Of a stretch of 64,000 nucleotides of DNA, positions 1-64,000 are shown piece after piece. The first letter of the stretch is position 1, and every line of letters begins with the position of its first letter. Made by a program: the position numbers and the translations under genes. This DNA comes from Ischnura elegans (lineage: Eukaryota > Arthropoda > Insecta > Odonata > Coenagrionidae): positions 46,500,881 through 46,564,880 of the forward strand of contig NC_060252.1 of NCBI RefSeq assembly GCF_921293095.1. The letters are read 5' to 3'. The notes beneath the pieces are model-generated. The model had not been told where the DNA came from. It searched no databases and saw nothing but the letters and a program-made list of their open reading frames with translations.

Positions 1-238
1 GAAAAGTTGGATTCAATTTTTTGGAAGTACAGCAAACTACTGATTATCCAGGCAAATGATGGGGAGAGGCGGTCGGAAAACACGGGTAATCCTAACGTTT
101 ACTTTAATTTCTTGTTATATTCATAATTTACATAAAATTATTATTTATGAACATAGTATGTTATTTAAGATTGCTTCCTGGACTCATTGAGAGCTTTCTA
201 CACCTAATTTTGATCTTTTTAGCGGTGATAATGTGATT

Positions 239-395
239 TTACTCGTTCTCCCACTGCTTCATGCACTCCAGCAAACTGTCTGCATTGGTGAGCACCTGGC
301 TGTCACTCATGCCATCTCTGCTTCCTTCGTCTCTGCTTCCACTTCCCCCACTACTTTCACTTCTTCTGTTCTCTTCCTCTCCTGTTTGAACTTGA
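239..395 (-). CDS. Candidate terminal coding exon of an unidentified minus-strand gene
   Basis: Reading the minus strand from a possible acceptor (AACCAG before 395), an open frame gives about 52 residues ending in ADSLLECMKQWENE and a TAA stop. It is rich in Ser, Glu, Arg and Gly, with a run of SRDEGSRD-like repeats followed by a short amphipathic end; that composition looks like real protein. Alternative acceptors at about 421 and 446 keep the same phase, each needing two bases from an upstream exon. It lies downstream of the forkhead stop, so it could be an alternative last exon of that gene, but only forkhead exon 2 ends in the matching phase. I do not recognise the protein. It could also be a gene fragment. 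An ATTAAA lies about 140 bp further along on the minus strand. Confidence 0.35.
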
Positions 396-529
396 CTGGT
401 TGCAATGTAAACATGCCTGTGTGTGACGAAGCTCCAGTTCCTGTGGGTTGTATTCAACCGCATAGGAAGCCACGGAAATAATTGTACATTTGCGTTATGA
501 AAAGTACATTTAAAGATCGTAAATAACAT

Positions 530-757
530 TTTTCTTAGTTTACTATTGGTTAACGATTGAAGAATCTTCTAAAATTAATCAGGTTTTTTTCCCACCGCTC
601 ATCGCCTTTTGCGATGCTAAATCAGACACCCAAGTAAACTTGAAACATCCCTTGTCAGAAAGTAAATTAAACAATGCTGTTCTATGCAGGGAATCTAATG
701 GAAATAATAAGCCTGGTGTAGCTTTGCATTAAAACGCAATAATCCTGGTGCTTTTGC

Positions 758-794
<37 letters not shown>

Positions 795-2520
795 AGTGGA
801 AAATATTGAAGGAACGTGAAACTTGTGCATGGATAATCTGCAACACATATAATCTGCAACACATGTAATCTGCAGCTGGATAGTCGGAGTTTGCTGTATG
901 GTGAATTCTTTGTCTGTATTTCTCCTTTATTCTAAACAATTTTAAAGTAGGAGTAAATTGAAACTATAAAAAATACGGGGCAGTCATGAGAATACGCAAT
1001 GGTAGTGGCAGCATTATGATTTACCGAGTATATACAGTGAATAAGCTGTCGAGCTAATTGTACATCTTTTTTACACTTTTAATCGTGAGATTTGGTAAGA
1101 ATGCATTTTTATTGAAGTCCTTAACTTTACAAAATGCATTATTTATACTGTTATGACCAGCAGCTAACAGTTGAAACCATTTTGATACACTTGAAGTCTT
1201 GATGTTAGCTGTATTCGCCAATTCTCCTATGTGAGGTGTTAGACTGAAAATTAGTGCACCAGTTTTTCATCTGAATTACAAATATTTACTGTAGCTATTT
1301 ATTTTTGTAGATGTGAATATTCCTCCATAAGGGTTGAAATCATATTTTACTGCATATCTTGTTACCAATGATATATATTTCTTGTTAAGATGATAGAAAA
1401 TGGAAACATTTGAAAATTTAAAGGTCAGTTAAAGAAAGTTTAATGAAAGGAAAAAGTACTCTCTACTAATAAATAACTAGTAACATAAAATCTCTCTGGT
1501 ATTTGGATTGGAAATAAGTTATTACATATTAAGATTGAAAATAAAGCCATTTTTTAGCCAAAGCCAAGTTTATAGCCAAACAATCATTTCTGTCAATTTC
1601 CTAAAAATCATTTAAAATTGACAGTGATCAAAAACTGGCCTTGACTTCATTTCTTGTACTTTGGAAATCTTGAGATGATGAATTGACAATTGGATGTTTA
1701 TTTAGACATATTTTCAAAGAAAATACAAGTTTTGAGAAGAACAGTATGAAAAATGTATTTTTAATCCCATAGCAAAATTTACATTCTTTTTATGGCGATT
1801 TATAAGTTATAAATGTGTACAAGTAATTCCATAGTGTTCACAGCCATCTCAAAGTATAAATACTTCTTACAGGTAATACTAGAATGAAGACTAGATTATT
1901 AAGAGACAAATACATGCATACAGTTACAGGACATGCACAAAATTTCATCACTTACGTCTTGGCATATATTATTATTATTTAAGAGTTGAACTATGGCACT
2001 AAGTAGAAATGTGCTGTACCAAAAATTTCCTAAGTCTTAAATATTTGTTTCCTAAGCGGCTGTTAACACATTTCACTTCAATGGCAGGAGCGCTTATTAT
2101 TCCATCTTCTCACCACTTTCTTGAACTAATGTGAAATTATATTAATCACTCACATTGAATTATATTCATATGTATATCTGTCTTGTTATCAAAACTATAT
2201 TCACTGGGTGGACTAAACACTCATCCATTTGATACTTATTAGGTAAGATATTATAACCTGACTAGGTCTCAGTCTAGAAGGAGAGAACATGAGCAATGAT
2301 TTCTGCTAAATGGGAAGCATACTTTCATACAATCAAAACAAACAAATATTCCAAACTCAAAATTAACAAAATATTAAATGTCTACATTCTTTGACATTTT
2401 TCTTAAGTTCCCAACCTTTGATGGAAATATACACCACATTGGATGACAGGTAATACATGTGTAGTGGTGGCCATCAAATGAGGATTGAAGAATTATTCTG
2501 AAGAAGCATATTAGGAAGAA
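530..2520. other. Non-coding stretch downstream of the forkhead gene
   Basis: A+T-rich sequence with no supportable exon. It probably holds the 3' UTR of the forkhead transcript, which ends its CDS at 2521 on the minus strand. A minus-strand AATAAA lies near 1697. A run of about 28 T at 763-790 may be the reverse of a retroposed poly(A) tail or a simple repeat. Confidence 0.5.
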
Positions 2521-2774
2521 TCAAACATGTAGCTGTTGAGCTGACTGAGGTGACACCATCTCATGGTATTGGAAGTTCAGGTCCTCTCCAAAAAGATTGT
2601 CAGAAACTATCACTTCTCCATTCTCAATGTCAGAAATCACTCCTGCTGGGAAATTTTCATCAGCCACTATAAATGAAGCCACTGTACCATCATCAAGGAC
2701 AAATAGGCCAGACTCTTCTACCACTTCCCTTTTTGATACTGGATTCAAGAAGTCAGCAGGAAAAGGGATGTGTC
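2521..2774 (-). CDS. Forkhead gene, coding exon 6 and stop
   Basis: The acceptor is CTCAAATGACAG. It completes the glycine codon begun in exon 5 and encodes an acidic tail that ends in VSPQSAQQLHV and TGA. The hydrophobic-acidic composition (LFVLDDGTVASFIVADE) would suit a transactivation region, but that is inference. Confidence 0.75.
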
Positions 2775-5700
2775 CTGTCATTTGAGAAATTAATGGTATA
2801 AATTGTTAGTATAGACTATGAAATAACTTAGAAAAGTGAATGGATTGCTTGGGAAAAAATAGATGTGTGGGGTGGTAGAGAACCCTGGTTTGCTGAAATT
2901 GCAGGCATTTTCATTTGAATGTATTACTTTAGTCTTCTTGCATATTTAAAAACTATATGTATTGGCTAATATGATGGTAAGAATGAAAAATACTTCAAAT
3001 TCATTTGGGAGAAGAATAGAGGCTAAATTCTAATTGGCCTGGTCACATTCATGTTTGTTGTTTAATTTATTATACTATTGTACCTAAACTTTTAATACCA
3101 AATGGCCATTTTTAAAGAATTTTATCATTATTTTGTAAATATGTAGTGCAACCCTACATTTCCCTATTAATATAGTAAAAATCTTGGACAGCAGCCTTGT
3201 TGGAGGGAAAGATATGCATGATCCAATGACCAGTAAGGCTATTCTGGCTGGAGTAACGAGCGTGGTTTGATAAGTCTGTCTCTTTTCGAATGAAGGATTT
3301 TTTTTCTGCGAGAAAGGTTTTTATTCTCTACATAGTCTCCTGGGTATCTGCAGTTAGGGAATTGATTCTGGGAATTAATTTTTTTTTCTTTCGTGATTGG
3401 TTGATGAACCAAATTTTACTCAGCAATGACTACCTATTCAATGGAATTGGTGCATGAAAAATGACATTCAAGTGGAAGTCAATGTCATTCTGTTATCCAT
3501 TTGGTCTCATCATTTGGTCCCTTTCATTAGTATTGGCATTCTGCAGGGATATTTCTTACTTTCCTCGTGCATCTATTTCAGTAAATCAAGTAGAACTCCC
3601 ATTACACTAGCACTATGCCAGGGAGGATTACTCAGGTGCTATACCAGGTCATATCTAAGTATAATAATAATAATATAATAAGTCACAGAATTAAAAAAAA
3701 ATAATCATCCTCAGTTATCTGGGAGGTATTTTTTCTGAAACATTTGCAACCATGGGTAATGACACCAGATGGAGCTCTGACAGTTTACACTGGCTTACCT
3801 TACAGATGTGAAAATGTTTACCATTACTCTGAGTAATAAGGTCTTTTTTTTAGCCGTTCTCTTAATCTAAAAAAACTCTTACCTGGATCCCGAGAATTAA
3901 TTGTGAAGGAGCTAGATGCTGCCGCTGAAGCTCGCTTCTGCTGAAGTGGAGTCAGGTACTGAACCTCCACCTCTCTCTTCACTCCTGAAAGAATTTCTTC
4001 TGCAGATTGCTCCAATGACACAATATGTGGCTTAGGACCATTGTGAGTTACGGGGCAGAACACCTGTAAATATTTATAGTTATTTTACAAATGTTTGTGT
4101 CAAGCAAAAATTACTTCATCCACTAGAAAGAGACAACGCATGTGTTTTTAGGCCACTCTCACAAGGGATGTTACTTGCTCTGGTACTCTTGAGGCCTAGG
4201 TCATTGTTTACTCTTACCAGCTGATCTCAAAGTTTTTATGTAGGTGTTTGGATTGTCTGCAGGTTATGCGTTAGTAAAACACTTCCCATTTTCCTTGACA
4301 TAGTGGAACTACAGGGAATGCAGCAATTAGTGGGGTATGTTTCATGTAGAGGTGAAAAAAGGAAAGTCATATGGAATCGTACCTTTTCTTCTTGCAAACG
4401 GAATACAATCAATAGGAAAAATCAAGTGGCTGAGCAGAAAGCCCTTAGAATAAATTCTCTTTTCTTTTCCCATTCCCAAATGATTATCGCACTATAAAGT
4501 AGACCACCTATAGTAGGTTGATTACGGAATTGCAAAGATTTGTTCTTCTATTTTGGAATTCATTTGAATCAGGAGTAGTGATACATATATAGCTGGGTTT
4601 TGCATGTCGATTGCAACATTATTCTGAAAATGATGACATCAAATAGACTGCCTTTCAGTATGCTGCCATCTTTTAACAATTACCAACCTAACCAAGTCAT
4701 ACATATTGACATCACTGGTCCAGATCTATGGGTCGTTGGAACATACATATGCATGTATGTTCCAACCAAGCCTTGATTCTCCACTTTGAAAGCCAAGGTT
4801 TTATCTGGGTGAGGTCAAGGCTTCCTTCACAGCTGTTTTTCATTATTTTATCTGTACTCCCATCCTGAGAAGGAAATGTAGGAGTTCAACTTCATTACTG
4901 CTTAAATTTTGTGATAACCACTCACTTCAACTTATGTATGAAGTTGGAAGCTAATTGTTTTGTGAATACTGCTACCTTTCTCACTCCAAAACGTCTAATG
5001 GGTATGTACATATGTATATGTTTTGCATGAGACAGTTTTTTGTGGTGTTGAAGCCTATTTACCACAATGCTGTATTTGATTATCCATTGAATATCTTTGG
5101 AATTCTAATTTTGTTGTAGATTACTATTGATTTTACGAGTGTTCAGTTATTGCCATTTGGCATCAATAGTTTTCTTAGTATTTTGCAGCTACATCCTGAG
5201 CATGATATTACGTATACGTTCTTATTATCTTACTTGTGGTACATATATCCTCTTGTCAGAATTCTCCTTGTTCTCTTCCATGGCCACAGTTATGTCCCCT
5301 TTTATATCTTCCATTATAGAAAATTCCATTTTAGGACCCAGCGATGTACAGTTGACATCTGTTGTATCTTCTGTCATGGTGATTGACTCCACAGCCAAGG
5401 TGGTTGGAGATGATCTCCCTGATGTTTGAGGATGGCAGCATTGCGTTTGAGCCCAAAATTGCTCCAGTCTTCTCTTTCTCTGTAAAAAATAAGGAACAGT
5501 TAGAACACCCTTTCATCACAGCTCTTAATAACACCGTGAAGTTGGATATGTGTAGTATGCAAGATGTAGATATGAACAAGAGTTACAGTAAAACCTCTAT
5601 GTAGTGAACCTTCTCGTATCATAAATCTCCATACTTCTTATCACCCCTAGGGTCCCGTCAGATTTACATGTAAATGTATAGGCAAACCTTTTTGTATTGA

Positions 5701-8700
5701 ACCTCTTTATCTCATAAACTCCACTTATCATTACAAGGTAGCACCCCCAGGACTGCCTCACTACCTCCGAAAATTGTACTGAGACAACTAGAGACCATTA
5801 ATGCAGCTGCGATTACGTACGTGGAGTGACATGTTTCACGCTTATTTTCTTTTCTTTTGCACCTTTAATATGCTGTAATTTTCACATTTACCATTAGTTA
5901 TGGCCATTTTGTTCCATATGAAAGCATACCTAACAGTAAATAAGAAAAAAGATATCCAACTACCCTAATCATTTTAAGTGACTGTTGAATTAAGAGAGAT
6001 CACATCGTTTTCTCTTGAATCATGGTAAAAATCATGTGATAGCACTCGCTCAGAGTTATCATTAAATAATAAATATATGTTCACTAATGCATGCATATTT
6101 GTTTATACGCATAAATATAATGGTAAAAAGACAGTAGTGCCTTTCATTTCCAAAGGATATGAAAAAATGGTGCATATCACTAAAACCTCTCTATAGTGAA
6201 CCTCCATGCATCAAAATGTCCAAATTTTGGTCCTCTCTATTATGATATAAAGAGGTTTTACTGTATTTGTAAAGGTGCACTTTTACCTTAGTGTCCTTTT
6301 CAATTGAAGGTAGTGTTTATTGTCTAAGCTGTCTTTCATATGGTGGAGCTATGGGTGGGGTACTATTTAAAGTCAATTTAAAAATCCATAAATGGTTGCA
6401 ATGTTTGGAAAATAGTTATTTAAGAAAGTTTCAAATTACCTATGTACTGCCAAAAGTGGTGGCACCTAATTTTTTAATAGAAGTGCAGCCTGAGCCATAC
6501 TTCCTCCTGTAGGCCCTTCTGAGTCTCTTCACAGTTTGGTAGACATAGATGGGGCTCCGTAATGTTTGTGAGCGTGAATTTTCGTGATTTTATGCTTAAT
6601 TTTGGTTTTTATGCAATTTTTGTTTCTTTTTTTAACTTATTCCAAGATTTGGAAAGGTTTTTCAATCGTGTTGCTACTTTTTCCATGTCGAACCACAAAT
6701 AAGCATCTTTTTTTTACCAATTCCGCAATATATGTAATTTCATTTGTTTAAAATGCTGAATTCTCACTGCCACATCGCATCATTCTTAAAATCCCTATCA
6801 AATTATAGAAATTACTGATAGCCTACTCTGAATACTTAGAATAGAATGCATTCAGGGAGTAACTTAGCAGCTGCTTGTATTGAGAGTTGCAGGCGAAACT
6901 GAATAGGTAATTGAGTGAATATCAAAATCTGGTGTCACACCTCTTTGACTATGGCACTAAAGATGTGGTAACCTAAACTGCTTATGAAAATATGAATAAT
7001 GACTCCATTCTTAGTGTTTGGAACTTCAGTTTTTTTCCGCTTTGAACTATGGTTGTTTGCCTTTTTAAAATTGTCACCTATATTTTGAATGTTGTAGAGA
7101 AACTGTCACATTGTTTGCTCATATTTCTAAATTCTTGGTGATTTGATATTTTTCATTATCACAGTCTAATTGAATGACTGCTTAAAATTAACCATTTTCC
7201 TGTTTTATATAAATGGTAATATCCTGTGCAATTCTTTTTAAAATCTCTTGTAATCTAAGTAACATCGTCATCAGAAGCACACCACTGGTTTTAAGGAAAA
7301 GTGACTTCTCATTGTTCATAGCTATTGCAGACCTTGAGGACCTATCTTCCTGTATTTCCTTTTTGCTGTGGCCAATTGCTTATGTGACATCGTCCAAAAT
7401 TAGTAGTTAATTGGCATAATTATCCACTACCTAGAAATATAAAGAAAGGAAGCTAAGGCCCCTTGATGTGCATTTGTGGAAGATAGTCAAGTAGTTGATC
7501 ACTAAGGTTGCTGATTATGAGCATCCAGTGATTAGCAACCCTATTAAGATCCAGGTGATGTCATGGGACCACTATAAGCTAGGTTGGATATCACATCAAC
7601 TCCTATGAATAATATGGCTCCATTCAGCTGCTACATCTCATGCTCTCTACCAGGGTGAAAAGGAGTCATGGACATCACTATACCCAGAATGGAGAAACAA
7701 AACCACGGCAAGGAGACCTGAGGTGCCCATGGTAGGAAAGCCCAGAAAAACTTGCCAGAGAGGTAAGAGTCCATTGTCATCACCTCTTAATTTTTCTCTT
7801 CTAATTGGGTCACACCTAATTCTTTCATAGAGAGTGGAGGGAGGTTAGGGGGTGCAAACATAGGCCCTAGAATTTTTGGAAGATAGGCTCTTAGATAGCG
7901 AACTCCTTTTAAAAAATTGCATTTTTCATAAAGTTCTAGCACAAAGGCACTGAAAATGAGGGCTAATTCTATTTATTTTTTAATGTAATGCTATTTTTTC
8001 CTCCGCCTAAACTGTACCCATGTTTGGTGGGTTAGGAGAGGAATTTGTGGGGAAGGAATAATGTTGCTTCAGGGCGTATTTACTATTTTTTCTGTCAATT
8101 AGGCATTCACTCTATTTCAAACTTTTTAAGTGAGGGAAGGAAAGATTGAGGCATGGAGCTGTGGACAATCCTTCTCAAGAGCGGAAACAATTAATGCTAA
8201 TAAAGGATGAAGGCTTCCGAATGAGAAAATAATTCATTATTACACTTATCCACTTCAACAATTTCCTACATTAGCCACAGAGTTCTTATAAAAATAAGTT
8301 TCCACCTTATTTTATTTGCTCTTTCCATTTTTATTGTTTTATTATAATTTTATGTTAGGGTACCTCCTAAACAGACTTAAAATTGTATTAAATAAGTATT
8401 TCATGTATTATAACCTCATGTAGAAGGCTATTTTAATTCCCAAATTATTTTAATTTTCCAAATTAGAATTTTACTGTAAGTCATATCTACCCTTAATGAT
8501 TCACATATCAAATGTGTAATTACTTAAGGAAAGGTGCCTGCAATCTTGATGCAATTACTTTTTCTGGTTCACACATTTGAATTCTATTGATAGAGCTTAT
8601 AAATAATAAAAAAATATCCTTAATGCTTCAGTTTAATATACTTGTTCCTGGTTTTTTTACTTAGAGAATTTCGCAAAGCATAAAAATGTTCTTAAATCTA

Positions 8701-11700
8701 AAAATATATATGTGGAAAGCTATTTTCCCTGCTTTTTGTTTTTATCAGCACCAGCCCAGGTAGAAGTCACTGGAAGGCACAATGATTTTCATTTTTCACT
8801 AAGCGATTTCAGTCTCATCCAGTTAATACATTATTTTCTACTCTTGTATAAGGTATCATTAAGTAATTATTATTATCCTTTCACATCACTTCTCATTGTC
8901 ATTGGTTGCTTAGCCTTCTTTTTTTCATAGCCTTATCGTAATGCAGCGATAGAATTAATTTTCTTATCACTACTTACAGTTTATTCACATTCTTTATTCT
9001 TCCTCTTAATCTTTTGACGTACAAAAATTATGAAACTTCCGTGTTTTCTATCTTTCATCAAAATCCACAACAACCCATTATTTTTTTCCATGACAACTTT
9101 TATATTTAAAGTTATTGAGGGTTTTCTATTCCATTTATAACATATGTACATGCAAGTAATTATTTTTGATTATTTATTTAATTATTATTTTCACTTTAAG
9201 TCATTTTTATTTGATTATTCGGGGAGAGATGATTGATATCCACAAATTTAACTTACCTGGGATTCATTTTATAATTTGTCATGGTAATAGAATTTACTTC
9301 ATTCCTTTAGTTTTCATTTTTCAATATTTAAAGGTTTATCTGTTAAACGATTCTCAGTTAAGTTAGAAAAACTTGAAATTATTTAAGAGTTGTAGTGGGT
9401 TATTGAGCTCTACTACCCTCTAGCGCTATGTGCCTGCTACGGTAAGTGTATAGCATGAGTGGGGTTTCACGGAGATAGATTTTCGTTTTGACAGTGCATA
9501 GGTAATTCTCTCCGAGGGCTTTTTTCAAAAATCTGGTGGTGGTGGACATTTTTCTGTTGAATGTCGTTCCCATCCTGTGTGGTGTGTGGGTAGCACTGCA
9601 AGTACAAAATATCTGTCCGTCGCATGTGACGTTCAGACCCTTGGCGCCTTTAAGAACAAGAGAAAGCCGATGCCAGCTTTCTCTACTCCCCATCTTTTTT
9701 AACGTGCTCAGAACGCGCAATTGAAGTTATTTGTCGTTCGCCTTAACACAGTACTTGAAAGAGGATTCAAATATTGGCGAATTCCTTATTTCCGCCATCT
9801 TTAATAATGATATATATGCAGGGGTGCCGACTCATAAAAAAATATTGGGGAAGCCCATACCGGGAGTCTTGCCCAGGGAATTTTTATAAATAGTGCGTTT
9901 AAAAGTTTAATTTCGAAGCTCTATTTTGTATCCCTAGACTGAGGTTTGTGGTGGTGAACACTGTGCTTTATCTGGTGATGGTTTTCCGGGTCTCAAGAGA
10001 CGTGTGATAAAGCATGGTGCTCATTGCAGAAAATCATAATAATCAACAGTTTCTAAACTAATTTATGCAATAATCAACTGCTAGGTATGACCCTTCATCG
10101 CCAATCTAAAATCACTAAGTTAATACCAACGCTGGGTTTTAATGCGCCCCTTACCGTCGGGTTACGGTTACCCCTTTTGCAAATCCCTAACGTTCAAAAT
10201 GTGTACTAGCTATCCATAAAAATGATACGTCAACCCTTGCCCAATTCTTAACTTGTATATCACCATTTACCATTAAAAAAAGTATATAACGGTTACAGCG
10301 AATTTAAAGTATTTGAAACCCATTATTAAATGCAAAAGGAGTTACAAGGAAAAAAAATGTTGAGTTATTAATTCCGAGCAGGGGAATCGATCCAACAACC
10401 TTTACTATGACGACGTCGTACTAACTCCACTACGCCACCACGGCTTCTGACATTAAGATTTTTGTAATACATAATAGCAGACCAGCAGTGAAAACCGGAG
10501 CAAGGACACAAAGTGTGCACACGAAATTAATCATTAAATCCATCAAAGATCGAAACAAAACGATAAATTTAGCAAGTAACCTCTCCCTCTTTGTTCATAT
10601 ATCTTCACATGGAAGCGAAATATGTGCAGTGCGTGAGCAAGGAAAACAAATGGAGTAAGGGAAACTAAATTTTCTTGAGAAGCAGAAGTGGCGCCACAAA
10701 CTTTGTCCTAAAACTTTTGAAAGTGACTGTACATATGTCAACCCTAATACGTTAAAAATTTATTAAGATCTTCAATTTAAATTATCGAGAATATAGCGTA
10801 AATTCCAGTTGAATTAGGACTCAAAATTAGCAATAGAGTAGAAAATGGACAAAATATTTAGATCGCCCAATGAGAGGAAATCTTAAAGCTCATTTAGAGA
10901 CCTTATCTCATAGTAAGTGTATTCCTATGCTAACATGGAAAAACAGCCTTTTTGCTCCACAATGATATTATCATAATATCCTGACACTTTTACATCTCCT
11001 TGTTTTATCATTAAAACCTACTTTACGCATTCATTAAAAGCCAGAAAGGTTTGCAAAAAGTAGGACAAGGAGTGTGGCACACTATGGAAATGTGGACGCT
11101 GAGGAAGGCAGAGAAAGGACTTGAGACTCAGAACCCGAAATGGTTTCTTCCTGGGCTATATGCCAATGTATTTTTAAATCTTATAGGTTTTACTTAATCT
11201 CATTTTTTCAACCTTTAACGGTGAGATCCCTATTTCGATTAGAGGCAGTTGCAGATTAAGGGGTGACACCCTCCCCCATGATTTCTGGAAAGGTTGTAAA
11301 GATGGCAAATTTCAAGGGGGCTCTCCAATGTAAATTTTTATTTCACCAGCTTAACATATACTGTTTAAAACAATGAATGCATATCTAAATGCCACTCGAT
11401 TGTTCACATAAGACCTCAGGTGCATTCTCGCTGCACGGTAGTGCATATTACCAAGGCACTGTGGTAATGAAACTCCCCAAAATAGGGACCTATCCGCCCC
11501 TGTGAAGAGGTATTTCATCCTCCCCGGGATGCCTATTAATGTAGTGCACCAATGGAGGAGAAGAAAGAAGGTCAAATAGGCGAACAGACAAAGGAACGAA
11601 GTAGTTATTGTTATGATGAGAGAGGAAACTGCTTGAGAAGATAAGGAGGATAGGGAAGAAGCGTTTCCTGATGGGCAGAGCGATGGTGAAAACCGTTTAA

Positions 11701-14700
11701 GGGGAGGATGCTGGGAAGAATTCGTAACGCGTAGGAAGAATATAAGCCCTATGCGGGGTAGAATTCGCGATTTTATGTGGGAAGAGGGAAATGCCAGGAT
11801 GATAAGCAAAATGTATCAAGTAAACCTAATTTTAAAGGAAAGGTAAGCTCGAAGCTTATATTTTGTTTGACTAAACAATAGCAAAGAAAGGTCCTTGAAC
11901 AGAGTAATTCTCAAGGACGCACAGTGGGCTGAAATCGGAAAAAGCTGGACAAAACCTCGAAAATGGTTTTTTTGAGTATGGAAGTTGAAACTTTGCACAG
12001 TTGTTGCCAACACATTAGTGCATTTTTTGACGCAAAATATTTTTCTTAGGCTAATTTTTTGTATAAAACACATAGCCTCAAAGTTGAACAAATTTGGCGG
12101 AAATTGCCCGCTTTGAATTTTTTTCGAAATTCAGCATGTTTAAACTAATGTCACACCTTTAGTAGTAATTCAATAGCAACAAAAATTTATAAATTTGTTA
12201 AACGGTTTGTTATCATCGATTACCATCAACTTTCACGACTTAATTGTTGTATTTGTGACCAATACGATACAAAATGGCGGACCCTGTTTTTCGTCGAATT
12301 TTTGTGTTTATGTAGGATTTTAAAAAAAGGATCACCGAGTTACCTCGAGATATTTACACCACATATACAACAAAGTATATAGATTATGATAATCGGAAGT
12401 ACAGCTGCGACCACCTGCGACGCCGAAATTAAGATCGATTTTTCGAACGTGCGGCACCGCCCGGAGCTGGCTGCTGGCTACGGGAATTGCCGTACTCGAC
12501 GGATGTTGGATAGTGAATCATTTTAAATAAATTTATTGAATAAAAGCTATGATATATTATTACTACATTTATTTTCCTTTTGTTGTAACCCGATTTCTTT
12601 ACTGTCTTGTAATATTTATCACCGATGCAGTACAAAATGGCGGACGCTAATTTCAGTAACATTTTTGCCCGTGTGTGGCTGTATAAAAAGGAGGACACCG
12701 AGTTGCTCTCAGATATTTACATCGTCATTGCATCAAGCCTTTTAGAGTCTTCATCCACGGAAATAATCTGCGACCGTTGGCAACAAACTAAATAAAATCG
12801 ATGTTTTTACCGTGCCGCGCAGTCCGCGGCTGCTCCCTGGGCTCATGGATTGTCGTGACGCAGCGTACATTATAAAGCGCTATGAATGCAAAGCCTTTGC
12901 TGAGGATGTATTTAATGTTATTATTAACTGTATAGGCTTTTAGGCTTCTTTCTCAGTCCTTCCATTTTTGATAAAAGGTTATCAATGAATATTTAAATGA
13001 ACCCTATGTACATGTAATAGCATCACTCCGAGTCGGTTGATGAACTGTCGCTTTCACTTCGAGGCTGCAGGATTTCTGGGTCATCATCATTTAGTAACAG
13101 TAAATTCCTCACTTATATCGGCATTCTTCGGGATTTCTTTGTAATTAGGGGTGCGGCGTTGGATATTACTGAATCTGAGGTCAGGAGGAGCCGACGAAAT
13201 AAGTCATCGTTGGTAGATATATTCTAGAGTGCTTCCTGCTAAAGCTTTCTCGATATTTTCTGCTATCTTTATTGCGTGCTTCAATTGCTTCTTCACATAA
13301 TATCCCTAGAGGAAGAATCATCTCTGTAGCTATACCTGCTCCGTGTATTAGGACCTTATGAACGGTTTGGGGCACCTAGAACTCCTACCTACAAATATTC
13401 CTCCGACCTAGGCTCTTGTTGCCAAACTTGATTATACTGCGAATGCTCATAACTGCCGTCGAAACCATATTTACAAATCAGAGTGCACTTCAATTCACTT
13501 CTTGCATCAGGAACAGTTGCCACGCAAGCTAGAATCGGTGAGGCAGTGTGCGACAGGAGAGTTTGTTGATTGACTTCGCACGATATTTCTATAATCTCTA
13601 TGCCATCAGGGTACGCAGTATTTTTAGCAAACCTCACTCTTTCATAGTTCGGGTATAATTTATGACCATGGCTTTCAGCTATTTTCCGAAGACACTTGTT
13701 GTGGTTTTTCGTCAGGTGCATCGATATGATAACAGAAAGAGCCTCGTCTTCTGACATTATGGAGGAACCTGAGATGGGTGTCTTCCATTTAGCTAGGACT
13801 CTCCTTGCTCTGCTTGGAATGGTCGTTGTAATGTCCTTCACTAGTTTGGAGGCCGCCTCATCTCCTTCCTCTCCAATTGTCATCGATGCTGCGAATGATA
13901 AAGTTGCCGCCGAGTGAGAAGATCTAAGACTTTCAGTCTTCCTCCTCTTAGTTCTTTCGCTAACTTTGTCATTTTTTTCCGGGCGTCCACCAGATTATTA
14001 TGGGATCAAAGTGAGTAAAAAATCGCCCTTAAATCCATTGAGATAATGCAACAACTCAGGTCACTTATTAATCGCATATACTTATCCAAAGAATTAGAAG
14101 CTCTTGTCAATTCTAGAACGTTTTCTGGTACATATATAGGTGCTTTCAGCCGCTCAATATTTCTCCTCAAACATCTTTCATTGTTTCTACTGCAGGCTTC
14201 CCATTTCCTTTGGTAGCGAATCAAAAAATATCGTGTAAGAAAGTCACTAAGGCCCTTCGTAGCTTCAATATTACCTTGCGCGTGAAATTTTTTCGTCAGA
14301 TATTAGGTACATTAAAAATTCATATCTCTGCAAAGGATTTACATCCGGATTTGACAACCTTTTTATGAAGCAATAGACGAATTACCTCGAGACCAGACAT
14401 TTTTAAAATGCTCCAAATTTGTTGTTCAATTCAACACTGGTTCTATTTCAGGCGAACGAGTTTCCAATAACAAGTAACATACATGAAAATTAAAGAAAGG
14501 GTCAATTCTAGAGGCGTTAATGGTAAATAAAAAAAGGGAAATTTCTTATAGCACGAGGCAAATATAAAGAACTACAAATGAAAATCTCTTACCAGTTTGG
14601 ATGATAGATGCCTGGTGAATGAGTGATTGACACCGCCAATGCAGTTAAAGCAGAAAACCGATGATATTCCGCGGAGTTCTCAATATCTAAAGCGCGTGTA

Positions 14701-17700
14701 TCCAAGTGCATCCAAAATCACCACAGCAAAACTAACCTCTTTCACTGTATATTCAAAACTAAATTCATATATGAATTTCTTTCTGGAAACGGAATTTCCG
14801 AAAAAAGGTAAAAGGGACCGCACACGAGCAACGTGGGGTCATAAAAAGACCCTTTTCGCGACTACCGCATGGGGTGGACGGGCAAATACCAACCAGCTGC
14901 AGGCTGGTCGCCTGGTTGTAAAATCTATTTTGTCTTTGAGGTTAGAAGCAGGCTAATAGAGCCGTTTTACCCATCCAAGGGGTAAAATGCACGAGCGGAA
15001 TTGTCAGAGTTTCAAGTCAGCTAGTTTGTTTTCAGGAATTTTCTAAATAGTCACTAGTCAGTAAAAATGGATAGAGGAATGAATTCATTTACCTAAAGTG
15101 ACAACAAACCAACTTGAAATGAAATGGTAATAATTATGTTAGAATAAAACATACCCACAGCAAATATTTCATAGCGCTTTATGATGTACGCTGTGTCACG
15201 ACAATCCATGATCCCAGGGAGCAGCCGCGGACTGCGCGGCACGGTAAAAACATCGATGTTATTTAGTTTGTTGCCAACGGTCGCAGATTATTTCCGTGGA
15301 TGAAGACTCTAAAAGGCTTGATGCAATGACGATGTAAATATCTGAGAGCAACTCGGTGTCCTCCTTTTTATACAGCCACACACGGGCAAAAATGTTACTG
15401 AAATTAGCGTCCGCCATTTTGTACTGCATCGGTGATAAATATTACAAGACAGTAAAGAAATCGGGTTACAACAAAAGGAAAATAAATGTAGTAATAATAT
15501 ATCATAGCTTTTATTCAATAAATTTATTTAAAATGATTCACTATCCAACATCCGTCGAGTACGGCAATTCCCGTAGCCAGCAGCCAGCTCCGGGCGGTGC
15601 CGCACGTTCGAAAAATCGATCTTAATTTCGGCGTCGCAGGTGGTCGCAGCTGTACTTCCGATTATCATAATCTATATACTTTGTTGTATATGTGGTGTAA
15701 ATATCTCGAGGTAACTCGGTGATCCTTTTTTTAAAATCCTACATAAACACAAAAATTCGACGAAAAACAGGGTCCGCCATTTTGTATCGTATTGGTCACA
15801 AATACAACAATTAAGTCGTGAAAGTTGATGGTAATCGATGATAACAAACCGTTTAACAAATTTATAAATTTTTGTTGCTATTGAATTACTACTAAAGGTG
15901 TGACATTAGTTTAAACATGCTGAATTTCGAAAAAAATTCAAAGCGGGCAATTTCCGCCAAATATGTTCAACTTTGAGGCTATGTGTTTTATATAAAAAAT
16001 TAGCCTAAGAAAAATATTTTGCGTCAAAAAATGCACTAATGTGTTGGCAACAACTGTGCAAAGTTTCAACTTCCATACTCAAAAAAACCATTTTCGAGGT
16101 TTTGTCCAGCTTTTTTCGATTTCAGCCCACTGTGGGACGGCGCGCGGGTACGCTGGAGGCTTTCTTTCTTTGATCTCTAATATCAGGGGCGGTCTGGCAA
16201 GGTCGGCAATCGCCGAGGGCCCTAAGCTAAGGGGACCTCCAAAACTCGCGTCCATTGTGAAGCGTGTATGAAATGTGTAATGCTAAAAGACTCAGATTAT
16301 TTTCGCCAAATTTTTTTGCGATATGTATTAAAATTCTGAGTTTGCATTAGTTTCTTTATTTACAGTATGCTCAGTGTAAAGCTTTATATAAAAAAGTAAA
16401 TAAAACGAAGGTGTTATGAAATAAAAGACCTGATGCTTTTTTGAAAGGGTTATTTTAGAGTTTCATTTTAGATTTCAGTACAGTTTCAAGGATCAAATTC
16501 ACTAAATAGATAATAGAACCGTAATGCATTATTCAATTTTTTAAGCTGTGAAGTTCTCTCTTTTAATTGTATTTTTCCTTACGAAATTGCTATTTTTTAT
16601 TAACCTTAATCTAGTTATTATGAGCCAGAATAGCGTCAAAATCAATTTGCGGACATTCAATTTCCTAAAATTTTGCGGGGGAGGACTCCCGAATCCCTCG
16701 GTAAGGGGGCCCCACTATGAGCTACAGCCGAGGGGCCCTAATCACCCCAGACCGCCCCTGTCTACCATGTTAAGTTCATAGGGGAAACGTATCCTGGACC
16801 TTTTTCGGCAAATACTTCTGACCGACCAAATTTATGCCCAAGCGCAGGCCATCTCTTTCATCGGTTGCTATGAATGAGGATAGTTTTTTTTCCCGAGGAA
16901 TCAGCGTCAAGCCATTTCGTGTAGAAATGATCACGGGCGAAGCTCTAAATCCCCCTTTTATTTGGAATGAGTCATCGTCTTGCGTACTCCTGTGCCTGGT
17001 ACGTAGCCTTTATTTTTCTATTCCCGTCAGTCCCTCACGCACTTGACGGGGGTAACTTTTGTGTCTGCTTAGGGGGTGAATAGTGAGGTGGGGAAGAAAG
17101 GTATTAAGATAAGAGTGCTCAGTTTTGATCGGTAATAACAGCCGAGTACCTAGAGGTTAAATGTTGCCTTCGCGCTCTGTTAACCATGTGACCACGGACC
17201 GCTGCGGGCAATATTCCCACTGCAAAAAAGAATCTAGTCGTTGCCCTAAAAGATTCATTTGAAGAGAGGGCAATTTGTCAGATTCTATCATCATTGAACG
17301 TAAAAATGAATCGATCGTATCTATAACTCATATAGTGATGCCTGTATTGATATTTGCGGATCCAGAGATGAATTTATTTTGATATTGCATAATGTATAAT
17401 CGAGTTCATCAAACGCATAAGATTGGTTAACACGGGAACCATCTCGCCTAAGCCACTCCCGCATGCATCCGATATTGCCGGCCTCGGTGGCGCCGGGGTA
17501 AAGTCCCCGACTGCCAACCTAGAGGTCGCGGGTTCGAATCCCGCCTGGGTGGCTTGACTACCATCCAGGGCATGGATGTTTGTTAATGTCTAACAAGTTA
17601 ATTGTAAGAGAGGACAACTTTGTCCTAAATTCGCTTGTATAATAAAGACATATTATTATTATTATTATATTCTATTGCATTTCTTTCTGCTATTCTCTCC

Positions 17701-20700
17701 CTCCCCATTCTCTGCTAACCTCTAACACATTAAACATTCCATCCCCCTTCAGTACATACACAATTCATTCACACCTTCTACTCCCTCTCCACATCATCTA
17801 GCTTCATAGCATCTAGTGTAATACTCTCGCTAATCATTTCCCGCTTCTTTTCCATTCTGCCCGTCTCCATTCAATCGGCAACCACATTCGATTGGTGAGA
17901 GCGGCCACCGCTCCCCTCCCCGAAATTTCTGGAAATATTGACTTTATAGTAATCATGAAGTCGGATCTACAATCAAAAGTTTTTTTATTTCAATATTTTA
18001 TGTAAAAATGATTAAAAAATAGCGATGAATATTAAAAGCCACCTTTTAACGCACATCAGACGTAAAACGCATTATCGCTGAGAGGTAATGCATACCACCA
18101 AGGCGCAGCGGAAAATAATGAAACCCCTAAAACATTGGCTTTAATCTACCCCAGTTAAGAGACCTTTATGAATACTCTAATTTAATCTTATATTTTTTTG
18201 CCATGAATTTCATTAAATTATGGAATAGAAATCCCATTTAAATACAATTTTCACAATACTTTTCGTTGCAAGCTACTCGTGAACACTGCACTTTTTGGGA
18301 GAAATCTGTTTATTGTATAATGTAGTTATAAAATAGTAATATACCCCCAAACAAAATTCAGAGATCATTAAATATTTTCAGTTGAAAACTATGCAGAAAT
18401 CGTGAATTTATCGATTTTTACTATCGTAAAGAGACACTGTTGACAGATAATACCGCGGCACAAAGTATATGGAGAGTCGAATCGTGGTATTATCGTGGGT
18501 GTACGTAAATTTTTTTTTGTCATTTCTCTAAAAAAATGCTCGCCAAAGACGATGCATTTTCACCGAAATATTGTCTGTGTAATAATATATAATCTACTAT
18601 TATTATTATTATTATTATTATATATTACTATTTTTCATAATAGAAGGTATAGTAACATATGTAGTCTTATTGGATCCAAAATCTGTAATAGGGTTGTTCA
18701 CCAATTTTTTTTTACTATCTTAAGTGAAAGTGCACACCGAGAGGATACCGGCGGCAGTTTCAGCGCTTTTCTATTCAAAAATTTAATCCCAAAAAGGGTA
18801 AGCGAAAAGTGTGGAATCCGAGGGCCGGCTCAAACGCTCCGAGAGCGCACGATGGTTGCCGAAGGCATGCTGACGTCACACACAGCGAACTTCTCGCGGA
18901 ACCCGTCAACCCCGTCGAAAAACCTGTGACCCTGCGTCAGAGAAGACACAACGAGGGTGAAAATGGAGGAAATTAGGAAGAAGGCGTATATACTATATTG
19001 CTTTCTACCGCTTTGTAATTCTACCACAATAAGAAATCCGGGAAAACGTTTTATTGCTGTGCCTCTTAATTCTCGTGTGCGAAGGAAATGGTTAACTACA
19101 GCAATGCGAGATGACCAAAAACATCAACGGCAAGACATCTTATTATTGCTATGAAGGTTATTTTAATGTTAGTGTTAAATTTATACTAAATGCCAGCATT
19201 ACAACGTCAGTTAACGTGATTTATTGTTTTACCTGCGGTCTTCCAAAATAAGTCGAACGGACGAAAACAATTTTAATTTAAGTTATTTGAAGGGAAATAA
19301 TTTATGAAGATTAAGAACAATGTTTATGCTACTATTCAATGAACACCGAAGTTAATTGATCCTAACTTAGTCTTAGATTTAATACACTAGATATTGCCAT
19401 ACAGTAACCAAACATAATGTTTATTGATGAAATATTCTCGAGCACATTCTCAGCCGAGAGTTTTGGAGTTGGTGAAAACAATAATATAACTGACTTAATA
19501 ATGAAGTTACCCCAAGAGGTACTTAGAAATACCTAATGATCCAATGTACGTCGTTGATTTGCCCTCTGGAATATTTAAGATTGCCACCAGAGACATTTTC
19601 ATCACCATCATCAAAATTAAATTAAATGACAACTTAAAGAGGTTAGGAGACCAATTACAAATCAGTAAGACAAGAGTTTCTTCTACTATCCACACAATTT
19701 TACCTCTTATTTCACATCGCTTAAAAAATTGAATATTTTTTCCGAAGCATAACAAATTTGATCTACCTTTGTCTTTTAAGCAAATTACAGCAATGTACAG
19801 TATATAATTGAATGTTTTGAAATTCAAATTCAAAATCCCTCTGATCCAATAAATCAAGCTTTGACATGGAGTGAGTATAATAATATAAAAATGTAATGCT
19901 ATCAAGTATTTAGTACCTTGTGAACCAAATGAATTTGTAAATTTTGTTCCGCTGGGTATGGCGGAAGAATAAGTGACAAAAATTATTTTTCCTATGGTTT
20001 CTTCTGATTTTGTGCTCAGGACAAACTCTCTCTTTCATAGTGTATATATTATTCTCTTTTAAGTTGGATATAGCAAACTGCTGAATCGCCGTATTCTTTT
20101 CTGGCAGCGCTGAAATAGTTATCAACCCTTAGACCCATAGCACACGCCGATTTTGGACGGCCGTCAACATTCCAATGGTGAACAATGGAAGGGTATGGGA
20201 GCTTGCACACTGACCGACCGCGTACCGGCACCGGTAAAAAGTCGGTTAGCTACCGGCCAATGCCACTGCGGATCCCCTGCGCCAGCTCAACAACAAAGCA
20301 ACTTATCTTTTGACCTGTGAAAATCCGGCGTGTGTGCAAGCAGCGCTTCACCGGTAAAATATCGGCCGGTATTGTACCGGCCATCCAAAATCGGTGCGTG
20401 TGCAAGGGGCCTTATAGTAACATTCACAATAATAAATATTTACAATAATTCGCCATTCCATATCATGATTCAGACAAATCTGAGACGAACGAAGGTGATT
20501 ATTTTACGGTATTAGTTCCCTAATGTCACCTAAGTTTTTATAGGCTATAAATTATCAAAAGCCTTTATAACTAAAAAAACGAGCATTGCGTGACATGGAT
20601 TTATGATATAACGAGTCGATGGGCGCTTGAATTCATCAAGCGGGTTTTGGAGAGGAGTGGGAACATATTTGTGTCACGTGCGTTCAAGTATTGGGTCCAT

Positions 20701-23700
20701 AAGTTGCTTAAAAAGGGAAAGAAAACACTTACAATATCGTTGTAATAGATGAAATAGACGGAGGATACGCTCTTTTGCTCTCAACAATACTTAAGATATA
20801 ATATGAAATGTCTGGAGAGCCATTCAGCGTTTACTAGGGGATAATTCGAATAAAAATGGAAGCCAAGGTTGAGTAAATCGTAACAAAATTAAGTATTTGA
20901 TGCAAAATATACTCATCAGTACGATTAACATATTTAACAGTGCTATCATAATTAATATGCATTGACTCCTAACTTGCCTGCTTGACTCCTTGAATTTCCG
21001 GAGCGCTAAAAATGTCATTACTGCGTATTTAGATATTTTTATTGCCTTGCCCTCTATTTATTAATGATGAAAAATGAGCATCGGAGCACTCATATTAGGC
21101 ACAGTATTAGAATTAGCCCTCACAAAACCACAATCCGAAGGCATTTCTCACTACGGCATCCACAAATTCAAGCACGGCTCGGATAACGGCGTTCACCGAA
21201 AGCGTGCAGTCAGCGAAGTAGCTGTGTGTGACGTCACAGCCATTCGAGCCTGACTTCCCGCCGAAACTGGCCGTTTCAAAGGCGCACAAATTTCAACGGA
21301 GCACTGAAGAAAATGTAATGCACCTATTGCAGAAATTTTTTCACCAATGTGAATTATTAGCCAAAACTCACCGTTATCATCTACTTAAATGGGTATTTTC
21401 GTTTGAGGTTAACACCCCTATTGCTGTAGACCCCTTTCAGCGGAGGATATTGTAAGGACTTTGCACTGGTCGGCAGTGAAACTGTTTTGCAGCCGACAGA
21501 ATTACCGACAGGTAGATGTGTTTTTGTCTCTCTGGCCTATAGTTTCAACTTTACAATTGTTGCGCATAGAACTAGAATGTTTTTGTTGTTTTGGGTCGCC
21601 TACTTCGCACGTTGTTTTATGACCATCCTTGTCGCATCTAGTGGGCTGGGTAACCGGCAGACTTGGTAGGGTATCTGAAGGTGTAGGGGAATTCTTTAGT
21701 TTGGAAATATAAAACATAGTTTTCGAGCTTTTTAAACGTTAGGTACCTTCTATGTTTCAATAGATTTCTTACTTTTGCCCTTAAAAATAAACTGAATGAT
21801 TAGAATGTAAAAGAATGTACTGGCAGACTCTACTCTGTACTCTCCTCGATGAACCCAAGTAGGGGTTGGATCACCTCTGAAAGATTTTCTCCCACCACCA
21901 GTAACCCGTGCCCCCCGCGCGGTCAGTCCTCTTAATTGATTTATCTCTAAGGCGCGCTGTGACCACTAATCACTCTCAACCCACAATCCGGGCTAAAAGA
22001 CATTTAGTGGGGCTGCAAAATTTTCTACCTGCCTCGGTAGAAAGAGAAGGCAAGAAGGGCAATATCCCCGAGAGCAGAGGGGTGAAGCACGGGCTCAGCC
22101 GGGGGTAGCTCCCGGCCACAACGAGGTGTTCCGTAGGATCTACTTGTACACAGGCTCATCCGTATTCTGCACAATTTACCTGGTAGATAAGGACGTCCAT
22201 TTTCCATTCAGTGCCCAAAGCTGCCTTGAGCGCAACTGTCTATATTCCGCACATTACCCAAAACCCAACTTTCTGGACCACGAGCGTCCTAACTTCGCAT
22301 ATTTCTGCTTAGCCATCGGCGAAAGGTCGTCTATTGGATCGTTATTTTAAGGTATATAGTTATATATGTCTGGTATCTATAGGCAGAAAACATCTTGATT
22401 TTTTTGTGAAAAAAGTTTTTGTTTGTTGGTCGATGCATATATTAGACAAGATCGACCATATACACATAGAGTGTTTAGCGACAAAGACAATAGACAGCGG
22501 CGCGCCGAGCGTGTGTTGGTTTCCGCGGCCGTGTTATATTTCATTTCTTTCAGTTTATCATGCTGTCTAATTCAGTTTCTCTAATATGTCACAAGTAAAA
22601 TAGCATCAGTTTAATTGTAACTGCTATTTGCACATCCATTAACGAAATTTAAAAAAGAGCCCCCGAACATTATAATAGCTGATGAGTCCCGGGATATCTC
22701 GGATATATTGGGGAGAAATGTCGGCAATGCGTGATACTGCGTGTTTTCCGGGAGTAAGTTAGCCTTTATTTGGCCAGTGCGTCATGAATGAACTGCGTGT
22801 ATTAACTTCAGCTTTAAAAAACAGTAAAATGATTACGGTGTGTTTGTTTTTATTGAAAAGCGGTATTTTTATGTGATACTGGATTTCGGAATGGAATCCT
22901 AACCAAGGAAACAGAGCACTTTCCCTTTACCTCGCAATTTCATTGTTTTATCATAGCAGTAGATCAGTAATTTTTCTTTTTAAGCCATTATTACGGCGAA
23001 AAACGAATTAAATTTGCACGCATTATAAAGTGTACGACCCCACATTGATGTAGTAGATCTTATAGATCGTAAAGAGTTTTTTCAAAATTATACGCAACAT
23101 TTTCGCGACTTCTATCGTGTCACTAATTTTGTATTTATAAAATCCAAACTCTTCCTCATACCTCGAGGAAATTTTGCCCGAGGACGTTTGAATCGAATTC
23201 ATAACATTCGCATGCTTTTTAGATTTTTATAGCTTTTTTAAATTATTTTTTTATTATCCCATTTCGGATAAAAGAAACTTTAAAAGAAATAAAATTTTAC
23301 TGTGAGAAAATTCGCGGTTTTGAAGCATCTCCCGTAGCCAAAGGAAAAGCATTAAAAAAACTAATAAACTTCTTCGGCATTTCTTGTCAAAATTATCAAA
23401 ATTTGCATTGGCGATATTTCCCTGTCATATACCTACCGGTGATATAATTACTGCGGGTGTACCTTTGGTGACGTGTAGAAATTTCAACTGGTCATTAATA
23501 AATTATTTTATTGCCATAACGATCGTCAGTCATCAATTTAGAAATTGGTTAGACGCAGCTCTCCTTCCATCAGCTAGTCTTTTAACATTCACATATTTTT
23601 CCGTTTTACATTCCTCATCATTTGCTCTATATATCTCACCTGAGGCTTTCCTCTGGCGTTCTTTCATTCCACCTGTCCGTCGATGATTATTTTCGTCAGA

Positions 23701-26700
23701 AAATCGTGCCTCATGATGTGGCCGATTAAGTTGTCCTCTTTATTTTATGAACAGGAAAAATTCTCGCACAGGTGGAATGCAGAGGTCAATGCGTAATATT
23801 TTGTGAAACCCAGTAAAGGCGCTGTTTGGGTCATGGAAATGGGTGATGTGGTTCGTACAATAGCAGTCCTACGCATTAGAGTTAAGTAGATTATACAATA
23901 GACAAGTACTTAGGATTCGAAGGAGACGCGCAGTCAATGGTTTCTTGAAATATATAATTGAAAATTGTGATTGAAAAAATAATACCTTATTTTATCCTTC
24001 TATATCCAACCCTCTCCTACATTGGGCTTTAAGTTTAAAAAGATACTCGGTTATAAACTTTACTTAAACTTTTACTTACCTGTTCAGGTTACATTATTGC
24101 TTTATAAAATAGGTACTTGCCATGATAAAATATCATGATAAAATCTCTATGCATTTGAATTACATCGACTCGATCTCCAAGACGCCGGCGACAAAGTTTT
24201 AACCCGGTCACATTTTTAGGAGAGTCGAAGAGCGAGGAAAATACAATCGTAGGTAAGCTATCAAAGCCTACTTAAATTTTCAATTCGCCTTCAAAAAAAT
24301 TTTAATTTCAAGGCATCACTTTTTAATACTTCCCTCGAATTAAAGTATTATGAACTCATCTAATCTCTCTTTTAATCTAACGTTTTAGAGGTGTGTAAGT
24401 TTCCTAGTATTCATTTTCGAGGAATCGCTCGCAGAATTAATATGATAAGAATGTCAGACCCACCAAAGGGGATCGTATTTTCGGAGTGAATCTCTCACAT
24501 TCATCACTCTCTCTCATTTGGGTCCCACCTCCTCGCATGTCGATAGTGGGACGGTTCAAGCTCCAGGCTTTTGGTTTTGGGAACCGATCCGACGGAGGCA
24601 TAAAAACTGTGGTTAGTTAATAATCATTACCGATGCAGTGCGTGGTCTATCCTCCTGAGTGGCTATTGTCCAAAGGTGCCCAGCGCCGTGGCGAGCCTTG
24701 CTTCCTTTCTTGAAGTGAGGGTTGATGGAGAGGTTGTGCCGCACTGAATTTTTCCACCGATCATCGTTGGCCTTGTAGAAGGGGAAGTGCTCCCTGCGGG
24801 GAAAAAATACCATTATCAACGTCGGTTTATCCAACGGATGTATATTCCGTATTTTATCCAAGAAAAAAGTTTCAATTTCAATACACTAGATAGTGGATGG
24901 GGCACAGATAGCACAGGTAAGGGGCTAATACATGATGAGTGAAAAGATAATAATGTAAAAATATTAACGTAACGATAGTGAATCTGCGAATTCTATAAAG
25001 CGGTAGTCCTATATCAGATACGCCTAAGACTATTTTTGTCGACAAATGTCGAGTTTATGATGACGAAATCGCCATTTTCCATAAAGGAGGAACGGTTACG
25101 ATTAAGCTGCTTTCGTAGCTGAATGCTGTTTTTAAGGAAAAGTTATTATTTTGTCTAATAGTCTTAATTATGAATTTCAAGATACAAAATTAAGCGTTTT
25201 TTTTATTATGTTTAGATATCCTCAAGAATGCAAAACTGCCCGGTGAAACGCCCACCGCTGTGGTATTTCAGATATGTGCTAAAAACAGTAACTGTGATGA
25301 TATCTACGGTTAAATTTGCTTTCTTTCAACTTTTTAACTAGCTCAAAGTGCCAATTATTATTTTCAAAGTGTCTAGTTACCTAATGTTATGAGTTCCTTT
25401 ACAGCTAATTTTGATAAAACTTTTTAAAATTCTTCGAAAAAAAAAGGTTGATGTACGATAATAATTTATAAAGTGGTTGATGTACGATAATAATTTATAA
25501 AGTGCTTTTACTGTTGCTATCATTCTGTTTAAATAATAGTTTAATCTAACTGGTTATTACCCTCAAAAACCAATGAGTAGATTACAATTTACACTAACAA
25601 TTTTGAAAATGTAATGATTAAAGGAAAAAAAATATGGAAAACGCTGTCGTTACCGTTATTTTGACTCAAGTGACCTCCATCTCTAAGGTGTAAAATTTTT
25701 GTAATGCTGCGGAACGATATTACTTAATTAACCTAATTCTGAGTCAGATATGGAGCCCTAAAATGAGAAATAAGCAGGAAGTTTTCTAAAGGGTGAGGAA
25801 GATAACGAAAGATGTGAAATGGACGAGCAGAAAGATGAATGAAGAAGTGCTAGTAATGATGGGAGAAGTAGGGAAACTGCTGGATGCAATATGAAGGAGA
25901 GAATGTGTGTATGTAGCATCTGCTTCGCGGATTTTCGTAAGAATTCTTTAATGTGTAAGAAGCTTATCAAGACTGACTTAGCCTCTTTACGGCTCACAAC
26001 GGGGACTAAAAAGTCGAATACAGAAAGTCACATAAAGACCAAAACATGCGTAATGCCCATAACAAAAGTAAACTGATTATATTGAGAATACGACAAAGGA
26101 AAATAACAGCCGTTCTGAGCAAACCTACATCTAAGTAAGAACCTACATCTGGAGTATGCTCCTATACGGAAGTGAGGCATGGACAATGACCGCAGCGGAG
26201 AAAGCAAGAATAGAGGCCTTTGAAATGTGGTGCTACAGAAGAATGATGAAAATCAAATGGATCGACCGAGTTAGTAACGAGGAAGTCCTAAGAAGGGTAG
26301 GAGAGAAGAGAAGCCTCATGAAAACCTTAATAAGAAGACGGAACAACCTTTTAGGCCACATCTTGAGACATGATGGCCTGATGAAGACAATCGTCGAAGG
26401 TCAGGTGGAAGGCAAGAATGGAAAAGGAAGACCTCGAACAAAATATATGGAACAAGTAAAGAGAGATGTGAAAGAGAAGAAATAAGTAGGAGTGAAAAGA
26501 TTAGCTGATAGGAGAACTGAGTGGAGAGCTGCGTCAAACCAATCCTAGGATTGTTGACCAGTGATGATGATGATGATGATCTGAGCAAAGAGAAGGTAAT
26601 AAAGACCGTGGTAAGGGAAGAATGTTGGGTGATTGAGGAAAGAGGAAGGAAGGAAAATGAGTTCATAAATGGAATTAAGAATAAATATACTCCCTTAAAC

Positions 26701-29700
26701 GGAGTTAAGAACGGATTGTCAATGCACGAGAGGGAAGAAGCCAAGGTGAATAACATAACTTACCATGTAAACAAACTTTTAAACGGTAGATTCATTTATT
26801 AGAATAAAGCTACTTCTGAGGGGAACATTCACCCTGGGTAATATTATCACTTTATTTTCAACCGAACAAAATTTTTAATTACTTGCATGGCCGCATGGAA
26901 TTAGCATGGCCGCGTAACTTTTAGAGTTGAAATTTTGACCATTCGGTGAATATTTTGTAAGAAATTATTTTCAAAATCCTGGGGGGTAATTCATTTTTGG
27001 TTACGGAAAGAGATGAGTAATAAAATTATATCCGAAGTCTATCATGAACTGCATTCTAGTTTAACTAGCTAACTGTCGATTACAATTGGAAATACAGGCG
27101 TCATTATTCATAAAAAGCTGCCCACCAACTACGAAAAATTACGTTTTCACTCAGAAATTTGTTAATTTCTTTCCGAATCACTTGAATATCATTGATGGAA
27201 GGGGAGGGTATTTCATGCTGTGACTCATTTTCAGTGGCTATTGAGTAATTTTTATACTGCATTAGAACTTTCAAGATATTAGAATATTTCCTGCGTGAAG
27301 TAAGAGCTTGCTTTGAAGTTCATCAGCAGTTCCAGAGGACGCGTAGTATATTATTGTTCTGACCGGGGTCTAAAATTCACTATCGGACTTATTTATAAAG
27401 TATCCCAATAAGCGAAACTTAATAATAATATAAAGTTAAACGCGAAAAAATTCCCTCAATTCAGGAAACTGGACCTTATTCTTAAAATTTATGATTAAAT
27501 TTCCTTCAGTAATTATTCACTGTTCGAGAATGAGTTTGAGGATCGTTTTGACCATTTTTTTAGGAGATAAGGTGTGGGAGCGTACAAATAATTGTGAAAA
27601 CAAGGCACTATGTAGTTATTCCGTATTTTATTCAAGAAAAAGTTTCACTTTCATTGAACAAGGTAGTGGATGGTTCCGAGAGGGCATAGATGAGGGACTA
27701 ATGCGTGGAAAGTGAAAACATAATAATGCAAAAATAGTAACACAATGAGAGTGAATCTGCGAATGCTGTTTAGCGGTAAACGCGTCACAAAAACGCCCAA
27801 GGTTATTTTTTTCTTCAGATGCCGAGTTTATTATAACGAAAACGCCATTAACCATCAAGGAGGCATGGCTACAATTTGCGAATTCACTCCGTAGCTGAAT
27901 ACTGGGAGTTTTTTTTAGGAAATGGTAGTATTGTGTTTTATAGTCTTAAATTTGAGTTTCAAGGTATTTAATCGTTTTGTAATTCGGTTTAGACATCCTC
28001 AAGATCGCAAATATCCGTGACATTAGTGATTCGCTTAAAAATTTAGTAGTTATTCACAAAAAAATGCTTGGAAGGAAAGAAGCTACATAAATACAAACCC
28101 AAGAAAAATAATTTTTTATGATGAATTTAGTAAAGAAAGAGAATTTTAGAGAGGGTTCAAGGCTTTAGACAAATCTTCATCAACAATTCAGTTCTTATAA
28201 AAGCGTTATCTTAGGATATCAATTTGCGATAGTCATTCGATCCATTTGCGATAGTCAACTGTGCCATCATTTTGAAACTTCACTGATTGATTCGGTGCCG
28301 GGAAAATGCGCTCCAAAAACACCACTACTCACTTTTGCCCGAACATTAATCTGATTGTATACAAGAGAGAGTATTTTTGGCCGCTTATTTTTGAACGTCC
28401 CTCCCTATATCGCACTTTTTGAATGCATAAAGTGAAAAAAATGTACATAATCACATCGAAAAATATCTCTCGGCCGACGATAGTGCTGTATTGGCTTTTT
28501 TCTTTTGTTTTCAATTTTGGCTATTTATGTATGGGTGGAAGCTGTGCAGAACCGGTAAAAATACCTATAATGGCTAACAATAAGTGCTAAGATGGGTCGT
28601 AATGGCATTTGTTCCCGAATATTCTTGGTCGCAACTGAAGCATTTCTAGTTTATCAGAACAATATTGCGAGTTTGGTTGCAGCCTTTATTCGTCACACTT
28701 TCCACACACCTTCATTCGTTTCGGTAAACCAAAAAAATATTAAAATATTCGCGTTTCATCATAACCAAAAGGTGAATAAAAGTTTAAAATGCTTGACTCT
28801 ATATTCCACAATCCATTTTTAAACAAACAACCTACAGTATACGCTCCCTAAAAGGTACCTAACATCAGGGGCAGATTAATTTCGTTGTTTTAAGGTGATC
28901 GGTTCATTGCCTTAATTACCATCTCTTCGTTTTCCTAGAAATTAGGAGGGGGTGGTACTCCTCCTTAATCTTTCACTGTATGATATGGATGGAAAATTAT
29001 GCTTCATATTAACATTTCTTTATTAAAAGGCAGGGAGTCAGATATATCAGTTGCGTTATATTTCGCTGTCGAAACTGCAAAAATTATTTATCTCAGGTCT
29101 GAGTAAAGGGTCCACGATCAGAAAGGTATCAGAGTTGGTAATTACGCGAAGACTGTTTTGTCAACTTGATGCACGAAATGTGATGTCTCATATAGGTTTT
29201 TACACACAATAATAATTTCCTCGAGCACAGCTTTTCTATCCTAGTAGAATTAGAATTCAACCCCCCTTATTCGAAGGCTTTAGAGACATGTTAAGAACGT
29301 CTCCTGGTAAGCTATTGCTTGGAAGAGTAACTCGGTTGCTTTTAGACTATTGCGTCAATAAGCTCATGCAGTCGATCGATAGCACTTGACCACCTTGACG
29401 TAGACTTTAGACTATATTCATCGGTCTGGCCTTTTTCAAAGTGATAAAGAAAAACAGACCCCCGCAATAATCCCCCGAGGAAAAGAAAGAAATAAATACG
29501 GACGCTGCAAATTTTCCGTTTCCGGATAAATTACATAACTTCCAGATTTTTCTTACGTTTCGCAAGAAAAATCTTGCATTACGATTAATTTTTTTTATAT
29601 ACCCTCCACCTCAAGATTAATTTTTTTTGGTACTATTGAAGAAATTATTTTAGTTCGCGTGCTGGAGGGAGCAAAAGATACGTTTATAATTATGTGACTA

Positions 29701-32700
29701 ATCTGTTCAATGAAGCTTGCTCGTATTTTCAGTGTCCGTGTTCATGCGTTCTAAGAATTCGGAAGAAGCCCTAGATTTATTGATTGGTTCAATGAATTGG
29801 ATTCATTTGTAGCGAAACTCGTTACATGAAACAAATATTCATAAGGTGAGAGAATCATGAAAAATTACCTAGGGCATTATAACTTGGTTTTAAATTGGTT
29901 TGCCACGTTTTGCTAGTTTAATGTATTAGAAATCTACGTAGAACCATCGGAATTTATGTGTTTATTAATATTTTTATTTCAATATTACTTCAACTAATAT
30001 GTGATCGAAAACATGTTTTGATAGTGACAACCAAATAGATGTTAACCAATATTGCACTCATTGAAGAATTGAATGATATTCCTGATGATGTATAAGCCAT
30101 TTAAATAGGGAATTTCCATAGGGAATAAAATTCAAATGTTTACATTTTTGTTTCCGAGAGTTGGATCATCCCTTCCTCCTCTTCCCTGGATTAGCCATCC
30201 GAAAAAGGGTAGAATATTTGGTGGTCATTATAATTAACGTATTCTACAGATTAAGGTAGGCTTCCATGGAATGCTTAAGAAGAATTCCGGGAGCCTCCCC
30301 TTCCATCATGCACTTCCCTCTTCAATGCACAATAAGACCTCCTCCCTTTCATTCTATCTGAAACCCCTATTCTTTTCCCTCCTCTCCCTCGTTTACCTAA
30401 CATTCTACCCTCCACCACTGTTTTCAACATCCCCTCCCCGCTAAATACTCGCTCCATCCATACCTTCTGTCTCCTCCGTATCTCATCAAAAAGCTGCTTC
30501 TCCTCACCCATCATGTCCAGCACTTCGTCGTTCCTCCTCTCCGTCCATATTCTTATACGATTATTAAAATGTTAAACAGCATCGAAATGGGGTTAACGTA
30601 ATATTCATTGGTTATGTTATTATATTCAAACAGAGGAGGACTAATTAAGCTGTCGTCTTGCTGTCGCGGTATGAAATGTAAACGCGGATATCGATGATAT
30701 ATGATTGCAATGCCAAATCAAGTGGAATTTTTCATGGAAGAAACGGTGACTATTATTCCTGGCCACAATTACGACGTACAAATGTTATTTTCTGATATGT
30801 ATCCGCAAAATTATCATTATCTCCTTAGAGCCCGTGGACGAAAACATATTTATGTGTATTTAAAATCATAAGATAACAAAAGCATATTTCTTACTCACTG
30901 GAATGAAAAGTACTGCATGATACAGTAGCATCATAATATTTTAATAAAATTAAGTAGGTTCTCTTGTTTGTATAAATGCCATGTAAAATACATCTCAAAA
31001 ATTAACGGTAGATTTAATATATATTTCAATTACTGAATATGAACGACTCAATTTATTCAAGTAGGAGGATTTAAGGTCCTGTAACATAGAATATAGATTA
31101 CAAAGTTCCCAATACGTTCTTAAGGTTCAGAGAATATTTAGAAACAAAGTTCGGCATCTCCTTTATTATATCAGCAGTAATTGATAATGAATGTGTATGG
31201 CCATTTAAGGCGAGATTAGGAATTCCGAGTCCTCACACAGCCGTTGGCACCTGGCACCCTTACCCATTGGAGGAGAAAGGAATTGATACTGTAGTCAATA
31301 TACCAAAGTGTGGCGCACGGGCCCGCTGGCTACCTGAGTCGGTCTCATAGTTTTTATGGTTGGCCCTTTCCTCCCCCCGGTGATCTCGGCTCGCGGACCG
31401 ACTCAGGTGGCGGGCCCCTGTGCTGCCCTACGGTTTACGGACTACAGCATATTCCGGTAAACAGTTTTCGTATAAATGTTTTTAAATTGACTTTAAATCC
31501 AACTCATACTTGGTCGCTATCTTATTATTCTGATATGTGTGACTTATTGACTATTTCCAAACGTATAAAGTGAAACTATTGACTTCCAGGCATTCGCGAG
31601 CACAAACAAGGTAATTCCACTATTGATTTGCCTTGTATTACCTTTTTTCTTTATAATAACACCAATTTCATCCATTGCTGTCTCTGTGGAATATGAAAGG
31701 CCCTTTCTGCCCTGTGGAGAGAGGTGTACATGTACAGGGTTTAAGCGAGCTACCACTTGCGGTCACAAAGCAACGTCCTTCCTCGCTGTTTAAACACAGA
31801 CCCCCCTCTCATTTCACCCCTTGGTCGCTTATTCCCTTCGCACCCCATAGACTACCGCTTTACTCCCACGTTTTTTAAATGCATACCCCCGCCGCCTCCC
31901 CAATCTAAAAGTCACCGGCCACGGACCGCTGCCTCCACCTGTCTATCCGGAAACTGAATTCGCCCAGAAGAGGTCTTATTGGCGGGAAAGGGTGCAGCTT
32001 GTGCGTTGCGGTTCACTTACGGTGTCATGGGTCCGGTCGTTTTTCGAGCACCGGCTCTCATCTACTTTAGAAGAGATATTCGGTCGGAATAGTCAACTTC
32101 CATAAAGAAAATAAGGTCACGATATTGAGGTTGGTCATACAAAATGTGTCGTTTAAAGGTGGTTTACTGCGCAGAAAAATTCCTATCCTAAATACCTAAG
32201 GTCTAGAATTAAAATTTTATCGACTTGTATTTCTTTTCTCTGCAGTGAAAATTTGGTTGTTCGCAAGTAAATTTCATTATTATTGGCACAAAAGCCTGAA
32301 AAAAGATTACTAGACAAGAAGCATGGAAAAGCTGGTGTCTCGTACTGCCTACGCACTCACCGAGATCTTGAAGACCGGGAAAAAGATGATACGCAAATAC
32401 GATGAACCAGGGTTTCGCGGGCATTTGTGTATTTAGTGATTGAGATTTAGAGGGTTAATAATTGAAATTTCTCTCCCATTTGTGAAGGATTATTATTTTT
32501 GTCTCGTAAATATTTAAAGTTAACAGTAAAATCTTGTTTTAACAAGTTAGTTACTTTATTTTATTGAGCAAACAATTATTAAGCTCTGCTTCCCGATTTG
32601 TCTATGTTAAATTTATGAGACGTACTCTGAGAAAACCTCAGAAAAATCAGCGTATTTACGTAAATCTCGACTCGAAGCAACTCACAAATTATTGATACCA

Positions 32701-35700
32701 ATGGAATACATTAAATTTGAAAGACTGAGTAGCCGGTTTTAGGCATTACTCATCACAATCCCAATGGTACGGTATTCTGCAGCATTGCATGAATGAAACT
32801 TGAAAGTTATTTAGCTAACTATCTTTGAAACCTTAACCTATATATTCGCATACTACGATATTCCTATTATTTATTTTCGCTCATAATTAATATCTAAGCT
32901 CTCTCATACCTCCGGGCTCAATATGAAACACAATATTTCATTTTCTAATGATCCAACTCTCAGTTTTCCGAATTGACTGACATTTCGCAAAGTTAGCCAA
33001 AATATTGTCATGACGAATGCAATGCACTCAGTAGTAATTAAAGTCAAATTTCCCTACATATTTTTAAGGAGTATATAAACGAGCAACTTTTTTTCAAAGC
33101 AAGATTTTTAGGACTATTAATATGCCGTATTTCTCTCGTTCTTTTTCTGATACTCAAATTTTAGTACTTAAAAACTCATGAATATTCCGCAAAAAAGAAC
33201 AAAATACGTATATTACCTACATACTGATGGGCTGGGGACCGATCTTTATCAGATAATGATATTTTTGATAACATTTTTAACTTAAGACTTTGATAAACGA
33301 GGAATTTCTTTCAATTAAAAATTCATCACCGTAGAGTGCTGTCTCGTAAAGCATTCATTGTTAAAAAATAACTGCTACGAACGATCGATTGACTACACAC
33401 TAGAATACAATGCTAAAATTGGAATTTGACACTGGAATCAATATAATGGGTGACTTTAGAAGAAACATATTTTTATAATGCATTCTGGATAATTACCAGT
33501 TTCCCCTTGTTACCAAATTGTTCCTGGCTCCATGATCTACTCGCGACGATTCCTTTTTTCTTTGTATCCTGGAAAATTAATTGAATTTCGCAGGCATGAA
33601 ATGGCCACCCCACTTGGCTGGTGGTCATAACAAGATACTATTCACAAGCTAGGGAAGTGAAATATTCACTTTACGGCTTTGACTATAGAAAAATGGGCAG
33701 TAAATGAGACAATGCAAAGAACTTTTGATGATATGAAAATTGCAATAATGAACATGTAGTAGTAGGTACCTGTTGACTACTCCACTATACTGAATTTATT
33801 AATTGTGAAAAACAAGGTATTAAGCCTCGAGAGTTGATTAAGTTCAGAATGGCGAGCTATCTAAGTTAGGAGCAAATATTGAAAGAATGCAGTAACGGGT
33901 GAACCTTATTCTGTCGCTTTAAATTGTCAGCGCTTAGGACTTCATTGCCATTCGCACCTCAGGTATTTCACTATATTTGTCTCAACACTATTCCCCTTGG
34001 ATTTAAAGCTTTTCGCTCATGTTTTTCGTGACTCGCATAGATTTTTTCGTAAAAATTATGAGTAGTACGGTCCCTTCATGAGCATATTTTCTAGCGGTAC
34101 CGGTGTAGGATTTTGGTGAGGGAGGGGGTCTGGTTGGAATAAGCGTTTCGAACCACAGGGGTGAGGTACCGAAGATGATGGAGGGAATTCTTAACTCTTG
34201 TCCCTTTGATGGAGGCGCGTGCAGCAGATGTCGCTGCCTGGTCTCCGAAAGGGGGAGGATTTCTTAATGCGCGTGACCCTTCGAGTGAGGACTGCCTCCG
34301 TGCCTGGCACCACCTATTGACCCACCAAGTCACCAGGGAAGCTAACACAGTACAAGCGCCCCCCCCCCCCCCCCCCGCAATCTTTTCTCTCCACCAGCGT
34401 CCCAGTCCCCACCCACTATCTGCAGAGAACCCCTGCAATCTTGCCCACCATCCTCGGACACTAGGATTACTTAGCCATTTAGGCGGAGAATGCTGATGTC
34501 ATTGAAGGGAAAGTCATTGGCCCGTTGAAGAGGTAGCATCTCTCCCGCCCGAACGGTCTTTTTCCACGTGCACTCATTGTTTAAACTTAACGCTACCATT
34601 TTGAAAATTTCAGGTTATACATATTTGAACATTTTTAACAATACCTTTACTTCAAATACGAAGATTTTACCTCATTTTTTTCTCCGAGATAAAAATTACA
34701 TGCATTAGGCACAGCAGTGGCGCAGCGAGGGGAGGGTTTGGGGGATAACCCCCCCCCCCCAGAGCTCAGAGAAATTTTAAGTTAAATCTATTTTATTTAA
34801 TTGGATTAATATTGCTTATGGAATAGTGTGAGGATTAACAAAATATTCCTCAGAAGGCCGTAAAACTCAACATTTTGAACCATTTATCTTAACTTTTTTT
34901 CTTGCGGAGGGCCCCCGCACCTACCGCTTACCCTGGAGAGTATACCACACCCCAGGCACCCCAGTATTAGTTGCGCCTGAAACCCCCCTAGCCTCGATTT
35001 CTAACTGCGCCCCTGAGGCACAGCAAAAAGGTTGATAAGCAAGCAAGTTTTCACTTTATTTTCGGGGTCCACTATTGCATTGAACGAAACGTGGAATGAA
35101 GGAGACTGAGTTATTCCCTGCTGAAACGTTTCCAGCAGGAGGAACAAAATACCCTGAAATTTGCAATTGGATAGCGTGATTTTTAAAGAAGTAATAGATA
35201 TTTAAATATTATTATACCAGTTAAGGCAGCTCTACGGTACTGGTGGAAGATTGGGGTCAAGGAATAGGCGTTTCGAACCCCGAGGGTGAGGTACCGAAGA
35301 TGATGGAAGGAACTCGTAGCAATTGTTCCTCTCATGTAACCGCGCGCAGCAGATGTCCGGATTGAAAATTTGCAAAGTGCCTCGGTCATGCACCCCTCCA
35401 AAATTGGAATTCCCTTTTCTATTCACAATAATGTCTATTCTCTTTCATTCTACCAATAAATCTTATTCACTTTCTTTCTCTCCCTTCGCTTACCTGACAT
35501 TCTTCCTCTAACATGTATTTTTACATGCCCTCCCTTCTTGGAACTCCCTCCATCCACATCCTACCTCTCCTCCGTGCATCATCCAACAAGTATCTTATAA
35601 GTCAAGGAAAAATGGCATAAGTATGTGGTCGAAATCATTCAGATCTCGGGGGTGAATGTTTTTTTTTCTGACGACTAATATTTCTGGGAGGAATTATGGA

Positions 35701-38700
35701 TTAAAGCGAAAGTGGTGGAATGTTCGTATGGTAAATGATTACTGCCTCAAAATAGCAACTTAGGAGCATAGGAGAATTAATGCATAAATTGGCACAGATA
35801 AAAGAATCAGTTGTGGAAAATCCCTTCCTTCCCTCTCTCTCTCTCTATGAGGACGTAATTATCAATCGTTGAATTAAATAATTTCATCAATTTTCCTATT
35901 TCATCAATAAATAGTTTCCAATTGATTTTATTATAATTGAGGGGTCAATGCGTTTGAAGAATGAAGAAAACTTTCTCTGCCTCAGAGAAGACGATTTCCC
36001 CCCCCCCCCCCCTTGAATCCACGCGATATAGAATCATAGGTAAAACCATAAAGAAAGGACTTTTTTTCTTTCTAATACTTAAATTTACAGCACTTTAAAA
36101 GGTTCTGATACATATGTATTATTAAGGCTATAATATTTCGGAAATTTGAGGGAGGAGAAGGATGAAAAGGGAATGCTACTGATGGATGAAAAAATGGGAT
36201 TGGTACTTAGTTCGAATGAAAAGAGAAACATCAATAAAAAGCATACGCAGAGAGTGAAAGAGACTTGAGGGACTTGGCCAGGTGGCCAGTCCGCAAGTGA
36301 CATCTCGAAAATGGGAAACAGAAGGTTAACAGCTCGAGGAGGGTATGGTAGTGCGCAGAACTTGATGAGAATCTATTTGTGAATACCGACTTATGGATGA
36401 AATTATATTTTTTAAACCTATTAATCTGCGTGCAGTTGGAAATGTTGTATTTTGGGTCGTCGAATGATCTATTTCAATCGTAAATCATTGTAGAATATAT
36501 ATGTGATGACGATCTTTCCCCGAGGAAAATAATAAGCAATTGTCTTCACCATAGCCGCACGTATGTATGTACTTCTAGAAACGCGACCACACCGTATGGA
36601 TTTTGTAGGCTTGGAAATAACGTTTACCTCTGGGAATTGCTAGGTCGAGGTCGTCCCAATCTAAATTTAGACGAGGTTGTTTGAATTTTTGTACTTCTGA
36701 GCCACTGGAATGCTCCAATAAGTATATATATAAATCAATAAATATTTCCGAAAACATACCATCTTGACGTGCCATCATTCCCTACTGCTGCTGCGGGAAA
36801 TAAAGGAAACATTCTGAAGGAATTTTTTTAACTTCAGTTCACGAGTTCGGAATTCGGAGTTCGGACCTCTCTTTGATATGTAAAAGGAATAATTTTGCAC
36901 CAACAAGTGGAAACAATGTCTGTTTAGTGTTTTATTGTTAAGGATCGATCAGCTACGCCGATTTTAACTTTAGAAGGACAATAGATACCTTCAATTCATG
37001 TCAAAAACAATAAATTTAGCTTTTATCAACAATGAAAACGCACTTCTTTCATATCTGTGCTAATAAGAGTGTTGCATTAACATCCATCCTGGACGACCTT
37101 GAAGGCATGCAGTACCCGCAAGTGACAGGTGAACTCTATGGTTCCTTCAGATTGTGATGATTCCAATGGCATGGAAAATCGTAATAATGTGGTAAGAGTG
37201 ATTATTCGTATTTACCTACTATTTAGATGTTTACGCCTTCATGTTCCGAATGTAAATTTCATTTCATATGGTTATAATGTAGTTCATATTGCTTGACGCA
37301 AGCAAATTATCGAGAAGAGACGGAAAATTTTACCTCAATCAGAAAGTTTATCCATGAAAATAACCACCGAAACAATAAATGACGATTCTATAGGAGATAG
37401 ATAAATAATGGTAACCCGTCCGATCATCACTTCCTGAAGATATTCACGAACTCATCAACGAACGACCCAAGAACGACCTGACTCCAATTAAGGCCATTTA
37501 CATCAAAACCTAATACTTGTACATAAAATGTATATCTAGATTCCGGTAATGATACTGGACGTTATGCCTTAGTTTCGAAGACCCCTTGCTTTCAAACGAC
37601 TTCAATGTCATCAGGGACGGTTAAAGCGGTAAGCTAAGTACGCGGCCGCGAAGGGCGCCAGGCAGAAGGGGGTGCCTAAGCGCTCAGTCCAATTTTAAGT
37701 ACTAAACCTACAACATCTCATCTTATTTTTTACTTGTATTTACGGGGGGCCCATATTGTTCGCTTACCCTAGAAAATATATAGAACCGACCCTGAACGTC
37801 ATGGTCCCCTGGTCATAGTTGGTTCTTATGGCTATGGTAGAGGGGTAGTCTTTAAACTGGGACGCGAGAATCTTGCGGAATGAATCGTCTATGGAATCTG
37901 CCCATGACATAGGTCTTTCAATATCGGAATTGGGCTCGAAGCTAGGATTATGAAAAAATGACCCCTTTAACTTCTTTAAATTTATGAAAAAGTAAACTAG
38001 CTGCTGCGGAAAGGATTCTCTTGGCAAGAGGTTAAGCGGGCGGTCGAAAAAATGAATTGGAGAAAAATTCATCACTGTGCTTACTTATGAAATTAATAGT
38101 TTCTAGTAAGACAAGAGACTCGATAAATTTACGTACTCTTGAAAGAAGTGCGAGTATCGTTATATTTCTTAAGGAAGTAGTTAAAAATCAAATATTAAAA
38201 AAATAGCATAACTTACGATATCCAGTTGTATATCCCGGAAACAGTGAGTTCTCCACTTTCTGATAGAGCCTGTTCTATCATTTCTGTGTAGGTGAATGGT
38301 GGCTTTCGAAGAGCGTTGGCACAACCATGATGATTGGCATGCGAATTGGCTGAAATAAGCGGAGACGTTGAAGCATGCATCCCCGTGGTGCCGTTGACGT
38401 TCCCTAGTGAGCGACGGTAAAGGGTCGCACCAGGCCCTCGACGGACTTTACCGCTGAACATCTCTCCTGAGTAAATTCTCGAGCCGAACATACCTCCGGG
38501 CATACCTCTTGCTCCAATACCATCTGTGGATAAACGCAGATTTTATGAGTACTACACAAAAATCTTTAACACTTAGGTTTCATCATATCAATAATTGCAG
38601 TAGTGAAAGAATAAAAATATTTCCGTCTTCTATTATTTTCCTTTTCATTGGTGAATTTACAGACAAACTTCCATGCGATATAGAAATACCGACAAATGCC

Positions 38701-39305
38701 TTAATAATTAAAATCATTATTAATTATTGATAATCAACGGCAATCTAACCTCTGAAAGTAGTTTTCCCAAATTCGTCGAATTCATTGCCTGGGTAGTTGT
38801 GATCATGGCCAACACCGTCGACATTGAACATGGAATCCAGTCTGTAGTTCAGGAGCCACATAAGATTGTTATCCTCATTATCCGTTTCACTAACATCGTC
38901 TGCCAGTGGATCTTTATCTACCGGAGCAGGCACTCCACTATTATTTAAAATGAATTCTTTTCCTAGCCCATGCCTTCCCAGTCCATTCCCTTCTATTCCT
39001 TGCACGATATTCGTCGTGCTTTTCCCATTGTTGCAGTCTACTGTTTCGAAATTATCAAAAATATCTGACGTTAAGGTCAAATTAGTGTTTTCATCGGATT
39101 CATTCCATGTTCCTTGGACAATTACTACTTCCAGCCTCGTTGGTTGGTTTTCACTATTTAATTCTGAAAATGATATAGTGTTATTAGCGTCAAGTATAAC
39201 GATATTTTCTTGGGAAACTTCTTCTTCGTGGCTCAGTCGGAATTCATCATAGAGCCTTGAGGTTGATGTAATGTTCTCTTCCTGTCCTAACGATGGCCCA
39301 ATCAT
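2521..39305 (-). CDS. Forkhead-box transcription factor (six coding exons)
   Basis: Joined exons 39305-38750, 38523-38217, 24793-24631, 5479-5234, 4063-3883 and 2774-2521 give 1707 nt, 568 residues. All introns are GT-AG and every phase fits. The product should be a nuclear DNA-binding regulator. Residues 1-258 are acidic and low in complexity, with a tryptophan-containing patch (NLMWLLNYRLDSMF). The winged-helix domain runs about 259-335: KPPFTYTEMIEQAL, then IYNWISEHFPFYK, the recognition helix NSVRHNLSINPHF, and GAGHLWTI. RKRR just after the domain could serve as a nuclear signal. The start is supported by an in-frame TGA seven codons upstream. The SINPHF and HGAGHLWTI stretches differ from the usual SLNKCF and KGxxW pattern of most Fox groups, so I do not assign a subfamily; an arthropod-restricted group such as FoxT is possible. 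Confidence 0.85.
2775..3882 (-). other. Forkhead intron 5
   Basis: A+T-rich intron without recognisable genes. It contains a short ATA/ATAAT microsatellite near 3661-3680. Confidence 0.5.
3883..4063 (-). CDS. Forkhead gene, coding exon 5
   Basis: The acceptor is AAATATTTACAG and the donor is CCAG|GTAAGA. It encodes VFCPVTHNGPKPHIVSLEQS through SRDP. It contains KREVE, a possible sumoylation-type motif (inference). Confidence 0.75.
4064..5233 (-). other. Forkhead intron 4
   Basis: A+T-rich intron, no genes. The only structure seen is a 30-bp palindrome at 4736-4765. Confidence 0.5.
4736..4765. repeat. 30-bp near-perfect palindrome
   Basis: TTGGAACATACAT is followed, after a short centre, by its reverse complement ATGTATGTTCCAA. 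It could form a cruciform or be a short element end; nothing else links it to a known family. Confidence 0.6.
5234..5479 (-). CDS. Forkhead gene, coding exon 4 (phase 0-0, possible cassette)
   Basis: The acceptor is TATTTTTTACAG and the donor is CCACAA|GTAAGA. The frame reads RKRRLEQFWAQTQCC and ends NSDKRIYVPQ, 82 codons with no stop. Both edges fall between codons, so the exon can be included or skipped without changing the downstream frame. The basic RKRR start follows directly after the forkhead domain. It is recognised from splice signals, open frame and position, not from homology. Confidence 0.65.
5586..6263. mobile_element. pogo/Tigger-type MITE
   Basis: The ends are inverted: CAGTAAAACCTCTATGTAGT on the left and the reverse complement of CAGTAAAACCTCTTTATAT on the right. 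Both sides carry TA, the target duplication of the Tc1/mariner/pogo group. A second copy of the terminal motif (TAAAACCTCTCTATAGTG) lies inside at about 6180, close to the right end. No transposase frame survives. CAGTxxAACCTC is the usual start of Tigger-like elements. Confidence 0.65.
9819..9905 (+). mobile_element. hAT-type MITE end (one end only)
   Basis: CAGGGGTGCCGACTCATAAA followed by ATATTGGGG resembles the left end of the complete hAT MITE at 51376. No matching right end was found within the next few hundred bases, so this is a truncated copy; its right boundary here is arbitrary. Confidence 0.4.
10374..10446 (-). repeat. tRNA-like sequence (SINE head or tRNA pseudogene)
   Basis: On the minus strand an A-box-like TGGTGGCGTAGTGG is followed about 34 nt later by a B-box-like GGATCGATTCCCC, the spacing of a Pol III type 2 promoter. 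The acceptor stem does not pair well, so it is not a convincing functional tRNA gene. Confidence 0.45.
11636..11745 (+). mobile_element. Non-LTR retrotransposon ORF2 C-terminal scrap
   Basis: Short frames read KIRRIGKKRFLMGRAMVKTV and then, after a frameshift, GRMLGRIRNA. This resembles the C-terminal end of the LINE copies at 26132 and 30240 (IRRR, KTVVEGRMLG). It is heavily decayed. Confidence 0.4.
11920..12886. repeat. Transib left terminal inverted repeat
   Basis: The arm is 967 bp, closely matching the reverse complement of 15168-16134; a 45-bp sample shows two differences. The first 7 bases are CACAGTG, and ACAAAACCT lies at 11949-11957 after a 22-bp spacer. Confidence 0.85.
13023..14224 (-). 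pseudogene. Transib (RAG1-like) transposase relic, internally deleted
   Basis: Minus-strand blocks in order: RYQRKWEACSRN (about 14220); SGGRP...RTKRRKTESLRSSHSA (about 13993-13900); DITTTIPSRARR; DEALSVIISMHLTKN; LYPNYERVRFAK; AYPDGIEIIEISCEV; LICKYGFDGSYEHSQYNQ; then after a deletion point near 13380, VHKVLIHGAGIA and LPLGILCEEAIEARNKDSRK; then, shifted by one frame, TNDDLFRRLLLTSDSVIS and an acidic tail ending SSSTDSE. The first catalytic Asp is expected in GFDGS and the third acidic residue (RAG1 E962 position) in the EEAIEARNKD block. The second Asp region, a few hundred residues of the family, is missing. At least one frameshift and one in-frame stop lie in the C-terminal part. Family motifs are recalled, not searched. 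Confidence 0.85.
14230..15167. other. Interior of the Transib element upstream of the transposase
   Basis: About 940 bp between the transposase relic and the right arm, presumably the 5' region of the transposase gene. A 109-codon plus-strand frame at 14627-14956 has no recognisable features and is probably chance. Confidence 0.4.
15168..16134. repeat. Transib right terminal inverted repeat
   Basis: The arm is 967 bp and mirrors 11920-12886. It ends in CCCACTGTG at 16134, followed at once by the GGACG target duplication. Confidence 0.85.
16184..16760. mobile_element. hAT-type non-autonomous element
   Basis: The ends are CAGGGGCGGTCTGG and its exact reverse complement CCAGACCGCCCCTG. The flanking octamers TCTAATAT and TCTACCAT match at six of eight positions, consistent with a decayed 8-bp hAT target duplication. 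It landed 44 bp outside the Transib target duplication. No transposase remains. Confidence 0.65.
17477..17669 (+). mobile_element. tRNA-derived SINE
   Basis: The head is tRNA-like: GCCGGCCTCGGTGGCGCCGG with an A box, then a perfect B box GGTTCGAATCC at 17531-17541 and CCTGGGTGGC closing most of an acceptor stem. A unique body of about 95 bp follows and ends in AATAAAGACA and a (TAT/ATT)n tail. The anticodon-loop position reads CTGCCAA, which would suit a glycine tRNA ancestor (inference). It lies antisense to the forkhead transcript. Confidence 0.75.
18597..18622. repeat. (TTA)n microsatellite
   Basis: A run of TTA/ATT triplets in otherwise unremarkable intron sequence. Confidence 0.8.
20132..20411. 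mobile_element. PIF/Harbinger-type MITE
   Basis: The left end GACCCATAGCACACGCCGAT and the reverse complement of the right end GGCCCCTTGCACACGCACCG share an inverted core around CACACGC and GATTTTGGA. TTA flanks both sides (20129-20131 and 20412-20414), the 3-bp target site of PIF/Harbinger elements. At 280 bp it is too short for a transposase. Family call rests on the TSD and end sequence only. Confidence 0.6.
24631..24793 (-). CDS. Forkhead gene, coding exon 3 (recognition helix and wing)
   Basis: The acceptor is TTTCCCCGCAG and the donor is TCG|GTAATG. It encodes EHFPFYKANDDRWKNSVRHN and on through GAGHLWTIATQEDRPRTAS. It completes the split TCG serine codon begun in exon 2. It sits alone in sequence that holds no other exon for over 13 kb on either side. 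Confidence 0.9.
24860..25240. repeat. Diverged duplication, copy 1
   Basis: From AAGAAAAAAGTTTCA to TCCTCAAGA this stretch aligns throughout with 27630-28010. Shared blocks include GTGAATCTGCGAAT, CGTAGCTGAAT and ATCCTCAAGA. It starts just 5' of the forkhead exon 3 acceptor in transcript terms. Confidence 0.65.
25446..25503. repeat. 29-bp tandem duplication
   Basis: A 29-bp unit beginning GGTTGATGTACGATAATAAT occurs twice in direct succession without differences. Confidence 0.85.
25789..25899 (+). mobile_element. Non-LTR retrotransposon scrap
   Basis: A plus-strand frame reads VKWTSRKMNEEVLVMMGE, resembling the KWIDRVSNEEVLRRVGE block of the more complete copy at 26132. Only this short block is preserved. 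Confidence 0.4.
26132..26590 (+). mobile_element. Non-LTR retrotransposon 3' end (ORF2 C terminus)
   Basis: A 109-codon frame (26156-26485) reads LLYGSEAWTM, RIEAFEMWCYRRMMKIKW, NEEVLRRVGEKRSLMK, GHILRHDGLMKTIVEGQ and GRPRTKYMEQ. This is the conserved region after the reverse transcriptase in many arthropod and vertebrate LINEs. The frame then stops or shifts and is followed by WRAASNQ-like sequence and a (GAT)n tail at about 26562-26580, a typical 3' end of such elements. It is a 5'-truncated dead insertion in the forkhead intron. Confidence 0.75.
27630..28010. repeat. Diverged duplication, copy 2
   Basis: Direct-orientation partner of 24860-25240, 2.75 kb away. The homology seems to include TATTCCGTATTTTAT just before the block, next to where exon 3 sits in copy 1, but no second forkhead exon is visible. 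Confidence 0.65.
28219..28256. repeat. Short direct repeat
   Basis: ATTTGCGATAGTCA occurs twice about 24 bp apart. No known role. Confidence 0.6.
30240..30545 (-). mobile_element. Non-LTR retrotransposon ORF2 C-terminal fragment
   Basis: An 82-codon minus-strand frame reads VLDMMGEEKQLFDEIRRRQK, MLKTVVEGRMLGKRGRG and MKGRRSYCALKREVHDG. It is the same block order as the 26132 copy but a different, more arginine-rich family that also appears at 35225. It ends without a clear tail. Confidence 0.7.
31317..31418. repeat. GC-rich inverted repeat
   Basis: The arm ending GCTACCTGAGTCGGTC (31317-31344) pairs with GACCGACTCAGGTGGCGGGC (31396-31418), separated by about 50 bp. It stands out from the A+T-rich surroundings. 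It may be a short foldback element or the head of an unrecognised SINE. Confidence 0.5.
34091..34235 (-). mobile_element. LINE-associated repeat tail
   Basis: This stretch matches 35225-35370 in the same orientation (shared AGCGTTTCGAA-like and GGTGAGGTACCGAAGATGAT blocks). Minus-strand frames share SAARAS, HHLRYLT and VVRNAYS. In the other copy the block follows a LINE C-terminal fragment, so it is probably that element's 3' region. Confidence 0.45.
34361..34377. repeat. Poly(C) tract
   Basis: An uninterrupted run of C of roughly 20 bases, inside a copy of repetitive sequence. Similar runs occur at about 34750 and 36000. Confidence 0.7.
34715..35015. mobile_element. hAT-type MITE with perfect 8-bp target duplication
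   Basis: The element begins CAGTGGCGCAGC and ends in the near reverse complement CTGCGCCCCTG. AGGCACAG flanks it on both sides (34707-34714 and 35016-35023). An 8-bp duplication and CAGNGG ends are hallmarks of hAT elements. The interior has G- and C-runs and no coding frame. An internal block CGCTTACCCT recurs in the 37612 element. Confidence 0.75.
35225..35600 (-). mobile_element. Non-LTR retrotransposon 3' fragment
   Basis: Minus-strand frames with stops read MWMEGVPRREGM and then EGCMTEALCKFSIR, parallel to the 30240 copy, then run into the SAARG...HHLRYLT tail block shared with 34091. It is decayed by several stops. Confidence 0.55.
37510..37941 (-). pseudogene. Protein-like block split by a hAT MITE
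   Basis: After a pyrimidine-rich acceptor-like AATCCTAG (ending 37942), the minus strand reads SDIERPMSWADSIDDSFRKI and on to NYDQGTM, where the 37612 MITE interrupts it. Beyond the MITE the same frame resumes (LKSFESKGSSK) and reaches a stop at 37510. A reading frame that stays open across the insertion once one target copy is discounted suggests the sequence was coding or transposon-coded before the insertion. Its acceptor phase would fit forkhead exon 2, so it might be a former alternative terminal exon. I do not recognise the protein. Confidence 0.35.
37612..37794. mobile_element. hAT-type MITE, 183 bp
   Basis: The ends are CAGGGACGGTT and AACCGACCCTG, inverted with one mismatch. The flanks are AATGTCAT (37604-37611) and AACGTCAT (37795-37802), an 8-bp duplication with one change. 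Confidence 0.7.
38217..38523 (-). CDS. Forkhead gene, coding exon 2 (first half of the forkhead domain)
   Basis: The acceptor is TTTATCCACAG and the donor is ATC|GTAAGT. It encodes a Gly/Arg/Ser-rich linker and then the start of the winged helix from KPPFTYTEM to IYNWIS. The 225-bp intron separating it from exon 1 is the only short intron of this gene. Confidence 0.85.
38750..39305 (-). CDS. Forkhead gene, coding exon 1
   Basis: The exon encodes residues 1-185 plus one base, beginning MIGPSLGQEENIT. It is acidic and Asn/Ser-rich. The donor is AGAG|GTTAGA. An in-frame TGA lies 21 bases before the ATG. A pyrimidine-rich tract ending in AAG lies about 20 bases upstream of the ATG, so the ATG exon may be preceded by an untranslated exon nearer to 39680. 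Confidence 0.8.
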
Positions 39306-39953
39306 TTTAGCCCTCCCAAGCCTTCAGCAGAAATTAAAGGAAAAGTTAATAACACGAAATTCATATGAAATCTTCCGGATTCTTCAGTCAAATCCAAACA
39401 TGGCTCAAATCTAGAATTTGTGCTAATTCAGGAATATGCTCCCAAAAGTCGGCGCACAAACGGATTTATTAAAAACATACCGTTTTGAATCCCATGGGTC
39501 ACTGGTGGAAACTGCACCACTAGGCTCACTTTTAATTCACTAGTTTCTTGGTCCGTTTTCTGGGTAAAAACTCCGTTATTATCACTATTTTAACCTCAAA
39601 TGCACCTTGATACTTCAGAATTGTTAATATGAGGTCTAAAGAGATGTACAGGGCCTTTTAAAAGCACTTCCCTTACCATCTGCCGCACGTTCGACAGAAC
39701 GGTATTACGAACTTCCCTCGAATGAAGCAGACGACATTCAAGTTAATTTCTTCTCAACGATTCAGCGTGACGTCATAGCAGGGCGCTGGTGTCGAGATTA
39801 TATTATTAAATGGTCAGTGAATGTTTGTGGGACGGTTAATGATAAAGTGACTCATGATTCAGTTTTCTACGCGTAATTACGTGTAACAAATAGCGTTTAG
39901 TTGTAGTTTATGGTTGAAATTCAAAAGTTATCTGTGGGAATACATGACTGGAG
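39306..39953. promoter_or_regulatory. Divergent promoter region between the forkhead gene and ILRUN
   Basis: The 648 bp between the two start codons must hold both promoters and 5' UTRs. A perfect cAMP-response/ATF palindrome TGACGTCA lies at 39768-39775. On the minus strand, donor-like CAGATG|GTAAGG (about 39675) and a pyrimidine-rich acceptor near 39325 suggest a 5' UTR intron for the forkhead transcript. No clear TATA box was picked out. Confidence 0.6.
39768..39775. promoter_or_regulatory. CRE/ATF site TGACGTCA
   Basis: A full palindromic match in the bidirectional promoter, 186 bp upstream of the ILRUN ATG. Binding is inferred from the motif. Confidence 0.5.
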
Positions 39954-40105
39954 ATGGATGTTGATGAAGTGGAGCAGTCTCTCCTGCAGCAATTTAGCTG
40001 TATGGGGACAACAGATAAGGATGTCTTAATAACACAGTTAAAATTTATCGTGGGAAATCAGCTAAATGAAGCTACGGCTGCTTTTTTTCTTGAAATGAGC
40101 AATTG
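39954..40105 (+). CDS. ILRUN: ILRUN exon 1
   Basis: Begins MDVDEVEQSLLQQFSCMGTT and ends in a split TGG codon at GTGAGA. An earlier ATG at 39944 is out of frame and stops after six codons. Confidence 0.9.
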
Positions 40106-43100
40106 GTGAGATTTGAAATCGTCCATTCGATAATCCTCTCTTGATCGTGTTTACCTATTTTTTATTTCGTCCCTGTTGATGATTACTTGAGCTGAGATTA
40201 AAATTTACTTTTTCTTAATTTCAGGAACTTGCAGGCAGCTGTATGTTCGTATTTTGACTTCGAATCCCCAAATAAATTGCCATCAATGGCGTTCATTAAA
40301 GATGTCACGATAGGCGAGGGCGAGAGTGTGCCTCCATGCACCAGGTAAAGCGATAAAATATTTTTTGCTTTATTGAAAGGTTTTGATATTTTTTGCCTAT
40401 AAGTAAACCTATTTTTCGCTCTTTAGATTCACCAAAACATGGAGGCTTCAAAATTCAGGCGATGAGAGTTGGCCCCCTGGGTGTTGTTTACGATTCACTC
40501 ATGGGGACCAACTCTGTGCTCCTGATAGTGTGTTAGTTAATGTTTTGGAACCGGGGCACTTCACGGATGTTAGCGTAGAAATGGTCAGTCCTCAAGAAGC
40601 AGGCATATACCAAAGCAAATGGAGGATGTCGACAGCCACTGGCACATTTTTTGGTGGTAAGTTATTGCAAGTTGCACTTATGTCATTCAAATATAGTACT
40701 TCAGTTTAATTGCTATACTGTCTTTTATTTCAGAAATAATTTGGGTTATTCTTACCGTGGCTGAAGGTGGCACGTTAGCTGTGACACAGCAATTATGCCA
40801 TTTGAGTGAGCTAGGATCTCAACCTAGGAATGAGGAATCAAGCATAAATCCTTTTGGTTCCCTTGCTCGAACAGCTGTATCCACTAGTCTTAGCCCTTTT
40901 CAGGTATGAGTGTATTTTCTTATTCCTTAGTGAAAGTAAAAATTCATACTTTTAGGGCCATTATTCACCCAAATTTCGTTATTTCTTGAGTGTCGAACGA
41001 TCCTTAACTTGAAACAGTACTATTTATATGATCATGCGAATAATTTTCGATGCTATCGTTGCCCCATGTACGTACAGAATTGTTTGTATTTATTTGAAAT
41101 GCCCACATTAACGACATTATTATGTGGAAATGATAGTGAAATCTTTATATCCTTCGTTTTTCTCAATTCATTATTTATTTTTAAAAATATGTATTCGAGT
41201 AGATGGGATTTCAAAAATGTGAAGTTCATTACATATAGTACATTGGACCATATAATACACGTGAGCCTACTTCATGTTCTGTTCAGTTCGATAGTGATAC
41301 CATAGCACTTTTCGGTACGTAAAAAATTATATTTCTCTCTCTATCGTGCATATTTCAGATATGAATGCATCCTTAAGTCTTATTTAATGGTTGCCAACCA
41401 TTATTTCCAGTGGTTCTACGTCTCATATTGTCACGAAATCGTTAGTGGGATATTGAATTAGTATATGCGCATGCAACTTGTTTGAAGGCATTTTAATCAT
41501 TAGATTGTTTGAGAATTTTCCTGTCATACCCAGAAAACAGTATCAACACATCTCATTTGATACCAGTTCCAAATTTATATTTTAAATATCAGAGTAGATT
41601 GGTGTGTATCTATAGATAGACTTATAGTAGGTAAATCTCCTCAAGGTCAACAAATTCCTCTCATGTTGCATAACAAGCACCTATATGACAACCACTCTTT
41701 TGCTTGAGCTGATAAACTTTTATGAACGTTTTTGCTCGATTAATGTTTAAATAGTGTGTCTTCCAAAAGACAGCCCCAACTGTGATGTCTGAATCTCCTG
41801 CCATCTCGGGGTGGAACTAAAGAAATTTTGATATCATAGTTTTTGAATACTGTGTTGGCATTTTGGTTGAGAGAATTAGTGTAGATACTTGGATATAAGA
41901 ATTTTGTGGCATTTGATACTGATATTTTGAATATTGGGCCCTTGACAAAATGTATAAGCAAATTATTAAACGTAGGTGTCATTATTTTCCTCAGATTTTT
42001 AATTTTTGTTTGCAATGACCTTCCCAGTATGTGTTTTTTCTTCATTTGAAGGATCACACTGTAATTTGAGCCTCAGACACAGTGAATTTTTTTAGTTCCG
42101 TCTGACATTTATGATATAAGAGTTTGATATTTTGATCATAACCATCTTCAGATCATTTTGCCATTTGTGTTTAATTGTTTTGTTTTCAGTGAGCCTCAAA
42201 ATTTGACTCTCAGCAAAACAAGGAATGTTCATGCAAAAATTTTTGTGCCATAAATTGTTCTTACCTTTGACATGGATTATGAAAGCATGAGTTGAATTAT
42301 CAGCTTACTTTGACTTTTGGGAATGAAGCCCCTACATTTCCTCTGTGAATTTCCTCATCAATGACAGTCACTAATATCCTTAAAAATAAGTTGTCTTGCC
42401 TGGAAACAGCAATGCAGTGCAAAACTGATGCCATATGGCATTAATTTAATTAGCAATTATAAAACATTGGAAAATTATTTAGATGTTTTTTCAGAAAATC
42501 CAGTCATTTAGAAGCATGGCCAATTGAGGAAGAAAAAACGGCGCGACCGGAGTTTAAGCCCCTTATTCGCCAATTGGCGTATTGGCGGCGGTTTCTAGAA
42601 CTATTTTTCCCGCGTGCTATGGTTACAAAATTTTTATCAACAAATCATAAATTTTATCAAATTTTATTTGTTATTAAAGCAAAAACCGACCCAACCCAAC
42701 CCAAACAAAAAAATAGTTCTAGAAACCACTGCCAATACGCCAAGGGGCTTGAACTCCGGTTCACCCAAAAAAACTGTATATTATTATTAATAGTATGTAT
42801 GGTTTGAAACCTTTTCTAGCCAAAAGTAGACATTAAAATTAGGAAAAAGTCACCACTGCCAGGTTATTATTAATTAAGACTCTGCAATTCACACTGTACA
42901 TCTCTAGTTTTAAAACTGACCATTTGAATGTTAAAATATCAAATTTGTTATTATTATTCTGCAAAGTTGTAATTTGGTGGCATAAGACTCTATTTCTTCC
43001 CCAATGTCAAGAATAAATTATGTGGACAGTGATTTTTGTCTGGAGAAAATGCTATTGATGCATTCAAAGACATATCCATTGTTTGGATATGTTTGTAGTG

Positions 43101-46100
43101 GAATGGAAATGGTGCGAGGCAATTGGTTCAAACTCATGCACAAGTGTATTAATTACGTAGCAGAACAATTGGAAATATAATAATGTTATTTTCAATTAAA
43201 AATCAAAGTACACCTTTACTATTATTCCTTCAAGTATATATATGTACTTCATGCGTACAATAACTTTTCTCTCTCGGAAAGACTGAATTTTAAACATTAT
43301 CTCCGGTAATGATTAGGCTAAGTGATGCCTGTGAATGTGTGGGAGTTTAAGTATACCTTGAATTGACATAAATTGCTAACAGGAATGGAGGGCAGTCTGG
43401 AACATTTTCTGGAAACATGGTTTTCATTTGTTTAGCATATTTATTTTGGCGCATCAATGGTGTGTTGACCCAAGGAACAATTTTACTCCTGAGAAAGTTT
43501 CCTCCCTTACAATTCTCCTGGATCAAGTCTGTAAATTGGTGAAGAAATAACATATCAGATGGTGATATTACTTAAATTACATATATCTATCTGAAATGCA
43601 AGTTAACATCCTTAGTATCAAATGAAATAAACCAATGAAAATGTTTGCATTTGCACAAGTCGGTTTTTTCATGCAAATAACACCTACTGCTGTCGGTGTT
43701 TACAAAAAAGGGGCAAGTTCCCTCGATTTCCCATGCATAATGTCTTCATTCCTAATCCAATAGTATTCACATCTACAGTTGCTACTACTCTGTACCTGGT
43801 TTGCAAATATTCCGTCTATAATTTAAAAAAATATAAGATCATAATTGCAGTAGGATGAATATTTTTGTATTGGTGTCATTCATGTTAGCAGGATTGCATT
43901 TGCAAGAAATGGTTATCACTCCGCAATAGCTTGACTGAAATCACCCGAATTGGAAAACTTGTTTCTTGCTCTATTTCCATGTTGTGCAGTTGATGAACTG
44001 AACCAAGTAAGATAGCTAATGAAGTAATCCATGAGTTAAAACTGGTCAGTAATGAAGCATATAAGCACCCAATTCTTAGTACCACAATCTAATGAAAGCT
44101 ATCAACTGATCAATGCAGTGGTAAAATTTGGTATTGACAAAGTCTTCGCTCACTACCATTTCATGGAAATATGTCGATTTGTCACCAAATATGATCATAC
44201 AGCTGTATTGGCGTAGTGCAATTGATAGCATTTTCAGCAACTGGATATAATGTGCTGCTAATAGCTGTTTGATTGAAGGTGCAAGGTCTCTTCTTTCCGT
44301 TCTCCTTCTTCCAGAAATACTGCTGTTCACGTCTGTAAGTTACTTAAAAGGACGATAAGCCCTTGAATTCTTCAATGAGGCAATAATAAGTGCAATTACA
44401 TGATTATGTGATGTGAATGGGCATAAAACACTCACACATGGTTTAGCAAATGAAAAAAAGTCTAAATTTAAGGCATGTTTCTAGAAGAAATTTAGTTGGA
44501 ATGTAAGTGCAATATGCTTGTTCACTATTAAAATTCTGGTGGTCTCGATAGCAACTATTTCCAAAATGGGGATAAAATAGTTGAAATAAGTAATTTGTGA
44601 AATGGAGAGCAGGAGAAAAGAAGTGACTGATGAAATGAAGGAACTTCACCGAATTTTCCTCATTGTAGTCTATGTATAGAGATTTTAGCTTTTTTTAATT
44701 GAAAAAATAGGCACAAATACACAGTAGTCCACAAAATCCCTTGAGTGACATAATGCATATGATGTGTATAATGCACTTCCCTCAACCTGTACACTTTCTG
44801 GAGCTAGCTTTCTGGGATCACCTTCAAAGATGTCATCATGGCCCCTTTTAGGTCTCGTACGGAGCTGTATCAGTTTTCCTTGAGGTCATGCTAGAGGCGA
44901 GAGAAGAGGAAGAAGTCGGGCTGTGCCAGATATGGACTGTTGGGGGTTTGGCCGTGTGCGATTAGCGAAGTGAAATACATCACTTATTGTTAGTAATGTT
45001 CCACAAAAACTGGAACATTGCTAACAAGGGGAGACCACATACCTTGCTCTGCCTTTTTCAATGCTGTATTTATTTATGGCCTTCGGAATGGTGGACACAT
45101 CTCTAAACTAGTAGTGGTTCCATTGAATGGGCCTTAGTTTGGCTGTAATTAATTAATTTTCATGTGTTACTTTTCAGAGGCCATATATAATTTCAAAACA
45201 TCACATTCCTAGACAGACGGGTCAGGTGGGATAGTGGTAGCGTATATGACTCCCACCCAGGGGTCTAGGGTTTGAGGCTTCGTCGTGGCAGTATATTTTT
45301 GTTGTCTTCATTGTGATCATATGGAGTCAAGTTTTTCATTACTTCTAATTGCAGCAAGCATAGACATGAGACGATTTTTTTATCACCTGACTCGTCTGAG
45401 TAGGAGTGGGATGTTTTGGAATTATATACAGCCTGTGAAAAGTACCGCATGAAAATTAATTAATTACAGCCAAACTAAGGCCCATTCAACGGAACTACTA
45501 CTAGTTCAGAGATGTGTTCACCATTCCGAAGGCCATAAAAAAATACAGCATTGAAAAAGGCAGAGCAAGGTGTGTGGTCTCCCCTTGTTTGTAATGTTCC
45601 AGTTTTTGTGGAACATTACTAACAATAAGTGATGTATTTCACCCTGTTGATATGTGGTTCCACCAAGTGAAGCCTGAAAATTTGACGTTTAGCAGTTATG
45701 TCCTGTTTCCATGAGATGCCCTCCCTCCACCCCCTTTATTAAGATAGCATTTGTGTTCGGTTACCCTGATGATGAAACGACAAACCGTTTGTCCCACATA
45801 AGCAACATTGTACGATCCACATGAGACCTTGTATCCCCTTTGTCCACTTTTACTATGTATGTCTGTTTTGTCCATAGGGTTTGACAGTATTCTCTCCATA
45901 TTAATTGGATGTGTAGAATGACGCTGTATTTTTCCCTCAGAATAAATTTTGCAATTTGGTAGGACAAGGGATTTATAAACGGTATTTTGCAGCTTCTGTG
46001 TGTATATTAGTGCTGTATTGTATCCATTGTTGGTCACTGTTGTTGTGATTGTGTTTAGTTCTTGTAGGAAATTTTCCTCTGTTAGAGAAATATTCAATAG

Positions 46101-47500
46101 CCTGTGAAACGTTGATCTGGAAAGGTGGAAAGTTCGTGTGTTATGGAATGCTGAAAATCTGAGGAAATCGCTCTATTGGTGCATGTGTTGAATTTCTAGG
46201 ATACTTTCTCCTCCCCACCTATAAATTTCTTTGAACTAGGTAAGAGTTACGCTAAATATATAAACAGATATATTGCGACTATAGCAGGAAATCTAAGCTT
46301 GTGGATTTAGGGATAGCAGCCAATGCAATGCAGGTACACCTTAAATGGGATATTCTAGAGAAACTAACCCTTATATTAGGGCTTTCACAGTGAAAGCATT
46401 GTAGGCTTCTAAGGATTAGCCTTTTTTGTTTTACCACACATGCAATGTTCTCTTTTATTTATTGTATATCATATCTTGCGATTTATCTGCTGCTATATGG
46501 TTATTAGCAAAAAAAAATTATTTTCAGCTCTGTTTCGTCCAATATATAAAATTATTCATTATTCATGTGTGGAGTAGGGAAAATATTATTTTGGTAACTA
46601 TGTACTTCCTTTTCTCTACTAGTTATGTCAATGTTGATGTTAAATAGGTCAATGATAGGGAATGGGAACTCAAAAAGAGTAGATACTCATTACAATTTTA
46701 TTAAATATAGTTCAGAGTCACTCCTTTGTGTAAATAGCCATTTAGCCATGTTGGGTTGTAATAATGTTCTCTTGAGGTTTTATTTATTCTTATAAATATG
46801 CAAATTTTTTGTAAATTGCATTTTGCAAATTGCATAAAAAGTATTTGAGCCTACAAGTTAACTTTATGCCCTTCCTTAAGGGTGGTTTGTTTATCAAACA
46901 ATGGATTCTTAGATAATCTCTCAGTACCTATCTCCGTCAGTTATTTTTGTATTAAATACGTATTTGACGGAGGTAATGTACTGTTCTAATTTGGGGGGTA
47001 CCACATTACTTGTAGTAGGGTTGACTATTACAGTAAAATGCAGTACTTCATGTTTGCATACATGCTTACTTTATAAATATCATGTAATTTATAGAAAATA
47101 TAGTAATCATTAGACACAACATTGCCAATTATCACTACACTTTTATGATAATGTACCTATTATGTTGCTATTACGGCCTTCTCTTAACAGTTGCTGGTTT
47201 TCCTCTTCAATACCCCCATCCTCATATCTGTCGACATACGATAACATATGGTAATTTACCTTATAACCTAGGTATCAGTTAATCCTCTTAAGAATCGCCT
47301 TAATATACTTTCCTTCCTTCATGTGTGAACTAATATGTACCTTGCAGTAGCTAACTTTAAGATTTGTAATCTTCTTACAACCTTTTTCTGCAGAGTAATA
47401 ATTTTGGATTTTATTTAAAAATATTTCAAACTAAAATAAAAATCTTCATTTGCAGGAATCAGTACAGCAGCAAGATGGGGATACTAACATGACTTGTTGA
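39954..47500 (+). CDS. ILRUN: ILRUN / C6orf106 orthologue (five exons)
   Basis: Exons 39954-40105, 40225-40344, 40427-40656, 40734-40903 and 47456-47500 join into 717 nt, 238 residues, all with GT-AG introns and matching phases. Residues about 7-60 form the UBA-like domain (FSCMGTTDKDVLITQLK, FFLEMSNWNLQAAVCSYFDF). Residues about 75-185 form the FW domain shared with NBR1 (DVTIGEGESVPP, FTKTWRLQNSG, WPPGC, DVSVEMVSPQEAG, YQSKWRM, IIWVILTV). In mammals ILRUN is known as a regulator of inflammatory and lipoprotein gene expression acting through CBP/p300; a similar role here is inferred. The C-terminal tail after NPFGSLA is shorter than in the human protein. An AATAAA lies at 47598-47603. Confidence 0.93.
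40225..40344 (+). CDS. ILRUN: ILRUN exon 2
   Basis: The acceptor is TTAATTTCAG and the donor is CAG|GTAAAG. Encodes the end of the UBA-like domain and DVTIGEGESVPPCT at the start of the FW domain. Confidence 0.92.
40427..40656 (+). CDS. ILRUN: ILRUN exon 3
   Basis: The acceptor is GCTCTTTAG and the donor is GGTG|GTAAGT. Encodes most of the FW domain, from FTKTWRLQNSGDESWPPG to KWRMSTATGTFFG. Confidence 0.92.
40734..40903 (+). CDS. ILRUN: ILRUN exon 4
   Basis: The acceptor is TTTATTTCAG and the donor is CAG|GTATGA. Encodes EIIWVILTVAEGGTLAVTQQ through NPFGSLARTAVSTSLSPFQ. Confidence 0.92.
42546..42760. mobile_element. MITE with about 60-bp terminal inverted repeats
   Basis: The left end ACCGGAGTTTAAGCCCCTTA and the reverse complement of the right end ACCGGAGTTCAAGCCCCTTG match, and pairing continues through CCAATACGCC and GTTTCTAGAACTATTTT (with a short extra block in the left arm). 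No clear target duplication, so superfamily is unassigned. Confidence 0.55.
44745..44966 (-). mobile_element. mariner-type transposase C-terminal fragment
   Basis: A minus-strand frame with two stops reads SPYLAQPDFFLFSRL, then SSVRDLKGAMMTSLKVIPES and LQKVY. It parallels the YSPDLAPxDFFLFxxLK and IxxxPxxxFQK stretch of mariner transposases. The foldback element at 44970 starts right at its 5' side, so the mariner copy may have been the insertion target. Confidence 0.45.
44970..45642. mobile_element. Foldback-type element with about 260-bp inverted arms
   Basis: The left arm starts GTGAAATACATCACTTATTG at 44970, and the right arm ends with its reverse complement at 45642. Pairing continues through GGAACATT, GCCTTAGTTTGGC and TAATTAATTAATT to GGTCAGGTG near 45230, with about 155 bp of loop (roughly 45231-45385). 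The arms differ at scattered sites. No transposase or clear target duplication was found. Confidence 0.7.
45222..45290 (+). repeat. tRNA-like sequence at the foldback loop
   Basis: GGTGGGATAGTGG (A-box-like, 45225-45237) and GGTTTGAGGCT (B-box-like, 45269-45279) sit at about tRNA spacing. It may be the promoter of a short interspersed element inside the foldback unit. Confidence 0.4.
45696..46097 (-). pseudogene. Penelope-like retroelement fragment (GIY-YIG region)
   Basis: A 133-codon minus-strand frame contains NGYNTALI followed by SGQRGYKVSCGSYNVAYVGQ and RFIIRVTEH. This resembles the linker and GIY-YIG endonuclease start of Penelope-like elements, usually GVYKLxCxxCxxxYIGQTGR..R..EH. The reverse transcriptase part is absent and the first Gly-Val-Tyr has become Gly-Tyr. 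It is a dead fragment in the ILRUN intron. Confidence 0.6.
47456..47500 (+). CDS. ILRUN: ILRUN exon 5 (terminal, 45 nt)
   Basis: The acceptor is TTCATTTGCAG. Encodes ESVQQQDGDTNMTC and TGA. The 14-residue end is not recognisably conserved, so the choice rests on acceptor, phase 0 and the nearby AATAAA. Confidence 0.65.
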   Translation, partial: ESVQQQDGDTNMTC

Positions 47501-50378
47501 CATTATTGTGATTTATTGCACCCTGAGAAAGGGAGCTGTAATGTGGACATCTCAGACACGTCAAAATATTTAAAATTTTGACTTGATTGTTAAGCAAAAT
47601 AAAATTCTAAATGATTGTGTGAATCAAGAAAAATAATAGAGGGTGCAGTGTATTTATTGCGTATGGTGCAATTTCGGCATAAATTACGAGTGTAATTGCA
47701 AAGCCTGTTCACCTGAGATAGGGAGTGTGTTTCAATGAGTGCGTGTTCTGGTGGCCTCAGAAAATTTTGTTCCAGTTGTGAGTAAAAGTGATTTAATTGT
47801 ACAGGAGTTTGATAACTATTGTGTTTTTTTGGGTGAAGAAAAAGATATTGGATCATATGTGTACTTAGCCTATCTCTAACATATTGTTTTTTTAATTATA
47901 TAGTTTGTGGAAATTAGTTGGTTTGGTTTTTAGTGATGCTTTACTCAAAACGTAGAACTGAAGTTTTTTCCATTTAGTTTTGTTTAGACAATTAAGTTTC
48001 ACTAAACTTTGTTTTACAAGTGTTGTGAACAATACTTCATATGAATTTATGAAAATGCCCAATCAAGGTAACAAACCTTATCATTCAGCAAGCGTTTCTT
48101 CAAAGAAATATTTCTCTTTTCAGCTCTAATACAGCATTTTATTTTTCATCTTGCAGTTTTAAAAGTCAGAAATCTTTTTTATAATAGTAATTGCACTTGG
48201 TTAATGCTTTCACTATAATGTGCATTGTGTACATAATGTCTCCCTTGCTGTAAAATTTATCTGTATAAGTAATGCGTAGCCTATGATGATGAAACTGAAC
48301 TTAAAGATAATTTTTAAAAATCTAGAAAAAATTCTCCTTCTTATTCATCAAGTTCCTTATTGATAAGCACAAAAATTAAAGCATTATAGGCCAGATTGTC
48401 ATAAACTTAAACAAAGTAATATGAAAAGCCATTTTGAAGGTGCTTATAATTTTGACTAATTCATTGTAATGTTCTTACTGAGATAGCAGAGTTGTCCATT
48501 AAATAGTTTTCCTCATAATTTCTGTCACATATCCCACCCATTTTTCAGGGAAGAGAATTATATAAATGAGACTAGTTCGACTTTAATCTTGCATTTGATT
48601 GATGTTTTTGAGGGTGTTTCCGTTGCATATTGGCAAGATATTTTAAGGCGATAATGAATATATTTTTATGCAACTAATATTGTTTTCTCTAATGTATGAA
48701 GTAACTAACATATAATATTTGTTACCATGCTGTTCTTGTACACACTAATGTATGTACTTGGTAACACCTGCCAAAATTCTTCGCCTCAAATAATTTCTAA
48801 TCATTTTCCAGGATTGAGTACTTGATTAGGCTAAAGTCAACGTATATACATGTATTTGGCTTCAAGCCTTAGTCCCAATTTTTAGCGTTTCCATTTATTG
48901 CTGAATCATTTACCACAACAACAGGCAATAAGACAATAGGAGCATATTCAGTGGTGTAGCAACAGTTTGGCCACCAGGAAATTGACCTGGAACTCCAACT
49001 TTAAAGATCTTTGAGAGACTTGTACTTTTTTAGGATAATGCTATGACATATTGTTAGTTGGAAGCTTAGCATGCAGGGAGTGAATGATTCAAAGGGTATT
49101 ATGGCTTATTCTAAAATTTGCAGGTTCTAAGATAGCCAAAATGGGTCCTAAATACCATATCTCTGTCATCACTGAACTTGATAGAGGTGATAATAATATA
49201 AAATAGGCTCTGCTATACTTTACTGCAGTTTCCCAAGCTTATTGTTTGTATGGGAGTTGATATGTTGCCCTTTGGTGATGAAAGAATTGATGCGTCACTA
49301 CTGACAGAAATGTATGGAAACAAGAGAAATCTTAATTCACCCTCATTTTTAAGCTCAAAGTCAAATGGTTACTTGTGTGTTTAGCTATATTAGAATATGA
49401 ATGTTGTCTTCTTTCTAGAGCAAGTCGATATAGAACATGTCGAACTCATCACAATGCAGGCTGATCCTTTTCTATGTCTTTGTAAACTTGCACTTAAGTT
49501 GCCATTTGTCCATTATAAGAAGACCAATCAAAAAACATGTATGTCATTCAGTAGGTGGTCTTCATGCTCAATATTAGTGACCAGAAAAGCGCATTATATT
49601 CTCTGCTCACACAACATGTCTTAAGAATTTTCATCGAATTTGTTGAAGTTAATAGGCTGTTTATTTGTTTCTAAATGTATCCAACCGGAGTACAGTTGTG
49701 CCATGTATACTCTGATAGACAGTTTGCCTTCGTCATAAGTTAAGCAGTGAATTATTGAATGAACCTTATGTTCATTCACGGGATCATGCGAGCAAAGTAG
49801 AACATGTTCTAACTTTCACTGAATGATCATGTGCATGACGGTTCATTCGCAAATTTTTCCGTTATACACGGCAAGTGGTTTCATTCATATGATCTTTCAC
49901 TGTGTTCAGCAGCCTCGAGAAGTTCAATTTCTTTTGTACCCAGATCCTAAACTTGGCAGGTGTTACTGTTTTTATTCTATCCACTTTTAACAATTTTATT
50001 CAAGGGATGTGCTGTGAACAACTTCTCTGCCATAGCCTGGTAGGAGGAGTTACCCCTACGTGATTAATTAGTATTCGTATGGCCAGAAATGTTTATGATC
50101 TAAAAGCACCCTGTGGATGATGTACAATCTCATATTTTAATCAAGTATAGCAAGTGCAAATACATTGCAATAAAGAAACTTTTCCAAAAATATCAAGCTT
50201 TTTTTCTTAGTGAAGGCATGATCTGGATTTAACAATTTTAATAACTTTGGTGCCAATAATTTTATCCTCAGAGCACATTGTGAATGCACCTTAAAACTAT
50301 TTTGGATTGTCTATGCAAGTGATAATTATGGTAACAATTGCTTCTCCAGCCATCATCAGGTCTCCTGAAGCCCATGTA
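47501..50378. other. ILRUN 3' UTR and intergenic sequence
   Basis: A+T-rich, with AATAAA at 47598-47603 as the likely ILRUN poly(A) signal. No genes seen. Sequence around 49745-49880 has repeated TTCATTC/GAATGA motifs that may be a decayed inverted element. Confidence 0.5.
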
Positions 50379-50680
50379 TGGAGCCCCAAATTAAGCGGAA
50401 ATTTGAAAGTTGAGGGGACATCTCTATTATTGTGCGTGAATGTATGAAGTAACTTCCCAAAAAATTTTGAGTTCAATCAGACAATATTTGACCCTGCTTC
50501 AATGCATTCAAAATTCATATGCTTCATTTTTTTACGATGTCTCCCTCCCAGGGGTCCAAGTGGGTTTGAACTTAAAAAGAAAATGGTCTCACATTATTAA
50601 ACCGTCGGTCCTCATTCCAGGACAATGGGAATAGCAAAAAAATGTAAGAAACTAGTTTTTGCCATTTTCATCACATGGTT
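50379..50680 (+). mobile_element. Solo fragment related to the 52304 transposon end
   Basis: The blocks TTTGAAAGTTGAGGGG, CAATCAGACAATATTTGACC, TGCATTCAAA and ACTAGTTTTTGCC follow in the same order as at 52315-52620. It is diverged and one-ended. Confidence 0.55.
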
Positions 50681-51375
50681 ATACATACATATATACTTAT
50701 TCCTTGTAGTCCTATACGGATGCTGTATGAATTCGTCACTACTTATTTCATGGAGGTACAGCCACTTGAAAAACACAAAAATTAGTAATTTTGGGGAGTG
50801 CAAGGAATACAGCCATTCTTATATATTGATATGGAGGACAACAAATTCAGATTTGGTCAATAATAAGGCTAGATTGTTGAAACTTTCATTATCCTGAAGT
50901 GATTTGTTACTACTCACTACTTACTGTAAGAAATCAATTGTAAATATTTTGAATTGAAAGTTGATTGTGAAGCATTAATATGGTTTTACAAATGCTTATT
51001 AAAAAAATAGACCTTTGCTAACTTTCGTAATTTCTTTGCAATCACGAAGAGTCTAGAACAAAAGTCACAGATTTAGCACTGCACAACTTACTAATTTCTC
51101 TTAATGTTGTTGCCCTTCTATGAAATGCTTTTCCTCCTCCAAAAATATTGATACTTATTCATCTCCAATAAATTCAATAGTATTGGACATGTTAAAATTC
51201 GTGATTCATTTTCCAAATGCTTGTTGACTTTTTTGTAAAATGCTGTAATTCAGGCCACAAACTTGAGCATTCTTTCCGTTTAGATGTATAATTATCATTA
51301 GCAAATCCAATACTATATTCTTCGACCATGGTCAATATGACTGCTGGCCATGGCCACATGAGGTGACACCAGGCT

Positions 51376-51728
51376 CAGGGGCGCCGACTTGTAAAAAATA
51401 TTGGGGGGGGCCATATCGGAGATCTTGCCCCGGGAAGAGGTTAAATTCAAAGTGTGTCGCAGCACTGAAACACTACCATGATTCACACCACTTGATTCAG
51501 CTAACCTGCTTAACCTTATAATTATTTGGTTTAACACATTGTTGAATTGTTTTTAAAAGGTAACTATCGTCAAACATGGGAAATAAAAATTACCAATATA
51601 TTTTTGTAATTTCACAAAGCATAATATAACTTAATTATTTTCTTGAATTATTGAGGGGGCTCCGCCCCCCCAAACGAATCTTTGAGGGGGCTCGGGCACC
51701 CTCAGGCCCCATGGAGTCGACGCCACTG
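51376..51728. mobile_element. hAT-type MITE with perfect 8-bp target duplication
   Basis: It starts CAGGGGCGCCGACTTG and ends with the near reverse complement GAGTCGACGCCACTG. ACCAGGCT flanks both ends (51368-51375 and 51729-51736). G-rich and C-rich subterminal runs lie inside both ends. It is related to the truncated copy at 9819. Confidence 0.8.
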
Positions 51729-51736
51729 ACCAGGCT

Positions 51737-52303
51737 TACCCATCCCTGGATCGTCAACCTGTACAGGAGGTTGGCTCATCAGCCCCTGACTCGTATGTGT
51801 AAGGGGCAATTACAGATAAGTAAATTTGCTCCTCTTCACCAGTAGACAGTTGGATGGATTCACATTACTTAGATTCAAAATTATCAGACTGAGGAAATTT
51901 TTTTTCCATTCAATCTTCATTTAACCCACCGTAGATTAATTTTCCACTTCACCAATATGGACCTTCCCTTTATTATTTGATTGAGTGCCATTGAGTTTGA
52001 CTAAGCATTGTTTCATGCCGGAGGTTATATTGGATTTTTTGTTCGTAAAAGGTGCTGTTGATTCTTCCCAGGCGTTAAGGATGAGTATTGTAAAGTTTCT
52101 GTGGGATTTTAGGATACCTTTCTGAAATTTTGGAGTAACAGGCTCAATTTTAAATGGCAACGATAGAGAAATACTTTCATGCTTACTCTCTCCAATTTTA
52201 ATTTCAATCATGTCTCATTTTCTTCACAATTTTGAACACTATCCAGCTCTACTTTCATACAACTGTGGACTTTGGCCAAAATGGAATCAATATTATGGAG
52301 GAG
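51737..52303. other. Intergenic stretch
   Basis: No recognisable gene. A 91-codon minus-strand frame at 51936-52211 has no known motif. Confidence 0.4.
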
Positions 52304-52600
52304 TAGGGTGTCCCAAAAAAACAGAAAGTTTGAAAGTTGAGGGGGCTTTTCCATTTTCCTATGCAAATGCATGAAAAAACATCCCATAAAAATTTTCAGC
52401 TCAATCGGACAATATTTGACCCTGCTGAAACGCATTCAAAGTTTGAATTTTTGAGTTTCCCAAATTTCATGCAATGCTGCCTAGCTCTAAGGGTCTTGGG
52501 GGATTTAAAATTAGAAACCTCTGAAAGAAAATGCTCTCTTATTATTATACAGTCACAATTCGGATACAAATGCACTGTGAACAACAAGCAATATGAAAAA

Positions 52601-54762
52601 CTAGAGTTTTTTGCACCTTTTTTCATGCATTTTCCTATGCCGCTTAACAACTAGTAACAGATGTTGCCTCTGAGCCTCATCATTTGTCAATTTTTTCTTG
52701 ACTAGAAAATATTTTATTAATTGAACTCCTCTCTCTGCAGTATCATTAACAACCTTAAGGTGTTGAACTATAGATAGGCCCTTCTGATAGTCTACATCAC
52801 TTTTCCATGTGCACGGATCTCGCAACAAAAATGTTGGCGAAATACCAATAATTTTGAAAAACTTCACAGAATTTTTCGAAGCGAAGTCAGTGAGAGTCAG
52901 CTCACTAATAGGCCTTTTAGGCGGAAGAGTAGCCCGAGGTGCGTCATCATCAGACCCCTCATTGTCTCTGATTGCTTCCGCAATGTCTCTTTTCTCGTCG
53001 TCAGAAACCATTTCATCGAAGAGGGCCATACAATTCAAGTTTTTGAAAGTTTTAACCATAGATGGTTACAAAACTTGGCCAAAGCTGCTGCGTAGTGAGG
53101 GTCTTTCTACCGACCAAGGACTTTTAAGTAGCTCAAGATCCATTCTCGGAGCGCTCAATGCCATGGGACAGGTGTACCAATGTTTCATAAATGCAATTGC
53201 AATGAAGCCACACAATTTGAATAAATTGTCACTGTCATGTGTCGGCAAACGCAATTGCTTGCCAAAAATCTACGTTTTAAAAGCGTAGAGCTCCTTATTC
53301 ATCCACCGTGATTTGTCAGTTGGGCCTGGGGGGCGAACCATATTCTTCTCTTTCTTGGGAACCACACCAGCCAACCACACTATACACAACTCCAAAAGTT
53401 GATATCTGGTGATTTTTCCGGGTATTCTTCTGCATTTATCCATATCCATACAAAGGATAAACGCGGAAGAATACCCGGAAAAATCACCAGATATCATCAT
53501 AATCTCCACGGAAGCCTACTTGGAAACTCCAAAAGTTCTTTGTAGTCGTCTCGAGGATGGTGGTTCTAAAATAATATGGGGCATAATTTTAAATACTAAT
53601 CCTGAGGATCACCCTGAACATCCTGACATTTACCATTTATGAACCTGCAGCTGAAGATTACAAAATTTGATAATGTCATCTACATTTGAAATATCCTTCA
53701 AACAGCCTCTTGTCGTCTTCATTGCTTGGAAGTAATTTCCCATCCCAGTGCACTGCTAAAGGAACTTGAGGGTGAAAGTCTTGCTTGATAAGCCTTACTG
53801 TCTCGGTCCTTTTATTCACTCTTATTCTATGTAGATGAGATTTGGAAGATACTAAATGGATTTCATCCCTTTTAAAACCCAATGCAGATGCTGTTGCATT
53901 GGCGACAGCCTGGACTATCATAGACCCAGCGGCAGAGGACGTCTGAGTCCGATCTAGGGAAGCAGTCACAAGGCTGTCGGATATTATACTTACTCTACGG
54001 CGCTTTCCGGACCTTGTCCGGAGTTCAAATTCTGTAAAAATAACAAAATGTTCTTTCTCCCTTTCTTCCGCCATATTGGTCACCCTTCCCGCACCCGGAA
54101 AAAATTACCTTCCTCCGAATCCGACGAGCTTGTCGTACTCTCTGCAGACATCTGTCGAACGAGGTCAACTTTCTCATCTAATATTTCCTTTTCTTTTTTA
54201 TGCCGTTTTTTCCTTAAAAAATCCTCTTCTTGAAGTCTCTTACGCTTTTCCTAAACGCTTACACCACTTTATATCAATACCATATATCCTTTTCAATCAG
54301 TTTTTATAGATATGTAAAACAACTTGTCCTCCTCCATAGTAATGTTTGAAAGGGCATTTTTGCAGCCGATGTCAAACAGACGGTCGAGCACTTTGCTGAA
54401 TTCCTCTCTTGCGGACACTGACTTCTCACTAGTTTTATTTTAATCATTCCCAAGGGCACAGTAGTTCTCGTAAGCTGTCAGGAGCTTCTTAATGGCTGCT
54501 CGAACCTCCTGCGTAGGAATATTAGACTTTCCCCACACAACAAGTAACTCTTTGATTGCAATCCTTGCTGCATCTGCCGCTGACATCGATCCTGGAGAAC
54601 AGTGTAGGTTGTAAAAGAAAACTTTGAGAACTTCACCTTCACCTTCAGCGTTGGGAGTTTACCATTGCCGGGCAAATGTTTGGACTCATTACCCACCAAC
54701 CACACACTTGTCGCACTTCGCATAACCGGCGTACCCTTCGACTTCACGCTCATTCTGGCCAC
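52601..54762 (-). pseudogene. Transposase-like protein of unassigned family, decayed
   Basis: Minus-strand blocks in order: SVWLVGNESKHLPGNGKLPT (N terminus near 54762); a helical stretch with WGKSNIPTQEVRAAIKKLL and LFDIGCKNAL; GSMIVQAVANATASALGF; VPLAVHWDGKLLP (likely first catalytic Asp); HHPRDDYKELLE; PGPTDKSRWMNKELYAFK; FIAIAFMKHWYTCPMALSAP; WKSDVDYQKGL and VVNDTAERGVQLI near the C terminus. Several frameshifts and stops break it, and an inverted duplication at 53405-53491 interrupts it after KELLE. It was presumably once a cut-and-paste transposase. Confidence 0.65.
53405..53491. repeat. Hairpin-forming inverted duplication inside the transposase relic
   Basis: TCTGGTGATTTTTCCGGGTA is mirrored by TACCCGGAAAAATCACCAGA. 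Arms are about 38 bp with a loop near 12 bp. Confidence 0.85.
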
Positions 54763-55296
54763 CGCCGAAACAGCCTCGACCTCGAATCACAAAACAATAC
54801 CTCACGTTCTCAGTTAGTGCACAACACTAAACTCAACGAGTGACTGATAGACTAAGCCGGGATACTTTTAACATAAACAGAGCGATGTTCCGAAAGCGCA
54901 TAACTCGAATCTCAACACGACGCGGTGGGGCAATATGCACTCGACTGGCGCCTGGCGGCCGCAACGGCGAGCGGGACTTGCAAACACACCGAGTTGTGGC
55001 TATGAAGCTCATTTTGACTCAAGTGTTGCTGTCAACGACTATAGAGCAAGAGGAGATGGTTTGAACTTAAAATTGGTTGTTTTTTAACACTCGAGCCTCC
55101 TGCAGGGTAGGCAACATTGCATGAAATTTGGAAAACTCAAAAATTCAAACTTTGAATGCGTTTCGGCAGGGTCAAATATTGTCCGATTGAGCTGAAAATT
55201 ATTATGGGATGTTTTTTCATGCATTCGCATAGGAAAATGGATATGCCCCCTCAACTTTCAAACTTTCGGTTTTTTTGGGACACCCAAATGGAGGAG

Positions 55297-56321
55297 GAAT
55301 CTCTGGTTTTCTGATTTGCCCACAAAATGATGGTGCAGATGTATATATCACACCTGGGAGAGACAAAACTTTTTTCCTCATAAATTGAAGAGAGATACTG
55401 TAATTATAGTAGTTCTTTGTGTATCCTCCCACAGCGTTTCAAGTGGAGGGTTGGCAAGGATAGGCAAGAATTCAGCTCACCGTAGACCTAGCAACAGGCA
55501 TGTGATTCCACACACAGAACGTTGGAGAGACTGTTCCTTTCCCTCCTTAAACCTCGAGGACTTGTGCTTCCAAAAGACTAGGGGTTTCCACTGGCTTCAC
55601 CCAAAACTGTTTTGGCCAGAAGCCAACCACTTCCCCAAATGCTACCACGCTCCCGAAATGATGATTTTTCAAGGATTTGACTTTGTAGAAAAGTAAATTG
55701 CACAGTTTGAAGTCGCCATAATTTTTTTTCTCTAAGATATTTAGAGCGAAAATGAGAGGGGGCTAGAATGATAATTAATAAATACTTATTTAACTTAAAT
55801 TCTATTTAAAATTTTTTAATAACTATGTATGCATGAAGAAGGACTAATGTACTCATTACATAATAACTTAGAGAATTTTCATCACAGTATGAATATATAC
55901 TAGCAAAAAAAATTACCTTTGGGGTTCGCAACCATCGTGGATCTCAATGAGCAACAACAAAACAGCAGACCAGTCTTAATTATCAGGATCATTATGAAAA
56001 CTTGGTGGACAATGGTATAGCTAGCTGGTACTTACAGTCCATGGTACAGCCTGTTATTCCTCATCTATTTACGTATATAGCAAAATTGACAATAAAGAAA
56101 ATTAAGCTATGATATGAAAATTGCTAAAATGTGAATGAATAAAATTATGAACAGGAAGAATATTTTCTAGATAAATCAAGCATTAAGTGTGCACTTCCTC
56201 TAGAAACATACCCTCCCTATATATTTTACCCTAATGTCTTTGCCAGGGCCTACTTAAATACACATCCCCAGAGTAATCCTAGGTGCATTTTCATGAAAAC
56301 ATATTCCAATCAGAGATCCGT
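55297..56321. other. Intergenic stretch and thymidylate synthase 3' flank
   Basis: A 103-codon plus-strand frame at 55385-55696 has no recognisable domain. The right part should hold the 3' UTR of the minus-strand thymidylate synthase; no canonical minus-strand AATAAA was seen close to the stop. Confidence 0.45.
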
Positions 56322-57011
<690 letters not shown>

Positions 57012-57159
57012 TCAAAGAACAAGAATCAATATCATAGGGGCCCAAAAATTAGGGGTATGTAATCCACAATGATCGTAATCAGCAAAACAAAATTGTTCGA
57101 CTCAGATTTTGACAAAACTTCGTAATTTTCATCCTATCACGTAGTCATGAAACAATGTA

Positions 57160-57742
57160 CAGTGCAACCTCGATATAACGACACCCCACGGTGCACTAAT
57201 AAACACTCGCTATAGCGAATTGTCGCTTTACCGGAGGTGGAGCAAATAATAGCCAATATACCTGTTGCGAACAGATATACAGGAACAGGAGTGGTGCGGC
57301 GACAGATAAACATCTATCCGATAAACGTAAGCATAAATCCAGACGAAAGGCGATGTTTTTTTGCATCACTAAATTTTCTTACTCAAATAACGACTAACTA
57401 TTCAAACAATTTATAAGCGCCGCACTGAATAAAAATCATGCAAAGCATTGTTTCGTCAATCATTATATTTATCGAACGACAGTTTACCACATAAATTTGA
57501 GACTGAGCAATCCATTAACTTCATTTCTAACAGATCGCTAGCAATTACAGAGGTTAAGGAGTCTTGATGAAAGTCTTCCGGCGGTGAAACCCTCGCTATG
57601 GCGAGAGCCAACACCGAAAGGGTCTCGTAAAAACGAATTTTTTAACACGCTCATTATAGGGTCAAATGACGGTGCATCGGCTATATCTCGTAATAGCGGG
57701 GGTGTCGCTATAGCCCGTACTCGCTTTAACGAGGTTCCACTG
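57160..57742. mobile_element. pogo/Tigger-type MITE
   Basis: Starts CAGTGCAACCTCGATATAAC and ends GCTTTAACGAGGTTCCACTG, inverted with mismatches, with TA on both sides. Subterminal blocks (CGCTATAGCGAATTGTCGC near the left, GTGTCGCTATAGCCCG near the right) are further inverted or repeated motifs. No transposase frame. Confidence 0.7.
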
Positions 57743-57868
57743 TAAATGTTTACTTGGTAATTTCCACTGGTTCATTTCTCACTACCATTTGGAGTTAAGT
57801 GAAATCGCAGTTTTTCATATTATACTTTTCATATCTTTGAAGGCACTCATACATTCATTCAGTCAGCC

Positions 57869-57903
57869 CTGAAGATGGAACACGACTCGAGTTCCAAAAC
57901 GTC
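57869..57903 (+). ncRNA. Degenerate hammerhead-ribozyme-like motif of Penelope-like type
   Basis: CTGAAGA is followed by a perfect 6-bp stem TGGAAC/GTTCCA with a 9-nt loop, then AAACGTC. Penelope-like elements are known to carry minimal hammerheads of the form CTGATGA, stem II, GAAAC, GTC. Here one core base is changed (A for T in CTGATGA) and the GAAA core has become AAAA, so catalysis is unlikely. It probably marks a Penelope-like terminal remnant. Confidence 0.4.
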
Positions 57904-58278
57904 GGTAGAATGGAGAGAGACCACCCCACTGAAAGCCCGAATAGCCTTCTTTGAAAATAAATTTTCTCAGACTTGTTTTTCATGTTATTCTTATGAAACT
58001 ATGCACGTATATCATACAAAGCATGAGAACTCCAAATAATACTTTAAAATATCCTCTAAGGTATTGAAAATTTTCTAAACCCTCACGTCTCAAACATTTG
58101 AGAAATTTTATGTTGAAAATATAGTTCTATAAAAAATGAAATATTGACCAAAGGCAATATGTTAATGAGGCTGATTACTTCTTCTAGTAATCTTAAAGCA
58201 TAGTACCTTCCCCTGCCACAAATTGTTAGAAACTCCCCAGAGAAGATGGGCACACTCAAGGAAAGAAGTAAAACTGTG

Positions 58279-59284
58279 GGGTCATTCCACGTCAAATCAC
58301 CCAGAAATTTTCAAAATGACACCCACCGACTCGGATTTTAATGAAATTTTTGTCACTAGCTACTATCACCTATCTAATGACCCATGTAAAATATTTCCTC
58401 TCTCACTCTCATAGTTTGCAAGATATGAGGAGTCAAAGTTTGAGATGTTTGCTCAGAAGTGGCGCTAGTGGGAGTCAAATTCCAGAGTGCAGGGCACAGC
58501 GTAAAAATTCATAACTCAGAAACCACATAATATATTTGAATGAAATTTTGACCCCTTGTCTATCCAAGTGCATAGCTTCCATAGTAATGTCTTTTATTCC
58601 CCTTGCATTGTTATGTTAGCCAAAATGATGTCAACAGTTGTTAATTAACCGATTTTTTTAGCTCAAAAACATTACTTCATATTTTCAGAATTATCACCAA
58701 AAGGCAGAGCAGTTAACTCATCCAATTTTTTTTTAAATTGAAGGTTAATATGTGCTCCAATATACTGTGAAATAAAAATGGTGGTGTTTTGACTGCCACT
58801 ATGAGTATTTCAGGTTTTACTTTTTTTTCTGCCCCCGTGAGAGGGATTTTGGACACGTACTGTAAGACAATAAGTATAAGTGTATCCATACCTTCATGAG
58901 GATATATTTGAAATATTGGTCAGTAAATCTAAGACCAAACATGTAGTCTAGTGAATGTGGCTCTTGTTCATACAATTTTTTTAATAACAATACTTGGCTT
59001 GTGGCAGCTGAGGGGAAAAGAGTCCAAATGGCTCAGAAATGTGAAATGATGCTTTTTCCTGGAATTTACCCATTTTTTCAAGTGTTTAGCATAGGGACAA
59101 ATTGGTATCAACATACATTAGACTCTTACTGTGCATTAAGAGGATAAATGGAAATACTAATTTAAATAAAATTATTTAAATAATACACTTCAATGTGTTT
59201 AAGGCATCTCCCGAACATCTCTGGAGGCTCTCTCGGGCAACTAAACGCTTTACAATACCACCAATTCCATCACATGGGGATTTT
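58279..59284. repeat. Left 1-kb inverted repeat of the Sola-like element
   Basis: It includes the last codons of the transposase frame (CDGIGGIVKRLVARESLQR to the stop at 59176). Near its outer end it has a different short segment where the right arm reads GCATGG. Confidence 0.8.
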
Positions 59285-61222
59285 ACATGGCTTGTAGCAA
59301 AGAATGTCCATGATGCCATTAAAGAGAAATCCTGGTAATGCTTGCAAAGATTGAGAAATTTTTTGTAGTTCTTGTACCGTCCTGCACAACCATCACTAAA
59401 GTAACTCAATTTTTTGACTAACGTAAAATTTTCCTTCACAAAGCAAAATATTATTCTTTGGGTTTCATAAACAAAAGCTACATCATGCTCCAAATCATCT
59501 GACAAGATGCATAAACTGGAAATAATAAGCTGTTTAATCAGGTGATCTCGAGTTTAAATCACAACAGGGTGTACCGTACAACTATCCCTTGTCCAGTGAT
59601 ACCCTTGTGCCTCATCTTTGATAACATATGAGTAGTTCTCATTGAAGTCAAGGAGAACAACTGCATCATGGGGTCCAAGATTTTCTTTCATTTTGTTAAG
59701 GTAGTTTGCCTGTACCTTCGTAATAAATGAATGGGGCACCAGTTTTTCCACTCTTTCAATTAAAGTTAATCGGTACTCATCAAATGTCGCAGTGAAGTTC
59801 ACCAGTTGAGATCTGTCACGGGAAACCCACTGACTGTATGAAACTTCATCTCCGGGGTCACATTCTTCAAGCTTTTTCAGCAGTAAGCTTTTCAACTTTT
59901 CACGTGAAGGGCACTGAGAGCAATGTCGCAGTATACAGTCCCTATTTTTTCTAGAGCACACTAAATAACCAATTAGGTCCTGGCTTGTTTCCTCTATATT
60001 ACAGGCATTAAGCAGTAAGTTGACATTTTAATGAATTGTGCAAACACACACTGAATGCGTTCCAGGAGATCCTGCTACCACAAACCATTTTGGACCTAGG
60101 TTGCAGAAGTTAGAAAAGCCAATTTTAATTCTGGGGAAGTCAAATTTAAAAGTGGAATACAATTCCTTCAAGTTAGCAAGTAATAATCTCTTCTGAACAT
60201 GTACATTTTTGGAGATACTAATGGAATCTTTCTTTCCAGGTATCATTCTGGAGTACTCTTCACTTTTATAGAAAGTCCTAACTAATTGTAATGTTTTATA
60301 TTTGCCTTCCCTTTTCTCAATTCAGGTGCAGCCAATTTTCCATTGTCTCTGAAAAGTTCTCTTGCTTGGCGGGCAGTGTACTCACTCACATGAAACTCTT
60401 CCATTACTTTCTTCCTGCTCCATGAAGTTGGTACCAATGATAACAGATGTACCTTTCCTTGACGAGTGCTTGATGTGTCAACTTTTTGTTTGATTAAGTC
60501 TATGAGCACATCCATATCATGAACTTTCTGAAGTAGTTCTTTTGGCAGTTTTGGGTCATCCGTTTCTGGAGATAATTCTTTATCAAGAACTCTTTTAACT
60601 TTCCTTTTAAAATTACTGCATGCTGACTCTACTTTCCTTTTAGCTAGGTTGACCTTCTGTGAGATGATATGCCATGAAATTTTAAAGGTGACTCCTCTCT
60701 ATCTTGCAGCGTTCTGTTAAGTAGCTCAGTTGATTTTTCTTGGGATACTGTTGTTTCAAAATTCAAAATACTATCATTGCTGTCACTATCTACTTCTTCA
60801 ACATCGGAAAGCTCATTTCCAAACCTGGAGTGTTTCTGTACTTCCTCCCTACATGGCTGGCATATTTTCATTCCTGGCACTAATTTCCGAAGAATTGGGA
60901 TTTTACAGGCCTTTTCTGCAAATTCAAGACTTACATTTCTCAGTGATTTTGATATTTTCTTCTTGTGGCTCTTAAAAGGATCAAGACAATATATTTGGTA
61001 GGTTTCATACTTTTTCAAATAGTATATTCTGCGATGTTCGCAGACATTGGATAGGACTTCCCCAGGTACACCACTTCTGAGAGATAACAGCTGTTTTTCA
61101 AGCATACTCATGATCTCAATTTTGTTCAGTTGCACCACTGGTGTGTAGCTTTTTTTGAGGCAATCAGATGCAGTTACTTTTCCAATGCTGCACAGTTCAA
61201 CAATTTGCTCATTTTGAAGCAT
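59176..61222 (-). pseudogene. Sola-like transposase relic
   Basis: Minus-strand pieces in order: an N-terminal part (61222-60644) with a C-x2-C in ICQPCREE; a possible intron acceptor (ATCTCACAG before AAGGTCAAC) or frameshift; LVPTSWSRKKVMEEFHVSEY, a helix-turn-helix-like stretch; a frameshift near 60300; YSRMIPGKKDSISI; a stop at 60028 where the frame otherwise continues; CSRKNRDCILRHCSQCP, likely zinc-binding; VVLLDFNENYSYVIKDEAQG (first Asp); a stop at 59554; YFSDGCAGRYKNYKKFLNLC (second Asp) and ATSHVKSPCDGIGGIVKRL. At least two stops and one frameshift make it non-functional. The normal C-terminal domain does not follow. Confidence 0.7.
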
Positions 61223-61717
61223 AGTGGAGACACTAACCTTTTTTAATGTCGAAGTTCACAATGAGCAGCTTTGCCTAACTCATAGCACACACAATTAATG
61301 TACAGGTAAAAATACACTGATCGTACACACAGAATAAACTTGGACACCCATGGAGCATCTTTACACAAGAAGACTTGGCAGAAGACTAAAAGTGGTACCC
61401 TAGAATCTATTTTGATTTATCATGCCCTCACTGTGATACATGGTAACATTTTATTCTTCCTAATGTAGAGGTTGCACTTAATTCTCTTATTCCTTGGGGA
61501 GATGGAATAACACTGAAAAGTGATGCTGAATAGGTGGGATTGTATTACCTTCTCAAGTTTGTCATGTAATACAATCATATGTGAGGCAGGGGAGAAAACA
61601 ATGTGGCACATAATGTCAGCATTATCTCTCCCAGTGAAATAGAAATTTAATACTCCAGTTGCCATCAAGGAATGTGGATATTGATGACAACCTGCTGCAT
61701 ATCTATAAGTAATACAA

Positions 61718-62059
61718 TTGCTCTGCCAGCTCTTCCATCACCAAGGGTTTGGAAGACCATACTTCTTCTGTGAAAGTGAGGCTAACTTTGTACAACTCCA
61801 GTTCAGTGGGACTCATTTAATCACTTTTTCACAGATCTTAACAAACTTGAACATTGCATGTGCTTATGATGACCACTGGTTTTTTGGATTAGTGATTTCT
61901 AAACACGAGGAAGAACATGATGTGAAAGTGAAATTTATGCACCCATATGGAAAATCCCCATGTGATGGAATTGGTGGTATTGTAAAGCGTTTAGTTGCCC
62001 GAGAGAGCCTCCAGAGATGTTCGGGAGATGCCTTAAACACATTGAAGTGTATTATTTAA
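61718..62059 (+). pseudogene. Inverted piece of the same transposase (C-terminal domain fused to the arm)
   Basis: A plus-strand frame of 113 codons reads IACAYDDHWFFGLVISKHEE and DVKVKFMHPYGK, then switches exactly at the inverted-repeat boundary into SPCDGIGGIVKRL and its stop. The first part resembles the C-terminal domain I recall at the end of this transposase family (YDxxWxxGxV...DVKVKFMHPxGP). It is thus a C-terminal piece now lying opposite to the main frame. Confidence 0.5.
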
Positions 62060-62947
62060 ATAATTTTATTTAAATTAGTATTTCCATTTATCCTCTTAAT
62101 GCACAGTAAGAGTCTAATGTATGTTGATACCAATTTGTCCCTATGCTAAACACTTGAAAAAATGGGTAAATTCCAGGAAAAAGCATCATTTCACATTTCT
62201 GAGCCATTTGGACTCTTTTCCCCTCAGCTGCCACAAGCCAAGTATTGTTATTAAAAAAATTGTATGAACAAGAGCCACATTCACTAGACTACATATTTGG
62301 TCTTAGATTTACTGACCAATATTTCAAATATATCCTCATGAAGGTATGGATACACTTATACTTATTGTCTTACAGTACGTGTCCAAAATCCCTCTCACGG
62401 GGGCAGAAAAAAAAGTAAAACCTGAAATACTCATAGTGGCAGTCAAAACACCACCATTTTTATTTCACAGTATATTGGAGCACATATTAACCTTCAATTT
62501 AAAAAAAAATTGGATGAGTTAACTGCTCTGCCTTTTGGTGATAATTCTGAAAATATGAAGTAATGTTTTTGAGCTAAAAAAATCGGTTAATTAACAACTG
62601 TTGACATCATTTTGGCTAACATAACAATGCAAGGGGAATAAAAGACATTACTATGGAAGCTATGCACTTGGATAGACAAGGGGTCAAAATTTCATTCAAA
62701 TATATTATGTGGTTTCTGAGTTATGAATTTTTACGCTGTGCCCTGCACTCTGGAATTTGACTCCCACTAGCGCCACTTCTGAGCAAACATCTCAAACTTT
62801 GACTCCTCATATCTTGCAAACTATGAGAGTGAGAGAGGAAATATTTTACATGGGTCATTAGATAGGTGATAGTAGCTAGTGACAAAAATTTCATTAAAAT
62901 CTGAGTCGGTGGGTGCCATGCCTGGGTGAACTGACATGGAATGACCC
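61951..62947. repeat. Right 1-kb inverted repeat of the Sola-like element
   Basis: Mirror of 58279-59284. It carries a plus-strand copy of the same CDGIGGIVKRL-to-stop coding end (to 62059). Confidence 0.8.
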
Positions 62948-63609
62948 TGTGATATAAGGAGAATTCATAATAGAAGAAAAACAGTGGCTAAATGAACAGC
63001 TATGCGGCGATGGCACTAAGTGTACAACTTAATGGGAAATGGACAGGGGGAGAATTGCCCCTAAGCACGATTGTTGGGGGCCTATATCCCCCCAAGTAAG
63101 CAGAGGTGTGGCTCAATTTTTAGGGCACAACCCAATGCTTTGCAAAATTATTTGCAAATTGGGCAGCGCTATTCTGAATGCTATGAAAAATTTTACCAGG
63201 AGAAGATGAAATGCTCCCTCACTCCTTCATATAGAACGGAGTTCACGAAAATTAAATTTTCCCATTTATATGATCCAGGGGCACAAAGATAGGGTGGAAA
63301 TTGCTACCCCCATGGCATGCAAGTTCCCCCTCCAAAGATTGGGAGGTTGTTGCATTGCTGAACATCACACCTAAACTGGTAAGGTAAAAGCAACTGGGAA
63401 CACACTTCATTAAGTCCCCATGAAACACTGTTGGTAGTGGGAGTGCTATCACAGGGTTCCCACTCCCACTAAATTTCACAGTTTTTTTCAGGTTTTCACG
63501 GTCTTAATGTCTCCAAATTCATGGCTCGTTGATGAGCCATATTAGTCAGAAACATTGATCACGTTGAGAAAATTGAGGGATTAGGTTGGCAGGGAAGTGA
63601 AGAAGTGTC

Positions 63610-63807
63610 CAGGGGCGGATCCAGGATTTTTTTTTGGGGGGGGCACAAGCAAGGCCATATCCAGGATTTTGTTCTGGGTGGGGCACAAGGATACCTCGGA
63701 CTAGAAAACGAACGCAATGATAATGGGACCGTATTAAAAATCTTGCATATTTTTGAGGCCCTGGGGGGGGCACGTGCCCCCGTGCCCCCCCCCTGGATCC
63801 GCCTATG
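63610..63807. mobile_element. hAT-type MITE with perfect 8-bp target duplication
   Basis: It starts CAGGGGCGGATCCAGG and ends CCTGGATCCGCCTATG. GAAGTGTC flanks both sides (63602-63609 and 63808-63815). Long G runs near the left end and C runs near the right end are inverted. No coding frame. Confidence 0.8.
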
Positions 63808-64000
63808 GAAGTGTCTGATTTATCGCCAGGGTTTATGAACACTTAGGTTACCTGTCTTCCAATCAAAGGTCAATGTGTCGTCATTGCACACGAACTGATA
63901 CTTGCGCTTCAAATGTACATGTGCAGATAGATTCGTGGACAGTGTCTGCGCGTGACTGACCTTGAAACATGATCGACGTATCGATTTTTCTTTTGATCTG

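Follow-up and report, generated by a model that had tools for sequence, protein, structure and literature searches.

The Transib group of transposons gave rise to the antibody-gene recombinase, and recombination signal sequences (RSSs) are believed to derive from ends of the Transib kind. On chromosome 7 of the damselfly Ischnura elegans, the 64,000-nucleotide stretch of DNA analysed here (the window) holds a 4.2-kb element with the RSS heptamer CACAGTG at both ends, which raises the question of what the element is and whether its ends say anything new about the origin of these signals. An earlier note, made from the sequence alone, had proposed a Transib transposon with a 5-bp duplication and a RAG1-like transposase relic. 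We conclude, with a probability of roughly 0.95, that the element is a Transib cut-and-paste transposon of I. elegans that has suffered an internal deletion and is non-autonomous.

Boundaries and coding content of the element

Direct reading of the sequence and measurement of the arms placed the element exactly where the earlier note had put it, with the following outer features:

11915..11919, no strand: left GGACG of the 5-bp target-site duplication
11920-16134: Transib element, 4,215 bp
11920..12886, plus strand: left terminal inverted repeat, 967 bp, starting with CACAGTG, then a 22-bp spacer, then ACAAAACCT
15168..16134, minus strand: right terminal inverted repeat, 967 bp, with CACTGTG at its end
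16135..16139, no strand: right copy of the target-site duplication GGACG

The two arms differ by 7 mismatches over 967 bp, and an exact CACAGTG heptamer was read and measured at each end. Between the arms lie the remains of a transposase gene and one further frame:

13181-13375, minus strand: C-terminal transposase fragment with the motif of the third catalytic residue (...CEEAIEARNK...), assigned because the EEAIEARNK motif of L059, an undeleted relative, aligns with HzTransib
13369..13382, no strand: internal deletion junction, where about 1.1 kb present in L059 is absent, and with it the exon that encodes the second catalytic residue
13389-13994, minus strand: transposase relic, 201 aa, with an N-terminal block that opens with GRP and, in KYGFDGS, the first catalytic Asp
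14006..14302, minus strand: 98-aa frame resembling, in a by-eye frame comparison, an upstream exon-like stretch of L059 (2815-3210)

The sole PDB match of the relic with E values up to 1 was the Transib transposase of Helicoverpa zea, HzTransib (6pqn, E 2.4e-10), so the RAG1-like relic and the Transib identity that had been read from the sequence both held. Searched against Pfam-A, the relic gave one chance-level match, under the cut-off, and the C-terminal fragment gave none; the 98-aa frame matched nothing in PDB or Pfam, and a scan of the window with Rfam gave no hit that reached the gathering threshold. An AlphaFold model of the relic had a pLDDT of 38.5 and was discarded. The element thus combines a homologous transposase, CAC-starting, RSS-like inverted repeat ends and a GC-rich 5-bp duplication, all of which characterize Transibs. 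The window transposase is truncated and has lost the exon for the second catalytic position (D2). The copy does not have a full D-D-E triad and is therefore not autonomous; its membership of Transib is unaffected.

Comparison with HzTransib (6pqn and its relatives) showed a homologous transposase core in which the motifs of the first catalytic Asp and of the Glu align. According to PMC1852546, HzTransib likewise has long inverted repeats and creates a duplication of 5 bp; its sequence and length are unlike those of the window element, and its nonamer similarity is reported to be little or none (PMC8289069).

A family with a common internal deletion

With 3 or fewer mismatches allowed, the genome holds 669 occurrences of the first 40 bases of the element, the window's own ends included, while the reversed control gave 0, a recurrence far beyond chance. 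Full ends in the fetched copies and the window carried CACAGTG in 33 of 33 cases (the window's two among them, and one row, an internal second match within L022, left out), at the same positions as in the window. A perfect 5-bp duplication flanked 11 of the 12 distinct complete insertions, the window's GGACG included, and that of L017 was off by one base; in this count L018 and L019, which share flanks, are a single insertion and L022 was paired by eye. None of the outcomes that would have spoken against the earlier note, namely different end positions, a missing duplication or a best protein match outside Transib/RAG1, was seen. We also searched for an empty insertion site using the joined flanks, and none of the 40 scored matches from 192 candidates spanned the joint.

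Identity to the window element is 94.5-97.8% in nine further copies of 4.2-4.4 kb (L009-L016 and L022), and the left breakpoint of the deletion is identical in all nine deleted copies checked. The undeleted L059 measures 5,351 bp, has ends identical over 30 bp and is flanked by a CGCCG duplication; its exons matched HzTransib in PDB at E 3.6e-31 and 3.3e-38. The window element is a member of a non-autonomous family with one common internal deletion of about 1.1 kb from the 5.35-kb relative. Apart from HzTransib, the first exon of L059 matched one designed protein, 7ona, over a short stretch.

Beyond the boundaries, duplication, family, deletion and relatedness, which were observed, the sequence presents the element as what appears to be a defective but once-mobile DNA transposon. 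A Transib transposase produced elsewhere would bind its ends and mobilize it in trans, cutting beside CACAGTG, with the heptamer marking the cleavage site, presumably by the nick-hairpin reaction of HzTransib. The targets of insertion would be GC-rich sites of 5 bp, for the most part CGNCG-like, and would become duplicated. The inner conserved blocks (GAAAAA.. and the ACAAAA that follows the 22-bp spacer) are probable binding sites, each with a role that we infer.

KP elements are a precedent for P-element repressors, and the internally deleted frame, open over 326-334 aa in six stretches (L043, L044, L053, L054, L055 and L058), could in principle have been kept for a similar function. Selection of that kind is at odds with the pN/pS values of 0.81, 0.73 and 0.83 within three deleted clades (25 rows), compared with 0.90, 0.87 and 0.87 in neutral simulations; lower values (0.30 and 0.47) were obtained only in sets with undeleted copies, and 17 of 33 rows contain stops. 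Because pN/pS is near neutral within the deleted clades, we rejected a KP-like repressor, which we consider improbable.

CACAGTG ends and V(D)J signals

The heptamer of the window element is identical to that of the vertebrate V(D)J 23-RSS. After 22 bp, its ACAAAACCT, a possible counterpart of the V(D)J nonamer ACAAAAACC, agrees with it at 7 of 9 positions; single-base end shuffles (n=20,000) reached this agreement in 0.6% of cases with spacers of 22-24 and in 1.1% with spacers of 12/23 +-1. The pattern CACAGTG-N22-ACAAAA resembles a heptamer, spacer and partial nonamer, with about equal spacing at both ends. The 12/23 asymmetry of V(D)J signals is absent from the window element, which has 22 bp at each end.

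The same heptamer could also suit a RAG-like (RAGL or ProtoRAG-type) transposon carrying RAG1-like and RAG2-like genes and standing nearer to vertebrate RAG than to Transib, and 5-bp duplications are common to RAGL and Transib (PMC7204232). The protein evidence argues otherwise: the relic and a six-family profile matched only HzTransib in PDB (E up to 1), with no RAG1 or ProtoRAG chain, and the last exon of L059 likewise matched HzTransib alone (E up to 0.1). In addition, the published protostome RAGL end consensus starts CACTWMCAAAC, not CACAGTG. We regard a RAGL identity as highly improbable and retain the Transib reading.

GRP was invariant at the start of the transposase exon in 6 of 6 rows, and recalls the GGRPR motif of RAG1 (PMC6941560). 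The crystallized HzTransib chain has no match to this N-terminal block of the Ischnura proteins. A profile of this region matched HzTransib only, from profile position 79 on, and no RAG1, and we claim no homology of the block to the RAG1 nonamer-binding domain.

Transib heptamers vary from family to family, and seven bases alone are weak evidence, so CACAGTG might have arisen by chance in one copy or family and be uninformative on other Transibs. Reviewed RAGL ends, too, have little in common beyond CAC (PMC8355894). The genome-wide counts make a chance origin extremely unlikely. Searching without the heptamer returned 745 family ends, with CACAGTG in 88 of the 100 listed; the same heptamer was found at the ends of three further Transib families, whose transposases share 46-55% identity with the relic. 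A wider pattern allowing any CACNNTG gave 2,205 ends, of which 93 of the 100 listed had CACAGTG. The spaced pattern CACAGTG-N22-ACAAAA occurred 3,286 times against 82 in the reversed control, while CACWATG-N22-ACAAAA was near background (471 against 227) and CACAGTG-N12-ACAAAA numbered 174 against 85. From heptamer to block, three families have 22 bp at both ends, and one copy of a fourth family has 23/22. CACAGTG is therefore the usual end among this damselfly's Transibs and is not peculiar to the window copy, contrary to the special standing that the earlier note implied for it.

According to two reviews (PMC8355894, PMC6941560), the heptamer and nonamer of certain Transibs do not differ from those of the canonical RSS, and the families that they describe on the basis of Kapitonov and Jurka 2005, whose ends are RSS-like as in the window element, are reported to have symmetric spacers of 20-22 bp. 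A 12/23-like asymmetry occurs in some reported Transibs (PMC8355894), whereas the I. elegans families have 22 bp at both ends or 23/22. Since CACAGTG is usual in the family and beyond it, and RSS-identical Transib ends have already been reviewed, the copy adds support for a Transib origin of RAG recombination signals and is not a new kind of end; the suggested bearing on that origin stands as supporting evidence and falls short of a decisive link. Among the papers listed in literature searches on Transib in Odonata, Transib ends or heptamers, and catalytic Asn, nothing concerned this family. In I. elegans, thousands of ends retain CACAGTG together with a block 22 bp inward, on spacers that vary between families, and such ends allow testing of which signal parts an enzyme of this kind requires when RAG2 and the 12/23 rule play no part.

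Asparagine at the second catalytic position

In the window's family, all three undeleted copies read (L046, L051 and L059) have Asn at D2, and none with a complete D-D-E triad came to light. HzTransib has Asp there (D225), whereas 54 of the 68 Transib copies sampled had Asn, these three among them, a prevalence that was unexpected. Both types occur naturally in the genome, with Asp in L083 and L084 and Asn in L146, for instance. All 16 rows tested retain the first catalytic Asp, and omega was ~0.1 among four Asn-bearing families.

It is possible, if doubtful, that this group of damselfly Transib families, the window's included, encodes RAG1-like transposases with an Asp-Asn-Glu triad as a long-standing selected state. 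The enzyme may then function although its second metal-binding position holds Asn, or it may be made inactive and gain its Asp later. The D2 Asn sits in Asn-Gly and is encoded by AAY; Asn-Gly is prone to deamidation, and A-to-I editing would make AAY read as Asp, so that either may supply the residue. If this reading holds, the triad would act as an inherent brake on a large burst of Transibs with RSS-identical ends. If the Asn-bearing transposases are functional, a residue deemed indispensable in the RAG1/DDE group needs rethinking; if they are dead, what the genome displays is the amplification in trans of inactive lineages.

The longer data gave no support for one shared origin of the D2 Asn; in them, family F1 grouped with the Asp-bearing L060 (94/95) and F7 stood apart. 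Constraining the topology to hold nine Asn rows together gave a p-AU of 0.035, and all ten gave 0.119, the groups having been named after the data were seen. In a quick tree of the D2 exon alone (67 columns), F1 was placed with the other Asn families with a support of 81.

The window element and its family

The earlier note, made from the sequence alone, had claimed a Transib transposon with exact CACAGTG ends, and its boundaries proved exact. In the window (G000:C7:46500881-46564880, on chromosome 7 of the damselfly Ischnura elegans, from a genome of 1.72 Gb in 110 scaffolds), the target-site duplication GGACG is read directly on either side of the element, which carries inverted repeats of 967 bp each, 2,281 bp apart and mismatched at 7 positions.

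11920-16134, 4,215 bp: Transib element, starting CACAGTG and ending CACTGTG
13389-13994, minus strand: 201-aa transposase frame; only PDB match HzTransib, E 2.4e-10
13181-13375, minus strand: C-terminal motif frame; the same motif in L059, an undeleted relative, aligns with HzTransib, E 3.3e-38

The element belongs to Transib, and the 201-aa frame bears out the RAG1-like transposase relic also proposed in that note, since its sole match in the PDB is the transposase of Helicoverpa zea (HzTransib, 6pqn). Against Pfam-A this frame gave one chance-level match, under the cut-off, and four other frames gave none. The window element shares its long inverted repeats and its 5-bp duplication with HzTransib, for which the text consulted of PMC1852546 describes both. 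A short repeat in the right flank (about 16183-16239), present at many places in the genome, is probably another mobile element adjoining the insertion. Elsewhere, the window holds a thymidylate synthase gene exon (56589-57011, minus strand, PF00303, E 2.2e-52).

The first 40 bases of the element occur 669 times in the genome with up to 3 mismatches, versus 0 for the reversed control. Identity to the window copy is 94.5-97.8% in nine further copies of 4.2-4.4 kb (L009-L016 and L022, the last matching in two pieces). Every full end among the fetched copies and the window is CACAGTG (33/33), and the 5-bp duplication is perfect in 11 of 12 distinct complete insertions, window included, and differs by a single base in the twelfth; for L022 the pair was identified visually, and L018 and L019, which have common flanks, were counted once. 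CGGCG, CGCCG, GGACG, GGTCG and CGGGG were all seen as duplications, and at seven additional loci a single end was seen. L018 (C1:2.06 Mb) and L019 (C7:116.88 Mb) are a 2.4-kb derivative that lies on two chromosomes with the same duplication and identical 10-bp flanks, and are probably one insertion multiplied by duplication of surrounding DNA.

Because the original query contained the heptamer, we also searched with a heptamer-free pattern, which returned 745 ends with A, C or T as first base. Among the 100 of these listed, 88 were CACAGTG, 12 were single-base variants and none was CACWATG, given in the earlier note as the commoner form. CACAGTG is thus the rule of the family and not a peculiarity of the window copy.

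L059 (5,351 bp, CGCCG duplication, ends identical over 30 bp) lacks the internal deletion of the window copy. Intron-like gaps interrupt its transposase, whose exons match HzTransib in the PDB; for the first exon there was, in addition, a short match to one designed protein. The window copy is without about 1.1 kb of L059, the junction lying at 13369-13382, and the left breakpoint is identical in all nine deleted copies examined (L053 and L058 being partial stretches). The shortened frame stays open in some deleted copies. It evolves close to neutrally, with pN/pS of 0.81, 0.73 and 0.83 in three deleted clades versus simulated values of 0.90, 0.87 and 0.87; pN/pS falls to 0.30 (its interval being wide) and 0.47 in sets including undeleted copies, and is 0.63 across all 33 rows. 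On this evidence we take the deleted copies to be passive derivatives.

Ends across Transib families and V(D)J signals

Three further families were read at both ends, from copies L082, L084 and L085, and their first-exon proteins (via L073, L081 and L071) share 46-55% identity with the window relic. All three start CACAGTG, with perfect duplications CGACG, CGCCG and CGACG, respectively. The spacer is 22 bp, except for 23 at one L085 end, and is followed by ACAAAAGTC or CCAAAAGTC, compared with ACAAAACCT in the window's family. Inverted repeats are ~1 kb in three of the four families and ~44 bp in L084. L061, of the same family as L085, showed one CACAGTG end within its fetched stretch, and no recognisable ends were found in the stretches fetched for L060 and L083.

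Genome-wide, CACAGTG-N22-ACAAAA occurs 3,286 times (reversed control 82), the 12-bp-spacer version CACAGTG-N12-ACAAAA 174 times (control 85), and CACWATG-N22-ACAAAA 471 times (control 227). The wider pattern CACNNTGGNCNGAAATCGAAAAA gave 2,205 occurrences versus 0 in the control; the 100 listed comprised 93 CACAGTG, 3 CACTGTG, 2 CACAATG, 1 CACACTG and 1 CACCGTG. From these counts and the ends of the other families, Transib ends in Ischnura elegans usually have the heptamer, the spacing and an A-rich block.

The nonamer match of the element end is 7/9, which single-base shuffles attain in 0.6-1.1% of draws. Spacing is about equal at both ends, so that, unlike V(D)J recombination signals, these ends lack 12/23 asymmetry. 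Passages of PMC8355894 and PMC6941560 describe Transib ends as resembling such signals, some with heptamers and nonamers identical to the canonical ones, and report symmetric 20-22-bp spacers, with 12/23-like asymmetry in a few Transibs. The window element therefore fits a kind already described in reviews. Its bearing on the origin of the signals, raised in the earlier note, stands as supporting evidence, the heptamer being no curiosity of this copy. Among the matches listed, the literature searched held no mention of Transib in Odonata.

The first conserved transposase exon (alignment A1 of L059, L060, L061, L082, L083 and L084) has at its start an invariant GRP together with basic residues, which brings to mind the GGRPR motif of RAG1; a profile of this exon found no RAG1 match.

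Asparagine at the second catalytic position

The catalytic residues of HzTransib are D126, D225 and E436, according to the portion consulted of PMC6941560, and in 6pqn they land on GFDG, TMIDGK and EARNK by a single common offset, counted by hand on the alignments. At the second position (D2), 70 Ischnura stretches gave 56 Asn (29 AAC, 27 AAT), 12 Asp and 2 Ile. This sample (L046, L051, L059, L060, L061, L083-L085, L146, L147 and 60 short stretches, L086-L145) is non-random, the 60 having been picked from 150 matches, and some copies may be duplicated with their surroundings. After removal of double readings (L146 = L102 and L147 = L122, both AAT), Asn stands in 54 of 68 copies, spread over several families. 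We labelled the Transib families F1 (window, L046, L051, L059), F2 (L061, L085), F3 (L146; L082 was assigned here for its similar matches), F4 (L084), F5 (L149/L108), F6 (L147) and F7 (L148/L124). All three undeleted F1 copies read have Asn. The first position was Asp in 16/16 rows tested, and the E motif was present in L046, L051, L059 (F1), L061 (F2), L146 (F3), L083 and L084; it was not found within the fetched stretches of L060, L082, L085 and L147.

In a 16-row tree built without the D2 column, F2, F3, F5 and F6, all Asn, form one clade (99/99), F1 adjoins the Asp-bearing L060 (94/95) and F7 is separate, a topology that would imply three changes at D2. In a tree of the D2 exon alone, F1 joins the remaining Asn families (support 81). 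Codon-model omega in the F2/F3/F5/F6 clade is 0.105, a rough fit because synonymous sites are saturated and the kappa estimate is extreme; for two other sets of rows omega was 0.096 and 0.074. AAC and AAT both occur within this clade, and Asn has therefore been retained during continuing synonymous change.

That D-N-E is a selected state of Ischnura Transib transposases is a tentative reading, to which we give a probability of roughly 0.3. One possibility is that the Asn-bearing enzymes have some kind of function; the other is a repeated origin of Asn, the copies being mobilised in trans by Asp-bearing relatives whose ends are similar. Points against fully functional Asn enzymes are the deletion derivatives among the amplified copies (L085 and L082, without the E exon) and the case of the SETMAR transposase, whose inactivation is due in part to replacement of D by N in the triad, in the part consulted of PMC6715855. 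Moreover, synonymous letters near the D2 codon differ between families, and hence give no hint that an editing structure is conserved. Of the findings made here, the catalytic Asn most deserves a test at the bench.

Transib load in the genome

According to the text consulted of PMC4411706, an animal genome usually has one or a few autonomous Transibs. First-exon matches here, autonomous or not, comprised 2,464 candidates, 150 of them scored. One family has 11 stop-free copies, 95-100% identical over about 600 bp, which may include segmental duplicates; several sit towards scaffold ends. The same pair of Transib copies, about 10.5 kb apart, recurs at several contig places, most of them towards the ends of scaffolds, a pattern suggestive of duplication of large blocks between and within chromosomes.

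Places of the recurring pair
C2 near 0.28 Mb; C3 near 138.8 Mb; C4 near 134.3 Mb; C5 near 1.4 Mb
C6 near 125.4 Mb; C7 near 0.32 Mb; C8 near 116.4 Mb; C19 near 119.5 and 121.5 Mb

In one family, each of six copies (C4:1459132, C1:93211408, C3:115210800, C5:135118824, C10:9112350 and C9:97483191) carries one TGA in the D2 exon, which would fit amplification of a broken version.
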